Part shown: positions 1 to 64,000 of the stretch, piece by piece | Position numbering within the stretch: position 1 is the first letter of the stretch | Layout: every line of letters begins with the position of its first letter | Assembly: GCF_900102185.1 (NCBI RefSeq) | Contig: NZ_LT629690.1 | Coordinates: 4,216,001-4,280,000, forward strand | Direction: 5' to 3' | DNA: 64,000 bases | DNA from: Terriglobus roseus | GTDB lineage: Bacteria > Acidobacteriota > Terriglobia > Terriglobales > Acidobacteriaceae | Program-made: the position numbers and the translations under genes | The notes under the pieces: model-generated | Databases searched by the model: none | What the model was told of the DNA's origin: nothing | The model's input: only the letters and a program-made list of their open reading frames with translations

Positions 1-155
1 AGGTCCAGTGCGCTACCCTGCACACGCGCACTGCGGCTCTGGTCACGCTCATACACCAGCACCTGTGCGCCACCCTGCTGTAGTAATCGGGCCAGCGTCA
101 GCCCACCCGGTCCACCACCAACAATCGCAATCTTCTTTCCATCCAGTCCACTCAT
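1..155 (-). CDS. FAD-dependent monooxygenase, TetX-like (N-terminal fragment)
   Basis: Only the first 52 codons lie in the window; the gene continues past the left edge. The start ATG is at 153-155. The N-terminus reads MSGLDGKKIAIVGGGPGGLT, an FAD-binding Rossmann fold with the GxGxxG dinucleotide motif, followed by a YERD stretch ending the second beta strand and an R..G..LDL segment that fits TetX-type and related aromatic-ring flavoprotein monooxygenases. Such enzymes hydroxylate small aromatic or polyketide substrates using NAD(P)H and O2; the substrate cannot be told from this fragment. It diverges from the TetR gene at 256, with two palindromic operators between, the classic layout for a regulator that controls a detoxifying or catabolic enzyme. 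Family assignment is good at the fold level and moderate at the TetX level. Confidence 0.8.
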   Translation of the reverse strand, partial: MSGLDGKKIAIVGGGPGGLTLARLLQQGGAQVLVYERDQSRSARVQGSALD

Positions 156-197
156 ACATCGAATCCTCAGGGCAGTTCCGTCCGATCAAAGCGCCAG

Positions 198-234
198 TGG
201 AACGCCGTTCCATTCATATTGGAACGCTGTTCCA
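198..234. promoter_or_regulatory. Tandem TetR-type operators in a divergent promoter region
   Basis: Positions 198-212 read TGGAACGCCGTTCCA, a perfect 15-bp palindrome around a central C. Positions 220-234 repeat it as TGGAACGCTGTTCCA with one mismatch. The centres are 22 bp apart, about two helical turns, so two dimers could bind the same face. The sites fill the middle of the 100-bp gap between the monooxygenase start (155) and the tetR start (256). By analogy with TetR divergons, the TetR protein at 256 would bind here and repress both genes. Binding is inferred; the palindromes are seen. Confidence 0.8.
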
Positions 235-255
235 TTTCTGTGTCAAGATAAAGCC

Positions 256-963
256 ATGGTGAAGCAGCGAAAGGGCGGTCCAAGGCGTGAAGAATCCCTT
301 TCACGCGAAAACATCATCCAGGCATCCATTGAGCTGCTGGATAGCGATGGTGAAGAAGGGCTGACATTCCGAGCGCTTGCTGAACGGCTGGCGACTGGTC
401 CCGGTGCTCTCTATTGGCATATCGCCAACAAAAGCGATCTGCTCATTGCAGCCTGCGACAGCTTGGTCGCCCGAACAATGAGCCAGATTCCGGTTACCAC
501 CCCGAACGAAACGATTCGTGCCGTAGCGCTCGCCCTGTTTGACCTGATCGACGCGCACCCCTGGCTAGGCTCAGCCCTCACAAGCTCTCCGGGAGCGCTC
601 CCTGTCGTGCGTGTTCTTGAGCCCATCGGCCAGCAGATTCAAGCGCTCGGAGTGCCTGACGATCAGCAATGGAATGCCACGGGAACATTGATGGCCTTCA
701 TCCTGGGCGTCAGCAGGCAGAACGCCGCCAACCGGCAACTCGCAAGAGCGAAAAATCTTGATCGCGCCCACTTCCTCGACGTGGTGGCCACCGCATGGTC
801 ACAGCTCGACCCGAAGGAACATCCGTTCGTGAGCACCGTCGTCGGACGGATACGAAACCACGATGATCGCGCAGACTTTCTCGCCGGAATCGATGTAATC
901 CTCGCGGGCATTGCATCACTGCAATCCAATTCACGTCCTCCACTCAAACGTCAGCGTTCGTGA
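256..963 (+). CDS. TetR/AcrR family transcriptional regulator
   Basis: A 235-residue repressor. The N-terminal helix-turn-helix is clear at about residues 15-60: SRENIIQASIELLDSDG, then LTFRALAERLATGPGALYWH and IANKSDLL, the standard TetR_N pattern. The C-terminal ligand-binding half resembles the TetR_C group of tetracycline-repressor-like proteins, with no metal or cofactor motif visible. ATG at 256 is preferred because the HTH begins at the usual distance; GTG at 259 is an alternative. It lies divergent to the FAD monooxygenase and just right of two palindromic sites that it probably binds, so it likely autoregulates and controls the flavoenzyme in response to that enzyme's substrate. The ligand is unknown. 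Confidence 0.9.
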   Translation: MVKQRKGGPRREESLSRENIIQASIELLDSDGEEGLTFRALAERLATGPGALYWHIANKSDLLIAACDSLVARTMSQIPVTTPNETIRAVALALFDLIDAHPWLGSALTSSPGALPVVRVLEPIGQQIQALGVPDDQQWNATGTLMAFILGVSRQNAANRQLARAKNLDRAHFLDVVATAWSQLDPKEHPFVSTVVGRIRNHDDRADFLAGIDVILAGIASLQSNSRPPLKRQRS

Positions 964-991
964 GTGAACCAAAGCACCGCCGCAACAGCAC

Positions 992-1228
992 GCTGTCAAG
1001 CCCCTTGACCACTCAAGCCCAACAAATCAAAGCAAATAGAGCTGGCATGTTATTTCCCCGAACTCACTAAAATAGAAACAGAAGAGAAAAGGGCCACGCA
1101 CGCGCGGCCCTAACTCCTTTAGAAAGACGATTTTGCCTCTAACCCCAATGGGCAGACGATTTTAGCGACATCCGCGCCGTAACCCCAATAGAAAGACGAT
1201 TTTAGAAAAACAGGGGGGAGGGGGTACC
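992..1228 (-). repeat. Dispersed repeat, copy A (three-unit element)
   Basis: First of three related 237-252 bp elements (others at 5237-5488 and 35518-35757). Read on the minus strand it has a GGTACCCCC / CCCCCCTG head, then three units with core AAAATCGTCTTTCTA ending in a GGGGTTA-like block, starting at 1203, 1163 and 1134 (steps of 40 and 29). A hairpin with GGGCC/GGCCC arms (1091-1110) follows, then a tail containing CTATTTTAGTGA, GGAAATAACATGCCA and CTTGACAG. The head touches the ruvA stop codon. On the minus strand the hairpin is followed by TTTTCTC, so this copy may act as the ruvA terminator. There is no coding potential. Confidence 0.85.
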
Positions 1229-1840
1229 CTACCGGATGGCCTGCATGCTGTAACGGAACAACGCATCGAAGTCCGTCCGAATCGTCAGTTCAGAGCTTTC
1301 GTGTTTCGCAATCGCCGTCTCCACGGCGCGCTGAGCGCTGTCGCGCTTGTAGCCCAGGTTCACCAGCGCAGACAGCACATCGTCCACCACAGGTCCGCCC
1401 TGGAATCCGGAAGTCTGCACAGGTGCAGCGGCCTGCAGATCGTCCAGCTTGTCCTTCAGCTCCAGCACCACGCGTTCGGCAGTCTTCTTGCCAATGCCCG
1501 GAATCTTCACCAGCATCGCAGTGTCGCCACCGCGAATAGCACTCACAAGACGCTCCGCCGAAAGTCCACTCAACACCGTGATCCCCAGCTTCGGCCCAAT
1601 CCCGCTGACAGTGATCAGCCGCTCAAACAGGCGCTTCTCATCGCGGTCGGTAAAGCCGAACAGTGCAATCGCATCCTCACGCACCTGCGTGTTGATGTGC
1701 AGCGACACCTCAGCGCCTTCATCCGGCAACGAGGTGAACGTGGTCACGCTGATGGCCACGTCATAACCAACACCGCCGCAGTCCACAATGACAGCGTTGG
1801 GCGACTTGGAGAGCAAACGTCCGCGCAGGTGAGCAATCAT
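1229..1840 (-). CDS. ruvA: Holliday junction branch migration protein RuvA
   Basis: A 203-residue RuvA, the usual length. RuvA binds four-way DNA junctions as a tetramer and loads the RuvB motor for branch migration in recombinational repair. Visible parts are the N-terminal OB fold (MIAHLRGRLLSKSPNAVIVD), the two helix-hairpin-helix motifs (VSGIGPKLG near residue 80 and IPGIGKKTAERVVLELKDKL near 113), and the C-terminal RuvB-binding domain after a short Pro/Gly linker (about residue 145). The ATG follows directly after the TAG of the upstream unknown gene (stop 1841-1843), so the two are probably translationally coupled. No ruvB or ruvC lies alongside. The 3' end abuts repeat copy A, whose hairpin could terminate the transcript. 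Confidence 0.97.
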   Translation of the reverse strand: MIAHLRGRLLSKSPNAVIVDCGGVGYDVAISVTTFTSLPDEGAEVSLHINTQVREDAIALFGFTDRDEKRLFERLITVSGIGPKLGITVLSGLSAERLVSAIRGGDTAMLVKIPGIGKKTAERVVLELKDKLDDLQAAAPVQTSGFQGGPVVDDVLSALVNLGYKRDSAQRAVETAIAKHESSELTIRTDFDALFRYSMQAIR

Positions 1841-2671
1841 CTAGCCGCGCCGCCGATACAGGATCTGGAACTGGTAACCGTCATTCGGCGGGAAGAGCCT
1901 GCTGATGGCGCGCAATCGTTCCGCCAGCGCGGGTGCAGCAAGCAACGGATACTCGCGCTCACGCAGGTCGCTGTAGTCGAAGTCCATGAATACGCTCAGC
2001 AGGTAGATCGCCAGCGAGTCGGCAAACGCCGCAGCATAGTAGCTGGTCCGAGCCTTCTCATCCACGGTGCCACGCGGTGCCGACCCCCGAGCCCGCGCAT
2101 CCAGCTCGGTCACGGACACACCCAGCGCACCCGCCCGGTCCTCCCACGCATCAATGGACGTCTCACCGCGCACATTCGCAGTCACTTGCTTCCACAGCAG
2201 CTCACTGAAGCTTGGCGGAACGCCAATCGTGTCGGTGAAGTTATGCGCGATGTTGATAAAGAACTCGAATGCCAGCGCAAATCGGTCGGTGTGGAGGCGA
2301 CTGCTGAGGAAGACCACTTCCTTACCGTCCACCTGCGCATTGCGGTGGCAGATAGCGCGATCGGCCAGCGCCAAACTGTATGCAGGCGCAATCAGCGTCC
2401 GGTCGATCAGCGGAAAGGCAGCGGTTTCGCCGCCCTCAAGTCGAGAGCCACTCAGCGCCAGTGGTACAAACACGTACCGAAAGCCAGTCAGGCCGTTGCT
2501 GATACCGGTTGGAACGGTTCCCACCAGCCGCGCAATCTCGTCCGCCGTCAGCGACGGCAGATCCAGACGCCCCAGCGTGGCGTACTGCAGGCCATTCGGT
2601 GCGGTCGTTGCCTGCGCCTGTTGCGTGGCCTCTTCCGGTGTTAGTAGATCGGTTGTCAGAGCCTCAGCCAT
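1841..2671 (-). CDS. Hypothetical protein upstream of ruvA
   Basis: A 276-residue soluble protein that I do not recognise. It has no signal peptide or membrane segment and opens with an acidic low-complexity stretch (MAEALTTDLLTPEEATQQAQ). The middle is rich in aromatic residues (FEFFINIAHNFTDT, YYAAAFADSLAIYLLSVFMD) and the end is basic (YQFQILYRRRG). It contains no cysteine cluster, P-loop or nucleotide-binding signature. It is stop-to-start contiguous with ruvA, so it is probably cotranscribed; this does not prove a role in recombination. The start codon sits inside a 12-bp inverted repeat shared with the divergent gene at 2687. No Shine-Dalgarno is obvious, so a different start is possible, but no later in-frame Met fits well. 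Confidence 0.8.
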   Translation of the reverse strand: MAEALTTDLLTPEEATQQAQATTAPNGLQYATLGRLDLPSLTADEIARLVGTVPTGISNGLTGFRYVFVPLALSGSRLEGGETAAFPLIDRTLIAPAYSLALADRAICHRNAQVDGKEVVFLSSRLHTDRFALAFEFFINIAHNFTDTIGVPPSFSELLWKQVTANVRGETSIDAWEDRAGALGVSVTELDARARGSAPRGTVDEKARTSYYAAAFADSLAIYLLSVFMDFDYSDLREREYPLLAAPALAERLRAISRLFPPNDGYQFQILYRRRG

Positions 2672-2697
2672 TCAAGCGGTATTCTAATGGCTGAGGC
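2661..2697. repeat. 12-bp perfect inverted repeat holding two divergent start codons
   Basis: GCCTCAGCCATT (2661-2672) and AATGGCTGAGGC (2686-2697) are exact reverse complements separated by 13 bp. The left arm contains the ATG of the minus-strand gene (2669-2671) and the right arm the ATG of the plus-strand frame (2687-2689), so both products would begin Met-Ala-Glu-Ala. It could be an operator, a cruciform, or a small duplication-inversion. Confidence 0.8.
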
Positions 2698-3034
2698 AGC
2701 CGTAATTCACATGGCAGACACATCCGCATCCCGCCCGCAGATTGCACCCGGCTACACCGGCCCCCGTTTCCTGGGCGCGCCCGTAGGCGACTTCAGCGTC
2801 TTCCAGACGATTCTGCTGTCACTGGCCAGCGGCGCTGTGGCCTTCTTCGCGGGTACCTTCCTCGCCATCATGTCCATGCTGGTGATGACGATGTTCGGCC
2901 ATAAGCCAGACTTCTCCATTGCCTACCGCTGGGTCGGCGCCCCGCTGGGCATCGCGGTCCTCGTGATCGCCGGGGTATTCCTCACCTCTGCACTCGTCAG
3001 CCGCATTCGTCGTTCGGCACAAGCACCGCGATAA
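2687..3034 (+). CDS. Small two-TM inner-membrane protein
   Basis: A 115-residue protein with a polar N-terminus, then two strong hydrophobic segments at about residues 42-70 (TILLSLASGAVAFFAGTFLA onward) and 83-103 (GAPLGIAVLVIAGVFLTSAL), ending in a basic tail (SRIRRSAQAPR) that fits an N-in, C-in topology. No domain is recognised. The first ATG (2687) is only 15 bp from the divergent start at 2671, leaving little room for promoters. ATG 2711, preceded by GAGG, gives a 107-residue protein starting MADTSASRP and may be the true start. It ends 21 bp before the MFS gene and is probably cotranscribed with it. Function unknown. Confidence 0.65.
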   Translation: MAEAAVIHMADTSASRPQIAPGYTGPRFLGAPVGDFSVFQTILLSLASGAVAFFAGTFLAIMSMLVMTMFGHKPDFSIAYRWVGAPLGIAVLVIAGVFLTSALVSRIRRSAQAPR

Positions 3035-3054
3035 CTTACACTGGCCTCACCTTC

Positions 3055-4362
3055 ATGGCTGGCGAAACCTACTACGCAGATACCTACGCACCCGCGGAAC
3101 GCTACCGCTGGACCATCGGCGTGCTGCTTGGTGTGGGCGTGCTGGTCAACTACTTCGACCGCGTCAACCTGTCCGTATCGCACGATGCGCTGGTAGATAG
3201 CTTCGGCATCACGCCGCAGGTCTTCGGCCAACTCTCCGCGGCATACTCATGGACCTATGCCGCCTGCCAACTCCCCACCGGCGTAGTCCTGGACCTCTTC
3301 GGCGTCCGTAAGGTCACCCTATGGTCGGTGCTCATCTGGGGCATCGCATCGCTCGCCGCAGCCTTCGCGCCGGGAATCATATTCTTCTTCGCTGCGCGAC
3401 TGTTGTTGGGTATTGGTGAAGCACCAACCTTCCCTGCCAACGCAAAGGCCGTTGGAGCGTGGTTTCCATCGCACGAGCGCTCCCTCGCAACAGCGCTGTT
3501 TGATGGATCTGCAAAGCTGGCGAATGCCATTGGTGTTCCGCTGCTTGGGTTGTTGCTGCTGGAAGTTGGCTGGCGTTGGTCGTTCGGCTTCACGGCGGTA
3601 TTGTCGTTTGGATACATGGCGCTGTTCGCTATCCTCTACCGCGAGCCGGGACGATTCTCCATGCGCAACGTCATCCGTACGCCGTCGCTCGTTCCCGGTG
3701 GTGATGCAGCGCAGATCATTGCGCCTCCCATTCCACTCGGACAGTTGCTGCGTCAGCGGAAGATCATCGGTCTGGCGATTGGCTCCGGTGCTTACAACTA
3801 CGTCTTCTATCTGCTGATCACATGGCTGCCAACGTATCTCGCACAGGCACAACACATCACCCTGCAACAGTCGTTCCTGTACACGGGTGTGCCTTGGTTG
3901 GTGGCGGCCGCTTGTGGCTTCCTCATCGGTGGCGTTTTGGTGGATGCGCTCATCCGGAATGGTTATAACGCCAGCACGGTGCGGCGTACGGTGCTGATTG
4001 GTGGAACCATCTGCGGGCTTGGGATTTTGGGTGCGGCCTTTGCGCATACCGTCAGTGGCGCGCTGATATGCATCACGCTATCGATCGGTGGATTGTCTGC
4101 AGCATCGCCGGTTATCTGGAGTCTTCCATCGCTGCTGGTGCCGAATACAAGCACTGGTAAGGTTGGTGGGATCGTTAACTTCGCGAACCAGATCTCTGCG
4201 ATCCTTGCGCCTATCGTTACGGGGTATACCGTGGGGGCAACGCATAGCTACACGCTGGCCTTCGCTATTCCTGCGATCTATATCGTGATCGGGATTGCTT
4301 CGTACTTCGTGCTGCTGGGGCGCATTGAGCCCATTGATGTGCGTGAAGCTCTCCAAGGCTAG
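3055..4362 (+). CDS. MFS transporter, hexuronate/anion-cation symporter type
   Basis: A 435-residue carrier with about 12 hydrophobic spans and the 6+6 arrangement of the major facilitator superfamily. The N-terminal NYFDRVNLSVSH motif and GEAPTFPANAKAVGAWFP in helix 4-5 are typical of the anion:cation symporter (ACS) family, whose members (ExuT, GudP, DgoT) take up hexuronates, glucarate or galactonate with protons. The central loop (about residues 200-225) is short. It is followed, convergently, by a sugar-type SDR, then a polyol dehydrogenase and Gfo/Idh/MocA proteins, which supports sugar or sugar-acid uptake. The exact substrate is not deducible. ATG 3055 gives a normal short N-terminal tail before TM1. 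Confidence 0.9.
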   Translation: MAGETYYADTYAPAERYRWTIGVLLGVGVLVNYFDRVNLSVSHDALVDSFGITPQVFGQLSAAYSWTYAACQLPTGVVLDLFGVRKVTLWSVLIWGIASLAAAFAPGIIFFFAARLLLGIGEAPTFPANAKAVGAWFPSHERSLATALFDGSAKLANAIGVPLLGLLLLEVGWRWSFGFTAVLSFGYMALFAILYREPGRFSMRNVIRTPSLVPGGDAAQIIAPPIPLGQLLRQRKIIGLAIGSGAYNYVFYLLITWLPTYLAQAQHITLQQSFLYTGVPWLVAAACGFLIGGVLVDALIRNGYNASTVRRTVLIGGTICGLGILGAAFAHTVSGALICITLSIGGLSAASPVIWSLPSLLVPNTSTGKVGGIVNFANQISAILAPIVTGYTVGATHSYTLAFAIPAIYIVIGIASYFVLLGRIEPIDVREALQG

Positions 4363-4363
4363 G

Positions 4364-4396
4364 AACGTCCACAAGAGTCTTACTCTTGCGGACGTT
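4364..4396. terminator. Hairpin between convergent genes
   Basis: AACGTCC-A-CAAGAGT pairs with ACTCTTG-C-GGACGTT across a CTT loop, with a single A:C mismatch. It lies between the convergent MFS (+) and SDR (-) genes. There is no good T-run on either strand, so it is a weak or Rho-assisted bidirectional terminator candidate. Confidence 0.6.
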
Positions 4397-4417
4397 GCAT
4401 ACGCTTTGTGAACTCTC

Positions 4418-5206
4418 TTACTTCTTCACCAGTGCGCGCGTTGCGCCTACTGAGATGCCGCCGTCGATCAGGATGGTCTGTCCTGTGACGTAGCGGGATG
4501 CTTCACTGGCTAGGAAGACTACTGCTCCGTCCAGATCGTTGGGTGCGCCGGGACGCTTCATCGGGATGCGTTCGACCAGATACTCAACCCAGCCTTCATC
4601 CTCATACATGGCCTTGTTCTGGTTGGTCTTGAACCATCCGGGCGCGAGGACGTTGACGGTGATGCCGTGCTCGCCCCAATCGTCTGCGAGTGACATGGTG
4701 AGTTGCTTGATGCCGCCGCGGCTTGCGCCATATGGTCCAAGTCCAGCGGAGCCACGCACGCTGGTTACGGAACCCACATTGATGATGCGACCGTAACCCT
4801 GTGCGATCATGTGTCGTGCAATGGCTTGTGCCACAAAGAAGGGGCCACGCAGATTCGTGTCGAGGATGGCGTTCCAGTCATCCCATGTGACTTCCAGCGC
4901 GCGCTTGCGGATGTTCATGCCTGCGTTGTTGACCAGGATGTCGACCTTGCCGAACTGCTTTGGTGCGGCTTCTGCGAATGCCTTAATGCTGGCTTCATCG
5001 CGTACATCGAGCACGAGAGCCTTTGCTTCGATGTTCATCGCTGCAAGCTCTGCAATGAACGCATCGCAATCGCCGGCCTTGCGCGATGTGACGATCAGCT
5101 TCGCTCCAGCACGACCGAGAGCGCGTGAGAAGTATTGTCCTAGACCGCGGGATGCGCCCGTCACAACGGCCACTTGGCCGGTTAGATCAAACAAGTTTTC
5201 TGCCAT
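4418..5206 (-). CDS. SDR family sugar dehydrogenase with Arg in place of catalytic Lys
   Basis: A 262-residue classical short-chain dehydrogenase close to gluconate 5-dehydrogenase or glucose 1-dehydrogenase-like enzymes, which interconvert keto and hydroxy sugar acids with NAD(P)H. It has TGASRGLG near residue 16, NNAG near 92, the active-site Ser in INVGSVTS (about 144) and PYGASRGG near 159. In classical SDRs the last motif is Y-x3-K; here codons TAT GGC GCA AGC CGC give Y-G-A-S-R, so the catalytic Lys is Arg. The C-terminal ASRYVTGQTILIDGG is standard. The gene ends opposite the MFS carrier and its start lies 30 bp from repeat copy B. Activity may be changed or lost, although Arg could retain partial function. 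Confidence 0.9.
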   Translation of the reverse strand: MAENLFDLTGQVAVVTGASRGLGQYFSRALGRAGAKLIVTSRKAGDCDAFIAELAAMNIEAKALVLDVRDEASIKAFAEAAPKQFGKVDILVNNAGMNIRKRALEVTWDDWNAILDTNLRGPFFVAQAIARHMIAQGYGRIINVGSVTSVRGSAGLGPYGASRGGIKQLTMSLADDWGEHGITVNVLAPGWFKTNQNKAMYEDEGWVEYLVERIPMKRPGAPNDLDGAVVFLASEASRYVTGQTILIDGGISVGATRALVKK

Positions 5207-5236
5207 CTTTTCTCTCTCGCCTGCAGGTGCCGGGCG

Positions 5237-5488
5237 GGGGTACCCCCCTCCCCCTGTTTTTGCAAAATCGTCTTTCTAAACGGGTTACGGTTTTAGTGTC
5301 TGTAAAATCGTCTATCTATTGACGTTAGAGGCAAAATCGTCTTTCTAAAGGGGTTAGAAGCAGCGAGTCAGCAGGTCAGCGAGTGAGCTAGTTCGTTCGC
5401 TACTTCTATTTTAGTGATTGAGCGGAAATAGCATGCCAATTCTATTTCTTTTGATTTGTTGGGTTTGAGTGGCTTTGGGGCTTGACAG
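5237..5488 (+). repeat. Dispersed repeat, copy B (three-unit element)
   Basis: A 252-bp element in the orientation opposite to copy A. The head GGGTACCCCCCTCCCCCTG is followed by units with core AAAATCGTCTTTCTA (middle unit TCTATCTA) beginning at 5264, 5304 and 5333 (steps of 40 and 29, exactly as in copy A). Where copies A and C carry a GGGCC hairpin, this copy has an unrelated insert (5358-5402) with a weak AGCGA/TCGCT inverted repeat. The tail (CTATTTTAGTGA, GGAAATAGCATGCCA, TTGATTTGTTGGG, CTTGACAG) is conserved. Most of the 308-bp gap between the SDR and the Zn-dependent dehydrogenase is this element. It has no coding potential. Confidence 0.9.
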
Positions 5489-5514
5489 GATTGTATGGAC
5501 CCCTCGCCTGCGAC

Positions 5515-6552
5515 CTATTCGTTTGGAGCCACCACGACCTTCAGCAAACCCGCCTCACGCGCGTGCAGGCGATCGAAGTAGTTCGCTGCATTTTCGAGTG
5601 ATGAAACTGCTGAGATGAGCGGCTTCACTGTGATTGCGCCGCTTGCCATCAGGCGGATTGCTTCGGGATATTCGCCAGCGGAAGCGCATGATCCCTGGAG
5701 ACGAACTTCGCGTGTGACGACACGTTGCAAGGGCAGCGGTACTTCCGGCTGAATGTTGCCGATGAGTGTGACTGTGCCGCCGCGGCGTACGCATTCGATG
5801 GATGCGACGACAGTTTCACCGCGACCGACTGCTTCGAGCACAACGTCAACACCTTCGCCGCCGGTGCGCTTCAGTACTTCGTCGATCAGTTCTTTGCCGC
5901 TCATGTGAAGCGTGTCGGGGATGCCTACTTCTTCGGCCATCTTCAGGCGTGCCGCATCGACGTCTGCAATCATCACGGACCTGCATCCCTTAGCGCGTGC
6001 AGCCTGTGCGGTGAGCAGACCGATCATGCCTGCACCGATGACGAGAGCGGATTCTCCGCCCTTCATCTTGGTTACATTCACGCCGTGCAATGCGATGGAG
6101 ACAGCTTCCAGCATCGCGGCTTCTTCCATGGGGAAGTCTTCGGGCAGGCGATAGAGAATGCGCGCGGGAACGCTGACGTATTCGGCAAACGCACCGTGGC
6201 GGCGGAACTCATTGCATGACACGCCGACGACCTGGCGGTTGTTGCAGAGATTCACTTCGCCACGCTGACAGTAGTCGCACTTGCCGCAGTAGACGGTGGA
6301 GTCAAAAGTGACGCGGTCGCCGGGCTTCCACTCCGTTACGTCAGCGCCAACCTTTTCGATCACGCCTGCGGCTTCGTGGCCCATGATGATGGGAGGAATG
6401 CGGCGTCCGCTGCTGCCGTCGTAACCGTGTACGTCGCTGCCGCAGATGCCACACGCACCCACGCGGATAAGAACCTCTTCCGAGCCAATCTCAGGCACCG
6501 GAACATCCTTGACCTGCAGCTTTGAATACTCTTCCAGCATCAGCGCTTTCAT
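5515..6552 (-). CDS. Zinc-dependent polyol/threonine-type dehydrogenase (MDR family)
   Basis: A 345-residue medium-chain dehydrogenase of the sorbitol/galactitol-1-phosphate dehydrogenase group, oxidising secondary alcohols of sugars with NAD(P)+. The catalytic zinc ligands are Cys in GACGICGSDVHGYDG (about 38) and the His-Glu pair in MGHEAAGV (about 62). The structural zinc site is the four-Cys cluster CGKCDYCQRGEVNLC (about 92-106). The Rossmann motif is GAGMIGLLTAQ (about 170). Start ATG 6552 was chosen over the longer frame because MKALMLEEY is the family N-terminus and GAGGG precedes it by about 8 bases. The neighbouring SDR and Gfo/Idh/MocA genes suggest a sugar or polyol oxidation block. 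Substrate not defined. Confidence 0.9.
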   Translation of the reverse strand: MKALMLEEYSKLQVKDVPVPEIGSEEVLIRVGACGICGSDVHGYDGSSGRRIPPIIMGHEAAGVIEKVGADVTEWKPGDRVTFDSTVYCGKCDYCQRGEVNLCNNRQVVGVSCNEFRRHGAFAEYVSVPARILYRLPEDFPMEEAAMLEAVSIALHGVNVTKMKGGESALVIGAGMIGLLTAQAARAKGCRSVMIADVDAARLKMAEEVGIPDTLHMSGKELIDEVLKRTGGEGVDVVLEAVGRGETVVASIECVRRGGTVTLIGNIQPEVPLPLQRVVTREVRLQGSCASAGEYPEAIRLMASGAITVKPLISAVSSLENAANYFDRLHAREAGLLKVVVAPNE

Positions 6553-6600
6553 CGCAAAACCCTCGCGAATTAGCTTACTGCGGAAGGTATACAAAACACG

Positions 6601-6639
6601 AACGCAGCGCCTTCGGCTATTCACCGTGGGCGCTGCGTT
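6601..6639 (-). terminator. Rho-independent terminator of the exported oxidoreductase gene at 6658
   Basis: AACGCAGCGCC (6601-6611) and GGCGCTGCGTT (6629-6639) form an 11-bp perfect stem. On the minus strand the stem is followed by CGTGTTTTG. It lies just downstream of the gene ending at 6658. Confidence 0.8.
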
Positions 6640-6657
6640 CTGTATTTCGTTTGCTGC

Positions 6658-7779
6658 TTACTGCGGAAGCGGCTTCAGTGTGATGGTCTTGCCTTCCTTG
6701 ATGGAGGTGCGCGCTGCATCCAGAATCTGCACTACAACCATGTTCGTTTCCAGTGACGACAGGTCGCCCTTGGGGTCGATCTGGTGATGCAGTACGGCGG
6801 CAAGGTAGTCCAGTGAATTGCTTTGGTTCTGCGGAAGATTCGGTGCGGGATAGATGGCGGATTCCACCTTCTGGCCCTTGTAGCGCGAGATGATGTTGCC
6901 CGGTCCAACGGTGAACATGGTGCCGCCGTTGCCGTAGACCTCCATGTTCTTCACGGCGAAGCTCCAATCCCAGCTTGGCATCAGAATGGCCTGCATTTCG
7001 GGATAGGCGACGATCACAGTGGCATCGTCTTCGGTGCGTGTGTAGATGTCGGGCTTGTGTGTCTGCGCGAAGGCGGTGACGGATTGCGGCGTTGCGCCTT
7101 TGTTGATGACAGTGGCCAAGTCAGCACCGTAGCAGCCGAAATCAAACAGCGCACCTGCGCCGTTCTGCTTGGGGTCGGTGATCCAGGGCAGCCACTCCGG
7201 GCCTACACCAATCTCCTTGGGACCTTCGTGGCCATCGCGCACCAACACCTTGCGCACGGTGCCCAGTTTGCCAGCCTGAATCTCCTTCAGCGCTTCGGCG
7301 TTGCTGTTGTACCAGGTGGTTTCGTAGTTCACGAGCACCTGCACGTTGTTCTTGCGCGCGGCATCGCGGATGGCTAACGCATCTTCCACGGTGGTGGTGA
7401 GCGGCTTCTCGACCATGCTGTTGATGTGGTGCTTCGCAGCAATTTCAATGACCTTGCGATGTTCCAGGATCGTGCCGTAGCCAAGCACCGCATCGGGATG
7501 TGTCTTCTCGATCATGGTTTCTTCGTCGGTGTAGAAGAGCGCGGGATCAAGCTTGTACTGATCGCGATATTGCTTTGCGAGAGCGGCGTCGGATTCGACA
7601 ATCGCGACGAGCTTTGCGCTCTGACTGGTGGGCAGGTTATGCAGAAAACCCTTCACATGGCCGTGTGTGAGGCCCACGATGGCGACACGGATGGGCGTGG
7701 CGGCCTGCTGGGCTTGAACGGCTACGGTCAAGAAGAACAGAACAGCAAACACATACGAAAGACGCATGAGGCGAAGCAT
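6658..7779 (-). CDS. Exported Gfo/Idh/MocA family oxidoreductase (1)
   Basis: A 373-residue protein. A signal peptide (MLRLMRLSYVFAVLFFL to AQA) indicates export. The mature part has the Gfo/Idh/MocA N-terminal Rossmann domain (PIRVAIVGLTHGHVKGF, with a GLTHGH turn instead of GxGxxG), the EKP motif in NSMVEKPLTT, and the substrate-domain GALFDFGCYGADL. The family oxidises or epimerises sugars using a tightly bound NAD(P); exported members such as glucose-fructose oxidoreductase retain the cofactor. ATG 7779 is preferred over the upstream TTG because GAAAGG lies 7 bases before it. It is a tandem paralog of the gene at 7928, but a terminator separates them and this gene ends in its own terminator, so each may have its own promoter. 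Confidence 0.88.
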   Translation of the reverse strand: MLRLMRLSYVFAVLFFLTVAVQAQQAATPIRVAIVGLTHGHVKGFLHNLPTSQSAKLVAIVESDAALAKQYRDQYKLDPALFYTDEETMIEKTHPDAVLGYGTILEHRKVIEIAAKHHINSMVEKPLTTTVEDALAIRDAARKNNVQVLVNYETTWYNSNAEALKEIQAGKLGTVRKVLVRDGHEGPKEIGVGPEWLPWITDPKQNGAGALFDFGCYGADLATVINKGATPQSVTAFAQTHKPDIYTRTEDDATVIVAYPEMQAILMPSWDWSFAVKNMEVYGNGGTMFTVGPGNIISRYKGQKVESAIYPAPNLPQNQSNSLDYLAAVLHHQIDPKGDLSSLETNMVVVQILDAARTSIKEGKTITLKPLPQ

Positions 7780-7875
7780 AGAGGGACCTTTCAAAACGCA
7801 GGATCGTCAGAAGCGGGAACCACAGCATGTTAGTCCGCTGATATATCAACCGTCATGACGAATGAGAGACAAAAA

Positions 7876-7909
7876 TAAAGGAGGCGCAAGTTGGCCTTGC
7901 GCCGCCTCT
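7876..7909 (-). terminator. Terminator after the second Gfo/Idh/MocA gene
   Basis: GGCGCAAG and CTTGCGCC form an 8-bp stem around a 5-base loop (7883-7903). The minus strand then runs into TCCTTTATTTTTG. It ends transcription of the gene at 7928-9052. Confidence 0.75.
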
Positions 7910-7927
7910 ATTTGGTTTGGATCTGAT

Positions 7928-9052
7928 TTACGGCAGCGGCTTCAGCTCCACGGTCTTGCCGGTTTTCACGCTCTCTCGTGCGGCGTCCATGATCTGTACG
8001 GCCACCATGTTCGTGTCGAGTGAACCGGGGAGCCAGTGGTCGTCAACCTGATTGCGTAGTACGGCGACCAGGTAATCCAACGAGCTGTCGCGATTCGGAT
8101 TCACAGCCGGTGCCGCGGACTGCGTTGCCGTCTTGTCTCCCTTCAGCTGCACGGACACATCCTCGTGGCCGACGGTCTTGACCTGTCCCTCTTCGCCGAA
8201 CAGCTCGAGGTCCTTACGTGTGGATGAGAAGCTCCACTCCCAACTGGGCAGCAGGACGGCCTGGAATTTTGGATAGCGGATGATGATGGTCGCGTCGTCA
8301 TCGACCTTGGGATAGTTCTTTTCGTTGTCGGTTTGCGCAACGGCGGTTACGCTGATGGGCATTTGGCCTTTCAGCATGAAGGTCACGAGATCGGCGCCGT
8401 AGCAGCCGAAGTCATAGAGCGCGCCTGCGCCGTTCTGTTCCGGGTCGGTAAGCCATGCGACAAATTCCGGTGCGGAGTGCAGCGGTCCGGCGTGGCCTGC
8501 GTAAAACACCATCTTGTGCAGGGTGCCCAGCTTGCCGTCCTGAGCCATGGCAATCGCAGCGTTGTTGCTGGGGAAATAGCTGGTGTCGTAGTTGGTGAGG
8601 ATGTGCACGTTGTATTGCTGCGCGGCTTTGCGCATGGCCAGTGCCTCGGGCACGGAGATGGCCATTGGCTTTTCCATGATGCTGCTTACATGATGCTTCG
8701 CGGCTGCGATCGCGACTTTTGGGTGCTCGCTGTTCCGGATGTACATGAGAATCGCATCCGGCTTTTCCTTGTTGAGCATCGTCTCCAGGTCGCTGTATGT
8801 GGGGATCGACTCGAGGTGAAAGCGATCCACATATTTCTTTGTGAGCGCGGTGTCCGGTTCTTCAATGGCTACGAGCTGAACATTGGGATTGGGGTTGGTT
8901 ACGAATCCATTCAAAGTGCCGCTTACATGGCCGTGCACCAGGCCGACGATGGCCACGCGGATCGGCTTTCCTGCAGAGGCGGTTTGTGCTCGTACGGAGG
9001 GCGCGAGCGCTGTGAGCAGAACAAGAGAAAGCAGTCGGAGAGCGGAACGCAT
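7928..9052 (-). CDS. Exported Gfo/Idh/MocA family oxidoreductase (2)
   Basis: A 374-residue paralog of the 6658 gene with the same architecture: signal peptide (MRSALRLLSLVLLTALAPSV, cleavage near VRAQ), Rossmann start PIRVAIVGLVHGHVSGTL, SSIMEKPMAI with the catalytic EKP Lys, and GALYDFGCYGADLVTF in the C-terminal domain. The two proteins align end to end, including the closing ..TVELKPLP. ATG 9052 is chosen over a GTG 9 codons upstream because GAGG lies 7 bases before it. It probably acts in the periplasm or outside the cell on a sugar derivative with bound NADP(H). It lies divergent to the M28 peptidase at 9233. Confidence 0.88.
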   Translation of the reverse strand: MRSALRLLSLVLLTALAPSVRAQTASAGKPIRVAIVGLVHGHVSGTLNGFVTNPNPNVQLVAIEEPDTALTKKYVDRFHLESIPTYSDLETMLNKEKPDAILMYIRNSEHPKVAIAAAKHHVSSIMEKPMAISVPEALAMRKAAQQYNVHILTNYDTSYFPSNNAAIAMAQDGKLGTLHKMVFYAGHAGPLHSAPEFVAWLTDPEQNGAGALYDFGCYGADLVTFMLKGQMPISVTAVAQTDNEKNYPKVDDDATIIIRYPKFQAVLLPSWEWSFSSTRKDLELFGEEGQVKTVGHEDVSVQLKGDKTATQSAAPAVNPNRDSSLDYLVAVLRNQVDDHWLPGSLDTNMVAVQIMDAARESVKTGKTVELKPLP

Positions 9053-9232
9053 ACAGGACCTCGGCAGGAAATTCGCCACAAAGGCATGGATTTGTGGGTG
9101 CGTCCGCCAGCATAGCTGGTTCGTATTACCGAGAGGCGACAGATACGTGCCAAATGGCGCGGCTGCTACCGTGTAATAACATCTTTTTCACACAGAAATT
9201 GTTTTCACCCTGTTTTGGAGGCACCACCCGCT

Positions 9233-11065
9233 ATGTCCCGTACTTTTTCGGCACTGCGTCGCGGCATTTGTACCGCCACGCTGCTGTCTACTGTTGCTGT
9301 TTCGTCCATGCCCGCGGCCTTCGCGCAGAAGAATAAGTCTGCTGCCGCTGCTACTGAAGAGAAGAAGACCGTTCCCAGCTATTACGGCGCGCAGCCTGCT
9401 ACGGAAAACGTTGATCTGGGCATCTATGCGCAGATTCGCAATGAAGGTCTGCTGCACTCGCACGTAATGGAGTACATGGAAGGTCTGTCCGACGGCATTG
9501 GCCCGCGCCTGACTGGTTCGCCCAACATGAAGAAGGCGAACGAGTGGACGCGTGATCGGATGACCGATGCTGGCCTGGTCAACGCGCATCTGGAAGACTG
9601 GGGCGAGTTTGGCATGGGCTGGAAGCAGATCAATAGCTGGGCGCGCATGATCACGCCGGACACCGAGCCGGTGTGGATTCAGGCGACACCGTGGTCGCCT
9701 GCTACTAAGGGTTCTGTAACTGCCGATGCGGTTCTGGTGGAGTTCAACACGCAGGCTGATCTGGCGAAGTACAAGGGCAAGCTGGCGGGCAAGATTGTTC
9801 TGCTGGGCGCGCCGCACGCGATTGTGGATCTGACGGAGCCTTTGTTCTCGCGCTACACCGACGCTGAGCTGAAGGAAATGGAAGGCCCGGAGACTCCGCG
9901 TGGTCGTGGTGGCGTGAATGTTCAGCAGGCGCTTGCGGATCGTGCGCGTCTGGCGCAGCTTCGCGGTGCGGCATTGAAGATGATGACGGAAGAAGGCGTT
10001 GCGGCGATCATCACGCCTTCGCGCGATGGCGGCAAGGGCGGCGGTACGGGCATCATCTTTGACGACAACGGCGCGAACCTGGTCCGCGGCGCACAGGTCA
10101 AGGAAACGGCTGTCACCATTCCGAATGCAGTGACGACTGTTGAGAACTACGGTCGCATCTTCCGCTTGCTGCAGCACCACGTTCCGGTGCAGATGGAAGT
10201 GAACATCCAGACGGAGTTCACGGGCGATCACGAGCACGGCTTCAACACCGTTGCTGAAATCCCCGGCACCGATCCGAAGCTGAAGGAACAGGTCGTGATG
10301 GTAGGCGGCCACCTGGATAGCTGGATCTCCGGCACGGGCGCCACGGACAACGCTGCTGGTTCGGTTGTTGCGATGGAAGCTGTGCGCATTCTGAAGGCAC
10401 TGAACATCAAGCCGCGCCGCACCATCCGCATTGCTCTGTGGAGCGGTGAGGAGCAGGGGCTGTACGGTTCGCGTGGATACGTGAAGCAGCACTTTGGCGA
10501 GATCACCACGCCTCCGGGTGGACCTGCACCGGGTTCGGATGCAGCCATGATGGCTGCGCTGGGCATGGGCGGACGCAATGCTCGTCGTGGACCGTTGAAG
10601 ACTACCAAGGAGTGGGAGACGCTGGACGCGTACTACAACCTGGACAATGGCACCGGCAAGGTTCGCGGCGTGTACACGCAGCAGAACTTTGCTATTGGTC
10701 CCATCTTCGCGCAGTGGATTGCACCGTTGAAGGACCTGGGCGTTACGACCATCACCAACCGCAACACGGGTGGAACGGATCACCTGTCGTTTGATTCGCT
10801 CGGTCTGCCTGGCTTCCAGTTCATTCAGGACGATATGGATTACGAGACGCGCAGTCACCACTCCAACATGGACACGGTGGAGCGCATCCACGAAGACGAC
10901 CTGAAGCAGGCTGCAGTGGTGGAAGCAATCTTCCTCTACAACACCAGCGAGCGTGAGGCGATGATGCCGCGTAAGCCGTATCCGCATCCTGAAGAGGACT
11001 CGGATCGCAACGCACCGTTGAAGAACCTGTATCCCACGGCAGTTTCGGGCGCAGATAAGCAGTAA
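9233..11065 (+). CDS. Exported M28 family metallopeptidase
   Basis: A 610-residue zinc aminopeptidase/carboxypeptidase-type enzyme. The signal peptide (MSRTFSALRRGICTATLLST ending AFAQ) directs export. After a propeptide-like and PA-domain-like region (about 60-330) the M28 domain shows the five metal ligands in order: His-Asp in GGHLDSW, Asp in GATDNAAGS, Glu-Glu in SGEEQGLYGS, Asp in YYNLDNGTG and His in RSHHSNMD. A Gly/Ala/Arg-rich insert of about 35 residues separates the third and fourth motifs. ATG 9233 follows GGAGG by 11 bases; an upstream TTG overlaps that ribosome site and is rejected. It is paralogous to the gene at 60610. It ends in a strong terminator and likely trims peptides in the periplasm. 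Confidence 0.93.
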   Translation: MSRTFSALRRGICTATLLSTVAVSSMPAAFAQKNKSAAAATEEKKTVPSYYGAQPATENVDLGIYAQIRNEGLLHSHVMEYMEGLSDGIGPRLTGSPNMKKANEWTRDRMTDAGLVNAHLEDWGEFGMGWKQINSWARMITPDTEPVWIQATPWSPATKGSVTADAVLVEFNTQADLAKYKGKLAGKIVLLGAPHAIVDLTEPLFSRYTDAELKEMEGPETPRGRGGVNVQQALADRARLAQLRGAALKMMTEEGVAAIITPSRDGGKGGGTGIIFDDNGANLVRGAQVKETAVTIPNAVTTVENYGRIFRLLQHHVPVQMEVNIQTEFTGDHEHGFNTVAEIPGTDPKLKEQVVMVGGHLDSWISGTGATDNAAGSVVAMEAVRILKALNIKPRRTIRIALWSGEEQGLYGSRGYVKQHFGEITTPPGGPAPGSDAAMMAALGMGGRNARRGPLKTTKEWETLDAYYNLDNGTGKVRGVYTQQNFAIGPIFAQWIAPLKDLGVTTITNRNTGGTDHLSFDSLGLPGFQFIQDDMDYETRSHHSNMDTVERIHEDDLKQAAVVEAIFLYNTSEREAMMPRKPYPHPEEDSDRNAPLKNLYPTAVSGADKQ

Positions 11066-11082
11066 CGCAATCCGCAAGAACT

Positions 11083-11125
11083 GAACGGGTGAGCAGAGAT
11101 ACTCTGCTCACCCGTTCTGCGTTTG
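11083..11125. terminator. Strong bidirectional terminator
   Basis: GAACGGGTGAGCAGAG (11083-11098) and CTCTGCTCACCCGTTC (11102-11117) form a perfect 16-bp stem with a 3-base loop, between the convergent M28 peptidase (+) and VOC gene (-). The plus strand follows with TGCGTTTGTGG, only a weak T-run. Confidence 0.85.
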
Positions 11126-11130
11126 TGGCT

Positions 11131-11520
11131 TTAGATTGGATTGCTCAGGTTCATGGTGCTGACTTCCACGGTGACTCCACCGGGTGCATTGACGTAGAAG
11201 CCGTACGTCGGTGGGCCGCCGCGTTGCAGCATGGCCGGTTCGGGTGCGGCGAGGCCTTCCTGCGCGATTGCGGTATGGCGCTCGTCCACCGCACGCGGTG
11301 TGTCCTGCAGAAAGCCCACGTGGAAGAAGCCGGGACAGCCGTGTTCGGGTGTCATGTTCTTGTCGAACATCAGCGCCAGCAGAAAGCCTTGTGCATCCTG
11401 CAAAATGGCAAATTTCCCGGCGCGAGTTTCCAGCGTGCGCAGTCCGAAGATGCGCTCCAGAAAAGCCTGCAGAGCGGGAACGTCATACGTGGTCAGGTTG
11501 GCGTGATTGAGTGTGTGCAT
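11131..11520 (-). CDS. VOC family protein (glyoxalase/dioxygenase fold)
   Basis: A 129-residue single VOC module. It starts MHTLNHANLTTYDVPALQAF, with the metal-site His typical of the first beta strand, and ends with GVTVEVSTMNLS carrying the closing Glu. The middle holds GFFHVGFLQD with a second candidate ligand His. Family members include glyoxalase I, extradiol dioxygenases and small-molecule resistance proteins; nothing here identifies the substrate. GGAGG precedes the ATG by about 9 bases. It ends convergently with the M28 gene across a long stem-loop. Upstream lies the folded region at 11560-11720, which on this strand would be a 5' leader. Confidence 0.85.
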   Translation of the reverse strand: MHTLNHANLTTYDVPALQAFLERIFGLRTLETRAGKFAILQDAQGFLLALMFDKNMTPEHGCPGFFHVGFLQDTPRAVDERHTAIAQEGLAAPEPAMLQRGGPPTYGFYVNAPGGVTVEVSTMNLSNPI

Positions 11521-11559
11521 GGTGCGAAACCTCCGTTAGCGGGTGGGTTGTCGCATGAA

Positions 11560-11720
11560 TCCGATGAGCGCCACGGGGACACATGCGACAGAAAAGCAAG
11601 TGCATGCGTGCACTGCTGCTTGTCGCCGTGGGTCCCTTCCCCGATTTCTCCCGGGGGTGACATTACCGCAACGTCAGGTGTTGCGGCGAGCCGGGCTTAC
11701 CAAGCCGGCTCCGCGTTTTT
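11560..11720 (+). ncRNA. Orphan structured non-coding RNA candidate ending in a terminator
   Basis: The 264-bp gap between the VOC and CAT-like genes holds four consecutive stem-loops. (1) CCACG (11571) with CGTGG (11627) encloses GCGACA/TGTCGC (11585/11621) and GCAAGTGCA/TGCACTGC (11596/11609). (2) CCCCG/CGGGG is at 11639-11656. (3) CCGCAAC/GTTGCGG is at 11666-11686. (4) GAGCCGG/CCGGCTC is at 11688-11711 and is followed by TTTTT at 11716-11720. The last stem plus T-run is a rho-independent terminator on the plus strand, yet no plus-strand protein gene precedes it. A stand-alone RNA or a regulated leader is therefore likely. No known Rfam family could be assigned by eye; boundaries are approximate. 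Confidence 0.55.
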
Positions 11721-11784
11721 CGGCAATCTTAAGATGCGAATGATTTTGAGCGGGGTTCAGATTTTTGTTGCTTTTGGAGCTGGT

Positions 11785-12414
11785 TCAGAAAGAGTTGAAA
11801 CGCAGTTGCAAGAGATCGACGAACTCGCCAAGGTGCGATCCATCCACCAGCCCATGGTGTACGTGGATAGAGACGGGTAGTGTTTTGCGGCATCCGCTCT
11901 CGGTGATCTTGCCGAAGGTGATGCGTGGTGCCGAATCTTCTACCTCGTAGTTGCGCGCGTGTGAGAGCGATGTGAAGTCCAGCCACGGCAGCGAGGAGAA
12001 GCGAATCAGATTCTGCGCCGGCGGACGTTCCAGGTCAGTACGGCTTCTGCTTTCTTCAATGGCCAGGGAGCCAACGCGCACGAACTCGTGCAGGTCTTCG
12101 TTATACGGATAGTGCGCGAAACCGATGGTGCCGTTCGGACGACCAATGGCACAACCGGCATTGATCCGTTCAAACTCCCATGGCTCGCCGTCCAGAATGC
12201 GTGTGCGGAAGTTCTGTACATGTTGCGCTGCTGTCAAAGCACAATGCACCTGCGTGAGGAAGATGGACAGGTTCTTCGCCTTGGCATAAGCGAAGGATTC
12301 CGTGCAGTCCATCCGGATGCACACGCTATGGAACGGCTCGCTGAACTTTTGAAAGAAGTGAAACAGGTCAGTTCGCGGCCAGGTTGTGAGGTCAATCTTT
12401 CGGCAGGCTTCCAA
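11785..12414 (-). CDS. Chloramphenicol O-acetyltransferase-like protein (CAT family)
   Basis: A 209-residue member of the CAT fold family, matching the roughly 210-220 residues of CatA proteins. The active-site block VHHGLVDGSHLGEF carries the catalytic His in the HHxxxDGxH motif, and LPWLDFTSLSHAR corresponds to the conserved FTS region near residue 150. CAT enzymes transfer acetyl from acetyl-CoA to the 3-hydroxyl of chloramphenicol as trimers. Many soil homologs act on unknown acceptors, so resistance is a family inference only. The gene follows the GNAT gene by 5 bp (stop at 12420, start at 12414), so they are probably one operon of two acetyltransferases. Confidence 0.85.
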   Translation of the reverse strand: MEACRKIDLTTWPRTDLFHFFQKFSEPFHSVCIRMDCTESFAYAKAKNLSIFLTQVHCALTAAQHVQNFRTRILDGEPWEFERINAGCAIGRPNGTIGFAHYPYNEDLHEFVRVGSLAIEESRSRTDLERPPAQNLIRFSSLPWLDFTSLSHARNYEVEDSAPRITFGKITESGCRKTLPVSIHVHHGLVDGSHLGEFVDLLQLRFNSF

Positions 12415-12419
12415 GATGA

Positions 12420-12875
12420 TTAATCCAATCTTTTCTCAAAGACCTCAGAGGTCTTTATGTGTACATAGCCGTCGCGCAGATAGAACCGATGTGCGTCCTG
12501 CCGTTTGATTTGAGAACGAACGCGCACTCGCGGTATTTGCTGCTGTAAAGCCCACTCCTCAACCGCTTCACACAAACGCCGACCAATACCCAGTCCGCGA
12601 TGGCCTTCCTGCACAACCAGTCCGCCCAGTTCGACGACCTCTGGAGACTGCAGATGACGTTCGATGCTGGCATCTGCCCATCCCACAACGGCGTTTTCAA
12701 AGACCGCAACGAAGGCGATACGGTCGCGCGACTTCGCGAGTTGATGGATTCGTCCGCGCATCGTTTCTGCATCGGAGGGATAGCCGAGCTGTGTGCTGAG
12801 AGAGACTACCGCCTCGGCGTCTTCGATGGTGAGAGGGCGAACACTGAGCAGTGAGGGTCGGTTATCCGCTGTCAT
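12420..12875 (-). CDS. GNAT family N-acetyltransferase
   Basis: A 151-residue GNAT protein. The acetyl-CoA pyrophosphate loop is clear: LVVQEGHRGLGIGRRLCEAV, with the Q/RxxGxG/A motif A near residue 95. The preceding strand (VELGGLVV) and the following helix (EEWALQQQIPRVRVRSQ) fit the family, and FYLRDGYVHIKTSEVFEKRL is the usual motif B end. The acceptor substrate is not known. The downstream CAT-like gene starts 5 bp after the stop, so both are probably cotranscribed. It lies 51 bp downstream of yidD on the same strand, the position where yidC often sits in other bacteria. Confidence 0.9.
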   Translation of the reverse strand: MTADNRPSLLSVRPLTIEDAEAVVSLSTQLGYPSDAETMRGRIHQLAKSRDRIAFVAVFENAVVGWADASIERHLQSPEVVELGGLVVQEGHRGLGIGRRLCEAVEEWALQQQIPRVRVRSQIKRQDAHRFYLRDGYVHIKTSEVFEKRLD

Positions 12876-12926
12876 ATCTGTCGATTGCTTTCTATAGCCA
12901 TCGTATCTGTGTTGCCGCGGGAGGCA

Positions 12927-13151
12927 CTACTGCAGAGGTACGTTGTCCAGTCCGCCCTTGCTGAAAGGATGGCATCGAGCGATACGCCACATGGCAAGCC
13001 ATGTGCCCCGCCAGGGGCCAAAGCGGGCTATGGCTACCTCTGCATACTCTGAGCACGTGGGCGTGTAACGGCAGCCGCTGATGCCGGTGCTGTGCAGCAT
13101 GGGCGAGAGCAGACGGCGATAGACGCGGATTGCTGCGAGTGCGATGTTCAT
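12927..13151 (-). CDS. yidD: Membrane protein insertion efficiency factor YidD
   Basis: A 74-residue YidD with the signature GCRYTPTCSEYAEVAI (three conserved Cys counting the later RCHPF) and the RIARCHPFSKGG end. YidD assists YidC in inserting membrane proteins, probably as a peripheral inner-membrane protein through its amphipathic N-terminal helix (ALAAIRVYRRLLSPML). The order rpmH-rnpA-yidD on one strand is the ancestral arrangement, but yidC does not follow here; a GNAT gene does. ATG 13151 gives the normal length. Confidence 0.95.
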   Translation of the reverse strand: MNIALAAIRVYRRLLSPMLHSTGISGCRYTPTCSEYAEVAIARFGPWRGTWLAMWRIARCHPFSKGGLDNVPLQ

Positions 13152-13186
13152 GGAATGGTGGTGCGGAGAGCGTGCCGTTGAAAGAA

Positions 13187-13624
13187 TTATCGCTCTGTCT
13201 GCGTGGCGTACTGCTTGCGGACGGCACGGAAGACGTTGGCCACCTCACGCTGCAGCTTGTCCCACTCCAGCAGGAGTACGGTGCGGCGCGGGTGCAGGAT
13301 CACGTCCACCGGCAGGTCGGCGAGTAAGGCTGCGTGCATCGCGACTGCAGCGCGCATACGGCGTTTGATGCGATTGCGGTCATGCGCCTTGCCCATGACT
13401 TTGCCCACGGTGAGACCGATGCGGGGACCGGAGTGCGGCTGACCATACAGAAGTTCTGAGGGATGCAGGCGTCGTTCCGGCATGGCATCGCGATGGGCGC
13501 AGAACCACGTAACCTCGCGCGAGTGCTGCTTCCGCGATGCTGCGTACGCACGCTGATAATCCGCGTGTTTCCGCAGGCGTAGCTCAGCGAACGAGATCTT
13601 CGGTTTGGGGATGGAAACGTTCAT
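13187..13624 (-). CDS. rnpA: Ribonuclease P protein component
   Basis: A 145-residue RnpA that binds the catalytic RNase P RNA and helps it cleave tRNA 5' leaders. The RNR signature is present as KAHDRNRIKRRMRAAV near residue 88, after RIGLTVGKVMGKA. The N-terminal LRKHADYQRAYAASRKQ matches the family's first helix and strand. The protein is longer than E. coli RnpA (119) owing to an N-terminal extension and a loop near 50-65. The frame stays open to 13738, overlapping the end of rpmH by 50 bp as in Thermus; ATG 13624 is preferred because it sits 64 bp after the rpmH stop and starts just before the conserved core. It is cotranscribed with rpmH and yidD. Confidence 0.93.
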   Translation of the reverse strand: MNVSIPKPKISFAELRLRKHADYQRAYAASRKQHSREVTWFCAHRDAMPERRLHPSELLYGQPHSGPRIGLTVGKVMGKAHDRNRIKRRMRAAVAMHAALLADLPVDVILHPRRTVLLLEWDKLQREVANVFRAVRKQYATQTER

Positions 13625-13688
13625 TGCCTGCAATGCAAAGGGGCGCGACTGGCGCGCCCCTTGCAGAAACGGAAATGCGACAGAAAAA

Positions 13689-13844
13689 CTAGTCGCGGAA
13701 GCCGGCAGAGACGGCGATCTTATGACGGCCCTTGGCACGACGACGGCTGAGGACGGTCTGACCGGCCTTGGTCTTCATGCGGGTGAGGAAGCCGTGCGTC
13801 TTGGCGCGGCGGCGGCGGTTCGGCTGAAAAGTGCGCTTCGGCAT
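13689..13844 (-). CDS. rpmH: 50S ribosomal protein L34
   Basis: A 51-residue L34: begins [20 protein letters not shown], with the core [20 protein letters not shown], and ends with a short C-terminal extension ([10 protein letters not shown]). The start ATG is at 13842-13844 and AGGAGA lies about 9 bases upstream. It is the first gene of the rpmH-rnpA-yidD transcript. Its very high Arg/Lys content and position next to rnpA make the call firm even though the gene is short. Confidence 0.97.
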
Positions 13845-14107
13845 GCTGTTACGTCTCCTGCGCTAAGCGTGCAGAGCTCTCCGTCAGGGGAGAAAAGCAG
13901 CAGCGCTGAGCTTGAAAAGTGTTTTGTCCTGTCCGGCGAGCCTGAATGAAAGCACCCTGCCAGCACAAACGCGCAACGCTAGGGCGGCGCACTGCGGACA
14001 ACATCGCTTATATTACCGCATTTCCCACAGGAGGGAAAGCCCTTGTTACAGATTCCTTGGAGCGCCGCCGAATGCCTGCAATCCATCGAGATACACTCAG
14101 ATGCACC

Positions 14108-15190
14108 ATGCGACCTCTTGTTTCGCTGATTTTTCTTGCGTTTACGGCGCACGCGCAGTTTGTGCTGCAAAAGAGCCCTTCGCCTGCCAGTCTGCGGGGC
14201 GTAGCGAATATAGATGGCCGCGTCGCATGGGCCAGCGGTGCTTCCGGCACCGTTTTGCGGACGCTGGATGGCGGTGGAACATGGCAGCAGTGCACCGTTC
14301 CGGATGGAGCTGAGAAGCTCGATTTTCGGGCGGTTCAGGCCTTCGATGCGCAAACAGCGATTGTGATGAGCGTGGGATCGGGCGATGCCAGCCGTCTCTA
14401 TCGCACCACGGACGGTTGCCGCACGTGGAAGTTGGTCTTCACCAACCCGGACGCTCCGGGCGGGTTCTTTGATGCGCTGTATGTCCCGCAACATGGAGAG
14501 GGATGGCTGCTGGGTGATCCAGTAAAGGGCGGCTTCTACGTGGCGGTGTCGCGCGACGGAGGCTTGTCCTGGGCGAAAGTGCCGGTGCCCATACAGTCCG
14601 AGACGGAAAAGGGCGGTGCATTCGCAGCCAGCAATCAATCGCTAGCGATGGGTGTTGCAGGGCCTATCTTTGGCGGCGGTGGCGGGTTGCTGTATCGCGG
14701 CGAGCAGGATCGCTGCCCCGATCCCATTCAATACAACGACCCCAATGCCTGCGCGACGCATGTTCGGTTTCGCAAAATGACGACGGATGTGGGTGGTGTT
14801 GGTGCGTCGTCGGGCATCTTCGCCCTGGCTGCCAATGACAAGGCGATGGTGGCGGTGGGCGGCGATTACATGCATCCGGAGTTGGCGGCGCACACTGCTG
14901 CGTTCAGCGTGAATGGCGGCATGGGATGGCAACCTGCGGAGACCATGCCGCGCGGTTATCGCAGCACCGTGGCCTATGACTCTGCAACGAAGACGTGGAT
15001 CGCGACGGGACCGACGGGCACCGATGTCTCCACAGACGATGGCCGTAACTGGAAGCCATTGTTGCCGGATGTGAAGGCTGGTGATGTTGCCGACGCGGAT
15101 CGCAACTGGAATGCATTGTCATTGCCGTTCGTCGTGGGGCCGAAGGGACGTATCGGACGGCTGCGCGATGGCGTGCTTAACAAAAAGTAA
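14108..15190 (+). CDS. Exported BNR/Ycf48-like beta-propeller protein
   Basis: A 360-residue exported protein. The signal peptide MRPLVSLIFLAFTAHAQ is cleaved near AQF. The mature part carries repeated sialidase-type Asp-box/BNR-like elements (TDGCRTWK near 115, SRDGGLSWAK near 157, STDDGRNWKP near 318), the pattern of Ycf48/HCF136-like and plant photosystem-assembly-like propellers that are common in Acidobacteriota. Catalytic sialidase residues are not evident, so a binding or scaffold role is likelier than glycosidase activity. ATG 14108 was chosen over a much longer frame starting at 13946 because it begins a clean signal peptide. It precedes the PHP protein by 59 bp and may be cotranscribed with it. 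Confidence 0.8.
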   Translation: MRPLVSLIFLAFTAHAQFVLQKSPSPASLRGVANIDGRVAWASGASGTVLRTLDGGGTWQQCTVPDGAEKLDFRAVQAFDAQTAIVMSVGSGDASRLYRTTDGCRTWKLVFTNPDAPGGFFDALYVPQHGEGWLLGDPVKGGFYVAVSRDGGLSWAKVPVPIQSETEKGGAFAASNQSLAMGVAGPIFGGGGGLLYRGEQDRCPDPIQYNDPNACATHVRFRKMTTDVGGVGASSGIFALAANDKAMVAVGGDYMHPELAAHTAAFSVNGGMGWQPAETMPRGYRSTVAYDSATKTWIATGPTGTDVSTDDGRNWKPLLPDVKAGDVADADRNWNALSLPFVVGPKGRIGRLRDGVLNKK

Positions 15191-15249
15191 GTTCGCGATT
15201 CGCGCGGGCGTCATGCAGGCTCTGCTTCCCTCCTGATAGAAGGGATGGG

Positions 15250-16728
15250 ATGAAGGTTTCAGGATTGCAGAGGTTGCTGGCCGTGTGGCTGGCGTTGGTT
15301 GTGGGTGCGGCGTGTGCGCAGGAGCCGCAGTTGACGCTGCATGGCGAGGTGCGTCGCGCGCAGTTTATGTCGTACCAGGAAGTGCCGTTTGATGTGCCGG
15401 AGGGCGTGTCGCGGCTTACGGTGGAGTTCACGTACACCGGGCATGATCACGGCACGAATCTTGATATGGGTGTGATTGATCCGCAGCGTTTTCGCGGATG
15501 GAGTGGCGGCAACAAACACACGTTTACTGTGAGCGAATCGGATGCGACGCCTTCGTATCTGCCGGGGCCCGTTGTTGCGGGGCGTTGGCGGTTGTTGGTT
15601 GGCGTGCCTGCCATTCGTGAGGGTTCTGTTGCGCAGTACACAGTGAAGGTGTGGTGGCAGAAGGTTGGTACGGATGCTGCGTCTGGCTCCACGTTTTCGC
15701 AGAAGCCGATACGTGAAGGCGCTGCTTGGTATCGCGGCGATCTGCATATGCACACGGGACATAGCGATGGATCGTGTGCGAGCGAGAGTGGTGCGCGGAT
15801 TCCCTGCCCTGTGTTTCTGACTGCGCAGGCTGCAGTGGCGCGTGGGCTGGACTTCATTGCTATCACCGATCACAACACCACATCGCACTACGATGCGATG
15901 CGGGAATTGCAGCCGTACTTCGATAAGCTGCTGCTGATTCCGGGACGCGAAATCACCACGTTTTATGGACACGCGAACGTGTTTGGTACAACGCAGTTCA
16001 TTGATTTTCGGCTTGGCACGAAACCTGTTCCCACGATGAAGGTGCTATTGGATGAAGTGGATGCTGCGCATGGATTGCTTGCGTTGAATCATCCGGGTGT
16101 TCCTTCCGGCGAGCAGTGCATGGGGTGCGGATGGACTGCTCCAAACACAGACTTCGCGCGCATTCACGTGATGGAAGCAGTGAATGGAGCGGATGCGGAT
16201 GGGGAGAAGTCCGGTGTGCCGGTGTGGCAGCAGCAGCTAGATCGCGGTCTGCGCATCACGGCGATTGGTGGCAGTGACAATCACAACGCGTTGATCAAAC
16301 CGGGGCAGAACAATGCGATTGGTTCGCCTACGACGGTGGTTTATTCGACGTCGTTGTCTGAGAGTGCGATTCTTGCGGGGATTCGTGCAGGACATGTGTT
16401 CATTGATACTGATGGCACGAAGGGCCGGTCTTTGATCCTGTCTGCTGTTTCGGGCAATGAACATGCGTTGATGGGCGATGTGATGCATGTTGCCGCTGAC
16501 GTGACGGTGACATTCACTGTGGAAGCGAACGATGTCGCGGGAATGCATGGTGAGGTCATCACTGATGGAAAGCACAGCATGCTGGAAGGCAGTATCTTCG
16601 CGCCGGGCAAACAGGTAAGAACATTCACCTTTGCGAGTGATGGCAAGCCACATACTGTTCGCGTGGAGATTCGCGATGCTGCTGGAAAGCTGAAGCTGCT
16701 GGCGAATCCCGTATATCTGAATCGGTAG
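15250..16728 (+). CDS. Exported CehA/McbA-type PHP-domain metallohydrolase
   Basis: A 492-residue protein with a signal peptide (MKVSGLQRLLAVWLALVVGA, AQE). An N-terminal beta-sandwich-like region (about 25-150) precedes a PHP domain. Metal-binding motifs are visible in order: GDLHMHTGHSDG (about 164), ITDHNTTSHYD (about 205), the Glu in LIPGREITTFYGHANVFG (about 233), LLALNHPG, and IGGSDNH (about 340). PHP enzymes use two or three metal ions to hydrolyse phosphoesters; CehA and McbA are the carbaryl hydrolases of this group, so esterase or phosphoesterase activity is possible. A C-terminal beta domain follows. An AAGGGATGGG stretch just before the ATG serves as ribosome site. Confidence 0.87.
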   Translation: MKVSGLQRLLAVWLALVVGAACAQEPQLTLHGEVRRAQFMSYQEVPFDVPEGVSRLTVEFTYTGHDHGTNLDMGVIDPQRFRGWSGGNKHTFTVSESDATPSYLPGPVVAGRWRLLVGVPAIREGSVAQYTVKVWWQKVGTDAASGSTFSQKPIREGAAWYRGDLHMHTGHSDGSCASESGARIPCPVFLTAQAAVARGLDFIAITDHNTTSHYDAMRELQPYFDKLLLIPGREITTFYGHANVFGTTQFIDFRLGTKPVPTMKVLLDEVDAAHGLLALNHPGVPSGEQCMGCGWTAPNTDFARIHVMEAVNGADADGEKSGVPVWQQQLDRGLRITAIGGSDNHNALIKPGQNNAIGSPTTVVYSTSLSESAILAGIRAGHVFIDTDGTKGRSLILSAVSGNEHALMGDVMHVAADVTVTFTVEANDVAGMHGEVITDGKHSMLEGSIFAPGKQVRTFTFASDGKPHTVRVEIRDAAGKLKLLANPVYLNR

Positions 16729-16733
16729 GACAC

Positions 16734-17246
16734 TCAGTGTGTTGCGGGTGGCGTATGCATCAGGGTGGGATGGCGTCGCATGAGTAGCACCAGCGCGCGT
16801 CGCAGATAGATCGCGAGCAGCGGTGTGAGGATAACGGCGATTGCGCCCCAAACAATCAGCGCATGCCACTCCCATTGCCAGATGTTGCGCACCATCAGGA
16901 TGGGGTGGTGGCTTAGGTGGTGAAGCTGTTGCCGCGTGAAGGGCAGGCGGCGTGTGCGGAAGAGGTGCACGCCCGCCTGAATGAATGGCAGGAACAACAG
17001 AACATGTAGCGGCGCAACGATGTGCGAACCAATCTGCGAAGCAGTCTGGCTAAGCCGAAACAGCCACGCGATGAGAATCAGCAGCACCGTGGTCACGCCA
17101 ACGGTGGGATTGATGCCGATCATCATTCCCAGAGCGAGGCTCCATGCAAGGCGGCGCGGTGTGACACCTCCGCGAAGTAGTCGCAGCAATGGCCGCAGCA
17201 CCTTGCAGCGCAGAAACTCACGTACGGATTGTGGCACGCCGAACAT
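16734..17246 (-). CDS. DUF2062 membrane protein
   Basis: A 170-residue protein with the DUF2062 signature: RGGVTPRRLAWSLALGMMIG, then INPTVGVTT and a hydrophobic run LLILIAWLFRLS. Three hydrophobic stretches (about residues 35-65, 75-95, 125-150) suggest an inner-membrane location. Members are often found near glycosyltransferases or lipid genes, but their biochemical role is unknown. It converges on the PHP gene with only 5 bp between the two stop codons. Confidence 0.8.
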   Translation of the reverse strand: MFGVPQSVREFLRCKVLRPLLRLLRGGVTPRRLAWSLALGMMIGINPTVGVTTVLLILIAWLFRLSQTASQIGSHIVAPLHVLLFLPFIQAGVHLFRTRRLPFTRQQLHHLSHHPILMVRNIWQWEWHALIVWGAIAVILTPLLAIYLRRALVLLMRRHPTLMHTPPATH

Positions 17247-17312
17247 ACAGAAGAGTTCGACGCTTGGCGGCGCTTGTAGGTTGATTCTTCTTAAGAAAAC
17301 TCGGCGGACCCG

Positions 17313-19280
17313 CTAGATTGCATCCGGATTCAGGTCCGGTATGCCACATGCACGCAGAAATTGATATGTTCCATCATAAAAAACTGGAAGTCTCGTGTCG
17401 TCCGCGGCATTGCCCCAGGGTACAAAAATCACCATACCTTGTCGCGCGCGTGTGAGGATGACTCGATAGGCGTTCTTGAGATAGAGCTTCCGGTTGGCAT
17501 CTTTCACGCTTTGCCATTTGGTTCCTTTAAATGAGCGTGTGTTCCAGTGGGCATTGGAGTAGTAGAAATCCCCATCCCAGCCAACCGCTGCCCAATCAAG
17601 TTCGAGACCCTGCACATCGAATTCGCTTGCCACTTCTTCTAGATGGCTTGAAGAGCGCACGTCTTCACTTGAGTTTAGAAACCAGCAAGCAGGGTCAACC
17701 TTAGCCTTGATATATATGCCTTCTGGACGGAGTCGTTGGGCGCCAGAAGACGCGACGATTCCGTAACGCTCTGTGCCACGCGCTCTTGCTTTGAGCCACT
17801 TGCGTGCGTCGGCAAGATTACGTGTGAGATAGATTGGATAGTTTGTTTGGATGCTCTGGTAAGCAGACTTAGCTGCGTCGAGGTCTCCATCGAGAACGTG
17901 TGCCACGAAGTCTGAGAGCTTTTCGGCTCGAAATGAGCGCATGGATACTGCGAGATGGAGGCGTCTATCAGAGTGCGTACGAGGTGAAGCGAGGAAAGAC
18001 TCGACTGTCTTCTGCAAGCCATACTCTGGCAGCGCGATTTGGGGTGAAACGAAACATTGCCAATCGGGAAAGTGATTGCTGAGTGCTTCAATCCATTCCG
18101 ACATACCCGCTTCGCCTGTGTTGATCTCTTGTCCACCACCGATGAGGCACACAATCACGCACCAGTCCTTGTGGCGATTCATGACGCCGATCAAGAATTC
18201 TGGTTCCGAGTGCTGGAAGTTCGCTCGACCACGCTTCTGTTCCATGAACTTGGCTAGTTGATCGCGGGTCCAGGCACGTTGCGATTCATCAAAGACCACG
18301 ACTTTTTCGCTGGTCGGATCCTGACTCTTCAATGCTTCATCGCGGAAGTGCCGAATATTCTGAATGAACTGTTCGACTTCGCGCGCATTCTTCTCACCCT
18401 TACGTTTCGCCTTATCGCGGTTGAGCGCGGTGCGAAGGACATTGACGAGAGGGTCATTGCCTGACAGAAAAACAGCATGCTCGTCATGGTATTCGAGGGA
18501 GCGTTGCGTAGCGATATTAAGGCCGGCGAGCGTCTTTCCGGAACCAGGAACTCCCGTAACAAAACAGATTGCCTTGAAGTTTTGCTGTCGTGCACGGCTA
18601 ACGATTTCGTCGACACCGGCGGCTGTCTCTTGTAGGTTTAGAGCTCCTGCGTCGCTGCGTGAAATGTCTTCGACACTGTGACCTTGATAGAGAACCCGAG
18701 CCGCTTCAATGATGGTGGGTGTGGGGCGATATCCAGTTGATTCCCATCGTTCAATTTGGATCGGCGTGTAGTTTGACTTCGTTGTGATTTCCTCTAGTAG
18801 CTCGCCGAGTCCATTTGCATTGACCTTTAGAGGGCATGCGACCTGGTCAGCACTGAAGATGGGTTCGCTGTTCCCGGCTGCTAGTGCTGCGGTGGCAACG
18901 AGTACGGGAATTATTGGTACGTTATGGCTGCCTTCATGGAAGTTCTTTAGGTCGAGCGCGTAGTCCTCAGCCTGATCAAGAGCGTACTTGTCGTAGGTTT
19001 TTGCACCCACTTTAAATTCGATAACAAAGGCGATCCCCTCTGTGAGTAGCAGTGCATCAACTCGCTTTCCCATCCGCGGTATGAAAAATTCGAGGTAGAT
19101 TTTGCTAGCGTGCCTGTCGACTAACGATTGCCTCAAAATTTCAATTTGTCGTAACCAGGCTTCGCGCTGGGACTCTTCGAGGGTATGGTGATGCTCCATT
19201 GTCAATACTGCTAGGATGTCGTTCTCATTCTGGGTAAGAAACTCCGCCACCAGGGCGGAGTAATACGCTTTGACTCCCAC
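17313..19280 (-). CDS. PD-(D/E)XK nuclease-like plus DUF2075/Schlafen-like helicase
   Basis: A 655-residue two-part protein. Residues 1-230: VKAYYSALVAEFL opening, then RVDALLLTEGIAFVIEFKVG, whose Asp and E-F-K spacing suits a PD-(D/E)XK nuclease core. Residues 240-655: Walker A FVTGVPGSGKTLAGL, Walker B VVVFDESQRAW, a VQGLELDWAAVGWDGD segment and motif VI AYRVILTRARQGMVIFVP, all hallmarks of DUF2075, a superfamily-1-like ATPase grouped with Schlafen proteins. Start GTG 19280 (GGAG 6 bases upstream) is preferred over a longer frame to 19364, which would run through the thrS terminator. It is a single gene between DUF2062 and thrS; its base composition looks more AT-rich than its neighbours. 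A role in defence or nucleic-acid repair is an inference. Confidence 0.85.
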   Translation of the reverse strand: MGVKAYYSALVAEFLTQNENDILAVLTMEHHHTLEESQREAWLRQIEILRQSLVDRHASKIYLEFFIPRMGKRVDALLLTEGIAFVIEFKVGAKTYDKYALDQAEDYALDLKNFHEGSHNVPIIPVLVATAALAAGNSEPIFSADQVACPLKVNANGLGELLEEITTKSNYTPIQIERWESTGYRPTPTIIEAARVLYQGHSVEDISRSDAGALNLQETAAGVDEIVSRARQQNFKAICFVTGVPGSGKTLAGLNIATQRSLEYHDEHAVFLSGNDPLVNVLRTALNRDKAKRKGEKNAREVEQFIQNIRHFRDEALKSQDPTSEKVVVFDESQRAWTRDQLAKFMEQKRGRANFQHSEPEFLIGVMNRHKDWCVIVCLIGGGQEINTGEAGMSEWIEALSNHFPDWQCFVSPQIALPEYGLQKTVESFLASPRTHSDRRLHLAVSMRSFRAEKLSDFVAHVLDGDLDAAKSAYQSIQTNYPIYLTRNLADARKWLKARARGTERYGIVASSGAQRLRPEGIYIKAKVDPACWFLNSSEDVRSSSHLEEVASEFDVQGLELDWAAVGWDGDFYYSNAHWNTRSFKGTKWQSVKDANRKLYLKNAYRVILTRARQGMVIFVPWGNAADDTRLPVFYDGTYQFLRACGIPDLNPDAI

Positions 19281-19324
19281 GTCGTCTCCAAATGGCTGTA
19301 TGGCTAAGCTTAGCGCCAACAATG

Positions 19325-19354
19325 AAAGAAGCCTCTCTGCAGAGAGGCTTCTTT
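19325..19354. terminator. Palindromic terminator of thrS
   Basis: AAAGAAGCCTCTCTG and CAGAGAGGCTTCTTT form a 30-bp perfect palindrome with T-rich flanks on both strands. It lies just past the thrS stop (19373, minus) and upstream of the nuclease-helicase start chosen here. Confidence 0.85.
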
Positions 19355-19372
19355 TCGTAATCAATCTTCAAC

Positions 19373-21421
19373 CTACAAGGTAGGGGATCGATGAGTGAGT
19401 AGGTCCTTTGCGCGTGCGATGAAGTCGGCTAGTGGGGTGCTGCCTTCGTCGCCTTTGCCCCTGGTGCGGACGCTTACGGCTTCGTTTGCGGCCTCCTTGT
19501 CGCCCATGATGAGGACGAACGGGATCTTCTCGTTGGCGAAGTCGCGGATCTTGGCCTTCATCATTTCGTTGCGCTCGTCGAGGTCTACGCGGAGGCCGAT
19601 CTTTTCGAGTTCGGCTTTCACCTTGCGGGCGTAGTCGATGTGCTTTTCGCTGATGGGGACGAGGCCTACCTGCACCGGCGCGAGCCATAGCGGGAACGCT
19701 CCGGCGTAGTGTTCGATGAGGACGCCGAAGAAACGTTCGACGGAGCCGAAGAGTGCGCGGTGAACCATTACGGGCTGGTGCTTTTCACCGTCTTCGCCGG
19801 TGTATTCGAGTTCGAAGCGACGTGGCAGGTTGAAGTCGAACTGCACGGTAGAGAGCTGCCAGAGGCGGCCAAGGACGTCGACGAGTTTGACGTCGATCTT
19901 GGGGCCGTAGAAGGCTGCTTCACCGGGGAACTCCTGGAACTTGAGGCCACGCTTTGTGAGCACGTCACGCAGTGCGCCTTCGGAGTAGGCCCAGTCTTCA
20001 GCGGTACCGAAGAATTCGCCTTCCTTCTTCGGGTCGCGCGTGGAGAGTTCGACGCGGTACTCGGCAAAGCCGAAGTTCTGCAGTACAGCTTCTGCGAAGT
20101 CGAGGCAGGCTTCTACTTCGCCGCTGATCTGGTCGGGCGTGCAGAAGATGTGCGCGTCGTCCTGCGTAAAGCCACGCACGCGCAGCAAGCCGTGCATGGT
20201 GCCGCTGCGTTCGTAGCGATACACGTTGCCAAACTCGGCGTAACGCTGCGGAAGATCGCGGTAGCTCTTGGGCGAGTTTTTGTAGATGAGGATGTGGCCC
20301 GGGCAGTTCATGGGCTTGGCGCGATACTCCGCGTCGTCCAGCTCCATGGCGGGGAACATGTCCTTGCTGTACACACCGTCGTGGCCGCTGACCTTCCACA
20401 GATCGCGCTTCATGATGTGTGGCGTATAGACGAGCGAGTAGCCGCGACGCAGGCACTCGTCGCGCATCCAGTTCTCCATCTCCTTACGGATGAGCGCGCC
20501 CTTGGGGTGCCAGAAGATCAGGCCGGGGCCTGCGATCTCTTGAATGGAGAACAGGTCAAGTTGCTTGCCGAGGACGCGGTGGTCACGCGCCTTGATCTCT
20601 TCCAAGTGTTTGAAGTGCGCGTCGAGCTCCTTCTGCGTGTAGAAGGCGGTGCCGTAGATGCGCTGCAGTTGCGGGTTCTTTTCATCGCCCAGCCAGTACG
20701 CACCAGCAATGCTCATGACCTTGAATGCCTTCACGCGGCCTGTGGAGGGCACGTGCGGTCCGCGGCAGAAGTCGAGGAACTCGCCGTTGCGATAGAAGCT
20801 GACGCCTTCACCGCTCTTGGTGAACTTCTCAATGAAGTGGACCTTCATGAAGTCGCCCTGTTGTAGATAACCAACGAGAGCTTCGTCGCGCGCGATGTAT
20901 TCGTGGCGGAAGGGTTCGTTGCGCGCGACCACTTCGGCCATCTTTGCTTCGATGGCGGCGAGGTCTTCGGGTGTGAAGGGCTGTTCACGCAGGATGTCGT
21001 AGAAGAAGCCGCTGTCGGTGGCAGGGCCGTGGCCAAGCTTTACTTCCGGATACAGCTCGGTGATGGCCGTGGCCATGACGTGTGCGGCGGAATGGCGCAC
21101 GACGCGCAGGGATTCGGGATCGTTCTCCTTGAGCAGCCACAGTGCGACGTCCTCGTTCAAAGGCTCAGCGAGATCAACGATGCGCTCTGCTGTGGCGACG
21201 TCACTGTACATGCTCTCTTCGGTCTGCGCGCCGTTGTGGCCTGCGTCGGACTGTTCTTCGGCGCCGTCGGTGGTTTTGCCGGTAGTGGTGCGAATCTTCG
21301 CAACAACAACTGCGTCGGCAAGGCGCGGAGAGATGCTATGGGCAATGGCGTAGGGCGTGGTGCCGCGCGGAACTTCGCGCACGCTGCCATCGGGAAGGGT
21401 GACTTTGATCTGGTCGCTCAC
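19373..21421 (-). CDS. thrS: Threonine--tRNA ligase
   Basis: About 682 residues. It charges tRNA-Thr with threonine in the cytoplasm and edits mischarged Ser. Domains in order: TGS (SDQIKVTLPDGSVREVPRGT), SAD editing domain with HSAAHVMATA and a distal CRGPHVPSTG, class II catalytic core with motif 2 (YRYERSGTMHGLLRVRGF), the zinc ligands MNCPGH and VMVHRALFGSVERF, and the C-terminal anticodon-binding domain. Start GTG 21421 gives a normal N-terminus; a longer frame to 21481 adds 20 unconserved residues. A segment of roughly 35-40 residues (about 46-85, rich in Thr, Gly, Glu and Ala) interrupts the TGS domain. Terminated by the palindrome at 19325; divergent from the methyltransferase gene. 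Confidence 0.97.
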   Translation of the reverse strand: MSDQIKVTLPDGSVREVPRGTTPYAIAHSISPRLADAVVVAKIRTTTGKTTDGAEEQSDAGHNGAQTEESMYSDVATAERIVDLAEPLNEDVALWLLKENDPESLRVVRHSAAHVMATAITELYPEVKLGHGPATDSGFFYDILREQPFTPEDLAAIEAKMAEVVARNEPFRHEYIARDEALVGYLQQGDFMKVHFIEKFTKSGEGVSFYRNGEFLDFCRGPHVPSTGRVKAFKVMSIAGAYWLGDEKNPQLQRIYGTAFYTQKELDAHFKHLEEIKARDHRVLGKQLDLFSIQEIAGPGLIFWHPKGALIRKEMENWMRDECLRRGYSLVYTPHIMKRDLWKVSGHDGVYSKDMFPAMELDDAEYRAKPMNCPGHILIYKNSPKSYRDLPQRYAEFGNVYRYERSGTMHGLLRVRGFTQDDAHIFCTPDQISGEVEACLDFAEAVLQNFGFAEYRVELSTRDPKKEGEFFGTAEDWAYSEGALRDVLTKRGLKFQEFPGEAAFYGPKIDVKLVDVLGRLWQLSTVQFDFNLPRRFELEYTGEDGEKHQPVMVHRALFGSVERFFGVLIEHYAGAFPLWLAPVQVGLVPISEKHIDYARKVKAELEKIGLRVDLDERNEMMKAKIRDFANEKIPFVLIMGDKEAANEAVSVRTRGKGDEGSTPLADFIARAKDLLTHRSPTL

Positions 21422-21483
21422 AATAAACAGGATACTGCGAACGGTTCCGGCCGCGGCTGCACGAACGCTATACTTCGGCACGA

Positions 21484-22086
21484 ATGGACCACTCCAACGG
21501 ATACGAGGCGATCTCAGCCGAATGGCTCAGAGGTCGTGGCAGCGACGCCGGCCGCGCCCGGGCAATCGGCGTGGACGAGGTGCGACGTTGGGCGCGGACG
21601 CTTCCCGCGGGCAGCAGCGTGATCGATATTGGGTGTGGCCCCGGCTTTCCTCTGACTGCCGTATTGGTCGAAGAAGGACTCCGGGTTTATGGTCTGGACG
21701 CCGCTCCGTCGTTCGTTGCGGCATTTCAACGGAACCTGCCTGGAGTTCCGATCACATGTGCGTCCGTGCTGGAGTCGGATTGTTTTGGCCGCAAGTTCGA
21801 TGCGGTGCTTGCTGTCGGCTTGATTTTCCTGATGACCGTCGACGAACAGGCACGTCTGCTGCGGAAGTTCGCCGAGATTCTGAACCCGGACGGACACCTG
21901 TTGTTCACCGCGCCTTTGCCCGCATGCACGTGGATCGATCAGATGACTGGGCTCTCATCGGTTTCATTGGGTGGGGAAGAATATCGAAGGCAACTCGCAT
22001 TAGCCGGGCTCTCTGTGGTGGCGGAGTTTGAGGATGTGGGAGAAAACCACTATTACGAGGTGCGGAAGACGGCGACTGCTCTGTAA
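21484..22086 (+). CDS. Class I SAM-dependent methyltransferase
   Basis: A 200-residue protein with a Rossmann-like AdoMet fold. Motif I is SSVIDIGCGPGFPLTAVLVE (about residues 44-63), motif II-like acidic end VYGLDAAPSFV follows, and the post-I region has FDAVLAVGLIFLMTVDEQ. It starts MDHSNGYEAISAEWL. The substrate is not clear from sequence; small-molecule methylation is most likely. It is divergent to thrS with only about 60 bp between the starts, and is followed by the exported cupin gene. Confidence 0.88.
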   Translation: MDHSNGYEAISAEWLRGRGSDAGRARAIGVDEVRRWARTLPAGSSVIDIGCGPGFPLTAVLVEEGLRVYGLDAAPSFVAAFQRNLPGVPITCASVLESDCFGRKFDAVLAVGLIFLMTVDEQARLLRKFAEILNPDGHLLFTAPLPACTWIDQMTGLSSVSLGGEEYRRQLALAGLSVVAEFEDVGENHYYEVRKTATAL

Positions 22087-22137
22087 CGCCGCGTTCAAAC
22101 TTCCTTGCGCCCTGCATAACGGCGTATGCTTTCGCGC

Positions 22138-22635
22138 ATGAATTCCACACGCCGCGATCTGTGCCTGAGTTTGCCCGCCCTTGCTTTCTTTGCCGAACTG
22201 TCTGGTGTTGCACAGCAGGCAGCGCCTGCCGCTGCGACTGAATCCAAGCCCGATCCTGCGAAGATTGCTGCCGGAACAAAGATTTTTTCAGACAACCATA
22301 TCTTCAACGCTCGCGAACTTCCCATTCACAGTGGGAAGACCGGATCATCGCAGGCGGTTTGCCAGGGTGTGCTGCCTACAGGCGAAGGCGTGGAGATGCA
22401 CAACACGGTATTGCTGCCGGGCATGGCGCCACATCCGCCGCATCAGCACATGCATTCTGAGTGGTTGTTCCTGCGCGAAGGCAAAGTGGAGTGGCTGATT
22501 GATGGCAAGTGGGAACCGGCAGAAGCAGGCGACATTCTGTACGCGAGCAGCATGAAACTGCACGGTCTGAAGAATGTTGGCACGGTTCCAGCGAAGTATT
22601 TCGTAATGGCGGTCGGGCCGAATCTAAAAGGTTGA
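22138..22635 (+). CDS. Exported cupin-domain protein
   Basis: A 165-residue protein. The N-terminus MNSTRRDLCLSLPALAFFAE has a twin-Arg pair before a hydrophobic stretch, suggesting Tat export, which suits a cofactor-loaded fold. The cupin motif 1 is PHPPHQHMHSEWLFLREGKV (two or three His and a Glu as metal ligands, about residues 98-117). Motif 2 is AGDILYASSMKLHGLKNVG with the closing His. Members bind Fe, Mn, Ni or Zn and include dioxygenases, isomerases and simple binding proteins; none can be chosen here. ATG 22138 starts the signal; an upstream ATG at 22126 is less likely. Confidence 0.8.
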   Translation: MNSTRRDLCLSLPALAFFAELSGVAQQAAPAAATESKPDPAKIAAGTKIFSDNHIFNARELPIHSGKTGSSQAVCQGVLPTGEGVEMHNTVLLPGMAPHPPHQHMHSEWLFLREGKVEWLIDGKWEPAEAGDILYASSMKLHGLKNVGTVPAKYFVMAVGPNLKG

Positions 22636-22891
22636 TTCCTCGCAACGACGACTAGAATTTTTCGTCGGAGGGCTACTCGGATCGCCGGGTGGCGCGATCT
22701 GGCGCGCGCGATGTCGCAGTTTTGGACATGTTGATCCGCGAACGTGGCAGGAGACTGCTCGAAGGTTGTAGAGACCCCGTTCCGTATGGGGCATGTGCAT
22801 GTGCTGTTCCGAGGCCTAGCCTGAATTTCAGGCAGCCACTCGTGGCACTTCTCCCAGGCTGTCTCTGAATTTGTTTCGGAGCACTACGACC

Positions 22892-23107
22892 ATGCCGATT
22901 GCATGTCGCCCGTCAAACCTCAGCAGCGATGTACGCTGCACGGTTTGCGGTCAAGGATTTCTCCTCTACGGAGACCGCCTTATCTCGCAAGAGCGAGTGG
23001 CGGTTCGTGAGTCAGTTCAACGGATGCTGCGCCGTCAGCACGAGGACTCGCAATACACCGCTGAAGGGTTTGATTTTGACTGGGTTGCAGAACCCCGGAC
23101 GCACTGA
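22892..23107 (+). CDS. Small CxxC protein, tandem copy 1
   Basis: A 71-residue protein starting MPIACRPSNLSSDVRCTVCG. It has one CxxC knuckle in CTVCGQGFLL, a following Arg-rich helix (VAVRESVQRMLRRQHED) and an acidic aromatic end (EGFDFDWVAEP). It aligns along its length with the next gene (23233): CxVCGxGFLL, then S-x4/5-R, then R-x3-L-x2-QH, then FD...W..EP. A single CxxC could bind zinc in a dimer. No known domain was recognised. Reality is supported by the duplication and the conserved pattern, since most spurious frames would not be conserved between copies. Confidence 0.65.
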   Translation: MPIACRPSNLSSDVRCTVCGQGFLLYGDRLISQERVAVRESVQRMLRRQHEDSQYTAEGFDFDWVAEPRTH

Positions 23108-23232
23108 GTGGCAACAGACGATGTTCGTCGGCCGGAGTGATACCCGCGTTGTTTCATGGGGTCACATCTACGGCCGTCCACGTAACAGGTCCACCGCGAA
23201 ATGAGTGGACCGAAACAGAAAAGAGTCATGAA

Positions 23233-23517
23233 ATGCATATTCCTTGCATTGCTACAGAGACCGCCTTTGACGTCCAATGCCCGGTTTGCGGACGCGGATT
23301 TCTCCTGTTGACGGAACCCACCCTCAGTCTGCAACGCGGATCCATGCGGCGACATGCTCGCCGCGCACTTGCTGCGCAACATGATCAGCCCCTGGCATCC
23401 AGCGGCAACGTGCACTCAGACGAAGTCTTCGACTTGCCCGGATGGGACGGAGAGCCGGAAGGCTCCAGCGTGGCGCTTGATTTCACAGCAACGCTACGGT
23501 TGCAGACCACTCACTAA
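23233..23517 (+). CDS. Small CxxC protein, tandem copy 2
   Basis: A 94-residue protein starting MHIPCIATETAFDVQCPVCG, paralogous to 22892-23107. Shared features are an early Cys at position 5, FDVxC/SDVxC before CPVCGRGFLL, a basic helix (GSMRRHARRALAAQHDQ) and a VFDLPGWDGEPEG tail. The C-terminal extension (about 18 residues) is unique to this copy. ATG 23233 is chosen because it matches the N-terminus of the paralog; a longer frame from 23137 has no counterpart. Role unknown; a zinc-ribbon-like or redox-sensing small protein is possible. Confidence 0.65.
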   Translation: MHIPCIATETAFDVQCPVCGRGFLLLTEPTLSLQRGSMRRHARRALAAQHDQPLASSGNVHSDEVFDLPGWDGEPEGSSVALDFTATLRLQTTH

Positions 23518-23532
23518 TCTTCGACTCAATTG

Positions 23533-24401
23533 CTAGTTGTCTTCTGGCTTTTGCACGTGGTCAATCACGGGCAAAGCAACCACGGCGCGGTCCGGTTTTA
23601 AACGGATACCGAGTTGTTCCCGCACGGCTTCCAACGCGGGAGAACCTAACTGCGTATCCTCACCAGGTACTTTGACGGGAGGTAGCAGGGTGAAATCCCA
23701 CAGCCCGGTTAATCCGGTCTTGTCCACCACGTGCCGACTAATTTCGCCAGAGTTTCCGGCGAGACTTGCCAGGAAATTGCCTAGAAGATCCATGGTGGTC
23801 GCACGTGAACCGTTGATCCAGGCATTGTCTTTCTCTGGGCGTGCGGCATAGGTGTAGCACTGGTCCGGAAACGTTGACGGCACAGGTTTCTCATCACAAG
23901 GCTGTCCCTTTTCATGCGGAATCAGCCTGGGGCCGGGCACGCCTGGCTTCACCAGAATCATTGCCAGTACCGGTCGTTCCTTCTTCTCAAATGCAGCTTC
24001 AGACCGAACCGCTCTGCGAGAAGCGTCTGCATCATTTGCCTGTACTGGTCTTTCGTGGCGTTTTCGGGGGCGGTGGCCTCAATGTCGAAACGCTGCTTCT
24101 CTACCCACTCTGGCAATGCACCGATCATCTCTTTGCGTTCGTTATTCGTGAGCCAGATTTTGTATGCGAACTGGATGTATACGGGCAGCGCAAAATCCGC
24201 GTGAAAGCGGCCCTTCGGATCACGAAACGAATCGTCGGCACTCATCGCAAACGAAGGGCTTTTGAATGGGCCGTCATCTGGATGGATTGATGCGACTTCA
24301 AATCGCATTGCATGGCCAGAGGCCGCCTTCTCCGACTGCGCGTGTGCAGCGAGAAGTGGTGCTATACACAACAGCAATGCAATCGAGAAAGAACGGGTCA
24401 C
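23533..24401 (-). pseudogene. TIGR03435-family protein gene broken by a frameshift
   Basis: Two adjoining frames together make one TIGR03435 protein. The first (24401 to 23958) has a signal peptide (MTRSFSIALLLCIAPLLAAH) and runs through RFEVASIHPDD and LLAERFGLKLHL, then reads out of frame to a stop at 23958-23960. The second frame takes over at about 23985 with EKKERPVLAMILVKPG, the expected continuation after ..LKLH, and carries the conserved end VVDKTGLTGLWDFTL, ALEAVREQLGIRLKPDRA and VIDHVQKPEDN. A one-base loss near 23985 would explain it. The family is abundant in Acidobacteriota, with unknown function. It may be a true pseudogene or an assembly error; compare the intact copy at 46145. 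Confidence 0.85.
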
Positions 24402-24444
24402 GATAGTCCCCTATGTATGTAGGAGACAACATAGCACCGCGCTG

Positions 24445-25902
24445 CTACCGCGGCAATGGTGCAGCAGCAGGGCTGCAATGGCCTTTTCCATCGCAGCTTC
24501 GGATGGCGAGGATGACGTTGTCCTTGGATACAGGCAATGTCATGGTTTTCGCGTTGCCGTCGGCGGTGAGTTGGAAAGATGCAACTGGTGCGCTGAACTG
24601 CCAATCGGGCGCGCTGGTTTCGCGCCACAACACTTCGTCATGCGCGTCCGCAGTGGAAGTCCACGTGATGGTGGTGTCGTTGTTCAGGCCACCTGCCTTG
24701 AACTGTACTTTCTGCGGAATCGGCGGTGCGGAAGCGAGTGTGGCCAACGTTGCCGCATTCAGACGAGCGACACGCGCCATGTAAGGGAAATCGTCAAACT
24801 GGATCAGGTCACCGAACTGCGTTCCGTTCTCCACGCGAACTACTTGATGCTGATGGTCAAAGTTCTCGCGCCACTCCGTGAAACGAACACCGGTGAAGCC
24901 TTCGCGATTAAACGAAGAGTGATCTCCGCCGCGGCCATAACGATCGAGTCGAAAGACCAACGTTGGCTTCAGTGCGTCCGCTGCTTTTGGCGGAGCGGGT
25001 TCGGTGTATGTGCGTGCGACATCCGCGACAGAGCGTGCAAGCTGACGCGATGACGAATCACTTTCGTACCCTGCAGTGAGAATCTTCTGTGTCTCTTCAG
25101 GCGTTGCAGCCAGCGAGATTCCTTCGGAGAAGACACGGACGCGGTGCTTGTCTTCATTGGCCAGATCAGCCGGTGTGGTGTCGCCGCCCACGATGTCGTT
25201 GTTCAGAACGGCCTCAAGATCCCAACCTACCTTCTTGGCCGTCTGTGCAAGATGGCGACTGCCGAGCAAGCCCTGCTCTTCACCGGTCACCGTTGCGAAG
25301 ACGATGGTGGCTGGAAAGCGATGCTTTGTGAGCACGCGTGCGCATTCCAATGAGACGGCAGTGCCGCTCGCATCGTCGTTGGCACCTGGAGCTTCGTCGC
25401 GTACATTCTGCATGTCGCGTGTGAAGAAGCTGTCGTAATGACCCGTGACCAGAACGCGTCGATCGGGATCGCTGGTGCCCTTCATCACGGCGTAAATGCT
25501 CTTCAATGGCGTGGGCTTGATGATGCGTCCGCGCGGGCCGGGCTGAGCAGGTTGCGTGTAAACGTCCTCATGAATTTCCAGACAATTTCCGCAGTCCTTG
25601 CTGATGGCTTCGAAGCGTTCGCGAATCCACGCTGCCGCTGCGTCCACGCCGACATGGGGAGGCAGTGTGGTGTCACCGCCGCCGGCAGTATTGCGATTGT
25701 GAAAGCTAACCAACGCTTCAATGGTCTTGCGCATCTCCACAGGCGACACGTCGCGTAGCGCTGCGGCAATCTGCGGGTCAATGGGTTGCTTCGCCAGAGG
25801 CTTGCCGTGTTGCTGAAAATCGACTCCTGCGGGCTGCCTGGTTTGTGCAGCAAGCGAAAGACTTAGCAGGGAGACAGCAGCGATCGTAAGACGCAGGTGC
25901 AT
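24445..25902 (-). CDS. Exported M28 family peptidase with C-terminal beta domain
   Basis: A 485-residue exported zinc peptidase. The signal peptide is MHLRLTIAAVSLLSLSLAAQ. The M28 metal ligands appear in order: His-Asp in VTGHYDSFF (about 152), Asp in GANDDASGT (about 175), Glu-Glu in TGEEQGLLGS (about 208), Asp in LNNDIVGG (about 236) and His in GGDHSSFNREGF (about 327). The last 90 residues (TITWTSTADAHDEVLWRE onward) look like a fibronectin type III-type sandwich ending in DGKGHCSPA. It differs in layout from the PA-domain M28 enzymes at 9233 and 60610. It probably degrades peptides outside the cytoplasm. Confidence 0.92.
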   Translation of the reverse strand: MHLRLTIAAVSLLSLSLAAQTRQPAGVDFQQHGKPLAKQPIDPQIAAALRDVSPVEMRKTIEALVSFHNRNTAGGGDTTLPPHVGVDAAAAWIRERFEAISKDCGNCLEIHEDVYTQPAQPGPRGRIIKPTPLKSIYAVMKGTSDPDRRVLVTGHYDSFFTRDMQNVRDEAPGANDDASGTAVSLECARVLTKHRFPATIVFATVTGEEQGLLGSRHLAQTAKKVGWDLEAVLNNDIVGGDTTPADLANEDKHRVRVFSEGISLAATPEETQKILTAGYESDSSSRQLARSVADVARTYTEPAPPKAADALKPTLVFRLDRYGRGGDHSSFNREGFTGVRFTEWRENFDHQHQVVRVENGTQFGDLIQFDDFPYMARVARLNAATLATLASAPPIPQKVQFKAGGLNNDTTITWTSTADAHDEVLWRETSAPDWQFSAPVASFQLTADGNAKTMTLPVSKDNVILAIRSCDGKGHCSPAAAPLPR

Positions 25903-26213
25903 TCAGGAGGCCCCGGACCTTCAGCAGAATTGAAAACGATGCATCAGACGATACCTCAGAACCGTCGGCAACGCGAAACGGGTGTACGAAACGATTTGTT
26001 GCATGCACCGTTCCTGTAGCAGTGCAGGTTCTGTGGATTTGCCAGATGTAATTCCTGCGGGTTAGTATCCAATTCTCGCTGGCAGATCGCACTGTTTTCT
26101 TTGGAAGTGGTGACTTGGTCTGCGTCTGAAAAAAGTTTTTGGACACCGGGAACAAAACAGAAACATGCGGTGTCTACAGTCGCAGCTTTACCTCTCGTAG
26201 ATCGGGGTTGCAT
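25903..26213. other. Intergenic region between divergent M28 and tonB genes
   Basis: 311 bp with no convincing gene. It should hold both promoters. An A-run/T-run near 26127 (AAAAAAGTTTTT) and a GGGG block just before the tonB ATG are visible, but no promoter matches well enough to call. Confidence 0.4.
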
Positions 26214-26951
26214 ATGTTTGAAGATTCTTTGGTGGAGTCATCCGGCAAGCTGAAGTCGAAGTCTGGCCGTTGGATGTGGGTAACGGCAGGCTTCAACCTG
26301 GCCATTGTCCTGGTGATGATTCTGATCCCGCTCCTCTACCCGGAAGCGCTGCCGAAGACCGCCATGACGGCGATGCTGACGGCTCCTCCGCCACCGCCTC
26401 CTCCTCCGCCACCACCGCCACCAGCACAGGTGGTGAAGGTGACCAAGGTTGTGCAGGCTCTGGACGCGTTCACCGCGCCCACCAAGATTCCTAAGAAGAT
26501 CGACATGACCCATGAAGATCCGCCGCCGCCGGCTAACGTCGCTGGTGTTGCAGGTGCAGGCATGGGTTCCGGTTCGGGTTCCGCTGGTGGCATCATGGGC
26601 GGTCTCGGTCTGGGCGCTGCTCCCACCCCGGTGGTGAAGGCTGCTCCGCCGAAGCCGACGGGTCCTGCCAAGATCTCTTCCGGTGTTATGGCCGGTCAGA
26701 TCCTGGTGAAGACGCAGCCGGTTTACCCGCCGATCGCTAAGGCGGCTCACGTTTCCGGTTCGGTTGTGCTGCACGCCATCATTTCGAAGACAGGTGCCGT
26801 GGAGCAGCTCTCCGTGGTTTCCGGTCCTGAAATGCTTCGCGCCAACGCGATCTCCGCTGTGCAGCAGTGGAAGTACAAGCCCTATCTTCTGAACGGCGAG
26901 CCCACGGAAGTGGACACGACGATCACTGTGAACTTCACCTTCGGCGGATAA
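26214..26951 (+). CDS. tonB: Energy transducer TonB
   Basis: A 245-residue TonB. A cytoplasmic N-terminus of about 22 residues is followed by one membrane anchor (WVTAGFNLAIVLVMILIPLL), a run of 13 prolines (about 57-69), a flexible Pro/Gly/Ser spacer across the periplasm and a TonB C-terminal domain (QPVYPPIAKAAHVSGSVVLH through AVQQWKYKPYLLNGEP). TonB transmits the proton-driven force of ExbB/ExbD to outer-membrane receptors. ATG 26214 was chosen over a frame starting at 26139 because the longer N-terminus lacks family similarity. It leads the operon with exbB and three exbD genes and probably serves the Oar-like receptors at 49571-60487. Confidence 0.93.
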   Translation: MFEDSLVESSGKLKSKSGRWMWVTAGFNLAIVLVMILIPLLYPEALPKTAMTAMLTAPPPPPPPPPPPPPAQVVKVTKVVQALDAFTAPTKIPKKIDMTHEDPPPPANVAGVAGAGMGSGSGSAGGIMGGLGLGAAPTPVVKAAPPKPTGPAKISSGVMAGQILVKTQPVYPPIAKAAHVSGSVVLHAIISKTGAVEQLSVVSGPEMLRANAISAVQQWKYKPYLLNGEPTEVDTTITVNFTFGG

Positions 26952-27076
26952 ATTATCCGGGAGGACGTAGTCAGCGGCATCGCTACTACGTCCTACGAAG
27001 GAAACTTTGATTCGCGGTGCCCCTATGGGCTCTGCCAAACCTTTTTACGCAGTACGAACCAGGAGGACTGAATCTC

Positions 27077-27832
27077 GTGATTCTCGCTCACGCAGCAGCA
27101 GCATTCGCTCATGTACCCGCCACCCTCGGCATGTTCTTCCAGGAAGAAGGCGGCGCAGCAGCCGGCGGCTTCTCCGTTCTCTCCATGCTTAAGAGCATGG
27201 GTTGGATCGATCTTGTTGTGGTCGGCCTGCTCTTCATCATGTCCATCTGGTCGCTGGCCGTTATGATCGACCGCGCTCTCTACTTCTCGGCAGCCAAGAG
27301 CCAGTCGCGTGAATTCGCGCCCAAGGTTGCTGGTGCTCTGAAGGACGGACGTCTGGACGAAGCAATCAAGGTTGCTGACCGTTCGAAGAAGTCGCACCTC
27401 GCTGAAGTTGTTACCGCTGGTCTGCAGGAGTTCCGCTCCTACGGTTCGGGTGGCGCAATCTCCGACGAGCAGATCGAGTCCTCCAAGCGCGCTCTGGAGC
27501 GTTCGGAAGCTATCGTTCACGCTAAGCTGAAGCGCGGTCTGGGTTCGCTGGCAACCATCGGTTCCACCGCACCGTTCATCGGTCTGTTCGGCACCGTCGT
27601 CGGCATTCTGCACGCCTTCCAGCAGATCGCTACGCAGAAGACCTCGGGTATCGGCGCAGTCGCCGGCGGTATCTCGGAAGCTCTTGTTACGACCGCTTTC
27701 GGTCTGCTTGTAGCTATCCCTGCCGTTATGGCCTTCAACTACTTCACGAACAAGGTTGAGTCCTTCGACGTGGAGATGGACAACAGCTCCTCCGAGCTCG
27801 TCGACTACTTCATCAAGCAGTCGCAGCGCTAG
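27077..27832 (+). CDS. exbB: MotA/TolQ/ExbB proton channel family protein
   Basis: About 251 residues. The ExbB core is clear: first membrane span MGWIDLVVVGLLFIMSIWSL, a cytoplasmic helical region rich in Lys/Glu (about 80-145), then LGSLATIGSTAPFIGLFGTV (second span) and VAGGISEALVTTAFGLLVAI (third span), with the conserved Thr residues that line the channel. ExbB pentamers with ExbD convert proton flow into movement of TonB. GTG 27077 is preferred because AGGAGG lies 10 bases upstream; a GTG at 27017 would add 20 residues. A 10-bp hairpin separates it from exbD. Confidence 0.92.
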   Translation: MILAHAAAAFAHVPATLGMFFQEEGGAAAGGFSVLSMLKSMGWIDLVVVGLLFIMSIWSLAVMIDRALYFSAAKSQSREFAPKVAGALKDGRLDEAIKVADRSKKSHLAEVVTAGLQEFRSYGSGGAISDEQIESSKRALERSEAIVHAKLKRGLGSLATIGSTAPFIGLFGTVVGILHAFQQIATQKTSGIGAVAGGISEALVTTAFGLLVAIPAVMAFNYFTNKVESFDVEMDNSSSELVDYFIKQSQR

Positions 27833-27863
27833 TCCGGAGCGTCGACGCGAGATCGATACGAGA

Positions 27864-27891
27864 CCGGTGGAGGGCTGAAATCCTCCACCGG
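27864..27891 (+). promoter_or_regulatory. Intercistronic hairpin between exbB and exbD
   Basis: CCGGTGGAGG and CCTCCACCGG form a perfect 10-bp stem around an 8-base loop, 32 bp after the exbB stop. No T-run follows. It may be an attenuator, an RNA-stability element or a processing site that sets the ExbB to ExbD ratio. Confidence 0.6.
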
Positions 27892-27954
27892 CGACTCCGG
27901 GATCTCGGTCGCTCTACAACGATTTTCTTCAGCCGATAGGACGGAGTTGCTGCT

Positions 27955-28377
27955 ATGGCAATGGCAACGCGGGATGAGGGCAAGAAGGTAAATTCAGACA
28001 TCAACGTAACTCCCATGGTGGACGTTATGCTGGTGCTCCTGATCATCTTCATGGTCGTCACGCCCATGCTGAACAACAAGGTCAACGTGGAACTGCCGCC
28101 GTCAACGGCCGCAGTTGTCATGGAAGACGCTAACAAGGAAGACTCAATTGTGGTTGCGGTAACCCGTGACGGCAAGACCTTCCTGGGCGGCGACCAGGTA
28201 CAGTCCGCTGACCTTGGACCCAAGATTACGGAAAAGATCGAAAACAAGACCGACAAGCGCGTTTACTTCCGCGGCGACATCCGCGCGAACTACGGCAAGG
28301 TCATGGAAGCGATCGACGGCATCCGTGCGGCTGGTGTAAGCCAGCTGGGCATGATCGCTGAAAAGCCGCTGATCTAA
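27955..28377 (+). CDS. exbD: ExbD/TolR family protein 1
   Basis: A 140-residue biopolymer transporter: short cytoplasmic start (MAMATRDEGKKVNSDINV), single membrane span with the essential Asp in VTPMVDVMLVLLIIFMVVTP (about residue 25), and a periplasmic domain ending DGIRAAGVSQLGMIAEKPL. ExbD dimers sit inside the ExbB pentamer; the membrane Asp carries protons. This copy differs from the next two in its periplasmic part (NNKVNVELPPSTAAVV) and is the most like TolR/ExbD proteins with a classical LPxS segment. Confidence 0.92.
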   Translation: MAMATRDEGKKVNSDINVTPMVDVMLVLLIIFMVVTPMLNNKVNVELPPSTAAVVMEDANKEDSIVVAVTRDGKTFLGGDQVQSADLGPKITEKIENKTDKRVYFRGDIRANYGKVMEAIDGIRAAGVSQLGMIAEKPLI

Positions 28378-28493
28378 CCACAACGACTTTCAACCCGGCC
28401 TTCGTGACCGGCTCGTAACACCCACATCCGCCTCTCGCACGGCACCGAACGAAGTACACCGGCCGCACAATTGCGGCGAGCGAGGGTAGTGAT

Positions 28494-28925
28494 ATGGCAA
28501 TGGCATCGGGCGAAGGCAAGGGAGCTCGTTCCGCGATCAATGTGACTCCGTTGATCGATGTTCTTCTGGTTCTGCTGATCATCTTTATGGTGATTCAGCC
28601 TAACCTTCAACGAGGTCTTGAGGCGCTTGCACCGCAGCCGCCGAAAGATCCCGGTGAAGAGACAAACCCCAGGACCGTCGTCGTTCAGATACTTCCCGAC
28701 GGCAAGGGTGGAACGGCATACAGCATTAATGAGGATGCAGTTCAGCTTGCGGATCTTGAGCCGAAGCTGAACGGTATCTTCAAAGCCCGGAACGACAGAG
28801 TCATGTTCGTGAAGGGTGACAAAGATCTCGACTTCGGGGCAGTTTTCCCGGTGATCGACGGCGGCCGCAAGGCAGGTGTCGACAACATCGGTATCATTAC
28901 CCCGGGAGTCGAACGGGAACCGTAA
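28494..28925 (+). CDS. exbD: ExbD/TolR family protein 2
   Basis: A 143-residue ExbD paralog. The span with the proton-carrying Asp is NVTPLIDVLLVLLIIFMVIQ (about residues 17-36). The periplasmic domain contains RNDRVMFVKGDKDLDFGAV and AGVDNIGIITPGVE. It is closely similar to the third copy (28965), especially in the last 45 residues, so the pair likely arose by recent duplication. It lies 116 bp after exbD 1 and 39 bp before exbD 3, in one transcript. Confidence 0.92.
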   Translation: MAMASGEGKGARSAINVTPLIDVLLVLLIIFMVIQPNLQRGLEALAPQPPKDPGEETNPRTVVVQILPDGKGGTAYSINEDAVQLADLEPKLNGIFKARNDRVMFVKGDKDLDFGAVFPVIDGGRKAGVDNIGIITPGVEREP

Positions 28926-28964
28926 ATCAACCGGTCGCTTCGGCGGCCACACAGGAGATTCACC

Positions 28965-29399
28965 ATGGGCATGGGAGGCGGAGGCGGTTCGGGCGCACGT
29001 TCTGATATCAACGTGACGCCGCTGATCGACGTTCTTCTGGTGCTGTTGATCATCTTCATGGTCATCCAGCCCAACACAGTACGCGGCCTGGACACACTTG
29101 TGCCCCAGCCGCCGAAGAAGGAAGACATGAATAAGGAAGTGGATCAGCGCACCATTGTGGTGCAGGTCCAGGCCGCAGGTGGCCAGCCTTCCTACAAGAT
29201 CAACGAGGATCAGGTGGCGCTGGATCAGCTCACCGCTCGTCTGACGGACATCTTCTCGGCTCGTAATGACAAGGTGATGTTCGTGAAGGGTGACAAGGAC
29301 CTCGACTTCGGCCAGGTGCTTCCGGTGATTAACGACGGCCACGCAGCCGGCGTTGACAACATCGGTATCATCACCCCGGCGGTTGAATCCGGTAAGTAG
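28965..29399 (+). CDS. exbD: ExbD/TolR family protein 3
   Basis: A 144-residue ExbD paralog of the preceding gene. It starts with a Gly-rich MGMGGGGGSGARSDINV, followed by VTPLIDVLLVLLIIFMVIQP and a periplasmic domain ending AGVDNIGIITPAVESGK. A Lys/Glu/Asp-rich loop (PKKEDMNKEVDQRTIV) differs from copy 2. Ribosome site GGAG lies about 10 bases before ATG 28965. It is the last motor gene; a strong terminator at 29412 ends the tonB-exbB-exbD transcript. Confidence 0.92.
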   Translation: MGMGGGGGSGARSDINVTPLIDVLLVLLIIFMVIQPNTVRGLDTLVPQPPKKEDMNKEVDQRTIVVQVQAAGGQPSYKINEDQVALDQLTARLTDIFSARNDKVMFVKGDKDLDFGQVLPVINDGHAAGVDNIGIITPAVESGK

Positions 29400-29411
29400 T
29401 GTGAAATTCGA

Positions 29412-29450
29412 CAGAGGGCGATGAGACTTTCATCGCCCTCTGCTCGTTTT
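29412..29450 (+). terminator. Rho-independent terminator of the tonB-exbBD operon
   Basis: CAGAGGGCGATGA (29412-29424) and TCATCGCCCTCTG (29430-29442) form a perfect 13-bp stem with a 5-base loop, followed by CTCGTTTT. The remaining bases to 29771 hold no gene; they should contain the promoter of the TPR lipoprotein gene. Confidence 0.9.
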
Positions 29451-29771
29451 CTGATATATACCTGAGTACCGCCTGTGTTTTCGTTGTCCTCCGGACAGGG
29501 AATATTTCGCCCCTTAAGAAAGCGAGATTCCCGGCCTGGTCAATCGTTTTAAGTTTTCTCTTGCTCCCTTGGCTCCGCAAGGCTGTGTGACAGAAGCAAA
29601 AGGAATTTGTCGCGTGTCATGGCGTTTTCTTGTGACCGAAATTCGTTCCTCTCATCTGGCCAGTAGTCTTTCTCTGCGGGTACAATCACTCCACGCGTTG
29701 CCCCTTCGGCTCCTGCGTCTTTACCGACTCACTTTGCTCGTATGCGGCATTTGAAGGAGATCATTCGCTCA

Positions 29772-30590
29772 ATGAAAGCTAACGCACGTGTATCCGCCAC
29801 GGCCGCTCTTCTGCTGTCGCTTGGAATGCTGACTGGCTGCGCCAAGCTGAAGGCTCGCGACCAACTTACCAAGGGCGTCGCGGCGTTCAAGAATGCGCAG
29901 TATGAGCAGGCGACCAACGCATTTGAAAAGGCCATCGAGTACGATCCGACATACGACACCGCCAAGCTGTACCTGGCGACCGCGTATTCCTACCAGGTTG
30001 TGCCGAATCTGTTGGACGACAACAACATGAAGATTGCCAACAAGGCGATCGACGGTTTCAAGGCTTATCTGAACGATCATCCGGGAGACAAGGTTTCCCT
30101 GCAGCAGCTTGCTTCCATCTATCGCAACATCAAGAAGTATCCGGAAGCAAAGCAATACGAAAAGGATGTCATCCAGGTTGACCCGAAGGACGCCGAGGCG
30201 CATTACACCATCGGTTTCGTGGACTGGGTTGAAGCCTATGACAATGCTCGCCAGTTGCTCGCTGCTGACGGTCTGACTGACGATGGCGCCGGCAACCCGA
30301 AGATGAGCAAGGCCACCTGCGAGAAGATCAAGGCGAAGAACACGGACCTTGTGAACGACGGCCTGGATCATCTGAAGCAGGCCATTGCAATCAATCCGAC
30401 GTACGATGATGCTTTCCAGTACCTGAACCTGGTGTATCGCCGTCAGGCCGACATTCTTTGCGGTGATCCTGCTGCGGTGAAGGCTGCTGTGGCGAATGCC
30501 GAAAAGGCCAGCCAGGACGCGATGGGCGCACGCAAGATCAACGAGCAGAAGAAGGAAGAGAAGCTCCGCGGCGGCGTGACGATGAACTAA
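29772..30590 (+). CDS. TPR-repeat lipoprotein
   Basis: A 272-residue lipoprotein. The signal MKANARVSATAALLLSLGML ends in the lipobox LTGC, so Cys 23 would be lipidated. Tetratricopeptide repeats follow: AAFKNAQYEQATNAFEKAIE, a second around QLASIYRNIKKYPEAKQYEK, and a third, HLKQAIAINPTYDDAFQYL. The end is charged (EQKKEEKLRGG). TPR lipoproteins scaffold envelope complexes; the position next to tonB-exbBD suggests a link to the envelope but does not prove it. ATG 29772 is preferred (AAGGAG 12 bases upstream) over ATG 29742. A strong stem-loop follows. Confidence 0.88.
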   Translation: MKANARVSATAALLLSLGMLTGCAKLKARDQLTKGVAAFKNAQYEQATNAFEKAIEYDPTYDTAKLYLATAYSYQVVPNLLDDNNMKIANKAIDGFKAYLNDHPGDKVSLQQLASIYRNIKKYPEAKQYEKDVIQVDPKDAEAHYTIGFVDWVEAYDNARQLLAADGLTDDGAGNPKMSKATCEKIKAKNTDLVNDGLDHLKQAIAINPTYDDAFQYLNLVYRRQADILCGDPAAVKAAVANAEKASQDAMGARKINEQKKEEKLRGGVTMN

Positions 30591-30610
30591 TCATCATCAC
30601 CGAATCAAGC

Positions 30611-30638
30611 AAAGAGCCTCCGGAAACGGAGGCTCTTT
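30611..30638. terminator. Bidirectional terminator
   Basis: AAAGAGCCTCCG (30611-30622) and CGGAGGCTCTTT (30627-30638) form a perfect 12-bp stem with a GAAA tetraloop and T-runs on both strands, between convergent genes (TPR lipoprotein, P-loop protein). Confidence 0.92.
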
Positions 30639-30669
30639 CGTTTCTAGCGATATTGCATTGGCCTTAGAT

Positions 30670-31269
30670 CTATGAGGTGGAGTCATCTGCATGACGCGGT
30701 GTGCGCTCTAGTCCCCACTCTTGATAGCACTTATTCAGGTCGCGAGTGGATGGCAGATAGAGCTTCGGCAAAACGAGTTGCCGATACACCTCCGCATAGC
30801 GCTTTCGGTTTCCGGGTGTGACGACTGCGATGTGATGCAGCATGGCCAACTTGATGCTGTCTTGCCCACCAGCCAACGCACCGATTCGGCTACGTTCAAA
30901 GATTGTTCTGCGGAGATAGCGAAACAGGCTTGTCAGTGTGGAGATATCCAAAAGAATTACGCCTGTTGCACGTTGAAAGCGTTGGGGAAAGAGCTTCGAG
31001 TAGTTTCCGTCGATCACCCATCGTTCACCCGTGATCGCTTCGTCATGTAACGCGACGAACTCCTTCGCGGGTCGAGGCACCCAATTTGTATTCGGGAGAT
31101 GGTGAAGCTGATCCAGATGGATCGCCTTCGAGCCGGACCTGCGTGCAATCGCGTCAGCGAGCGTGGATTTGCCGCTGTTCGACGGCCCCAGAATGCAGAT
31201 GCGTTCTCCAAGTTCTGACAGATGCATCATGCAGATTCGAACCTCCATCATGCGATACGCATGAGGCAA
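30670..31269 (-). CDS. P-loop NTPase, adenylate-kinase-like (DNA topology modulation type)
   Basis: Up to 199 residues. The Walker A motif is RICILGPSNSGKSTLADAIA. The following LDQLHHLPNTNW and ERWVIDGNYSK match the small nucleoside-kinase-like family annotated as DNA topology modulation (FlaR-like) proteins, where VIDGN marks the Walker B-type strand. The central RRTIFERSR is the lid-like basic region. The reaction is unproven; phosphoryl transfer to a small substrate is the family expectation. The first 14 residues (MPHAYRMMEVRICM) look unlike the family, so the true start may be ATG 31230 or 31227, giving about 185 residues. It ends at the bidirectional terminator. Confidence 0.8.
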   Translation of the reverse strand: MPHAYRMMEVRICMMHLSELGERICILGPSNSGKSTLADAIARRSGSKAIHLDQLHHLPNTNWVPRPAKEFVALHDEAITGERWVIDGNYSKLFPQRFQRATGVILLDISTLTSLFRYLRRTIFERSRIGALAGGQDSIKLAMLHHIAVVTPGNRKRYAEVYRQLVLPKLYLPSTRDLNKCYQEWGLERTPRHADDSTS

Positions 31270-31297
31270 GGCGATCGCCCAGTCTTGTCACAAACTT

Positions 31298-31864
31298 TTA
31301 CTTCGCTTTTCGCAACAGACTGGCAAGGGCCGCGAGTGGCAGACCCACAACATTGAAATAGTCGCCTTCAATGCGAGGTATCCATTGCGCGGCGATGCCC
31401 TGAATCGCATACGCTCCAGCCTTGTCCATCGGTTCCCCGCTGGCGATGTATCCGGCAATTTGCTCAGCAGTGATCGCGGTAAAGGTGACGCGCGTTGTTT
31501 CTACTGCGGTCAGCGTTTCTTCTGTTGTGAGCACAGCAATGCTTGTAGTGACCTCGTGTGTGTTGTCTTGCAGCAGAGTCAGCATACGTTTTGCATCTTC
31601 TGCGTCGCGTGGCTTGCCAAGAAGTTCACCATGCAAAGTAACGGTCGTGTCAGCGCCGATGACAATGCTGTCCGGATGATTCACAAGTACAGCGCGTGCT
31701 TTTTCTTCGGCCAGTCGAAGCGTGTAGGTGCGATGGTCTTCGCTGGGCAGCGGTGTCTCGTCGATATCCGCAGTGATCACAGTGAAGTCGACCCCGATCT
31801 GGGTCAGCAACTCACGGCGACGTGGTGATGCACTGGCAAGGATGATTGGCTTCGTCGTGCTCAT
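31298..31864 (-). CDS. maf: Maf family nucleotide pyrophosphatase
   Basis: A 188-residue Maf protein, which hydrolyses non-canonical or excess NTPs (dTTP/UTP in the YhdE-type subgroup) to NMP and PPi. Motifs: ILASASPRRRELL near residue 8, the acidic loop AEEKARAV, VIGADTTVTLHG near 68, LGKPRDAEDA, and GEPMDKAGAYAIQG near 144. Length is typical. It overlaps the upstream rpiA by 4 bp (31861-31864), so the two are translationally coupled. Pairing with rpiA suggests a housekeeping transcript. Confidence 0.95.
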   Translation of the reverse strand: MSTTKPIILASASPRRRELLTQIGVDFTVITADIDETPLPSEDHRTYTLRLAEEKARAVLVNHPDSIVIGADTTVTLHGELLGKPRDAEDAKRMLTLLQDNTHEVTTSIAVLTTEETLTAVETTRVTFTAITAEQIAGYIASGEPMDKAGAYAIQGIAAQWIPRIEGDYFNVVGLPLAALASLLRKAK

Positions 31865-32574
31865 GCGGCGGGGTAGTCTTCCACGGTGAGTTCGCGGACG
31901 CTGCCGTCGGCACCTGCGAGCAGAACACGTTCTGCCATGTTGAGGAACAAGCCATGTTCCACCACGCCGATGATGCTGCGGATCTCTGCGGCTGTCACTT
32001 CAGGATCAGCGATACCGCTGGAGGAGCAGTCGAGGAGGATGTTGCCTTCGTCGGTGATGTAGGGGCCGTTGCCGGATTTGTCCTGTCGGATCTTCGGTGT
32101 GAATCCTAGATCGCTCAGTTTTTCTGTCACCAGCGGAACGGCCATGGGGATGACCTCCACGGGTAGAGGGAATGCGCCGAGCTGCTTCACAAGCTTGCTG
32201 TCGTCGGCCACGATAATGAAACGCTTGCAGGCACTGGCGACGATCTTCTCGCGCAGCAGCTTGCCGCCTCCGCCCTTGATCAGTGCAAGGCCTGGGGCTA
32301 CTTCGTCGGCTCCGTCCACAGCGACGTCGATGGTGCTGTGGTGATCGAAGTCGGTGATGGGAATGCCGAGCTTGCGGCCCAGCACTTCACTGTCTTCCGA
32401 GGATGCGATGCCCTTGATGTCGAGGCCCTGCTGCACCTTCTCACCCAGCAACTGGATGAAGAGGGTTGCGGTGGAGCCGGAACCCAGGCCTACGACCATG
32501 CCGGGTTCGATGAAGCGGAGAGCGGCCTTGGCGGCTGCAAGTTTGGCGGCCTGTTGTGCTTGTGCGTCGGGCAT
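31861..32574 (-). CDS. rpiA: Ribose-5-phosphate isomerase A
   Basis: About 237 residues. RpiA interconverts ribose 5-phosphate and ribulose 5-phosphate in the pentose phosphate pathway. Motifs: VVGLGSGSTATLFIQLL (phosphate loop, about 28-44), VDGADEVAPGLALIKGGGG (catalytic Asp/Lys region, about 88-106) and KLLREKIVA (general base Glu, about 107-115). ATG 32574 is chosen because GAGGA lies 5-6 bases upstream; a TTG at 32586 adds four residues. The last 4 bp overlap the start of maf. Confidence 0.96.
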   Translation of the reverse strand: MPDAQAQQAAKLAAAKAALRFIEPGMVVGLGSGSTATLFIQLLGEKVQQGLDIKGIASSEDSEVLGRKLGIPITDFDHHSTIDVAVDGADEVAPGLALIKGGGGKLLREKIVASACKRFIIVADDSKLVKQLGAFPLPVEVIPMAVPLVTEKLSDLGFTPKIRQDKSGNGPYITDEGNILLDCSSSGIADPEVTAAEIRSIIGVVEHGLFLNMAERVLLAGADGSVRELTVEDYPAA

Positions 32575-32605
32575 GCGAGTCCTCAACGGTTATCGTATCG
32601 CGGCC

Positions 32606-34501
32606 TTAGTGGTCGATGTGCGCATTCGCGGCGCGACGGCATTCCTTGCTCATGCATCCAGCGGCTAGCGCTCGCAGTTTGTCTGGCGATAGCTTCCAGA
32701 CGGTGGCATTGTGCAGGCTGCTCATCAGGTCGCGCTCTGTGGCGCGGGCTTCACCTGCTTCGGTGCGCCAGTCTCTGGTGGCCTCCACCTCTGAAGCGCG
32801 TGGTGCCCATGCCTTGCGAAGATCAGTGAGCCGTTTCTCAATCAATGCTTCATCTGTCGCTTCGCCATGATTCGCTAACTGATAAGCGAGACTACGTTGT
32901 TCTCCCATTACCGACGTGGCGGTGAGGTGTTGGCGGAGCCATGCCAGTACCTGGGGTGGGTAGGGTTGGTGGAGTGCGTTGTAGATGGTCTCTGCCGGGT
33001 AGAAGGGGAGGCTGTTTGGGTTGGTGGTATGGTCCAGCATGGTGACGGCTTCGGCAGGGGCCATGCGCATCAGCACGGCAATCATGGTGCCGTCCTGGGC
33101 GTTGGCATTCCATCCAGCCTTGATCTGGGGCAGGATGGGCGGAGTGGCGTAGCGAGCGGCAAGGACAGCCTTGGCATTCCAGAGGGCGCCGCGGTTCCCC
33201 GGTGATGACTTCAGCTGCTCGGCGAGGCAGGTGTCTACTTCCTGCAGGCGGTCACCGTGCCATGCTGCGAGTGACGTGAGTTGGAGGGGATATCCGGGCG
33301 CGCATATGGCGTGCACGAGTATCTGCTTCTGCTCGTCACCGGCGGTGAGTTCCAGTGCGGCGATGACGGGTTCGCGGTCTGCCGGTGTCTTGTCCAGCGT
33401 GGCCTTCAGTGCGGGGATCAGGCGCGGGTCGCGCAGAGGTGGGTGCGCTGTCTGGAGGAGCATGCCCTGCATGATGTTGTTCATGTGGGGGAACTCTTCC
33501 ACGGCGTATTCGTGTGCCTGCTGCTTCTCCGCCTCCGTCAGGCCGGGGAACTCCAGTAGGTAATAGGCTCCAGTGGTGCGGCTTTCTCCGGTGCGTTGCG
33601 GCATGGAGGTTAGCAAGTCTTCCATGTCGCGGTTATGGGCGGCTATGAGTTGCTGCTCCGCTTCGGTGGGCTTCCTGGGCATCACGACCATCTGCCAGCC
33701 TTGCAGTGGCAGGTTGGCGATGAGGCGGCGGGTTTCGTCCATGGCTGAGGGTTCGTCCCAACGCGGTGGATTAGCAGGGTTGCGCCATGCAGCCTGCAGC
33801 AGTTCCAGTTGGTGTGGCAGGTTGCTTGTGGTGGCCATAGCGACGGGCATGAAGCTGCGGAAGTCCTCGTCTTCCGCCACGATCAGGCGCACCTTCTCTG
33901 TCAGTGCATCGTCACCCTGCAGTGCGGCGAGGCGGGCGAAGGCGGCCTGACGGATACGCTGTCCCATTACGCCTGCCGGGGCGTTGGCGACCTCGTTCTG
34001 TACCTGGCGGACGATGTCGGCTTCCATGCCTTTCGGCATTTCGTCCACGTCGATCTCCACGCCGTTGGTGAGCGTGGGGGGAATGGTGGTGGACTTCCCC
34101 ATGGTGCCGCCGCTGACGCGGTCCGCTGTGACGCGGATGGTGTAATGGCCGGGCTTGCGGAAGACGTAGCCGTCGTTGACGCGGATGGGGACGCGTTCGG
34201 CATGGCTGGTTAGCGTCTGCACACTGGCATAGTCGTGGCCGCTTTGGCCTCGCCACTGTATCCAGCCTTCGGCGGGCGTGATGCTTACCTTGTCCGACAA
34301 GTCGCCATAGTCCGTCCCGTTAAGCATCATGGGAGTTCCGCTGTTGTTGCGGTAGACCACATCGAGACGGATGGGTTCGCCAAGGTAGAAGTGGGTTTTT
34401 CCGTCGTGCGGTTCCAGCGTGACTTCCGGCATGGGAACGGTTTGTGCTGCGGCTGTGATTCCGATCGTGCAGAACAATGCGGCTGTCAGCGTAAAACGCA
34501 T
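32606..34501 (-). CDS. Large exported protein of unknown function
   Basis: A 631-residue protein with a signal peptide (MRFTLTAALFCTIGITAAAQ). Residues 25-165 look like an immunoglobulin-like beta domain (HFYLGEPIRLDVVYRNNSGT; KPGHYTIRVTADRVSGG). The remainder (about 170-631) is alpha-helical with repeated Leu/Ala pairs (RQAAFARLAALQGDDALTEK; HEYAVEEFPHMNNIMQ), resembling HEAT-type helical repeats but without a clear consensus. No catalytic motif is recognised. I infer a periplasmic scaffold or protein-binding role. It follows the mutarotase gene on the same strand by 75 bp. Confidence 0.75.
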   Translation of the reverse strand: MRFTLTAALFCTIGITAAAQTVPMPEVTLEPHDGKTHFYLGEPIRLDVVYRNNSGTPMMLNGTDYGDLSDKVSITPAEGWIQWRGQSGHDYASVQTLTSHAERVPIRVNDGYVFRKPGHYTIRVTADRVSGGTMGKSTTIPPTLTNGVEIDVDEMPKGMEADIVRQVQNEVANAPAGVMGQRIRQAAFARLAALQGDDALTEKVRLIVAEDEDFRSFMPVAMATTSNLPHQLELLQAAWRNPANPPRWDEPSAMDETRRLIANLPLQGWQMVVMPRKPTEAEQQLIAAHNRDMEDLLTSMPQRTGESRTTGAYYLLEFPGLTEAEKQQAHEYAVEEFPHMNNIMQGMLLQTAHPPLRDPRLIPALKATLDKTPADREPVIAALELTAGDEQKQILVHAICAPGYPLQLTSLAAWHGDRLQEVDTCLAEQLKSSPGNRGALWNAKAVLAARYATPPILPQIKAGWNANAQDGTMIAVLMRMAPAEAVTMLDHTTNPNSLPFYPAETIYNALHQPYPPQVLAWLRQHLTATSVMGEQRSLAYQLANHGEATDEALIEKRLTDLRKAWAPRASEVEATRDWRTEAGEARATERDLMSSLHNATVWKLSPDKLRALAAGCMSKECRRAANAHIDH

Positions 34502-34576
34502 ACAGGCGAAGTCTCCCTTGGTGTGAGAAGAGACTTCGCCTGTGAGTGGTTTGTTATCCGTGCGGAAGATGAAAAT

Positions 34577-35512
34577 TTACAGCGATGTGACGGAGATGGC
34601 CATGGCCATGCCGTGGGTGGCACCGGGTTCCAAGGTGATGCGGTCGTCGGCTGCGTTCACTACCTCTACGCAGGCGAAGTGCTCCCAGCTATCCTCGGCC
34701 AGATCCGGGAAGTTGGGCGTGAGTACCGTCCAGGGATTCCACACCACGGTGCTGTGCGAACCGGTCTTGAGGATGTGGATGGCGCGGTGGTTTGCGGGAT
34801 CCTGCAGGATGAGCGGCTCGCTGGTGTTCACGTGGAGCTGGTCCACGTCGCGGCTGAAGGCCAGTTCCGTCTCACGCTGCACCTTGCGGGTGAGGTTGTC
34901 GCGCTTGTCGATGTATGTGCTGCCGCGCAGGCCCAGCACGCGTACTGCGTGGATGTTGCCGATGGCGAAGTAGGTGTGGAAGCCCTCTTCGAACGGCACG
35001 GCTTCCTTGCTGCGGTTGGTGACGGAGAGCGTCATGTGCAACTCCTTACCGATGCGGAACTCCAGCGTGGCGTGGAAGTCGGGAAAGCCGAATGCCTTTG
35101 CCTGCTCGTCTTCGGGCAGCGAGAGGGTGACCTCTACTTCGCCGGTGGGATCGAGGTGGACGCGATCGACGGTCCAGACTGTGGTGCGGGCGAAGCCGTG
35201 CATGGGCGAGGTGGTGCCGTGTGCCGCGTCGTATTCGGAGGCGTTCCAGCGCGGTCCGAACCACGGGAAGAGGACAGGAATGCCACCACGGATAGGCTTG
35301 CCTGCTGTGAGAGGCGACTTGGGCGACAAGTACAGCACGGGATTGCCGCCACGCGGTGTCCACTGCGTGAGGTGTGCGCCGTAGAGATAGAGCGTGGCGT
35401 CCGAAGCGGCTGTGGCGATGCGCATCTTCGGCAGGCCGGGCTCGTCTTCAGTGAAGGTGATGTGATCGCGGATGGCGAATTTCGAGTTCAGTTCAGCAAT
35501 GGTCTGCGGCAT
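34577..35512 (-). CDS. D-hexose-6-phosphate mutarotase (aldose 1-epimerase fold)
   Basis: A 311-residue protein of the YeaD-like branch of galactose mutarotases, which interconvert alpha and beta anomers of hexose phosphates. The beta-supersandwich landmarks are present: PIRGGIPVLFPWFGPR (about 75-90), MHGFARTTVW (catalytic His, about 105) and EEGFHTYFAIGNIHAVRV (second His, about 178-195). The C-terminal Glu base fits CVEVVNAADDRI. ATG 35512 (MPQTIAEL) is preferred; the purine-rich GGGGGAGGGG about 13 bases upstream comes from the head of repeat copy C and may double as the ribosome site. Confidence 0.9.
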   Translation of the reverse strand: MPQTIAELNSKFAIRDHITFTEDEPGLPKMRIATAASDATLYLYGAHLTQWTPRGGNPVLYLSPKSPLTAGKPIRGGIPVLFPWFGPRWNASEYDAAHGTTSPMHGFARTTVWTVDRVHLDPTGEVEVTLSLPEDEQAKAFGFPDFHATLEFRIGKELHMTLSVTNRSKEAVPFEEGFHTYFAIGNIHAVRVLGLRGSTYIDKRDNLTRKVQRETELAFSRDVDQLHVNTSEPLILQDPANHRAIHILKTGSHSTVVWNPWTVLTPNFPDLAEDSWEHFACVEVVNAADDRITLEPGATHGMAMAISVTSL

Positions 35513-35517
35513 GGTGT

Positions 35518-35757
35518 GGGTGACCCCTCCCCCTATCATTTCGCAAAATCGTCTTATTGTGGGAGTTACGGTTGGGGTATCCCCTAAAATCGTCTTCTGA
35601 TTGGGGTTAGGGGCAAAATCGTCTTTCTAAAGGAGTTAGGGCCACACTGAGCGTGGCCCTAACCGGCACTACTTCTATTTTAGTGATTTGGCGGAAATAC
35701 CATGCCAACTGTATTTCTTTTGGTTTCTTGTGGTTACGTGGTTTGGGGGCTTGACAG
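35518..35757 (+). repeat. Dispersed repeat, copy C (three-unit element)
   Basis: A 240-bp element. The head is GACCCCTCCCCCT and the units begin at 35545 (AAAATCGTCTTATTG), 35586 (AAAATCGTCTTCTGA) and 35615 (AAAATCGTCTTTCTA), with steps of 41 and 29. A perfect hairpin follows: GTTAGGGCCAC (35635-35645) and GTGGCCCTAAC (35653-35663), 11 bp with a 7-base loop. The conserved tail is CTATTTTAGTGA, GGAAATACCATGCCA and CTTGACAG. It occupies the gap between the mutarotase start and the GAF gene; only 35758-35851 remains outside it, with nothing recognised. Confidence 0.9.
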
Positions 35758-35851
35758 CGACTTTCTGGCGCTGTTTCCTGGATGCCATTGAACCTGATCT
35801 TCGGATGCGATCCGGTTGATAGGAATTGGTACGCCTGTCGAAAGCGATTGC

Positions 35852-36658
35852 TCAACCCGGATGGGACGTTCCCAGAGGAAGGGAGAGAAGTTCCTTCACC
35901 AGACCCGAGAGACGCTGGATGTCGTTGGAGAGCCCCTCGCCCAGAGCTTTTTGATCGCAGTCCGATGAGCCGTTCGCGATTAGAAACGCGGCGTTGGTCA
36001 TGCTCTGCAGCGGGTTGTTGATCTTATGGGCAAGCTCATTGGCAACATATGCGGCTGCTGCTGCTCTCTCCTGCGCAATCAGTCGTGCCTGTTGCTTTTG
36101 GTGCCGATAACCCATGGCCGCGAAGTCAGCGAGCATGGTCATCAAGCGCGCATCCGTCTCATCGAACGCTTCAGTTCGACCGTGCGCCATGACGAAGATC
36201 GTTCCTCTTGTATCTTCCGTAGTCCATGGAAGAAGGATGCCATCCGTTACAAGCGGAGCTTCCACGCCAAGGATGTCGAAGAACTTCTTCGATACCGTGA
36301 AGTGTTGGGCGTGACCGCGCTTGAGACAGAGACCACATGCGCTTGGTTCGCGCGGCAAGATCGCGTTCAGAAAGCCTGAATAGGCACCGGCGGTGGCGAT
36401 CCAATGCCAATATGCCAGATCGCTGCCATCTTCTCTCTGAATGCTGATACCAGCGCTGTCTGCACCGCAAAGGTCGACTGCGGAACTCACTAGTTCCTGC
36501 AGGATGGTTTCCGGATGATCGACCAGGGCTTTGGAGAGGCGTTGAAGACCAGCCATCTGCGCTTCAATGTCACGAGTATTCAGGTGCCTGGAGGCAAATG
36601 CTTTGTCGGTCCTCAAGTCGAGGACCTCTAGTCCGGTTTCCTCGACGGTTATTTCCAT
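35852..36658 (-). CDS. GAF-domain protein with histidine-kinase H-box but no ATPase domain
   Basis: A 268-residue protein starting MEITVEETGLEVLDLR. A GAF sensory domain spans about 45-190 (SAVDLCGADSAGISIQRED; TEDTRGTIFVMAHGRTEAFD). It is followed by a DHp-like helix with VANELAHKINNPLQSMTNAA, where the His precedes K-I-N-N-P as in histidine kinases. The protein ends about 45 residues later (LVKELLSLPLG), so no HATPase_c domain exists; the remaining 94 bp before repeat copy C encode none in any frame. It may be phosphorylated by a partner kinase, act as a dimerising adaptor, or be a truncated kinase. A longer frame to 36802 has an unlikely N-terminus. Confidence 0.8.
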   Translation of the reverse strand: MEITVEETGLEVLDLRTDKAFASRHLNTRDIEAQMAGLQRLSKALVDHPETILQELVSSAVDLCGADSAGISIQREDGSDLAYWHWIATAGAYSGFLNAILPREPSACGLCLKRGHAQHFTVSKKFFDILGVEAPLVTDGILLPWTTEDTRGTIFVMAHGRTEAFDETDARLMTMLADFAAMGYRHQKQQARLIAQERAAAAAYVANELAHKINNPLQSMTNAAFLIANGSSDCDQKALGEGLSNDIQRLSGLVKELLSLPLGTSHPG

Positions 36659-36882
36659 GCAAATGATTATGGACCCACACGATGTGGGCGCGATGGAATT
36701 ATTGGTATGGAACCGCAGCTCGCTTTTTGGATATGGCAAGCTCCATCGTTCCAGCAAAACTCTCGCGGCGCATTGCATTCCATCGAGTGGTAAAACTCCC
36801 AAACGGCTTCCATCAGATTTACCTCTGCGTGGTGCGATTCAGATTGAGTGGTTTCAACGAAGGCAGCGCTGTGTGGCGACAG

Positions 36883-37878
36883 TCACGTCTGGTGGGTTGA
36901 GCTTCGCTTTCGTATCGTCCATTCAAGACCAATCGCTACCACCAACAAGACAATAGAGAGCGTAGTCATAGCGGCGAAGTGCTGTGCCGCGACTACGTAT
37001 AGCGCGCCCACAAAGGCGAGAAGCATGCACGAAGCGAGAGGCGGATTGCCGAAGATTCGTTTGACCACTTGAAGACCCGTTCGAGAGAAGATCAACAAAC
37101 CCACTGCGAATATGGCCAGCAGAGCAATTTGGTATTTGGGCGTGAGAGGTACGTTGATGATTGCGTGGGCAATCATGGATGGGATCAATGACCGTGTGTA
37201 TGCGAAAACAACTCCGAGCCCGATAGCAAGGCACAACAGACTGAGCACCATTCCTACGTTGTAAGCATTCGGAATGAGGTACTGCTTATGTGCAAAGACA
37301 AATAGGCAGGACGTACCCAGGATGGCTGGAGCGTTGCCCCAATCTTCCGCAAGACGTCGCTGGTAGTAGCCCCGGAAGAGCAGCTCCTCCAGAACCGGGA
37401 CCACTGCGTAACTGGATATGCCGGCGAACAGCCAAAATTGCCATCGTTGCCATGAGGTGTCGAAGAAGGCTTGTCGCCAGGGAGCCATGGCGCCGAGAGG
37501 GTGAACGACATCGACCAACGACAGGATGAGTACTGGCCATTCACAAAGACACGCTGTGGCGAGGCCCGCAACAATGAGCCACTTCATGGAGTGACCGGCT
37601 CGCGTGAGTCCGTACGCCGTGGGGCCGCGACGTCGATACCACCAGTTCAACGGGACGATGAGCGCGAAGTACGATCCGTATTGGAGAAGCCAGATGAGCA
37701 GTAAGCGGCGGCTGGCGAGCAAGAGATCGGCGTTCGTGGTGTGGTTGGTGAGCAGTGCGAAGGGATTCGAAATGGAAACTATGTGGAAACGGGTGAGCAG
37801 GTCGATCAGGCGATCTTCAAGCGCGCCTGCCGCAAGGTAGACCCCGAGTACTTCGAGCAGAGCAGCGATCCGTTTCAA
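36883..37878 (-). CDS. CPBP family intramembrane metalloprotease
   Basis: A 331-residue, strongly hydrophobic protein with about eight membrane spans. CPBP (Rce1/Abi-like) motifs are intact: VLEELLFRGYYQRRL (Glu-Glu and Arg, about 165-180), LFVFAHKQYL (FxxxH, about 195) and SLIPSMIAHAIIN (HxxxN, about 237). The family cleaves near the C-terminus of prenylated or other membrane proteins, and in some bacteria protects against self-made bacteriocins. No substrate gene is evident nearby. It ends 18 residues after a basic cluster (RKRSSTHQT). Confidence 0.9.
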   Translation of the reverse strand: MKRIAALLEVLGVYLAAGALEDRLIDLLTRFHIVSISNPFALLTNHTTNADLLLASRRLLLIWLLQYGSYFALIVPLNWWYRRRGPTAYGLTRAGHSMKWLIVAGLATACLCEWPVLILSLVDVVHPLGAMAPWRQAFFDTSWQRWQFWLFAGISSYAVVPVLEELLFRGYYQRRLAEDWGNAPAILGTSCLFVFAHKQYLIPNAYNVGMVLSLLCLAIGLGVVFAYTRSLIPSMIAHAIINVPLTPKYQIALLAIFAVGLLIFSRTGLQVVKRIFGNPPLASCMLLAFVGALYVVAAQHFAAMTTLSIVLLVVAIGLEWTIRKRSSTHQT

Positions 37879-38026
37879 GCGCTTCGCCCCCGACCAGCTG
37901 ACTATAGCAAGACAACGTCACTTTCTTGTGGAGACATTGTTCTGGTTCGCGTTTGACGATATGCCGCGCGACACGACGCAGGTGTTGCTCCGAGGATTAT
38001 CCTTGCAACGGGAGCGTGGCGAGCGA

Positions 38027-38902
38027 GTGGATATCGATGATCTAAGGATATTGAACTCTGTTGCGAAGCACGGAAGTATGAATCGTGCGGCTGCTGCGCT
38101 TCACATGGTTCAGTCGAGTGTGACGGCGCGTATACGTCAGCTGGAAGATGAGCTGGGTGTATCTCTCTTTGTGCGTCATAGTCGCGGCGTTAGATTGAGC
38201 GAGGCGGGAGAGCGTCTGCTTTCGTACTCGGGCCGCATTGATGCTCTGTTTCAAGAGGCTGTTGCGGCTGTGAAGGAAGACGGTGTTCCTAAAGGAACGT
38301 TGCGCATCGGTTCGACGGAGCCTACTGTTTCATTTCGTTTGCCGTCGGTGCTTGCTGCTTATGCCAAGCGATATCCTGCGGTTTCATTAACTGTGACGAC
38401 GGGTAACAGTTCGGAGTTGATACGGCAGGTGGTCGATCAGAGTTTGGATGGAGCGTTTGTTGCTGGGCCTGTGGCAAACCCGTTGCTCACCGAGGAGCCT
38501 ATGTTTCGTGAGGAGTTGGCGCTGGTCACTCAAGCGTCTACGCGAAGCATTGACGATCTTCGTAGCGCGCAGGAGGTTAAGGCGATTGTGCTTGCTGAGG
38601 GTTGTTCCTATGGTGAGTTGATCAACAACGTACTCAGTGGCTATGGCATCAAGCATCAGGTGCTTCCGCTGGCTTCGTTCGATGCGATTCGTAGCTTTGT
38701 GCAATCGGGTATCGGCATCACCGTACTGCCGAAGGAAATTCTTGCTGCATCGTGGAAGGATGCGGCTGTGGCTGTGCATGAGCTTCCAGCAGCAATGGCG
38801 CAGGTGGAAACGGTTTTCATTCGCAGGGCTGATAGTTCCAATCGCAGTGCGCTTGAGGCGTTTCTGTTGCTTAGTCGCGCTTCTTCGAACCTTGATGGAT
38901 AG
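38027..38902 (+). CDS. LysR family transcriptional regulator
   Basis: A 291-residue LysR protein. The winged HTH is at the start: VDIDDLRILNSVAKHGSMNR, AAAALHMVQSSVTARIRQLE and LFVRHSRGVRLSEAG. The effector domain (about 90-285) begins GTLRIGSTEPTVSFRLPSVL. GTG 38027 is preferred over an upstream ATG at 37928 since the HTH should begin within a few residues of the start. It lies upstream of and in the same direction as an SDR gene and a RidA gene, which it may regulate. The effector is unknown. Confidence 0.9.
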   Translation: MDIDDLRILNSVAKHGSMNRAAAALHMVQSSVTARIRQLEDELGVSLFVRHSRGVRLSEAGERLLSYSGRIDALFQEAVAAVKEDGVPKGTLRIGSTEPTVSFRLPSVLAAYAKRYPAVSLTVTTGNSSELIRQVVDQSLDGAFVAGPVANPLLTEEPMFREELALVTQASTRSIDDLRSAQEVKAIVLAEGCSYGELINNVLSGYGIKHQVLPLASFDAIRSFVQSGIGITVLPKEILAASWKDAAVAVHELPAAMAQVETVFIRRADSSNRSALEAFLLLSRASSNLDG

Positions 38903-39083
38903 CCGCAGGAGCTATCGTGTTTTTCGATAGTAGCTCTCAGAAAATCTCGTGACGCGCTACTGCCCTGTTCTCTCATCTAGTGTCCAGTACGAACGCTGCA
39001 AGCGCTTCGGATGACTGAACGATGTGTGAGTCTCCATGAATCGCTGCTGTGTCCGCACGCAAATGCACTCACAGGAGTTGATC

Positions 39084-39806
39084 ATGGCAAGCAAAGGAAC
39101 AGTTATCGTGACGGGAGGCTCGCAGGGTATTGGAGCAGCTGTCGTTCATTCATTTTTGAAGCAGGGCTATAACGTTGTGGCGACGTCGCGGAATGTGAGC
39201 CAGGCTGGCTTTGCGCCGTCAGAGAATCTGGCGCTCGTTGATGGGGATATTGCTCAGGAAGCAACCGCTAAGGCTGTGGTGGAAACGGCGGTTTCGCGCT
39301 TCGGTTCAGTGGATCATCTTGTGGCTAACGCTGGCATCTTTATCTCGAAGCCCTTTGTCGATTACACCGCTGAAGACTTTAAGTCGCTGGTGTCGACCAA
39401 TGTTGAAGGCTTCCTCTACGTTACGCAGTTTGCAGTGAAGCAGATGCTGGCTCAGGGTAAGGGCGGTAGCGTCACTGGTATCACTACTTCTATGGTTGCT
39501 AACCCGAATGCGGCGATCGGCGCTTCTGTGGCGATGATTACGAAGGGCGGCGTGACCGCAGCGCTGCTGAACCTAGCAAGCGAATACGCGAAGCAGCATA
39601 TTCGTTTCAACGCTGTTGCTCCCGGCATTGTGGATACGCCCATGCACGCGAACAATCCGAAGGACTTTCTCAAGACGCTGTCGCCGATGGGGACGATTTC
39701 TTCCTCGCAGGATATTGCAGATGCTGTTGTGTATCTGACCGAGGCGAAGAACGTTACGGGCGAAGTTCTGCATGTTGATGGCGGTTCGCACGTTGGAAGC
39801 TGGTAA
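39084..39806 (+). CDS. SDR family oxidoreductase lacking the catalytic Tyr
   Basis: A 240-residue SDR. Cofactor-binding TGGSQGIGAAVV sits at about 11-22 and ANAGIF at about 86. The catalytic segment reads GASVAMITKGGVTAALLNLA: the Lys is present, but the residue four before it is Ala, not Tyr, so the Y-x3-K dyad is incomplete. The Ser is seen in ITTSMVANP. A divergent SDR subgroup has this pattern (ALASLTKGG-like), so it is probably real biology rather than error. ATG 39084 follows AGGAG by 7 bases. It ends 4 bp before the RidA gene, so the two are coupled. Confidence 0.88.
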   Translation: MASKGTVIVTGGSQGIGAAVVHSFLKQGYNVVATSRNVSQAGFAPSENLALVDGDIAQEATAKAVVETAVSRFGSVDHLVANAGIFISKPFVDYTAEDFKSLVSTNVEGFLYVTQFAVKQMLAQGKGGSVTGITTSMVANPNAAIGASVAMITKGGVTAALLNLASEYAKQHIRFNAVAPGIVDTPMHANNPKDFLKTLSPMGTISSSQDIADAVVYLTEAKNVTGEVLHVDGGSHVGSW

Positions 39807-39810
39807 TCGT

Positions 39811-40290
39811 ATGAACGCCGAGATCGTTTCAGCGGAAAAGAGAATCGTTGAACTTGGGATCGATATGCCTCCAGCGCCGCAACCGCTGGGGGCCTACACC
39901 GAAACCGTTCAGAGCGGACGCCTGGTTTATGTGACAGGAACGCTTCCCGTTGTTGCAGGAAAGCTGCAGTACACCGGCACGCTTGGTAAGGAGATTGACC
40001 TTATCGATGGACGGAAGGCTGCGAGGCTTGCGGCGTTGAATTCCCTTGCGGCGGTTCGTGAGCATCTTGGATCTTTGGATCGTATTGTGAGGGTTCTGAA
40101 AACCGAGGTTTACCTTGCTACGACGGATGAGTTCGTGGCGATGCAGCCGAGGATTGCGGATGGAGCATCGCAATTGCTGCTGGATGTCTTTGGAGACAAG
40201 GGGCTTTCCGTGCGAAAGATCATGGGCGTTGCAAGCATGCCGCTGCACGCGCCGGTGATGGTGGAGTTGTTGTTTGAGGTGGATGGCTAG
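39811..40290 (+). CDS. RidA/YjgF/YER057c family protein, long subgroup
   Basis: A 159-residue RidA-family protein, longer than the 128-residue canonical RidA and like the cd02199-type subgroup. It starts MNAEIVSAEKRIVELGIDMP and includes GAYTETVQSGRLVYVTGTLP. The end VASMPLHAPVMVELLFEV is the family's last strand. The canonical Arg-105 site is not clearly retained. RidA deaminates reactive 2-aminoacrylate; the function of this subgroup is uncertain. ATG 39811 lies 4 bp after the SDR stop, which suggests coupled expression under LysR control. Confidence 0.88.
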   Translation: MNAEIVSAEKRIVELGIDMPPAPQPLGAYTETVQSGRLVYVTGTLPVVAGKLQYTGTLGKEIDLIDGRKAARLAALNSLAAVREHLGSLDRIVRVLKTEVYLATTDEFVAMQPRIADGASQLLLDVFGDKGLSVRKIMGVASMPLHAPVMVELLFEVDG

Positions 40291-40724
40291 TTCTTCAAGT
40301 TGGGACTTCTCCAAGCGATAGAAGTCGTTTGGGCTGATTTCCCGCAACGGCGTTTCTATGAACTTGCGTGAATCCGTTGAGACGACGTTCCAGGTTCGTT
40401 CCATTCAGCATCTCGAACCCCAAAATCTGGTCGTCTCAGTGCATTCCGATCGTTGGTGCATTTCCGATTGGCCTACACTATGCTGACCCTTCTCGTCTCT
40501 AGTCCATTCGGGTTTCTCCTCTAGACGAACGTGGAGTTGTACGACAGTTCGTCTGGTGTGAGAATGTTCAAACGCTAAAGCAAACGAGCGCTGTTTCGGA
40601 ACGTTCCGAAATATCGATATGAGGTGAGAACCATGCTTCTGCTTCAATCGTGTCGAGGACGGAACATGCCCCCTCACGTTTCGGTGACCTCACAGGGGCC
40701 TGAAGATGTCAGATCACTGGACCT
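40291..40724. other. Intergenic region with no convincing gene
   Basis: 434 bp. Short frames exist on both strands, but none has protein-like composition or a recognisable motif. No hairpin with a T-run was seen. Confidence 0.4.
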
Positions 40725-41129
40725 ATGACGATGTCACTCCCGTCTTCAACGCTTCAGGAAAAGATTCCACTCATTCGTGTTGATGTCATTGCGTTCCAAA
40801 CGGATAGCCGGTTTCGTATGGAAGTGCCATCTCGGTGTTGGGCGCTTCAGTTCTCCTCGTCTAAGTCAATGCTCAGGTATGCACGGGGGCGGCTGCGTAA
40901 AACTTCACTGGTTGACTTGCGTCGCGGCCTTGAACAGGGTAGCTCGTTCGCTATCAACATAAGCTTCGAGCAAGCTACATCGCTCGGAATACCTGTCCGC
41001 GAACGTGCCAGGCCCAAGAGGATGTTCTTTAAGTACACCTGGGCATTCCAGGACTGGCGATACAGTTTGAGAAGATTTCTACGCAAGAGATTCCACTTCA
41101 GCCGTTCGCCAAGAGAGCGTGTCCGATAG
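40725..41129 (+). CDS. Possible small hypothetical protein
   Basis: A 134-residue frame starting MTMSLPSSTLQEKIPLIRVD. The segment CWALQFSSSKSMLRYARGRL looks like a small beta-alpha fold seen in short acidobacterial hypothetical proteins, and the basic end (RRFLRKRFHFSRSPRERVR) is striking. There is no homology I can name and no clear ribosome site. The frame may be real or chance; the 973-bp gap between RidA and the PAS gene otherwise has no gene. Confidence 0.35.
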   Translation: MTMSLPSSTLQEKIPLIRVDVIAFQTDSRFRMEVPSRCWALQFSSSKSMLRYARGRLRKTSLVDLRRGLEQGSSFAINISFEQATSLGIPVRERARPKRMFFKYTWAFQDWRYSLRRFLRKRFHFSRSPRERVR

Positions 41130-41263
41130 GTAGACGGAGCCTATGGCGTTCCGTTTCGGGACCTACCGCTTAACAAAGACATCGGCATTTCTCAGGACTC
41201 GTCGTACCTCTCCGTGAATTTCTCCGTGCCATGGTGTTACAGTGCTTCGTATCGAGACGTCTG

Positions 41264-42208
41264 ATGACTGATTACGAAGAGCAATCCTTCAAGTTCCTCA
41301 CTGAGAACAGCGCGGACATGATCTTCCGCTGCGACTTCACACCGAAGTTTACGTACGTCTCGCCTTCTTCCATTCGTTTGCTTGGCAAAGCACCGGAAGA
41401 GTTCATTGGCCTGCATCCTTCGTCTGCAGTGTTCGCCGACGATCTGGTCATTGTCCGCAAACACATTGAAGAGCTGAGCAAGCCGGGTGCGGAACCTTCC
41501 AATGTGGCGGTGCGCTTCTTTCATAAGAATGGTTCGCTGATGTGGATGGAGGTCAGCGCACGAATGATCGAAGATCCTGAAACGGGCCAACCGAAGGAAA
41601 TGATCCTGATCGCTCGAGATCTCACCGAACGGAAGAAGCTTGAGGACTAGCTTCTTGCTATGGCGATGACGGACGGTCTGACCGGCCTCTCCAATCGGCG
41701 TGCCTTTGATGCCGAGCTTGAACGGCAGTGGAGCCGTGTTCTTGCAGAGAGCTCGCAGTTCTCTCTGGTGTTGCTCGACATCGACCACTTCAAGAAATTC
41801 AATGACGAGTACGGCCATCTGGCTGGCGATGACTGTTTGCGCGTGGTCGGCGCTGCGGTAAAGTCTGCGGTTCGAGACGGCGATGTGGTCGCGCGTTATG
41901 GCGGTGAAGAGATTGCGATCATCTTGCCCTCTACCGATTCTCAAGAAGCAGTGATCGTCGCGGAAGCAGTGCGAAACGCCATCGAGAACCTGGGTATCGA
42001 GCACGGAGGCAATCCCGAAGGAGGCAGCAAGGTTACGGCAAGCTTCGGCGTCGCCACTGCGCTTGCACGCGCAGGAGGTGCGATCCGAATGCCCGAATCG
42101 CTTCTACTCTCTGCCGACAAAGCCCTCTATATGGCCAAGTCTGAAGGGCGAAACTGTGTGCGCAAAGTCATGATGATGGCGGCGCCACAGAAGCCGTCGG
42201 AAGCATAG
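41264..42208 (+). pseudogene. PAS-GGDEF diguanylate cyclase interrupted by an in-frame amber codon
   Basis: The PAS half (41264-41650) starts MTDYEEQSFKFLTENSADMI and runs to TERKKLED, then TAG at 41648-41650. The same frame resumes with L-L-A-M-A-M-T-DGLTGLSNRRAFD, giving a GGDEF domain (VARYGGEEIAIILPST, a GGEEI active-site loop) that ends at 42208. The usual linker in such proteins is E-D-E-L-L, so one change (GAG to TAG) explains the break. ATG at 41660 could restart translation of a free GGDEF domain. The intact enzyme would make cyclic-di-GMP from two GTP. It could be a null allele, two functional proteins, or amber suppression; the sequence does not decide. Confidence 0.85.
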
Positions 42209-42449
42209 AGCGGCCCCTGATAAAGTTGGCTTTCGCAAGTATTCTCAGCTTCCGAGAATCGCGTCTATCGTTCTCAATTCTTGAACGTCTCTCTTCTCAG
42301 AAATTGATCGGGAATAAAGTGCGGCAATTCTGGTTATCTCCAGAGGGAGGCACTATGTCTGGTCCATCTTGTGCGAGAAGTACTGCTTGCTTTACATGGG
42401 AACTCCACTCTGCCTCTACTCCTAAATTTTTGCTTTTAGAGGTTCATTC

Positions 42450-43628
42450 ATGCATTTCAGAGCAACCCAAGGCCGACCAAGTTACTGGTCCTACGTCATC
42501 GAAGCCGTAATTTTAGTTGGATGTTTCATCTCTGCTTTACACGCTCAATCCATTGCAATCCCAACCACTCCGGCGAGCTTTGAGATTGATGCCGCACAGT
42601 CGGGATCGTCCGAGAAGGGTGCTCAGTTTGGAGATTTTCTTGGGCGTCGCGCAGTTTTTCTTCCCTCAGGATTTCTAAACGTCCGAGGAGTGTCGTTCCG
42701 CGATGGGACATTTGAGTTTGATATGGCGACCAAGCCGGACAGCTTCTTTCTTGGCGTGGGGTTCAGGGTCGAATCCGAAGCAAATATGGAGGTCATCTAT
42801 TTGCGACCAGGAGCTTCTGACACGGTGGAGGCGGTGCAATATACGCCGCGACTTAATGGCGACGCGGTCTGGCAACTTCTCAACTCCACCCATGAAAAGG
42901 CCAGCGCACACATTCCGAAGAGTGAATGGTTCCATATCAAGATCGTTGTGCAGGGCCGATCCTGCAAACTTTTTATGAACGGAAGCAATGATCCGACGCT
43001 GGAAGTGACGAACCTGCGCAGGGAGCCCAATGAGGGCGGAATTGCTTTATGGGCGCTTGGTGGAGGTGGATATTTCAGCAATCTAAGCTATCGTCGTGAT
43101 CCTGATCCAAAGCCCGTGTCCAAGTTGCCGCGCTATGAGCGTGCAGGTCTGTTGTCCGATTGGGAACTGTCGCCCGCATACGATACGAGCGAGGTTGCTG
43201 CGGACAAGTATCCGAATTTAGCCGGTCGATGGGAAAAGGTGTACGCGGAAGATCCCGGATTTGTTCTGGTCAATCGGTATCGAACCAGCCCGGCGATGTT
43301 TCCGATGCCGTCTCGTGACGAGATGCTGAAAGGGCGCGTGAAGGGAGCAAAGGTCGTGTTCGCACGTACTGATATCCGATCGGCGAAGGCGCAAGACAAG
43401 ATACTCAAGATTGGCTATAGCGACGATATCGTTGTCTACCTGAACGGCAAGCAGATTTTTTCGGGCAAGAATGCTCTGTCCTATCGCAGCAATGACTCGC
43501 TTGGCACCTTTGGTCTTAATGACGAAGCACCGATCCATCTCAACGCGGGGGCGAATGAACTGCTCGTCGCAGTTACGGAATATAACGGCGGATGGGCATT
43601 CCAGTGCGAGCTCTCACCTGCTCCATAG
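42450..43628 (+). CDS. Exported LamG/concanavalin-like protein
   Basis: A 392-residue protein with an N-terminal signal-like helix (YVIEAVILVGCFISALHAQ). Residues 60-215 look like a LamG/laminin-type beta-sandwich (FLNVRGVSFRDGTFEFDMAT, KSEWFHIKIVVQGRSCKLFM, IALWALGGGGYFSNLSYR), as in 3-keto-disaccharide hydrolase-related proteins. The second half (about 220-392) contains DDIVVYLNGKQIFSGKNALS and ends GGWAFQCELSP, an unrecognised beta-rich domain. Carbohydrate binding is plausible but unproven; no catalytic motif was seen. The upstream gap (42209-42449) holds nothing recognisable. Confidence 0.75.
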   Translation: MHFRATQGRPSYWSYVIEAVILVGCFISALHAQSIAIPTTPASFEIDAAQSGSSEKGAQFGDFLGRRAVFLPSGFLNVRGVSFRDGTFEFDMATKPDSFFLGVGFRVESEANMEVIYLRPGASDTVEAVQYTPRLNGDAVWQLLNSTHEKASAHIPKSEWFHIKIVVQGRSCKLFMNGSNDPTLEVTNLRREPNEGGIALWALGGGGYFSNLSYRRDPDPKPVSKLPRYERAGLLSDWELSPAYDTSEVAADKYPNLAGRWEKVYAEDPGFVLVNRYRTSPAMFPMPSRDEMLKGRVKGAKVVFARTDIRSAKAQDKILKIGYSDDIVVYLNGKQIFSGKNALSYRSNDSLGTFGLNDEAPIHLNAGANELLVAVTEYNGGWAFQCELSPAP

Positions 43629-43779
43629 CCGGATGAGATGGGTTAATCGGAAAGTTCTGTGCCGAGAAGTTTGCTTGTCATCATTGATCGACGGCTGACG
43701 AGAAGAGTGTTTATCGGGACTGATCACGGGTCTAGAATGTCTCAGGATTTCGGAGGCATGGTGAAGTGAGAGGACAGCG

Positions 43780-44418
43780 ATGAATCTGCTTTTGCTTGGT
43801 GCTACTGGTCTGGTGGGGAAAAACGTATTGGCGCAGGCACTTGCGGATCCGACTGTAACCAGCGTGGTGGCGCCAACGCGTCGTGCGTTGGCGCCGCATC
43901 CGAAGCTGAGAAACCCTGTCGCTGATTCATTGGGTTCATTTTTATCGGACGGGTTCCCAGATGGAATCGACGGCGTGATCTGTGCGTTAGGGACGACGAT
44001 CGCGAAGGCCGGTTCGAAAGAGGCATTTCGAGAAGTGGACTACCAGTTGCCTTTATCGTTTGCGAAGTCTGCGCGTGAGCATGACGTAGGAACGTTTGTT
44101 CTGGTCACGGCGAGTACGGCGAATGCCAATTCTTCCATCTTTTATTCGAAGACGAAGGGCGAAGTGGAAAGAGAGATTGAGCGCGTGGGATTCCCATCGC
44201 TCACCATCGTTCGCCCTGGCCTGATCGAAGGTGAACGAGAGGAGTCACGCTTCATGGAAAGCGTGGGTCTGCGATTGATGAGTCTCCTGGGGCCGCTTGT
44301 TCCGAAGAAGATGCGGATCAATCCTGCTCCTGTGATCGCAGCGGCTTGTCTGGGTGCATTTCGCGATGGCAAACCGGGAGTTCATTACTGTCTTGCTGAA
44401 AGTATGGTCGGAGCCTGA
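43780..44418 (+). CDS. NAD(P)-dependent epimerase/dehydratase-like protein
   Basis: A 212-residue Rossmann-fold protein of the atypical SDR group (HTATIP2/NmrA-like). The dinucleotide-binding motif is LLGATGLVGKNVLAQA (about residues 5-20). ICALGTTIAKAGSKEAFREV and VLVTASTANANS follow, then FYSKTKGEVEREIE with the Tyr-x3-Lys-like pair (YSKTK), and ILVRP-like TIVRPGLIEGE. Such proteins act as oxidoreductases or redox sensors; the substrate is unknown. The ATG is preceded by GAGAGG. Confidence 0.85.
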   Translation: MNLLLLGATGLVGKNVLAQALADPTVTSVVAPTRRALAPHPKLRNPVADSLGSFLSDGFPDGIDGVICALGTTIAKAGSKEAFREVDYQLPLSFAKSAREHDVGTFVLVTASTANANSSIFYSKTKGEVEREIERVGFPSLTIVRPGLIEGEREESRFMESVGLRLMSLLGPLVPKKMRINPAPVIAAACLGAFRDGKPGVHYCLAESMVGA

Positions 44419-44496
44419 TCGCGGGAAGTTGGCTTGTCGGCGGCTGTAGGCATGAGCTCCTTCGTCTGAAGGCGTTTTGTCTCTACTTGTTACGAG

Positions 44497-45057
44497 CTAC
44501 TTTGCGCGGCTCTTCAGTCCATCAATGAAAGCGGAAACACTTGGATCGTTCCAATCAGCTCCCCCTGCATGCTGGGCGGCAATTCTGCCGTCTTTCGAAT
44601 AGAGAAATGTTGCCGGGTATTGGTGAAAGTACATTGACGGCGGAATGTCTTCATCTCGCGTTACGAAGAACGGCAAGGAGTAGTGGCCGAGTCGCGCATA
44701 GTGTTCCACGCGTTGTGGCGTATCCAACCGGGAGACGATTAGAAAGACTACCTCTGGATCATTCTTGTATCGGTCGTAGAGTGCCTGCACCGTGGGCATT
44801 TCTGCTACACACTGTATGCACCATGTTCCCCAGAGATCGAGAAAGATCACCTTTCCTTTGTAGTCGCTGAGGTGCCGCTCGTGCCCATCGAATGTTTGGA
44901 ACGCGAGGTCCGGCGCTGGCAGTGATACAGCGATGAGCCCAGGCGACCGCGATTCAACGTTTCTTCGGACGACGTGAAAGAGCAGGAACCCCGCGAGAGC
45001 CACGAGAACGCACAAAACGATAAAAGTTCCGCCGATCCACTTCCACGCTCGTTTCAT
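44497..45057 (-). CDS. TlpA/ResA-like membrane-anchored thioredoxin
   Basis: A 186-residue protein. A single N-terminal membrane segment (GGTFIVLCVLVALAGFLLFH) anchors a periplasmic thioredoxin domain. The active-site WGTWCIQC (Cys-x2-Cys, about residue 87) and the following EMPTVQALYDRY fit the TlpA/ResA subgroup that reduces disulfides during cytochrome c or other protein maturation. A cis-Pro loop (HQYPATFLYSKDGR) is present. ATG 45057 was chosen because GAGGAGC precedes it closely; a longer frame to 45105 has no family match. Confidence 0.88.
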   Translation of the reverse strand: MKRAWKWIGGTFIVLCVLVALAGFLLFHVVRRNVESRSPGLIAVSLPAPDLAFQTFDGHERHLSDYKGKVIFLDLWGTWCIQCVAEMPTVQALYDRYKNDPEVVFLIVSRLDTPQRVEHYARLGHYSLPFFVTRDEDIPPSMYFHQYPATFLYSKDGRIAAQHAGGADWNDPSVSAFIDGLKSRAK

Positions 45058-45254
45058 GTGCTCCTCGTTGAAACCGAAAATCGAATGACAATGCAGGGCA
45101 GGCACAAATGCAGGGCAAGCATATCAGTCCTGTAAAGTGGGCCTGTCGGGCGGCTCTAGACATGAGTTGCTTCGTCTAAGTGATATCGGTATTGGCCGTG
45201 CTGAGGGTTGTCGCTACGGCTACTCGGTTTGCGTCTCATAGTGCCCTGGGAGGG

Positions 45255-46094
45255 ATGCGGGTGAGAATGCGGTTGAAACTGGCTCTCGCGCTTGTCCTGC
45301 CGGCTGTTTTGATCACCGCTTTGTGGGCGCAGCGGGCGTTTCGGCAATATCCGTCTGTCGAGTATGGCTTGAGTATTCCTCTGCCGCCGGATTGGAATGT
45401 GCCCGCTGAATTTGTGTGGGCGCGGTTGATGTATGCCGGGGGGCCGCTGGACGGGTATCAGCGGACGGGACGGTTTACCGGGCCGTGGCAGGAGGGTCTT
45501 TCGCTGTGGACGCAGGATTATCCACGCGCGGACCGCTTGCTTGCTGCCACGCTGCGGCGGCTGACACGGATCGATGTGCGGTCGGTGGAGCAGTCGGTGA
45601 ACCCGGACGATGGCGACGAGATTTACAACTGGCCGTTCATTTATGCGGTGGAAGTTGGTGAGTGGCAGTTGACCCAGGCGCAGGCTAATAAGCTGCGTGA
45701 TTACCTCCTTCGCGGCGGATTCTTCATGGCTGACGGCTGCCATGGTGCAGAAGAGCGGGCCTTCTTCGAGAAGACGATGAAGATGGTGTTTCCTGAGCGG
45801 CAGCTCGTGGATATTCCGAATGATGACCCCATCTTTCATACCGTGTTCAACCTGGACGACCGGATGCAGATTGTGGGTGCGGAACATCTGCGGGAGGGGC
45901 ACAAGAAGGATGGCTATGTGGCACGGTGGATGGGGATTTACGACGACAAAGGACGGCTGATGGTGGCGGCCGATCTGAACTCGGATATGGGTGATTCGTG
46001 GGAGTATCTGGATGATCCGCGGTATCCGGTGGATTACTCGATCATGGGCGCCAAGATCGCGACGAATTATGTGACGTATGCGATGACGCACTAG
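45255..46094 (+). CDS. DUF4159 domain protein
   Basis: About 279 residues. One N-terminal hydrophobic helix (LKLALALVLPAVLITALWAQ) suggests a signal or anchor. The DUF4159 region begins EFVWARLMYAG and contains LRRLTRIDVRSVEQSVNPDD, LRDYLLRGGFFMADGCHGAE and HTVFNLDDRMQIVGAE. The family is widespread in Acidobacteriota and Myxococcota, often next to MoxR/BatA-type genes, but no such neighbours occur here. The fold is glutamine-amidotransferase-like, without proven activity. ATG 45267 is an alternative start; both are near a GGGAGG site. Confidence 0.78.
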   Translation: MRVRMRLKLALALVLPAVLITALWAQRAFRQYPSVEYGLSIPLPPDWNVPAEFVWARLMYAGGPLDGYQRTGRFTGPWQEGLSLWTQDYPRADRLLAATLRRLTRIDVRSVEQSVNPDDGDEIYNWPFIYAVEVGEWQLTQAQANKLRDYLLRGGFFMADGCHGAEERAFFEKTMKMVFPERQLVDIPNDDPIFHTVFNLDDRMQIVGAEHLREGHKKDGYVARWMGIYDDKGRLMVAADLNSDMGDSWEYLDDPRYPVDYSIMGAKIATNYVTYAMTH

Positions 46095-46144
46095 CGCGAT
46101 TCGCTGGCTTGTGGGCGGCTGTGGACGTCGTGAGGAAAATGCGG

Positions 46145-47002
46145 ATGAACGAATGTAGGTATCGATCTTCGCTTGTGATGTGTGCCGTTGCCTCGCTGTC
46201 CTTTTGGGGGCCGCAGGTTATGGGGCAGGCTAACGCGCAGCCGACAGCGCCTGTGTCTGCGCATTCGGCTTCGGATTCGACGCTGCCTGCATTTGACGTG
46301 ATCACCATTAAGCCCAACAACTCCGACGAACGACCGAGCATTGATTTTGATGGTGGGAACTTTTCAGCGACCAACTTTTCTGTGAAGATGCTTGTCCTGT
46401 TCGCCTATGACCTCAAGGACGATCAACTTTTCGGCGTCCCCAAATGGGCGAGCGAACTGCATTTTGATATGAAGGCGAAGGTGCTCGACGCGGACCCCAC
46501 CGTACTTCAGCAGCTCAGTAATGATCAGAAGCGCGTGATTGAGCAGACGATTCTGACGGAACGCTTCGGGCTGACATTCCATCGCGAGACGAAGGTGCTT
46601 GCCGTCTACGAACTGGTAGTGGATAAAGGTGGGCCAAGGTTCCAGCCGTCGAAGATTGAGGCGGGACAAAGAGGAGCGAACGGCCTGGGAGCCGGAAGCC
46701 TGCACACGAACAATCACAACGGGAATGCAGACATGACGTCTACCGCTGTTCCCATTGCCTCACTGGTGAATGTCCTGTCGCGACAGACGGAACGCATCGT
46801 GGTGGATCAGACCGGGCTGACAGGAAGGTACGACCTGAACCTGACCTGGTCACGCGATGATGGCGGGACACCGGCAACCGATCAAAATAGCCCGCCAATC
46901 GTGACTGCAATCCAGGAACAACTTGGTCTGCGTCTTCGTCCTGCGAAGCTTCCGGTCAGCACGTTTGTTGTTGACCATGTTGTATTGCCGTCCGGGAACT
47001 AG
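46145..47002 (+). CDS. TIGR03435 family protein (intact)
   Basis: About 285 residues, exported (YRSSLVMCAVASLSFWGPQV, AQA). Conserved marks of the family: PAFDVITIKPNNSDERPS (the D-V/S-I-K-P block), NFSVKMLVLFAYDLKDDQLF, LTERFGLTFHRETKVLAVYE, VVDQTGLTGRYDLNLTWS and IQEQLGLRLRPAKLPVSTFV. The family is expanded in Acidobacteriota, sometimes near RNA-polymerase sigma factors or TonB receptors; function unknown. ATG 46145 (or 46139) follows GAGG. It is the intact counterpart of the frameshifted gene at 23533. Confidence 0.9.
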   Translation: MNECRYRSSLVMCAVASLSFWGPQVMGQANAQPTAPVSAHSASDSTLPAFDVITIKPNNSDERPSIDFDGGNFSATNFSVKMLVLFAYDLKDDQLFGVPKWASELHFDMKAKVLDADPTVLQQLSNDQKRVIEQTILTERFGLTFHRETKVLAVYELVVDKGGPRFQPSKIEAGQRGANGLGAGSLHTNNHNGNADMTSTAVPIASLVNVLSRQTERIVVDQTGLTGRYDLNLTWSRDDGGTPATDQNSPPIVTAIQEQLGLRLRPAKLPVSTFVVDHVVLPSGN

Positions 47003-47008
47003 GCGCGA

Positions 47009-48145
47009 CTAGCTGAGGAACCAGCGTTGTATGCGGCTTGATCCAAAGAGGCTCTTCTCCGCGGCCATTGCTTCTGAGGGAGCTTGATAGCTGCCTACTG
47101 GCGGTCCGTGCAGGAAGGTGACGTCTACGCGCGCGACCTTTTCGTCACCGAACTCGATGTAGCATGCGCCCTTGCCGCCGTACTCATCGGGAGCCGGGCT
47201 ACCGGTCAGGTCGGCGAGGATTCTCTTGGCAACGACAGCCGCCGAACCCTCTGCGAAGATGCCGGCTTTTGGTGTGCCCACGCCGTTGACATCGCCAACG
47301 GCGTATACACCTGGGAAGCTGGTCTCCAATGTCTGCTTATTCACCGGCACCCATGCGAATGGATCGGCGGACAGGCCGGATTCGACGACGACCTGCGGCA
47401 CGCGATGCACCGGTATACCGAGAAAGAGGTCGTAAGGAATTTCTTCGCCACCGCTCAACACGGCCACCTTACGCGCGGGGTCCAGGCTGGCAACGAGGTT
47501 GTCTTTCACGAAACGGATGCCGCGTTCTGCAAAGGCTGCGAGCAGAGCCTGCGATGTTTCCGGAGACGGCGGGATCGGTACGCCGAATGGCATTACGAGA
47601 GTGATCTGAGTGGCGTCGCGAAGGCCTCGTGACTGCAGAAAGTCATGGAGCATGAGGGCAGTTTCACTGGGTGCGGGCGGGCACTTGAACGACTTGCCTG
47701 TGACGCCAATGACAGCGTGGCCGCTTCGGAACTCTGCCAGCACGTCGCGCAAGGCGAAAGCGCCTGCGGGGGAATAGAACTCGTTGCCGCCTTCGGCGAG
47801 GCCGGGCGTGGCGGCGATGTCATAGTCCGCTCCGAGAGCGACTACCAGGTAGTCCGCTTCGAATGTCTGGGCGTCTGTGACGACAATTTTCGATGCTGGA
47901 TCGATCGATCGCACGGTGGTCTGAAAGAAGCGCACGCCGGGCTTCAGGATCTGGCTATAGGGATGGCGTACTTCTGAGGGCAGGTGTCGACCAAACATGA
48001 CGTCGAGCTTTGAGAATCCGAATACGAAGGCATCATTCTTGTCGATCAAGACGATGTCGATCTTGTCTCCCAAAGCTTCAGAAAGAGCAGTCGTCAATTC
48101 AAGGCCGCCGAATCCGGCTCCTAATACAACCACACGTGTGCGCAT
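47009..48145 (-). CDS. SQR-like NAD(P)/FAD-dependent oxidoreductase
   Basis: About 378 residues. Two dinucleotide-binding motifs are visible: VVVLGAGFGGLELTTALSEA (about 5-24) and the later VYAVGDVNGVG (FAD C-terminal GD motif, about 287). A Cys in GKSFKCPPAPSETALMLHDF corresponds to the conserved KCPPAP loop of sulfide:quinone oxidoreductase, and a further Cys lies in GGKGACYIEFG. The enzyme would oxidise sulfide or a related donor and pass electrons to quinone at the membrane; the assignment within the SQR/flavocytochrome group is moderate. ATG 48145 is preferred; a start at 48157 adds four residues. It converges on the TIGR03435 gene with 6 bp between stops. Confidence 0.85.
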   Translation of the reverse strand: MRTRVVVLGAGFGGLELTTALSEALGDKIDIVLIDKNDAFVFGFSKLDVMFGRHLPSEVRHPYSQILKPGVRFFQTTVRSIDPASKIVVTDAQTFEADYLVVALGADYDIAATPGLAEGGNEFYSPAGAFALRDVLAEFRSGHAVIGVTGKSFKCPPAPSETALMLHDFLQSRGLRDATQITLVMPFGVPIPPSPETSQALLAAFAERGIRFVKDNLVASLDPARKVAVLSGGEEIPYDLFLGIPVHRVPQVVVESGLSADPFAWVPVNKQTLETSFPGVYAVGDVNGVGTPKAGIFAEGSAAVVAKRILADLTGSPAPDEYGGKGACYIEFGDEKVARVDVTFLHGPPVGSYQAPSEAMAAEKSLFGSSRIQRWFLS

Positions 48146-48249
48146 GGCCAGAAGCATACACCCGTGGAGTTGAATGCACTGCTGGATTTTCCTAAAAAGC
48201 TGGCATATCGGAAGTAGAATTTCGCCGAGACAATCACAAGGATTTCCGC

Positions 48250-49230
48250 GTGCGTTTAAAGGGATCGGGAAGGCTGCTTTTGCTTGCTGTGGGTGTCACG
48301 GCATGCCTTGTTGCGGCGCGACTCGTTCTGGAAGGCCATCACCTGCCTGATTTCGTTTATCGGTGGGGCGGCAGTTTGCAGGGAGTCCTGGCGACAGAGC
48401 TTTTCAGCGTTGGGAACAGCCCTGTTCGTTTGTTGTTTGTGATCAAGGTTGCGGTGTTCTTCTTTGTGCTGAGCCGCTTCACGCGGGTGGCTCGCTGGAT
48501 TCTGAAAGGGCTGCTGCAGTCTGATCCTCGCTTTGATAACCACCGCATCTATGTTCTGTCGCGACTGCTGACGATCACGATCTTTGTGATCGGGTGCCTG
48601 CTGGGCATTCACGTGGAGCACATTAACCTGCACACGTTTGTGCTGGTAGGCGGAACGATTGGCGTTGCCGTTGGTCTGGGTGTGCAGCGGTACGTTGGCA
48701 ATCTTGTTTCGGGGCTGTCCATATTGTTCGAGGGCCAGTTGCGGCTGGGAGACTTTGTTCAGTTTGGCGATCAGCAGGGCTTCATCGAGCGGCTTGGCGC
48801 GACGAGTTCGCAGATACGCACGCCGAACAATACGACTGTGGTGATTCCCAACACAGAGCTTTCGAACAGCAAGTTCATCAACTACAGCGGAAGGCATACG
48901 ACATTCCGGTTGGTGTTGCCACTGACTGTCTCTTATGGAGTGGATGCAGAGATTGTTCTCTCGGAAGTGATGAAGACGATTGCTGCTCACCCGGCGGCGC
49001 TTGAGCGTCCTGAGCCGTCAGTGATTCTGACGGAGATGAAGCCGGACACGATGAACTTTCAGGCGCGGCTGTGGACGAAGACGCATCCGGAGGACTTCGA
49101 CGTTCTGACTTCGGAGTTGTACGTGGCAATCAAGCGGATGTTCGAGGCGAACGGAATCACGCTGCCGCGTCCTGCGATGGATGTTTGGCTTGCTGGGAAC
49201 GACGGTTCGGAGAACTCGCCGCGCGCGTAA
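48250..49230 (+). CDS. Mechanosensitive ion channel (MscS family)
   Basis: A 326-residue MscS-type channel. Three N-terminal hydrophobic helices (LLLLAVGVTACLVAARLVL, RLLFVIKVAVFFFVLS, LLTITIFVIGCLLGIHVE) precede the pore helix GGTIGVAVGLGVQRYVGNLV with the Gly/Ala packing of MscS TM3. The beta domain starts FEGQLRLGDFVQFG and contains IRTPNNTTVVIPN. The channel opens under membrane tension to release solutes during osmotic downshock. GTG 48250 is the start; codons upstream give no better choice. The end (DVWLAGNDGSENSPRA) is unremarkable. Confidence 0.92.
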   Translation: MRLKGSGRLLLLAVGVTACLVAARLVLEGHHLPDFVYRWGGSLQGVLATELFSVGNSPVRLLFVIKVAVFFFVLSRFTRVARWILKGLLQSDPRFDNHRIYVLSRLLTITIFVIGCLLGIHVEHINLHTFVLVGGTIGVAVGLGVQRYVGNLVSGLSILFEGQLRLGDFVQFGDQQGFIERLGATSSQIRTPNNTTVVIPNTELSNSKFINYSGRHTTFRLVLPLTVSYGVDAEIVLSEVMKTIAAHPAALERPEPSVILTEMKPDTMNFQARLWTKTHPEDFDVLTSELYVAIKRMFEANGITLPRPAMDVWLAGNDGSENSPRA

Positions 49231-49570
49231 TCAGGCTTTGATATATCACCCTGTTGCCAATGTGGTTTTGACTCTGTCGAAAGCGGTGCGCCAGTTCCGT
49301 GGATTTAGGGCGCGTTTTATGCGGTTCCTTTCAGGGCACAAAATGTCCGATTTGGGCGTTGCACCAAAGATGGTGAAGGACTACGCTTTTTGCTATCCCG
49401 TTTCTGTTCACGGGATGTTCACATAACGGCCCCGCTGGCGTCTTACCTTCCCCCGATATGCAAGGAAGATAGCCGGCCCCCCACTTGCGCCGACTGGTCC
49501 ACGGAAATCCCGATGGTCTCAGCAGCGTTTGACGGTCCCCTTAGCAGTAACACTTCTGGAGGCAGTACCC
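49231..49570. other. Intergenic region before the receptor array
   Basis: 340 bp between mscS and the first receptor. It should hold the receptor promoter. No riboswitch, T-run hairpin or paired palindrome was found. A ribosome site GGAGG lies just before the receptor ATG. Confidence 0.4.
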
Positions 49571-52500
49571 ATGATGAATCGCAGGACGCAGAGCGCCTGT
49601 TGGGGCTTAGCCCTGATTGCGCCGCTCGCACTTTCCGCCACACTTGTCGCGCAGGACGTGAGTGGCTCCATTTCCGGTACCGTGCGTGATGCCAGCGGCG
49701 CCGTTATTCCCAATGCCACGGTGAAACTGACCAACACGGATCGCAACCTGGTGGTTCGTACGTTGAACACTGGCGGTTCCGGAACCTACAGCGCCCGTTC
49801 CCTTCCCCTGGGCAACTACACGGTTGAGATTGCTGCTCCGAACTTTGGCACGCAGACCGTCACCGGCGTTGTGGTGCACGTGAACGATTCGCTGACGATC
49901 AACGGTGATCTGAAGGCAGGCGGCGGCAATGAAGCTGTGACCGTGACCAGCGAACAGCAGTCCATCAACCTGGAGAATGCGACGCAGGCCGGTTTGATTA
50001 ACGGCACGCAGGTGCGCGAACTGGTTCTGGGAACGCGTAACTATGAGCAGCTTGTTGGATTGCAGCCCGGTGTTTCCTATTCCGGTGGCGACCAGATCTA
50101 CATTGGCAACAGCAGCCCGAATGGCGCGACGAACGTTGTGAACTTCAGCGTGAACGGCGCGCGTACCAGTGGCAATGCGTGGACTGTGGATGGTGCGGAT
50201 AACGTGGACCGCGGATCGAACTTCACGTTGCTGACCTATCCCTCGGTGGATGCGATTGCCGAGTTCAAGACGTTGCGTGGACAGTACTCCGCAGAGTTTG
50301 GACGCAGCGCGAGCGGTCAGATCAACGTGGTGACCAAGAGCGGCACGAACAGCCTGCACGGCAGCGCGTACGAGTTTGTTCGCAACGATGTGTTCAATGC
50401 GAACGATGTATTGAACAAGTTGACGACGACGCCTGCGGGTGCGTCGAAGACGACGAGCGCACGCAGCAAGCTGCGTTACAACGACTTTGGTTACACCATT
50501 GGCGGACCGCTGTTCATTCCGAAGGTGTATGACGGCCGCAAGCACAAGACATACCTGTTCTTCTCGCAAGAGATTCGCCGTGTGATCACGTACAAGCCGG
50601 TGACATTGACCGGTGTGCCAACGATTGCTGAGCGTGGCGGAACGTTTGCTGCACCTGTCTGCGTGGCTGTGAGTCCGACTGGAACCTGCACGACGCAGAA
50701 CACGCGTGTGACGAATTTCAGCCCGCTGGCGCAGGCGTATGTGAAGGACATTTACGCCGGTGTGCCTGCGCCTGATGCTTCGGGAACGCTAGTGACGCCG
50801 CCACTGCAGAACATCTTCAATGCGAACCAGCAGATTGGCCGCGTTGATCAGAGCTTTGGCGATAAGGTGCAGGTGTTCTTCCGCATCATCAATGACAGCA
50901 TTCCCACGGTAGAGCCGGGCGGCCTGTTCCAGGGCTCGGGATATCCGGGTGTTGGCACGACGGCGACGAATGCACCTGGCCGTATCTATCTGGGTCATGC
51001 AACGTGGGTGATCTCGCCGACGTGGCTGATGGATGGTGGCTATGCGTTCTCGCAGGGCGCGCTGCTGAGCGATCCGATTGGATCGATGCGGAACTCGGCA
51101 TCGCCGGATGTGGCGGCGTTGGTTAAGCTTCCTTACCAGTCGTCATTGGCGCGTGTTCCGGGCCTGACGTTCACGGGTGGAACTGGCCTGGCAACGTATG
51201 GTCCGTATCGCGATTACAGCCGCAATCACAACATCTTCCTGAACGTGACGAAGACGCTGGGAGCGCACACGCTGCGCTTTGGTGCGAACTACAACCACTA
51301 TGAGAAGAAGGAAAACAACGCCAGCGCAAATGCGGGTTCGTTTGCGTTTACCGATGCGGGTGTGCCGACGGGGCAGCAATCGTATCGACAGAGCTGGGCG
51401 AACTTCCTGACGGGCTTTGTCACGACGTTCTCGCAGGCCAGCTATGACGTGACGCCGGACATCAAGGTGAACCAGTGGGAAGGCTACTTCCAGGATGACT
51501 GGAAGGCGACGCCGCGCCTGACGGTCAACCTGGGTATTCGTTACTCGAAGTTTGCGCAGCCGATCGATGCGAACCATCAGTTGACGACGTTTGATCCTTC
51601 GCTGTATGTGGCGGCGAATGCTCCGACGATTGATACGACGAACGCCGGCAACCTGTGCGTAGTGGGTGCACCATGTACGGGAGCGACGCCGAATCCGAAT
51701 GCGAACCGGTTGAACGGTATCAGCATCAACAGCGGTTCAAGCCAGGCAGCTACGTCTCCTTATGGAAACAAGGTGGGCAAGAGCGACAACCTGAACTTTG
51801 CTCCACGCCTGGGCTTTGCCTATGACGTGTTTGGCAATGGCAAGACGAGCGTGCGTGGTGGTTACGGCATTGCGTATGATTCGTCGCTGTTCGGTATCTA
51901 CGAACAGAACATCTTCCAGAACATTCCCTATGTGCAGACGCCCACGATTTCGAACACGAGCTTCGATAATCCTGCGGCTGTGTCAGCGAATGTGAGCTAT
52001 GCGGCGCCGGTGTTGCGTGCAACATCGCCGAAGTTCCGCACGCCGTACAACCAGCAGTTCTCGCTGGGTGTGCAGCAGTCGCTGGGCTGGGGTGTGACGA
52101 CGGACGTCAGCTACGTGGGTAGCCACCAGGTTCACCTGATTGGTCTGGTGGACATTAACCAGCCTGCACCGGGTGCGTTTGCTACACCCACCGTGGGTAC
52201 GCCGAGCGGTGGTTATTACACGATCAATACGACGACGATTAACAAGATTAACCAGATTCGTCCGTATCGCGGCTATGGCGTGATCAACAGCGTCCAGCCC
52301 ATCTTCGACGGTAACTACAACTCGCTGCAGATTGGCGGACGCAAGTCGTGGAAGCACGATTCGCTGGTGAGCGTGAACTATACGTGGTCGCGCGCGCTGA
52401 CGAATGCGAATGCTGACCGTACCGGCGCACCGCAGATTTCGTCGCGCACGGACCTGGAATATGGCCGCAGCGCTGCGGATCGTACGCACATCTTCAACTT

Positions 52501-53059
52501 CAACGCGGTGTATGCACTGCCGTTCTTCTATGACCAGAAGGGCTTTGTGGGCCATCTGCTGGGAGGATGGGAGGTTTCGGCGCTGGGTTACTTCAACAGC
52601 GGCCTGCCGCTGGGTGTGACCACCAGTGGTCTTGATCCGGCGGGCGTGGGCGTGATCGTTTCGTCCAGCGCTGCGAGCGGACGTCCGGACCAGGTGGCGA
52701 ATCCGAACGTAGCAAGCGCGACGAGCGGGCCGATCCACACACGGCAGCACTGGTTCAACATCAACGCTTACCAGGCAGTTCCGCTGGGCCAGTATCGCGG
52801 CGGCAACTCGCAGCGTAACGGTGTGAACGGACCGGGATGGTGGCGTGTTGATCCGGGTGTGTTCCGGAACATTCGCATCTGGCAGGAAGTGAACCTGCAG
52901 CTTCGCGGCGAAGCGTTCAACATCTTCAACCACACCAACCCCGACACCATCAGCACCAGTGGCCTGATCACGGCGAGCGGTTACAGCGCCACGGCAGGCA
53001 ACATCACGGGCTATCGTGACAAGCGCATCCTGCAGCTTGGTGCGAAGCTGGTGTTCTAA
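49571..53059 (+). CDS. Oar-like TonB-dependent receptor 1
   Basis: About 1162 residues. The signal peptide (MMNRRTQSACWGLALIAPLA ... VAQ) is followed by a carboxypeptidase-regulatory-like domain (SGSISGTVRDASGAVIPNAT, about 33-110) and a plug with a TonB-box-like QAGLINGTQVRELVLGTRNY. After NVVTKSGTNSLHGSAYEFVR the chain is an outer-membrane barrel with many aromatic-ended strands (YFQDDWKATPRLTVNLGIRY; SVNYTWSRAL) and ends GYRDKRILQLGAKLVF, with the expected terminal Phe. These receptors import large nutrients using TonB energy; substrate unknown. ATG 49571 follows GGAGG. A terminator ends the gene. Confidence 0.93.
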   Translation: MMNRRTQSACWGLALIAPLALSATLVAQDVSGSISGTVRDASGAVIPNATVKLTNTDRNLVVRTLNTGGSGTYSARSLPLGNYTVEIAAPNFGTQTVTGVVVHVNDSLTINGDLKAGGGNEAVTVTSEQQSINLENATQAGLINGTQVRELVLGTRNYEQLVGLQPGVSYSGGDQIYIGNSSPNGATNVVNFSVNGARTSGNAWTVDGADNVDRGSNFTLLTYPSVDAIAEFKTLRGQYSAEFGRSASGQINVVTKSGTNSLHGSAYEFVRNDVFNANDVLNKLTTTPAGASKTTSARSKLRYNDFGYTIGGPLFIPKVYDGRKHKTYLFFSQEIRRVITYKPVTLTGVPTIAERGGTFAAPVCVAVSPTGTCTTQNTRVTNFSPLAQAYVKDIYAGVPAPDASGTLVTPPLQNIFNANQQIGRVDQSFGDKVQVFFRIINDSIPTVEPGGLFQGSGYPGVGTTATNAPGRIYLGHATWVISPTWLMDGGYAFSQGALLSDPIGSMRNSASPDVAALVKLPYQSSLARVPGLTFTGGTGLATYGPYRDYSRNHNIFLNVTKTLGAHTLRFGANYNHYEKKENNASANAGSFAFTDAGVPTGQQSYRQSWANFLTGFVTTFSQASYDVTPDIKVNQWEGYFQDDWKATPRLTVNLGIRYSKFAQPIDANHQLTTFDPSLYVAANAPTIDTTNAGNLCVVGAPCTGATPNPNANRLNGISINSGSSQAATSPYGNKVGKSDNLNFAPRLGFAYDVFGNGKTSVRGGYGIAYDSSLFGIYEQNIFQNIPYVQTPTISNTSFDNPAAVSANVSYAAPVLRATSPKFRTPYNQQFSLGVQQSLGWGVTTDVSYVGSHQVHLIGLVDINQPAPGAFATPTVGTPSGGYYTINTTTINKINQIRPYRGYGVINSVQPIFDGNYNSLQIGGRKSWKHDSLVSVNYTWSRALTNANADRTGAPQISSRTDLEYGRSAADRTHIFNFNAVYALPFFYDQKGFVGHLLGGWEVSALGYFNSGLPLGVTTSGLDPAGVGVIVSSSAASGRPDQVANPNVASATSGPIHTRQHWFNINAYQAVPLGQYRGGNSQRNGVNGPGWWRVDPGVFRNIRIWQEVNLQLRGEAFNIFNHTNPDTISTSGLITASGYSATAGNITGYRDKRILQLGAKLVF

Positions 53060-53085
53060 CAACTGTTCCAAAACGGACAGTATTC

Positions 53086-53119
53086 AAGAGGGAGGCGCTT
53101 CGGCGCTTCCCTCTTTTTG
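53086..53119 (+). terminator. Terminator of receptor 1
   Basis: AGAGGGAGGCGC and GCGCTTCCCTCT (one G:T pair) form a 12-bp stem with a TTCG tetraloop and a following TTTTT. Confidence 0.92.
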
Positions 53120-53439
53120 TCTTTTTGCGTAGTTCTGTTTCTTAACTGAATTGGTTCGTTTTGTGAACGAATTGTGCCTTCTACGGAACGATTTGCAACG
53201 TATTCAGTGCAAGCCACCAGAAATGATGACTTTTTTCAAAATGAACAGTTGCATTGTGAACGTTCCTTGAATAGGGTGATAGCTACCTTGTCAATTCAGA
53301 TGTTCTGTCGTTCCTAACCGCCCCCGCATCGCTGGCAGTCAGCGTTACAGGAGGTTTTGGGACCGCATTGGGATACGTGTATCTCATTGCAGCCCCGTAG
53401 GTTCGGTACGACCCCCAGGCAGCAGGAGAAAAGAGCACC
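53120..53439. other. Upstream region of receptor 2
   Basis: 320 bp without a gene. A palindrome TTCGTT-N5-AACGAA lies at 53155-53171 and could be an operator. GGAG is found just before the receptor ATG. Confidence 0.45.
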
Positions 53440-56400
53440 ATGAGTATGTTCACTAAGAGGTCACACCTGGCGCTATTCGCGTCAGCAGTATTGGTAGGCA
53501 GCGTTACAGCAGGCGCACAGACGTACCGCGGCGGTATTGGCGGCACGGTTGTAGACGCTTCGGGCGCAGCCATCCCACAGGCAAAGATTGTTCTGAAGAA
53601 CACGGAAACCGGCGAAACACGTACGACGAACAGCACGCAGGCCGGCACCTATGTGTTCCAGGATCTACAGCTGGGTACTTATGCGGTGACGATCTCCGCG
53701 CCTGGCTTCGGCGATTTGACCCTGAACAAGATCGATGTGAACCCGGGTGCGGTGACTCCGGCGAACGGCAAGATGTCTGTTGGTACATCGGAGGTTGTGG
53801 TCGATGTGGCTGCGGATACTACCTCTGAGATTCAGACGTTGTCGTCGGCGAACAACGCCGTTATTGGAAGCAAGGCCGTTTCGGAAATTCCTCTGAATGG
53901 TCGTAGCTTTACCTCGCTTCTGACGTTGGCTCCTGGTTATAACGCAAACGGCTCCTTGAACGGCGCCCGCAGCAACCAGATCAATTACCAGATTGACGGT
54001 ACGGACAACAATGACATCTGGCAGGGCGGCACGGCCGCTAACCAGGGCGGCGTTGGTCCCATCGCAGGTGTAACCCTGCCCATTGAAGCGATCGACCAGT
54101 TCTCGATTCAGTCATCGGGTAACGCAGAGGTCGGTCACAGCGCCGGCGGTCTTGTTTCACTGGGCTTGAAGACCGGTACGAATAGCTTCCACGGCTCGGC
54201 CTACTTCTACGGTCGTAGCGAATTCTTCGCGGCGAATGACTTCTTCGCCAAGACCGGTGCGCGTAAGACGAAGACCCGCAACCAGCAGTTTGGTGGATCG
54301 ATTGGCGGACCGGTTTTCAAGGACAAGCTGTTCTTCTTCACCAACTATGAGCGTCAGGCGTACGGCATTCAGCTCTCCAGCAACTCGCTGACGGAGCCCG
54401 GTGCGGCTTATGTGACGCAGGCTACGCAGTTGCTGGCGCGTCACGGTGTCAACTCAGTCAATCCGCTGTCGGTGAATTTGCTTCAGAACCTGTGGGCGGG
54501 TGGTAATGCCGCGGGACTTGCTGCGAACACCAACAACTATGTCGAGACCCACCAGCGGCATGGTTACAGCGATAACTTTGTGGGGAACCTGAATTACATC
54601 CTGTCGCCGAAGCAGACGATTCGTCTGCAGGCCTTTGTCGGCACTGGACGCCAGGCAGAACCCGCGAACAGCACCAGCACCTACTGGTATTACCAGGTGG
54701 CTCCGGATATCACGCAGAGCTTCTCGCTGTCAGATAACTGGGCACCGACGGATCGCCTGTCGAACCAGGTGATCATTGCAACCGGTATCTTCAACCAGAC
54801 ATTCAACGATCTCCGTCACGACTTCAACATGCCGGGCCTTGGTCTGAACACCGGCGTGACGAGTCCGGCGCTGTTCGGTGCTCCGTCCATCACGATGGGC
54901 AGCTTTGACACCGTGGGTGTCACGCAGCCTCTCGGACGTAAGGATTACACCGGCCACATCACCGATGCAGCAACGTGGGTGAAGGGTGCGCATCAGATCC
55001 GTTTCGGTGGTGAGTTCCGTCGCAGCTACATCGATCTGCAGTATCAGAGCGGTGTGCGCGGCAACTTTACCTTCAACGGATATGCTTCGCAGAACACGAC
55101 CCTTGGAGCTGGCGTAACTGGATGGTCTTCCAGCAAGACGACGGCACAGGTGTGCGGTACGCCAAACGCGACAGCTACGGCGAGCTGCGGTGGCGTCAAT
55201 GACTATAGCTACATCGGCTCACACAACGAAGTGCTGGCGCTGGCGGACTTCCTGAACGGTAGCTATTTCTCGGGATCGTTCGTGCAGGGCAACCTGCGTC
55301 GTGATCTGTACAGGACCGATCTGTCTTTCTTCCTGCAGGATCAGTTCAAAGCGACATCCAAGCTGGTGCTTAACTACGGCGTCCGGTATGACTACTTCGG
55401 AGCACTTTCATCCACCGGTCCTCTATCCATCTGGCGTCCCGGTGCCTCGGGTGCAGATGCGAACGGCCTGATCAGGGTCGGTACTCCTGGAAGTCCCTCC
55501 ACCTATAGCCCGAGCAAGATCAACTTCTCTCCGCGCGTAGGTATCGCCTACACGGCTACGGACAAGCTGGTGATCCGCGGCGGCTATGGCCTCTACTTCG
55601 ACGCGCCGCCGTTCAATGGCTTTGGTAACAACGGCAGCATCGCCACCGGTAGCACGGCGACTGGTCTGCAGGCCAATCCATTTGGCGGTGTGCAGAACGT
55701 GTCTCTGGGTGTAGGTACATGGCAGACGAACCAGTATGTCTGGGCAAGTGCTGCTGGCGCCTCCAACTACGGTTTGTTCTCCATCAATCCGAATCTGAAG
55801 ACGGCCTATTCGCAGACCTTCAACCTGGGCACGGAGTATCAGCTCAGCCGCAATACCGTTGTCACTCTGGGATATGCCGGTTCCACTGGAACTCACCTGT
55901 ATGGTCTCCGCGATGCGAACCAGGCTGCGCCGGGCGTAGGTACCTCGGCTACGGCTCTGATTCCACGCCGTCCTTGCTACATCAATAAGTGTGTTGCTAA
56001 CTACGCTTCCATCGGCCCCGTGCAAGAGGTTGCGAGCTGGGGCGCATCGAACTTCAACTCGTTGCAAGCGACGATCAAGTCGAACAACTGGCACCATCTG
56101 ACCAGCCAACTTTCCTGGACCTATGGCCATTCGCTGGATAATGGTTCGGGCTTCCGCAGCACCGGCCCGATCGATTCCAACAACCTTGGCCTGGACTACG
56201 GAAACGCCACCTTCGATATCCGTCACACGTTGAATGGATATCTTGTGTGGGAAGCCCCGCAGTTCACGAAGCATCTTGCTCCGTTGACCGCAGGTTGGCA
56301 GACGACGCTTAACGCTCAGCTTCACACTTCGGCCCCCATCAACATCACCGTCGGCGATAACACCGGCCTCGGTATGAACAACAAGGACCGTGTTAACTAC

Positions 56401-56784
56401 AACGGCGGCGTCTATAAGACAGGCAGCCGGAACATTCAGACCAACCCAGACGGCAGCAAGTTCATCCAGTATTGGGCCACTGCCGCAGCAAATTCGGTCA
56501 TTAGTGTTCCAACCTATGGATCGCATGGTAACGTGGGCCGCGACTTCTTCCGTGGACCTGGTTTCTATGTTGTCGACGCAGCACTGGCGAAGAACACGAC
56601 GATCTATGAGAACGTCAAGTTCCAGTTCCGTGCGGATCTGTTCAACCTGTTCAACATCCTGAATCCGAATACGCCGACGACATCCGTCTCGAGCAATACG
56701 TTTGGTCAGATCTCGGGCGCTCCGACCGGTATTTCTTCGGGTGCTCCGTTCAACGTACAGTTCGCCGGAAAGATCATCTTCTAA
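53440..56784 (+). CDS. Oar-like TonB-dependent receptor 2
   Basis: A 1114-residue paralog of the flanking receptors. The signal peptide is MSMFTKRSHLALFASAVLVG ... GAQ. The regulatory-like domain starts YRGGIGGTVVDASGAAIPQA and includes GTYVFQDLQLGTYAVTISAP. The plug contains AVSEIPLNGRSFTSLLTLAP, the hallmark IPLNGR segment. The barrel runs to the C-terminal PFNVQFAGKIIF, with Phe last. AGGAG precedes ATG 53440. It shares the KSGTNxxHG-type turn (LKTGTNSFHGSAYFY) with the others. Substrate unknown; it would depend on TonB at 26214. Confidence 0.93.
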   Translation: MSMFTKRSHLALFASAVLVGSVTAGAQTYRGGIGGTVVDASGAAIPQAKIVLKNTETGETRTTNSTQAGTYVFQDLQLGTYAVTISAPGFGDLTLNKIDVNPGAVTPANGKMSVGTSEVVVDVAADTTSEIQTLSSANNAVIGSKAVSEIPLNGRSFTSLLTLAPGYNANGSLNGARSNQINYQIDGTDNNDIWQGGTAANQGGVGPIAGVTLPIEAIDQFSIQSSGNAEVGHSAGGLVSLGLKTGTNSFHGSAYFYGRSEFFAANDFFAKTGARKTKTRNQQFGGSIGGPVFKDKLFFFTNYERQAYGIQLSSNSLTEPGAAYVTQATQLLARHGVNSVNPLSVNLLQNLWAGGNAAGLAANTNNYVETHQRHGYSDNFVGNLNYILSPKQTIRLQAFVGTGRQAEPANSTSTYWYYQVAPDITQSFSLSDNWAPTDRLSNQVIIATGIFNQTFNDLRHDFNMPGLGLNTGVTSPALFGAPSITMGSFDTVGVTQPLGRKDYTGHITDAATWVKGAHQIRFGGEFRRSYIDLQYQSGVRGNFTFNGYASQNTTLGAGVTGWSSSKTTAQVCGTPNATATASCGGVNDYSYIGSHNEVLALADFLNGSYFSGSFVQGNLRRDLYRTDLSFFLQDQFKATSKLVLNYGVRYDYFGALSSTGPLSIWRPGASGADANGLIRVGTPGSPSTYSPSKINFSPRVGIAYTATDKLVIRGGYGLYFDAPPFNGFGNNGSIATGSTATGLQANPFGGVQNVSLGVGTWQTNQYVWASAAGASNYGLFSINPNLKTAYSQTFNLGTEYQLSRNTVVTLGYAGSTGTHLYGLRDANQAAPGVGTSATALIPRRPCYINKCVANYASIGPVQEVASWGASNFNSLQATIKSNNWHHLTSQLSWTYGHSLDNGSGFRSTGPIDSNNLGLDYGNATFDIRHTLNGYLVWEAPQFTKHLAPLTAGWQTTLNAQLHTSAPINITVGDNTGLGMNNKDRVNYNGGVYKTGSRNIQTNPDGSKFIQYWATAAANSVISVPTYGSHGNVGRDFFRGPGFYVVDAALAKNTTIYENVKFQFRADLFNLFNILNPNTPTTSVSSNTFGQISGAPTGISSGAPFNVQFAGKIIF

Positions 56785-56805
56785 CTTCGGCGTAACGCAA
56801 CACAC

Positions 56806-56840
56806 TAGCCCGCATGGCTTCCAAGCCATGCGGGCTTTTT
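56806..56840 (+). terminator. Terminator of receptor 2
   Basis: AGCCCGCATGGCTT and AAGCCATGCGGGCT form a 14-bp stem around CC, followed by TTTTCTTTC. Confidence 0.92.
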
Positions 56841-57133
56841 CTTTCTATCGCTCTGTTCCGGTTTGGGAATGTCTCACGATGTTGTGTCGCACATGCGGTG
56901 CAATGCTATCCGTGTGCAAGAAAAATATGAAAGTTACTTAACTTTATCTCTTGCGTCACGGGACGTTAACGATTACTGTGGGCCTATCGTTCAACCTTTT
57001 TCACCGGAATTACGTTCCGGGACTGCGATGTGCTGTGTTTCTTACAGCGCAAACGCTCTCTTGTATCTGCCCACAGGCGCAGGCTGCACAGACGCCATTG
57101 GGCTGAACTTTGCAGGACCTCAGGGAGATTCAG
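56841..57133. other. Upstream region of receptor 3
   Basis: 293 bp without a gene. A perfect palindrome CCGGAA-N5-TTCCGG sits at 57004-57020, comparable in layout (6-N5-6) to the one before receptor 2 although the sequence differs. It may be a regulator site. Confidence 0.45.
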
Positions 57134-60100
57134 ATGACCATGTATTCGAGGAGCAGCCGTTTTTCTTTCGGCAGGCGTGGCAGCATTGCATTGGCAACTT
57201 CAGCTGTTCTCATCGGCAGCGCTGTTGCAGGAGCTCAGACGTTTCGTGGAACGGTGAGCGGTACGGTTACTGACAGCACAGGCGCGATCGTTGCGAATGC
57301 TTCGGTGGAGTTGAAAAATCCCGCAACAGGTGCGGCGATTCAGAGCAAGACAAACGGTGCGGGTAACTATAGCTTTCCGGAAATTGCTCCGGGCAAATAT
57401 GAGTTGACGGTAAGTGCTCCTGGTTTTGCGACGCGCAAGGTTTCGGACATTGATGTGCAGGTGACGAAGGTTGCCACCATTGATGTGCCATTGAGCGTTG
57501 GTGCAGAGAGCACGATTGTGGACGTTGCTGCTGGCAACACGGTCTCGCCTGATACGGAATCAAGCGCACTGGTGACAGTGGTTGATAACAAGGCTGTTGC
57601 GGAACTGCCGTTGAATGGCCGCGACTTCACGCGACTAGTGCGTTACTCGCCGGGTGTGGCTGCACTCTCGAACTCGGTGAATGGTTCGCGTACAGCGTCG
57701 ATCAACTTCCAGGTGGACGGCGCGGATAACGTAGATGCGTGGCTTGGCATTGTGGCTTCGAATCAGGGCGGTATCGCGAGCGTTGCAGGTGGTCTGATTC
57801 CGATTGAAGCGATCGATCAGTTCTCCATGCAGAGCGGCGGCGCTGCCGATCAGGGCCGTAATGCTGGCGCGAACAGCAACATGGTGTTGAAGTCCGGTAC
57901 GAACAATCTGCACGGCGACGTGTTCTACTTCGACCGCAACGAGTTCTTCGCTGCTATCTCGCCTGTGGCCCCTGTGGGAAGCCGCAAGCAGTTCCTGCGC
58001 AATCACCAGGGCGGATTTACGTTGGGTGGTCCAGTGTGGAAGGACAAGACGTTCTTCTTTGTTGCTGGTGAAATTCAGATTGCGAAGATCAACACTGCTC
58101 TGACGGATACGGTGCTGACCGACTCATGGATTTCGGGTGCAACATCGTTCATGAATGCGTGGCGTGGCGGGCTTGCGACTTCGCCAGGGGTGAGCCAGCT
58201 CAGCACGAATCTGTATGGCTTGCTATTCCCTGCGAATTCCAAGGGCGGCGCTGCGACGACGAGCAACTACTTTGCTCAAGGAACGACGAATTACAACTCA
58301 TACAACGGCATCATCAAGCTGGACCAGCATTTTGGTGAGAAGAACACGCTGAGCGTGCGCTATCTGGGCACCACTGGTAAGCAGACCGCGCCGACGGGTT
58401 CGTATTATGCGGACTACTATCAGACCGCACCGATGCACATCCATAACTTCTCTGTTGTGGACAACCACATCTTCAGCAGCAAAATCTTGAACCAGTTGAC
58501 GTTGGGCGTGAACTACTTCCTGCAGACGTTCAATGATGCGAATCAGAACTTCTTCCCACAGGCGAAGGCTGGTTTGAACCTGGGCATCACAAATCCGATT
58601 GTGGCGCAGGGCGCACCGACTATCAGCATCAGCAGCTTCGATATCACCGGCGCGACGCAGCCTTCAGGACGTACCGACGTAACGGGTCACATCACGGATT
58701 CACTTCACTGGACGCTGGGACGTCACCAGTTGGTATTTGGTGGTGAGTATCGCCGTGGCGATATCAACCAGCTTTACTTCTCGTCGTCGCGTGGCACGTT
58801 TAATTTTGATGGCACGCGTGGCCCGTGGTTCCGCGCCACGAATGGTACGGGTGCAACAGGTTCCACGTGCAATGCCAACTCGCTGACGTATGCGGCAAGC
58901 CTTGGCTTCAATACTGCTTCTGCATGCAACAACCTGGCGTACATTGCGGACTTCCTTGCAGGCCAGCCGACGGCATCGTCCGGTGCACGACTGTTGCAGG
59001 GTAATGCGCAGCGCGTGTGGTTGATGAACACGGAAGAGGCATGGGTCGCAGACACCTTTAAGGTGAATCCGAAGCTGACGTTGAACCTGGGGGTGCGCTA
59101 CTCGGTTCCAGGCGTAATTCATTCGCAGGTGGATGACACGTACAGCTTCCGTCCAGCGAGTGGCTCGAATGCGGCAGGCTTCTACAAGCCGATGTACAAC
59201 CAGTACTACGCTTCGGTTGCACCGCGTATCGGTTTTGCATACTCGCCACGTGAAGACAACTCCACTGTTATTCGCGGCTTTGTCGGGCGCTTCTACGATA
59301 CGGTTGCGATGAGTGCGTTCGCCTCGGGCACTACGGGCAATGGCGGTGCAGCGTATTCGCAGAACAATCCTGCGGGTCCCGATGCAGCTGCTATCTATAT
59401 CAACAATGCAGTGAGCTGGCAGGTAAATGTGAATCCATTCGTTGGAGCGGCTGCTCCCACGGTTGGTGCTGTTGGTGTCGATCCGAGCATCCGCATGCCG
59501 TATGCGGATGAGTTCAACCTGAACATTGAGCAGCAGGTGAGCAAGAAGACGCTGATGACGGTTGGTTACGTTGGAACGCTCGGCCGCAATCTGCTTACTT
59601 ATTTCGATCTCAACCAGCCGCTTGCCAGCGGATCGACAACCTACAACGCTCGTCCTTACGCGACGCAGACCTCGTTCGTGAATGAGAATGCAGCGTTCGT
59701 TGGCGGTGCGTTGCAGGGCATCAATCAGCTTCGCGGATCTGCCACATCAAACTACAACGCGCTCCAGGTGAGCGTACGTCAGGCTGATTGGAAGGGCTTT
59801 TCTGGAAACCTGAACTACACATGGAGCAAGTCCATGGATACTAGTTCTGCAACCGGAACGCCGATGAACAGCTATAACCTGAAGGCGGATTACGGCCCGA
59901 GCACGTTCGATGGTCGTAACAACCTGAACGGATATGTCTTCTATACGGTGCCACAGTTCTTCCATGCGATGCCACGCGTGACGAAGGGCTTCCAGTTGAA
60001 TGCGTCGTTCCAGTACTCGTCGGGTCTGCCGTTGAGCCCTACGGTGAGCACGGACAACAGCCGCACGTACCAGCTGAAGGATCGTCCGAATGTGAACGCC

Positions 60101-60487
60101 GGAGTGAATCCTTATACGGGTCTGCAGTTGTCTACCAGCACCAGCAGTGGACGGCAGTATCGCTGGATGCAGAATGCTGGAGCATTTACTGCGGCTCCTG
60201 TTGGTACTTACGGTAACGAACGTCGTGATGCGTATGTTGGTCCGAACTTCCGCACGATTGACTTCTCTCTGTTCAAGCACACGCCGATCACAGAGAAGAT
60301 CAACACGGAGTTCCGTGCTGAGGTATTCAACATTTTCAACTTCAACAACTTTGCCAGCCCGAGCGTAAGCAATATCAGCAGCAGCACGTTCGGCCTGATC
60401 ACCAATACGCGTAACGGTGCATCGGCTCCGGGTATCGGATTTGGCGAACCGTTCAATGTGCAGTTTGCCTTCAAAGTTACTTTCTAA
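57134..60487 (+). CDS. Oar-like TonB-dependent receptor 3
   Basis: About 1117 residues. A signal peptide (RRGSIALATSAVLIGSAVAG, AQ) leads to the regulatory-like domain (FRGTVSGTVTDSTGAIVANA; NYSFPEIAPGKYELTVSAPG). The plug has AVAELPLNGRDFTRLVRYSP, then SNMVLKSGTNNLHGDVFYFD. The barrel contains VADTFKVNPKLTLNLGVRYS and ends PFNVQFAFKVTF. It is nearer to receptor 2 than to receptor 1 in the plug and C-terminus. ATG 57134 follows AGGGAG by 8 bases. The downstream M28 peptidase begins about 120 bp later, beyond a terminator-like hairpin. Confidence 0.93.
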   Translation: MTMYSRSSRFSFGRRGSIALATSAVLIGSAVAGAQTFRGTVSGTVTDSTGAIVANASVELKNPATGAAIQSKTNGAGNYSFPEIAPGKYELTVSAPGFATRKVSDIDVQVTKVATIDVPLSVGAESTIVDVAAGNTVSPDTESSALVTVVDNKAVAELPLNGRDFTRLVRYSPGVAALSNSVNGSRTASINFQVDGADNVDAWLGIVASNQGGIASVAGGLIPIEAIDQFSMQSGGAADQGRNAGANSNMVLKSGTNNLHGDVFYFDRNEFFAAISPVAPVGSRKQFLRNHQGGFTLGGPVWKDKTFFFVAGEIQIAKINTALTDTVLTDSWISGATSFMNAWRGGLATSPGVSQLSTNLYGLLFPANSKGGAATTSNYFAQGTTNYNSYNGIIKLDQHFGEKNTLSVRYLGTTGKQTAPTGSYYADYYQTAPMHIHNFSVVDNHIFSSKILNQLTLGVNYFLQTFNDANQNFFPQAKAGLNLGITNPIVAQGAPTISISSFDITGATQPSGRTDVTGHITDSLHWTLGRHQLVFGGEYRRGDINQLYFSSSRGTFNFDGTRGPWFRATNGTGATGSTCNANSLTYAASLGFNTASACNNLAYIADFLAGQPTASSGARLLQGNAQRVWLMNTEEAWVADTFKVNPKLTLNLGVRYSVPGVIHSQVDDTYSFRPASGSNAAGFYKPMYNQYYASVAPRIGFAYSPREDNSTVIRGFVGRFYDTVAMSAFASGTTGNGGAAYSQNNPAGPDAAAIYINNAVSWQVNVNPFVGAAAPTVGAVGVDPSIRMPYADEFNLNIEQQVSKKTLMTVGYVGTLGRNLLTYFDLNQPLASGSTTYNARPYATQTSFVNENAAFVGGALQGINQLRGSATSNYNALQVSVRQADWKGFSGNLNYTWSKSMDTSSATGTPMNSYNLKADYGPSTFDGRNNLNGYVFYTVPQFFHAMPRVTKGFQLNASFQYSSGLPLSPTVSTDNSRTYQLKDRPNVNAGVNPYTGLQLSTSTSSGRQYRWMQNAGAFTAAPVGTYGNERRDAYVGPNFRTIDFSLFKHTPITEKINTEFRAEVFNIFNFNNFASPSVSNISSSTFGLITNTRNGASAPGIGFGEPFNVQFAFKVTF

Positions 60488-60512
60488 AAACAGTGACTAA
60501 CTGAAACAATGG

Positions 60513-60560
60513 CCGGGCCCGTTTCGTTCTGTATCTATCGACAGAATGCAGCGGGTCCGG
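60513..60560 (+). terminator. Terminator-like hairpin after receptor 3
   Basis: CCGGGCCCG (60513-60521) pairs with CGGGTCCGG (60552-60560) with one G:T, and an inner TTCTGT/ACAGAA stem extends it. ATGTTTTC follows. Confidence 0.7.
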
Positions 60561-60609
60561 ATGTTTTCAGGGCATCGATGCGCTTTTTGCACCTTCAGGG
60601 GAGATGACA

Positions 60610-62256
60610 GTGATTGGTTTGAAAAACAAACTGGCGGCAGTTGCTTGCGCGGCTGCAGTGGTAATGGGACAAGGTTCGTTCGCGCAGGAAGCGGGCGGCG
60701 ACAAGGTGGATCTGACCACGTTGAACGCGATTAAGCGCGAGGCGTTTGAGCGTTCGCAGGTGATGGAGAACCTGTATTACATGAGCGAGGTGTACGGCCC
60801 GCGTGTGAACAACAGCAGTAACCATCGCGCTGCTGCAGAGTGGGCCATGAAGCAGATGAAGGAATGGGGTCTGCAGAATGTTCACCTGGAATCGTGGGGA
60901 CCGTTTGGATACGGCTGGCAGATCAAGAAGTTCTACGGCGCGCTTGAGACACCGGCGTATGCTTCGTTGATTGGATTCCCGCTGGCGTGGACGCCGGGCA
61001 CGGAAGGCCCTGTGACGGCTGAGGCAGTGTGGGCACCGTTGCATACCGAGCGTGACTTTGAGAAGTACAAGGGCAAGCTGAAGGGCAAGATTGTTCTGAT
61101 CTTCGATCCGCGGGAACTGGAGATGCACACCGAGGCGGAAGCCAAGCGGCTTACCGATGCTGAGGTGATGGCGCGCACGATTACGAATGATGTTTCGCGT
61201 CCTGGTGGTTTTGGTGGTGCGCGTCCGGGGGCTGCTGCTCCGCGTCCCGGTGACATTACTCCGACCACAACTTCAACCGCTGCGGCCACTGGCATGGTGT
61301 TGCGGAACAAGATCAACAAGTTTCTGAAGGACGAAGGCGCTGCAGTTGCGATCACACCGGGATACAACGGCGATGGTGGCACGGTATTCGCGTCGTATGG
61401 TGGTTCGCAGAATCCGAATGATCCTGTTGGTCCGCCGATGGCTGCGATCACTCCGGAACAGTACAACCGCGTGGTGCGTTTGCTACAGCATGGCGAGCAT
61501 CCGAAGCTGACGTTCGATATCCAGGTGGATTATCAGAAGGATGATCTGAATGGCTTCAACGTGATCGGCGAGATTCCGGGAACGACGAAGGCTGACGAAG
61601 TTGTGATGGTTGGCGGTCACTTCGATAGCTGGCAGGGTGGCACAGGTGCAACTGACAACGGCACCGGTTCTTCTGTTGCAATGGAAGCGATGCGTATTCT
61701 TGCCACAATCAAGAAGCCGATGGCGCGTACGGTTCGTGTTGCGCTGTGGGGTGGCGAAGAAGAAGGTCTGTACGGATCGCTGGCGTATGTGCAGAAGCAC
61801 TATGCACCGCGCACCACGATGGTGAAGACGCCAGAGTATGACAAGCTGGACGTCTACTTCAACGATGACTCGGGTTCGGGCCGCTTCCGTGCTGTGTCTG
61901 CGCTTGGATCGGACGAGATGGCATCAATCTTCCGTTCGTGGATTGAGCCGATCAAGGATGTGGGCATCATTGCTGTGACGGGACAGACCGCTGGTGCGAC
62001 GAAGGCTCCGGGTGGTACGGATTCCACTTCGTTCTCGTGGATTGGCCTGAACGGCATTGGCTTCATGCAGGATCCGTTGGAATACGGCTCGCGCACGCAT
62101 CACTCCAACATGGATCTGTATGACCGTGTGCAGAAGGGCGATGTGATGCAGGGCTCGATGATTGAAGCCTGGTTTGCTTACAACGCTGCGACGCGTGCTG
62201 AAATGCTGCCTCGCATTGAAACGCCGAAGCCGGATCCTACGGCGAAGGGTTTCTAA
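60610..62256 (+). CDS. Exported M28 family metallopeptidase (paralog of 9233)
   Basis: About 548 residues, exported (IGLKNKLAAVACAAAVVMGQ, FAQ). The metal ligands follow the same order as in the 9233 protein: GGHFDSWQGG, GATDNGTGS, GGEEEGLYGS, YFNDDSGSG and HHSNMD. A PA-like insert is present (GKLKGKIVLIFDP). A Gly/Pro/Ala-rich loop lies near 200-225. The GTG at 60610 is favoured because GGGGAG would have no gap before ATG 60604 but a 6-base gap before GTG. It probably trims peptides in the periplasm and lies directly after the receptor array, a suggestive pairing. It ends before a G/C-rich hairpin. Confidence 0.92.
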   Translation: MIGLKNKLAAVACAAAVVMGQGSFAQEAGGDKVDLTTLNAIKREAFERSQVMENLYYMSEVYGPRVNNSSNHRAAAEWAMKQMKEWGLQNVHLESWGPFGYGWQIKKFYGALETPAYASLIGFPLAWTPGTEGPVTAEAVWAPLHTERDFEKYKGKLKGKIVLIFDPRELEMHTEAEAKRLTDAEVMARTITNDVSRPGGFGGARPGAAAPRPGDITPTTTSTAAATGMVLRNKINKFLKDEGAAVAITPGYNGDGGTVFASYGGSQNPNDPVGPPMAAITPEQYNRVVRLLQHGEHPKLTFDIQVDYQKDDLNGFNVIGEIPGTTKADEVVMVGGHFDSWQGGTGATDNGTGSSVAMEAMRILATIKKPMARTVRVALWGGEEEGLYGSLAYVQKHYAPRTTMVKTPEYDKLDVYFNDDSGSGRFRAVSALGSDEMASIFRSWIEPIKDVGIIAVTGQTAGATKAPGGTDSTSFSWIGLNGIGFMQDPLEYGSRTHHSNMDLYDRVQKGDVMQGSMIEAWFAYNAATRAEMLPRIETPKPDPTAKGF

Positions 62257-62281
62257 GATAGAAGCCTGAAGATAAGAGAGA

Positions 62282-62309
62282 GGGCAGGCCGCCAACAGGA
62301 GGCTTGCCC
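62282..62309 (+). terminator. Terminator-like hairpin after M28 gene
   Basis: GGGCAGGCC pairs with GGCTTGCCC (one G:T) across a 10-base loop. CCCTTCGTCTTT follows. The upstream promoter of the next gene is not identified. Confidence 0.65.
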
Positions 62310-62421
62310 CCTTCGTCTTTAGGGCCAGAGCGCCTACCTTGGATGGGTCTTTCACTGCGGGAAACGATTCCAATTTTCACGATTCCTGTGACGCATTGCG
62401 ACATATAATGGCGCAATTCGT

Positions 62422-64000
62422 ATGACTTCGCTAAACTTGCGCCTTCGCTGCCTTCTTTCTCTTCTCCTAGTTGTCTTCTTGCAAGGATGTGCTGGTGGTG
62501 GTTCGGGTTCAGGCTCGAATCCGTCCGGCGGAACGACCACGCCGACACAGACAACGTTGACCGTGACGGGAATTAGTCCGACAAAGATACAGGCTGGTGC
62601 GTCTGATTTAACCCTGACGATTACAGGCACAGGGTTTCAGCAAAGCACTCAGTTACAGCTGGCAGGGGCGACTGTCACATCGGCCTATGTAAGCGGTACT
62701 CAGATGACTGCCCTTGTTCCGGCGAAGTCACTCACGAATGGAGCTCTGCTCACAGTGGTGGCCATGAACGGCAGCACAACTAGTAGTTCTCCTGCGAATG
62801 CTCTTTCGCTGGAAGTGGATAACCCTGTACCGCAGGTGACTGGATTTAGCCCTTCTTCATTGATGGCTGCTGCGGGCTCATCGACGATGTCGCTGAGCGG
62901 AAGCGGCTTTGTTCCCAGCAGTGTAGTGCAGATCAATGGCACACCAAGACCAACGGCATTCGGAAACTCCGGGCAAGTCACTTTTACCGTAACGGATGAA
63001 GATCTGGCTTCTGGGGGCTCGCTAAACCTGACCGTATTTAATCCAGCACCAGCTGGTGGTACGTCGTCCGCTGCATCTGTTCCAGTGCTTTATCCGTTAC
63101 CGAGTCTTGTTTCGCTTTCACCGTCTTCGGTGCCACAGGGTAATACCTCAGCTAAGACCATCACGGTTACTGGCACTAACTTTATGTCTGGTTCAGTAGC
63201 CATGGTGAATGGCAGTGCTCGGCCGACGAGTGTTCTGAACAATTCGCAACTGACATTTGACCTGAGTGTCGCAGACCAGGCGACGGCTGGCACAGTGAGT
63301 GTGACGATCACCAATCCCACACCGGGGGGTGGAACTTCATCTGCCGCGACATTGACGATTGCAAAATCGACTCCGAGCTCCGTTGTGTCTTCGGTCACGC
63401 CCACACAATTTGTGGTGAACACCGCGGCGAGCTTCACGGTCCAGGCAACAAATATCTCCGCATCGTCAGTCGTTAACTGGAACGGAACACCGCTGACGAC
63501 GACTTACACCTCCTATACCGTGTCAAACGCCACGTATTACTATCTGGTCGCGACGCTACCGGCCAGCTTAGTTCCAGCCGTAGGTACTGCCTCCGTGACG
63601 GTGACTAATCCGACCTCTGCACCTTCCAATGCGATAACTGTACAGGTTGTGAATCCGCCGGTTCCAGTGCTAACAAGCATCGCACCCAACGGAACTCCCC
63701 TCGGTACTGGTACGACGGTGACTGTCACTGGCACTAGTTTTACTTCGAGTTCATCTGTCTTCTGGGACGGTGTTGCACAACCCACTACGTTTAAGAATTC
63801 CGCAACGTTGACTTTCCAAGTTGCGGCATCGCAGGTAACACTGCCGGGCAATCACCAGGTCACGGTCAGCACTCCGGCACCGGGCGGTGGAGCGTCAGCG
63901 CCGGCAGGATTTACCGCGTACATCTCGATTCCCACCAACGCGATGGTGAAGCATCCCACGAATGGTCTCCTGTACGTGTCTGTTCCAGGTTCGGCGGGAC
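62422..64000 (+). CDS. IPT/TIG-domain lipoprotein (N-terminal part)
   Basis: The gene opens at ATG 62422 and runs 526 codons past the right edge without a stop. The signal MTSLNLRLRCLLSLLLVVFL ends in the lipobox LQGC, followed by a Gly/Ser linker. At least five repeats of an IPT/TIG-type immunoglobulin-like fold follow, each starting with a V..L/F.P pattern (VTGISPTKIQAGASDLTLTI; VTGFSPSSLMAAAGSSTMSL; VSLSPSSVPQGNTSAKTITV) and carrying T..G..F..S and V.NG..R motifs. The last visible part (AMVKHPTNGLLYVSVPG) may open a beta-propeller. Surface anchoring and ligand binding are inferred. Confidence 0.85.
   Translation, partial: MTSLNLRLRCLLSLLLVVFLQGCAGGGSGSGSNPSGGTTTPTQTTLTVTGISPTKIQAGASDLTLTITGTGFQQSTQLQLAGATVTSAYVSGTQMTALVPAKSLTNGALLTVVAMNGSTTSSSPANALSLEVDNPVPQVTGFSPSSLMAAAGSSTMSLSGSGFVPSSVVQINGTPRPTAFGNSGQVTFTVTDEDLASGGSLNLTVFNPAPAGGTSSAASVPVLYPLPSLVSLSPSSVPQGNTSAKTITVTGTNFMSGSVAMVNGSARPTSVLNNSQLTFDLSVADQATAGTVSVTITNPTPGGGTSSAATLTIAKSTPSSVVSSVTPTQFVVNTAASFTVQATNISASSVVNWNGTPLTTTYTSYTVSNATYYYLVATLPASLVPAVGTASVTVTNPTSAPSNAITVQVVNPPVPVLTSIAPNGTPLGTGTTVTVTGTSFTSSSSVFWDGVAQPTTFKNSATLTFQVAASQVTLPGNHQVTVSTPAPGGGASAPAGFTAYISIPTNAMVKHPTNGLLYVSVPGSAG

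Follow-up and report, generated by a model that had tools for sequence, protein, structure and literature searches.

The chromosome of the soil bacterium Terriglobus roseus, a single contig of 4,851,966 bases (4.85 Mb; genome G000), carries a family of at least 44 dispersed, intergenic copies of an element of about 240 bases. The conserved blocks of each copy are under purifying selection in place, and the two ends of the element differ in their surroundings: a gene lies a short distance from the head, and replacement of the DNA beyond the tail has been far more frequent than at gene boundaries nearby. The explanation favored here, held tentatively and at somewhat less than an even chance, is that the element is a polar boundary module that would act as DNA, in which a bound three-site array and a terminator hairpin would provide insulation and portable homology. 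If the selection documented below is correctly read, the family would show that bacteria can maintain a dispersed repeat copy by copy and that such a repeat need not be parasitic.

Architecture and neighbors of the element

Three copies, designated A, B, and C, lie in the window, the stretch of 64,000 nucleotides that was analyzed. They had been described in a first-pass annotation, and reading of the sequence bears out their positions, their strands, and the spacing of their units, whose measured starts lie 40 and 29 bases apart in copies A and B and 41 and 29 in copy C (Table 1). The ending GGGGTTA ascribed to the units in that account is not general, as GACGTTA, GAGTTA, and others are also found. 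A count of copies, which the annotation had put forward as a check, revealed a family larger than three: whole copy B, used as a BLAST query against its own genome, returned 41 matches at E ≤ 1, with the closest paralogue at E 2.9e-66; one copy accounts for two of these matches, as separate pieces. The 24-base unit pattern AAAATCGTCTnnCnAnnnGnGTTA with ≤2 mismatches matches 131 sites in the genome and none when written backwards, and it is this genome-wide test that excludes chance, not the count in the window alone, where a 15-base core with ≤3 mismatches gave 13 matches vs 9.3 expected (sd 3.0), which is not above chance. Forty-four copies were retrieved, and at least one more unit site lies outside them at 4358129, for a total of about 45.

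Read from head to tail, the element consists of a C-rich head, which mostly carries a GGGGTACCCC-type palindrome; unit 1, followed by unit 2 at a distance of 40 or 41 bases and unit 3 at a further 29; a variable hairpin that is mostly G+C-rich and often followed by a T-rich stretch; and a tail of conserved blocks with CTTGACAG as its terminus, the unit array stopping some 90 bases short of that end. The pitch is (40,29) in 36 of the 44 copies, (41,29) in five, and (40,28) in one; one four-unit copy has a pitch of (40,29,29), its additional unit again at 29, and the remaining copy is (41,29) with a spurious extra unit call. Loss of this pitch in other genomes, which the annotation had named as an outcome that would tell against it, is not what was found, since (40,29) or (41,29) recurs in 38/40 copies of the near species G013 and in 29/33 copies of G007. 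The hairpin after unit 3 folds better than 95% of shuffles in 28/44 copies; the 16 without a significant hairpin include copy B. Several candidate features inside the element were rejected: a hairpin within the units, which shows no Watson-Crick pairing covariation; pairing of the C-rich head with the G runs of the units, which by eye is not conserved; and a small tail protein read from a conserved ATG, for which the third codon positions of the frame (set by eye) are conserved and neither the start nor the stop codon is retained.

Table 1. Features of the three element copies in the window (window positions; G000, this genome; G013, a near species)
Feature	Position	Strand	Remark
Copy A, whole element	993..1228	-	head adjoins ruvA stop codon; tail towards TetR gene 256-963
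Copy A unit 1	1180..1203	-	sequence read, genome-wide pattern match
Copy A unit 2	1140..1163	-	40 from unit 1
Copy A unit 3	1111..1134	-	29 from unit 2
Copy A terminator-like hairpin, 9 pairs, then T-rich	1090..1111	-	by chance, one such site also expected in 0.8 of shuffles
Copy A -10-like TAAAAT	1068..1073	+	strand opposite to units
Copy A tail end CTTGACAG	993..1000	-	DNA past tail end unlike between G000 and G013
Copy B, whole element	5236..5488	+	head 30 bases from start codon of 4418-5206 (minus)
Copy B C-rich head, GGGGGTACCCCC palindrome	5236..5255	+	
Copy B unit 1	5264..5287	+	pattern match
Copy B unit 2	5304..5327	+	sequence read
Copy B unit 3	5333..5356	+	pattern match
Copy B hairpin region	5357..5405	+	MFE -14.4, equaled by 24% of shuffles; not significant
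Copy B -10-like TAAAAT	5408..5413	-	strand opposite to units
Copy B tail end CTTGACAG	5481..5488	+	right flank same in G013
Copy C, whole element	35518..35757	+	head at start of aldose 1-epimerase gene (minus)
Copy C unit 1, degenerate	35545..35568	+	
Copy C unit 2	35586..35609	+	41 from unit 1
Copy C unit 3	35615..35638	+	29 from unit 2
Copy C hairpin GGGCCACACTGAGCGTGGCCC	35639..35659	+	
Copy C -10-like TAAAAT	35677..35682	-	strand opposite to units
Copy C tail end CTTGACAG	35750..35757	+	in G013, ~1.2 kb extra ahead of the same right-hand gene

Genes on the head side are aimed at the element in 26/44 copies (p = 0.29 vs half) and away from it in 18/44, B and C among them, orientations that are only approximate because gene calling relied on a home-made rule of codon positions and two callings, one of which erred at some loci, disagree at several (L005, L006, L009, and L044). 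In 17 of the 26 the distance between stop codon and head is -3 to 17 bases. The proximity of two copies to sugar-metabolism genes, to which the annotation had drawn attention, stands for those copies themselves (B adjoins the 5' end of a short-chain dehydrogenase gene and C that of the aldose 1-epimerase gene) and does not extend to a general link: the 44 head-side neighbors match 67 Pfam families. The 25 that are listed, among them ThiC, IMPDH, MetH, GcvT, biotin carboxylase, DNA ligase, and L28, are matched by a single member apiece, and NCBIfam yielded one family matched twice. A replication-strand bias was considered and dropped: 28/44 copies lie on what is presumed to be the leading strand, the places of origin and terminus being guesses based on a skew that is noisy. 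Also in the window, three large plus-strand ORFs stand in series at 49529-53059, 53440-56784, and 57110-60487 (1114-1176 aa).

Distribution and maintenance of the copies

Within the genus the element is patchy. A slightly looser unit pattern finds 141 sites in G000, 141 in G013, 97 in G007, and five in G005, and 0-1 in each of the remaining 15 genus members searched. Across the family, a pattern of two units at the 29 pitch with ≤2 mismatches occurs in 67/398 genomes and 14/79 genera (backward control, 0), which is probably an undercount, as so strict a pattern necessarily misses diverged members. An exact-match scan of 84,980 species genomes returned 12 stretches. Ten come from acidobacterial records, which include Edaphobacter lichenicola M8UP30 (twice), one Granulicella MAG, and several Acidobacteriaceae MAGs; the other two, in Aquimarina and Bacteroidales, by eye lack the rest of the element. 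One scan of viral contigs with the two-unit pattern gave no matches. No description of such an element was found among open-licence PMC titles and abstract openings on acidobacterial intergenic repeats and hotspots.

In genomes G359, G418, G081, and G073, from each of which about seven copies were read, the head, the units, and the hairpin are present again and the letters differ; the CTTGACAG tail end is found in most G359 copies and some G418 copies. The unit core varies by genome (AAAATCGTC, AAATTCGTC, AAAGTCGTC, AAAATATTC, AAAATCTTG), and clades differ in the letters at positions 4 and 7 of AAANTCNTC. Among 70 pairs of units 2 and 3 from the same element, the G000-G013-G007 group excluded, the two units agree at position 4 with a frequency of 0.86 vs 0.48 expected and at position 7 with 0.74 vs 0.36, while mid-unit positions vary near-independently. 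Such joint change is what would be expected if each element has one binding specificity, and it offers a means of tracking down the putative protein that binds.

The copies are older than these species, as indicated by head-side flanks held in common: a flank matched at an element was found for 36/44 copies in G013, 27/44 in G007, and 41/44 in either. To estimate constraint, column classes were set on G007 copies only and mismatches were counted in 19 G000-G013 pairs that keep both flanks. Alignment A1 omits L031, L035, L039, and L040. Conserved block columns mismatch at 72/1786 (4.0%) and variable filler columns at 285/1105 (25.8%), and four-fold synonymous sites in the flanking genes differ at 1938/8676 (22.3%). 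The blocks thus change at about one-sixth the rate of synonymous sites of these loci (p = 2e-92), an estimate that is blind to copies decayed past detection, and the filler changes at roughly the synonymous rate, variable columns lying slightly above four-fold sites (p = 0.011). Paralogues within the genome differ at 7.7% of conserved and 54% of variable columns. From the slow blocks and the near-synonymous filler it follows that every copy is kept by selection at its own site, and the proposal in the first-pass annotation that conserved spacing speaks for an array and against decay is upheld.

Exchange of DNA beyond the tail

Neither polarity nor exchange of tail-side DNA figured in the annotation. 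In many G000-G013 pairs likeness runs up to CTTGACAG and gives way to unrelated sequence. The tail side has changed by at least 500 bases in 13/36 pairs and the head side in 0/36, the pairs being defined by the head-side flank. Seventeen had been scored as changed at first, one of them wrongly (L031, whose right side is alike over a short stretch), and three others (L017, L018, L028) differ by only 300-500 bases, hence the count of 13; p values were computed for 13 and 16. The background, taken from 112 kb in ten neighboring region pairs that are the same ten regions as the loci read rightwards (below), is five gaps of at least 500 bases per 110 predicted genes (p = 6e-6). Accessory genes differ above background within an interval flanked by conserved genes (13/36 vs 5/110), as at a hotspot. 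In G007 the tail-side flank is alike in 10/27 pairs, with no tail-only match, and the head-side flank in all 27, on which the pairing is based; short right flanks at L031-L044 reduce the tail-side matches, mostly in this count. The head-tail asymmetry may in part reflect the little room between gene and head.

Ten loci, a non-random set made up of nine of the 13 changed ones and L036, were read 15 kb rightwards. Synteny returns at all ten, and at the nine changed loci the longer insert measures 1.1 to 6.5 kb. Likeness ends within about 5 bases of CTTGACAG at 7/9 changed loci and extends some 40-60 bases past it at L015 and L020. The insert genes include a set resembling arsR, arsM, an ACR3-type pump, and arsC, of which Pfam supports the methyltransferase and an SBF-family transporter, as well as an APH-family kinase, sulfatases, TetR, GntR, and LysR regulators, and an eCIS-core protein. 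At locus L037 the G000 side (L224) carries an AriA/AriB-like pair (PARIS), and the G013 side (L234, by L151) an AlbA_2/Schlafen-type gene, candidate PDC-S50; the neighbor of the latter gene encodes 592 aa without a match. No recombinase was recognized among 42 predicted insert proteins from 13 stretches (20 assessed by Pfam, the rest by eye), nor among the recurrent neighbor clusters inspected by eye (984 predicted proteins, 210 loci), and five one-sided inserts, compared by eye at their far ends, showed no common sequence.

Similar breaks occur in a second genus. In a small sample of nine pairs chosen there for like unit strings, three have a break no more than about 60 bases from the tail end, and no pair has one at the head; one 0.7-kb insertion there starts directly after CTTGACA. 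A REP-like repeat, CACTTCGTGCNGTTCTCGACGCCTTCGGC, is found at 16 places in G000 (e.g. 1688076, 1753914, 3981662, and 4736081) and starts 0-2 bases past CTTGACAG in L006, L007, L019, L020, and L034, as if this repeat, too, lands at the tail end.

The elements themselves are mosaic. In the initial set of 17 changed pairs, which is wider than the 13 finally counted, identity at variable columns falls from 0.82 in unit 1 to 0.70 in units 2-3, 0.63 in the hairpin, and 0.59 in the tail; in the 19 kept pairs units, hairpin, and tail are flat at 0.71-0.75, and arbitrary pairs of copies stand at 0.43-0.51. The head is short and noisy (0.57 and 0.61 in the two pair classes). At several loci identity switches sharply within the element, for example from 0.92 to 0.21 in L035 and from 1.00 to 0.33 in L011. 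These patterns suggest that crossovers inside the element may bring in new tail-side DNA. Resident copies also recombine with one another: two tail-only matches, L002-L128 and L026-L145, represent right sides swapped between copies, and L002 combines the left side of G013 L136 with the right side of G013 L128, so that the elements also mediate rearrangements. The flank combinations of L002 and L035 vs L136 and L128, and of L025 and L026 vs L145, exchange right-hand sides.

Candidate explanations and known systems

As a boundary module the element would work as follows. A sequence-specific protein would bind the three units as an array, and the hairpin would stop transcription leaving the head side; binding of the units, for which the fixed pitch and the co-changing letters speak indirectly, and termination at the hairpin are each judged likely. 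The module would insulate the head-side gene, and the tail side, it is proposed, would be tolerated as a landing place because that gene is insulated. The dispersed conserved blocks would supply portable homology for homologous recombination, such that incoming DNA bearing an element and its cargo could recombine inside a resident element and join the chromosome elsewhere further to the right. Since only 26/44 head-side genes are aimed at the element, termination of the head-side gene is not the role of all copies. Counting against a boundary module, most relatives in the genus do without the element, which is odd for a needed insulator, and the opposite-strand -10-like hexamer is left without explanation.

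The sharp end of likeness near CTTGACAG has a competing reading, an unlikely one, in which the element is a docking (attachment) site: the units would be arm-type sites of a putative recombinase, crossover would occur at CTTGACAG, and circles of cargo would insert site-specifically at the tail, as in an integron though at dozens of solitary sites. The breaks at seven of the nine changed loci, the second repeat that begins just past the tail end in several copies, the insertion directly after CTTGACA, and the tyrosine recombinase genes in 16/16 genomes searched all agree with this. Yet the far ends of the inserts share nothing visible by eye, no recombinase was recognized in the inserts, integrases are equally present in element-free genomes, and the mosaicism points to crossovers within the element. 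A dead parasitic repeat of the MITE or BOX kind, frozen after an ancient spread, would account for a dispersed, intergenic, patchy family that is frequent in only three genomes of the genus, and the pneumococcal BOX, RUP, and SPRITE repeats are regarded as parasitic (PMC3049150). Selection in place is not expected of dead copies, however, and the slow blocks beside near-synonymous filler are not the signature of unconstrained evolution; in a reading by eye of the 44 copies themselves no terminal inverted repeats or target duplications were seen, and no recurrent partner gene was recognized. This already weakened reading is quite improbable.

Two further rivals begin from the hexamer in the tail. 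On the strand opposite to the units, TAAAAT, TACAAT, or TAGAAT occurs in 42/44 scored copies of G000, 33/36 of G013, and 17/19 of G007, a tally biased upward because copies entered it only if the block around the hexamer could be located; TATAAT/TATACT-like hexamers stand at the corresponding place in G359 (by eye). In a regulon, which also strikes us as an unlikely account, a tail promoter with this -10-like TANAAT beside a dyad would fire headwards, the units would be operator or leader sites, and head-side genes would be regulated or antisensed. Against it, there is no normal -35, and a sigma-70 promoter scan returned nothing in copy A and one unrelated weak site in L242; the head-side gene is aimed away in only 18/44 copies, with no family shared among those listed, and tail exchange would go unexplained. 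The hexamer and the hairpin are compatible, too, with a non-coding RNA gene or family on either strand, in which the units would be binding motifs in single-stranded form and the hairpin would act as the terminator, and the first-pass annotation had entertained a structured RNA. Several results count against that suggestion: RNAalifold gives -4.26 kcal/mol over 40 sequences with a covariation term of -0.09, the structure is limited to the variable hairpin, Rfam (Rfam 15) has no match in the window at gathering scores and none at E ≤ 1 in 5200-5520, the units lack pairing covariation, and 44 copies are many for one RNA. An RNA is accordingly very improbable. In L242 a hairpin is visible by eye that a terminator scan missed.

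Several known systems offer partial parallels. BOX of Streptococcus pneumoniae, RUP, and SPRITE (PMC3049150) are likewise short, modular, dispersed intergenic repeats limited to a few related species; in BOX a module (boxB) can be repeated, as a unit is in the one four-unit copy here, and SPRITE is terminator-like. BOX and RUP, which were judged parasitic (PMC3049150), differ in their terminal inverted repeats and target duplications, features not seen by eye here, and the present element differs from them in its fixed pitch, its selection in place, and its use of one end as an exchange point. Hotspots of gene transfer that lack mobile elements (Oliveira et al. 2017, PMC5635113) resemble the present loci in accessory turnover at one core-gene interval without a recombinase; in contrast, a specific repeated element here borders many intervals and is itself mosaic. 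Many hotspots of gene acquisition have neither recombinase nor explanation in the same account (PMC5635113). In the corresponding intervals here, one border is marked by a repeated sequence that can be seen and is under selection, and each genome has dozens of such copies; what makes a site receptive becomes testable by deleting or moving one element. It is doubtful whether one may go further and envision a chromosome-wide docking system of the Acidobacteriaceae, in which dozens of fixed and actively maintained sites with a clade-specific recognition code, a dedicated protein being bound to each, would permit gain, loss, and exchange at the tail of accessory operons that have no mobile element of their own.

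Among recombination platforms, the integron attI/attC system likewise gains its genes next to a short, recombination-like sequence and always on one side of it. The present family departs from it in its dozens of solitary sites, multi-operon inserts, absence of an array, and lack of a recognized adjoining integrase, in keeping with the absence of a recognized recombinase from the 13 insert stretches and the recurrent neighbors. Tn7/Tn5053-type ends carry arrays of TnsB/TniA sites, several direct 20-odd-base sites at unequal pitch, as the element does, and the tail read outward resembles TGTCA-type ends; here, in contrast, only one such 'end' was seen, and the array lies about 90 bases from it. 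TnsB/TniA (PF09299, Mu-transpos_C) was rejected as a partner, being found in 3/16 genomes and absent from G000, G013, and G005. REP/RAYT systems likewise pair dispersed intergenic repeats with Y1 genes, which occur in 15/16 genomes. They differ in that, at ten Y1 loci, units were present only where an element was nearby (4/10) and none directly flanked a Y1 gene, so a RAYT link was discarded; by eye, the Y1 genes at these ten loci are flanked by other palindromic repeats. At L264, L265, L268, and L269, Y1 (RAYT-type) genes, with their own palindromic repeats adjoining, are no more than about 2 kb away from an element tail.
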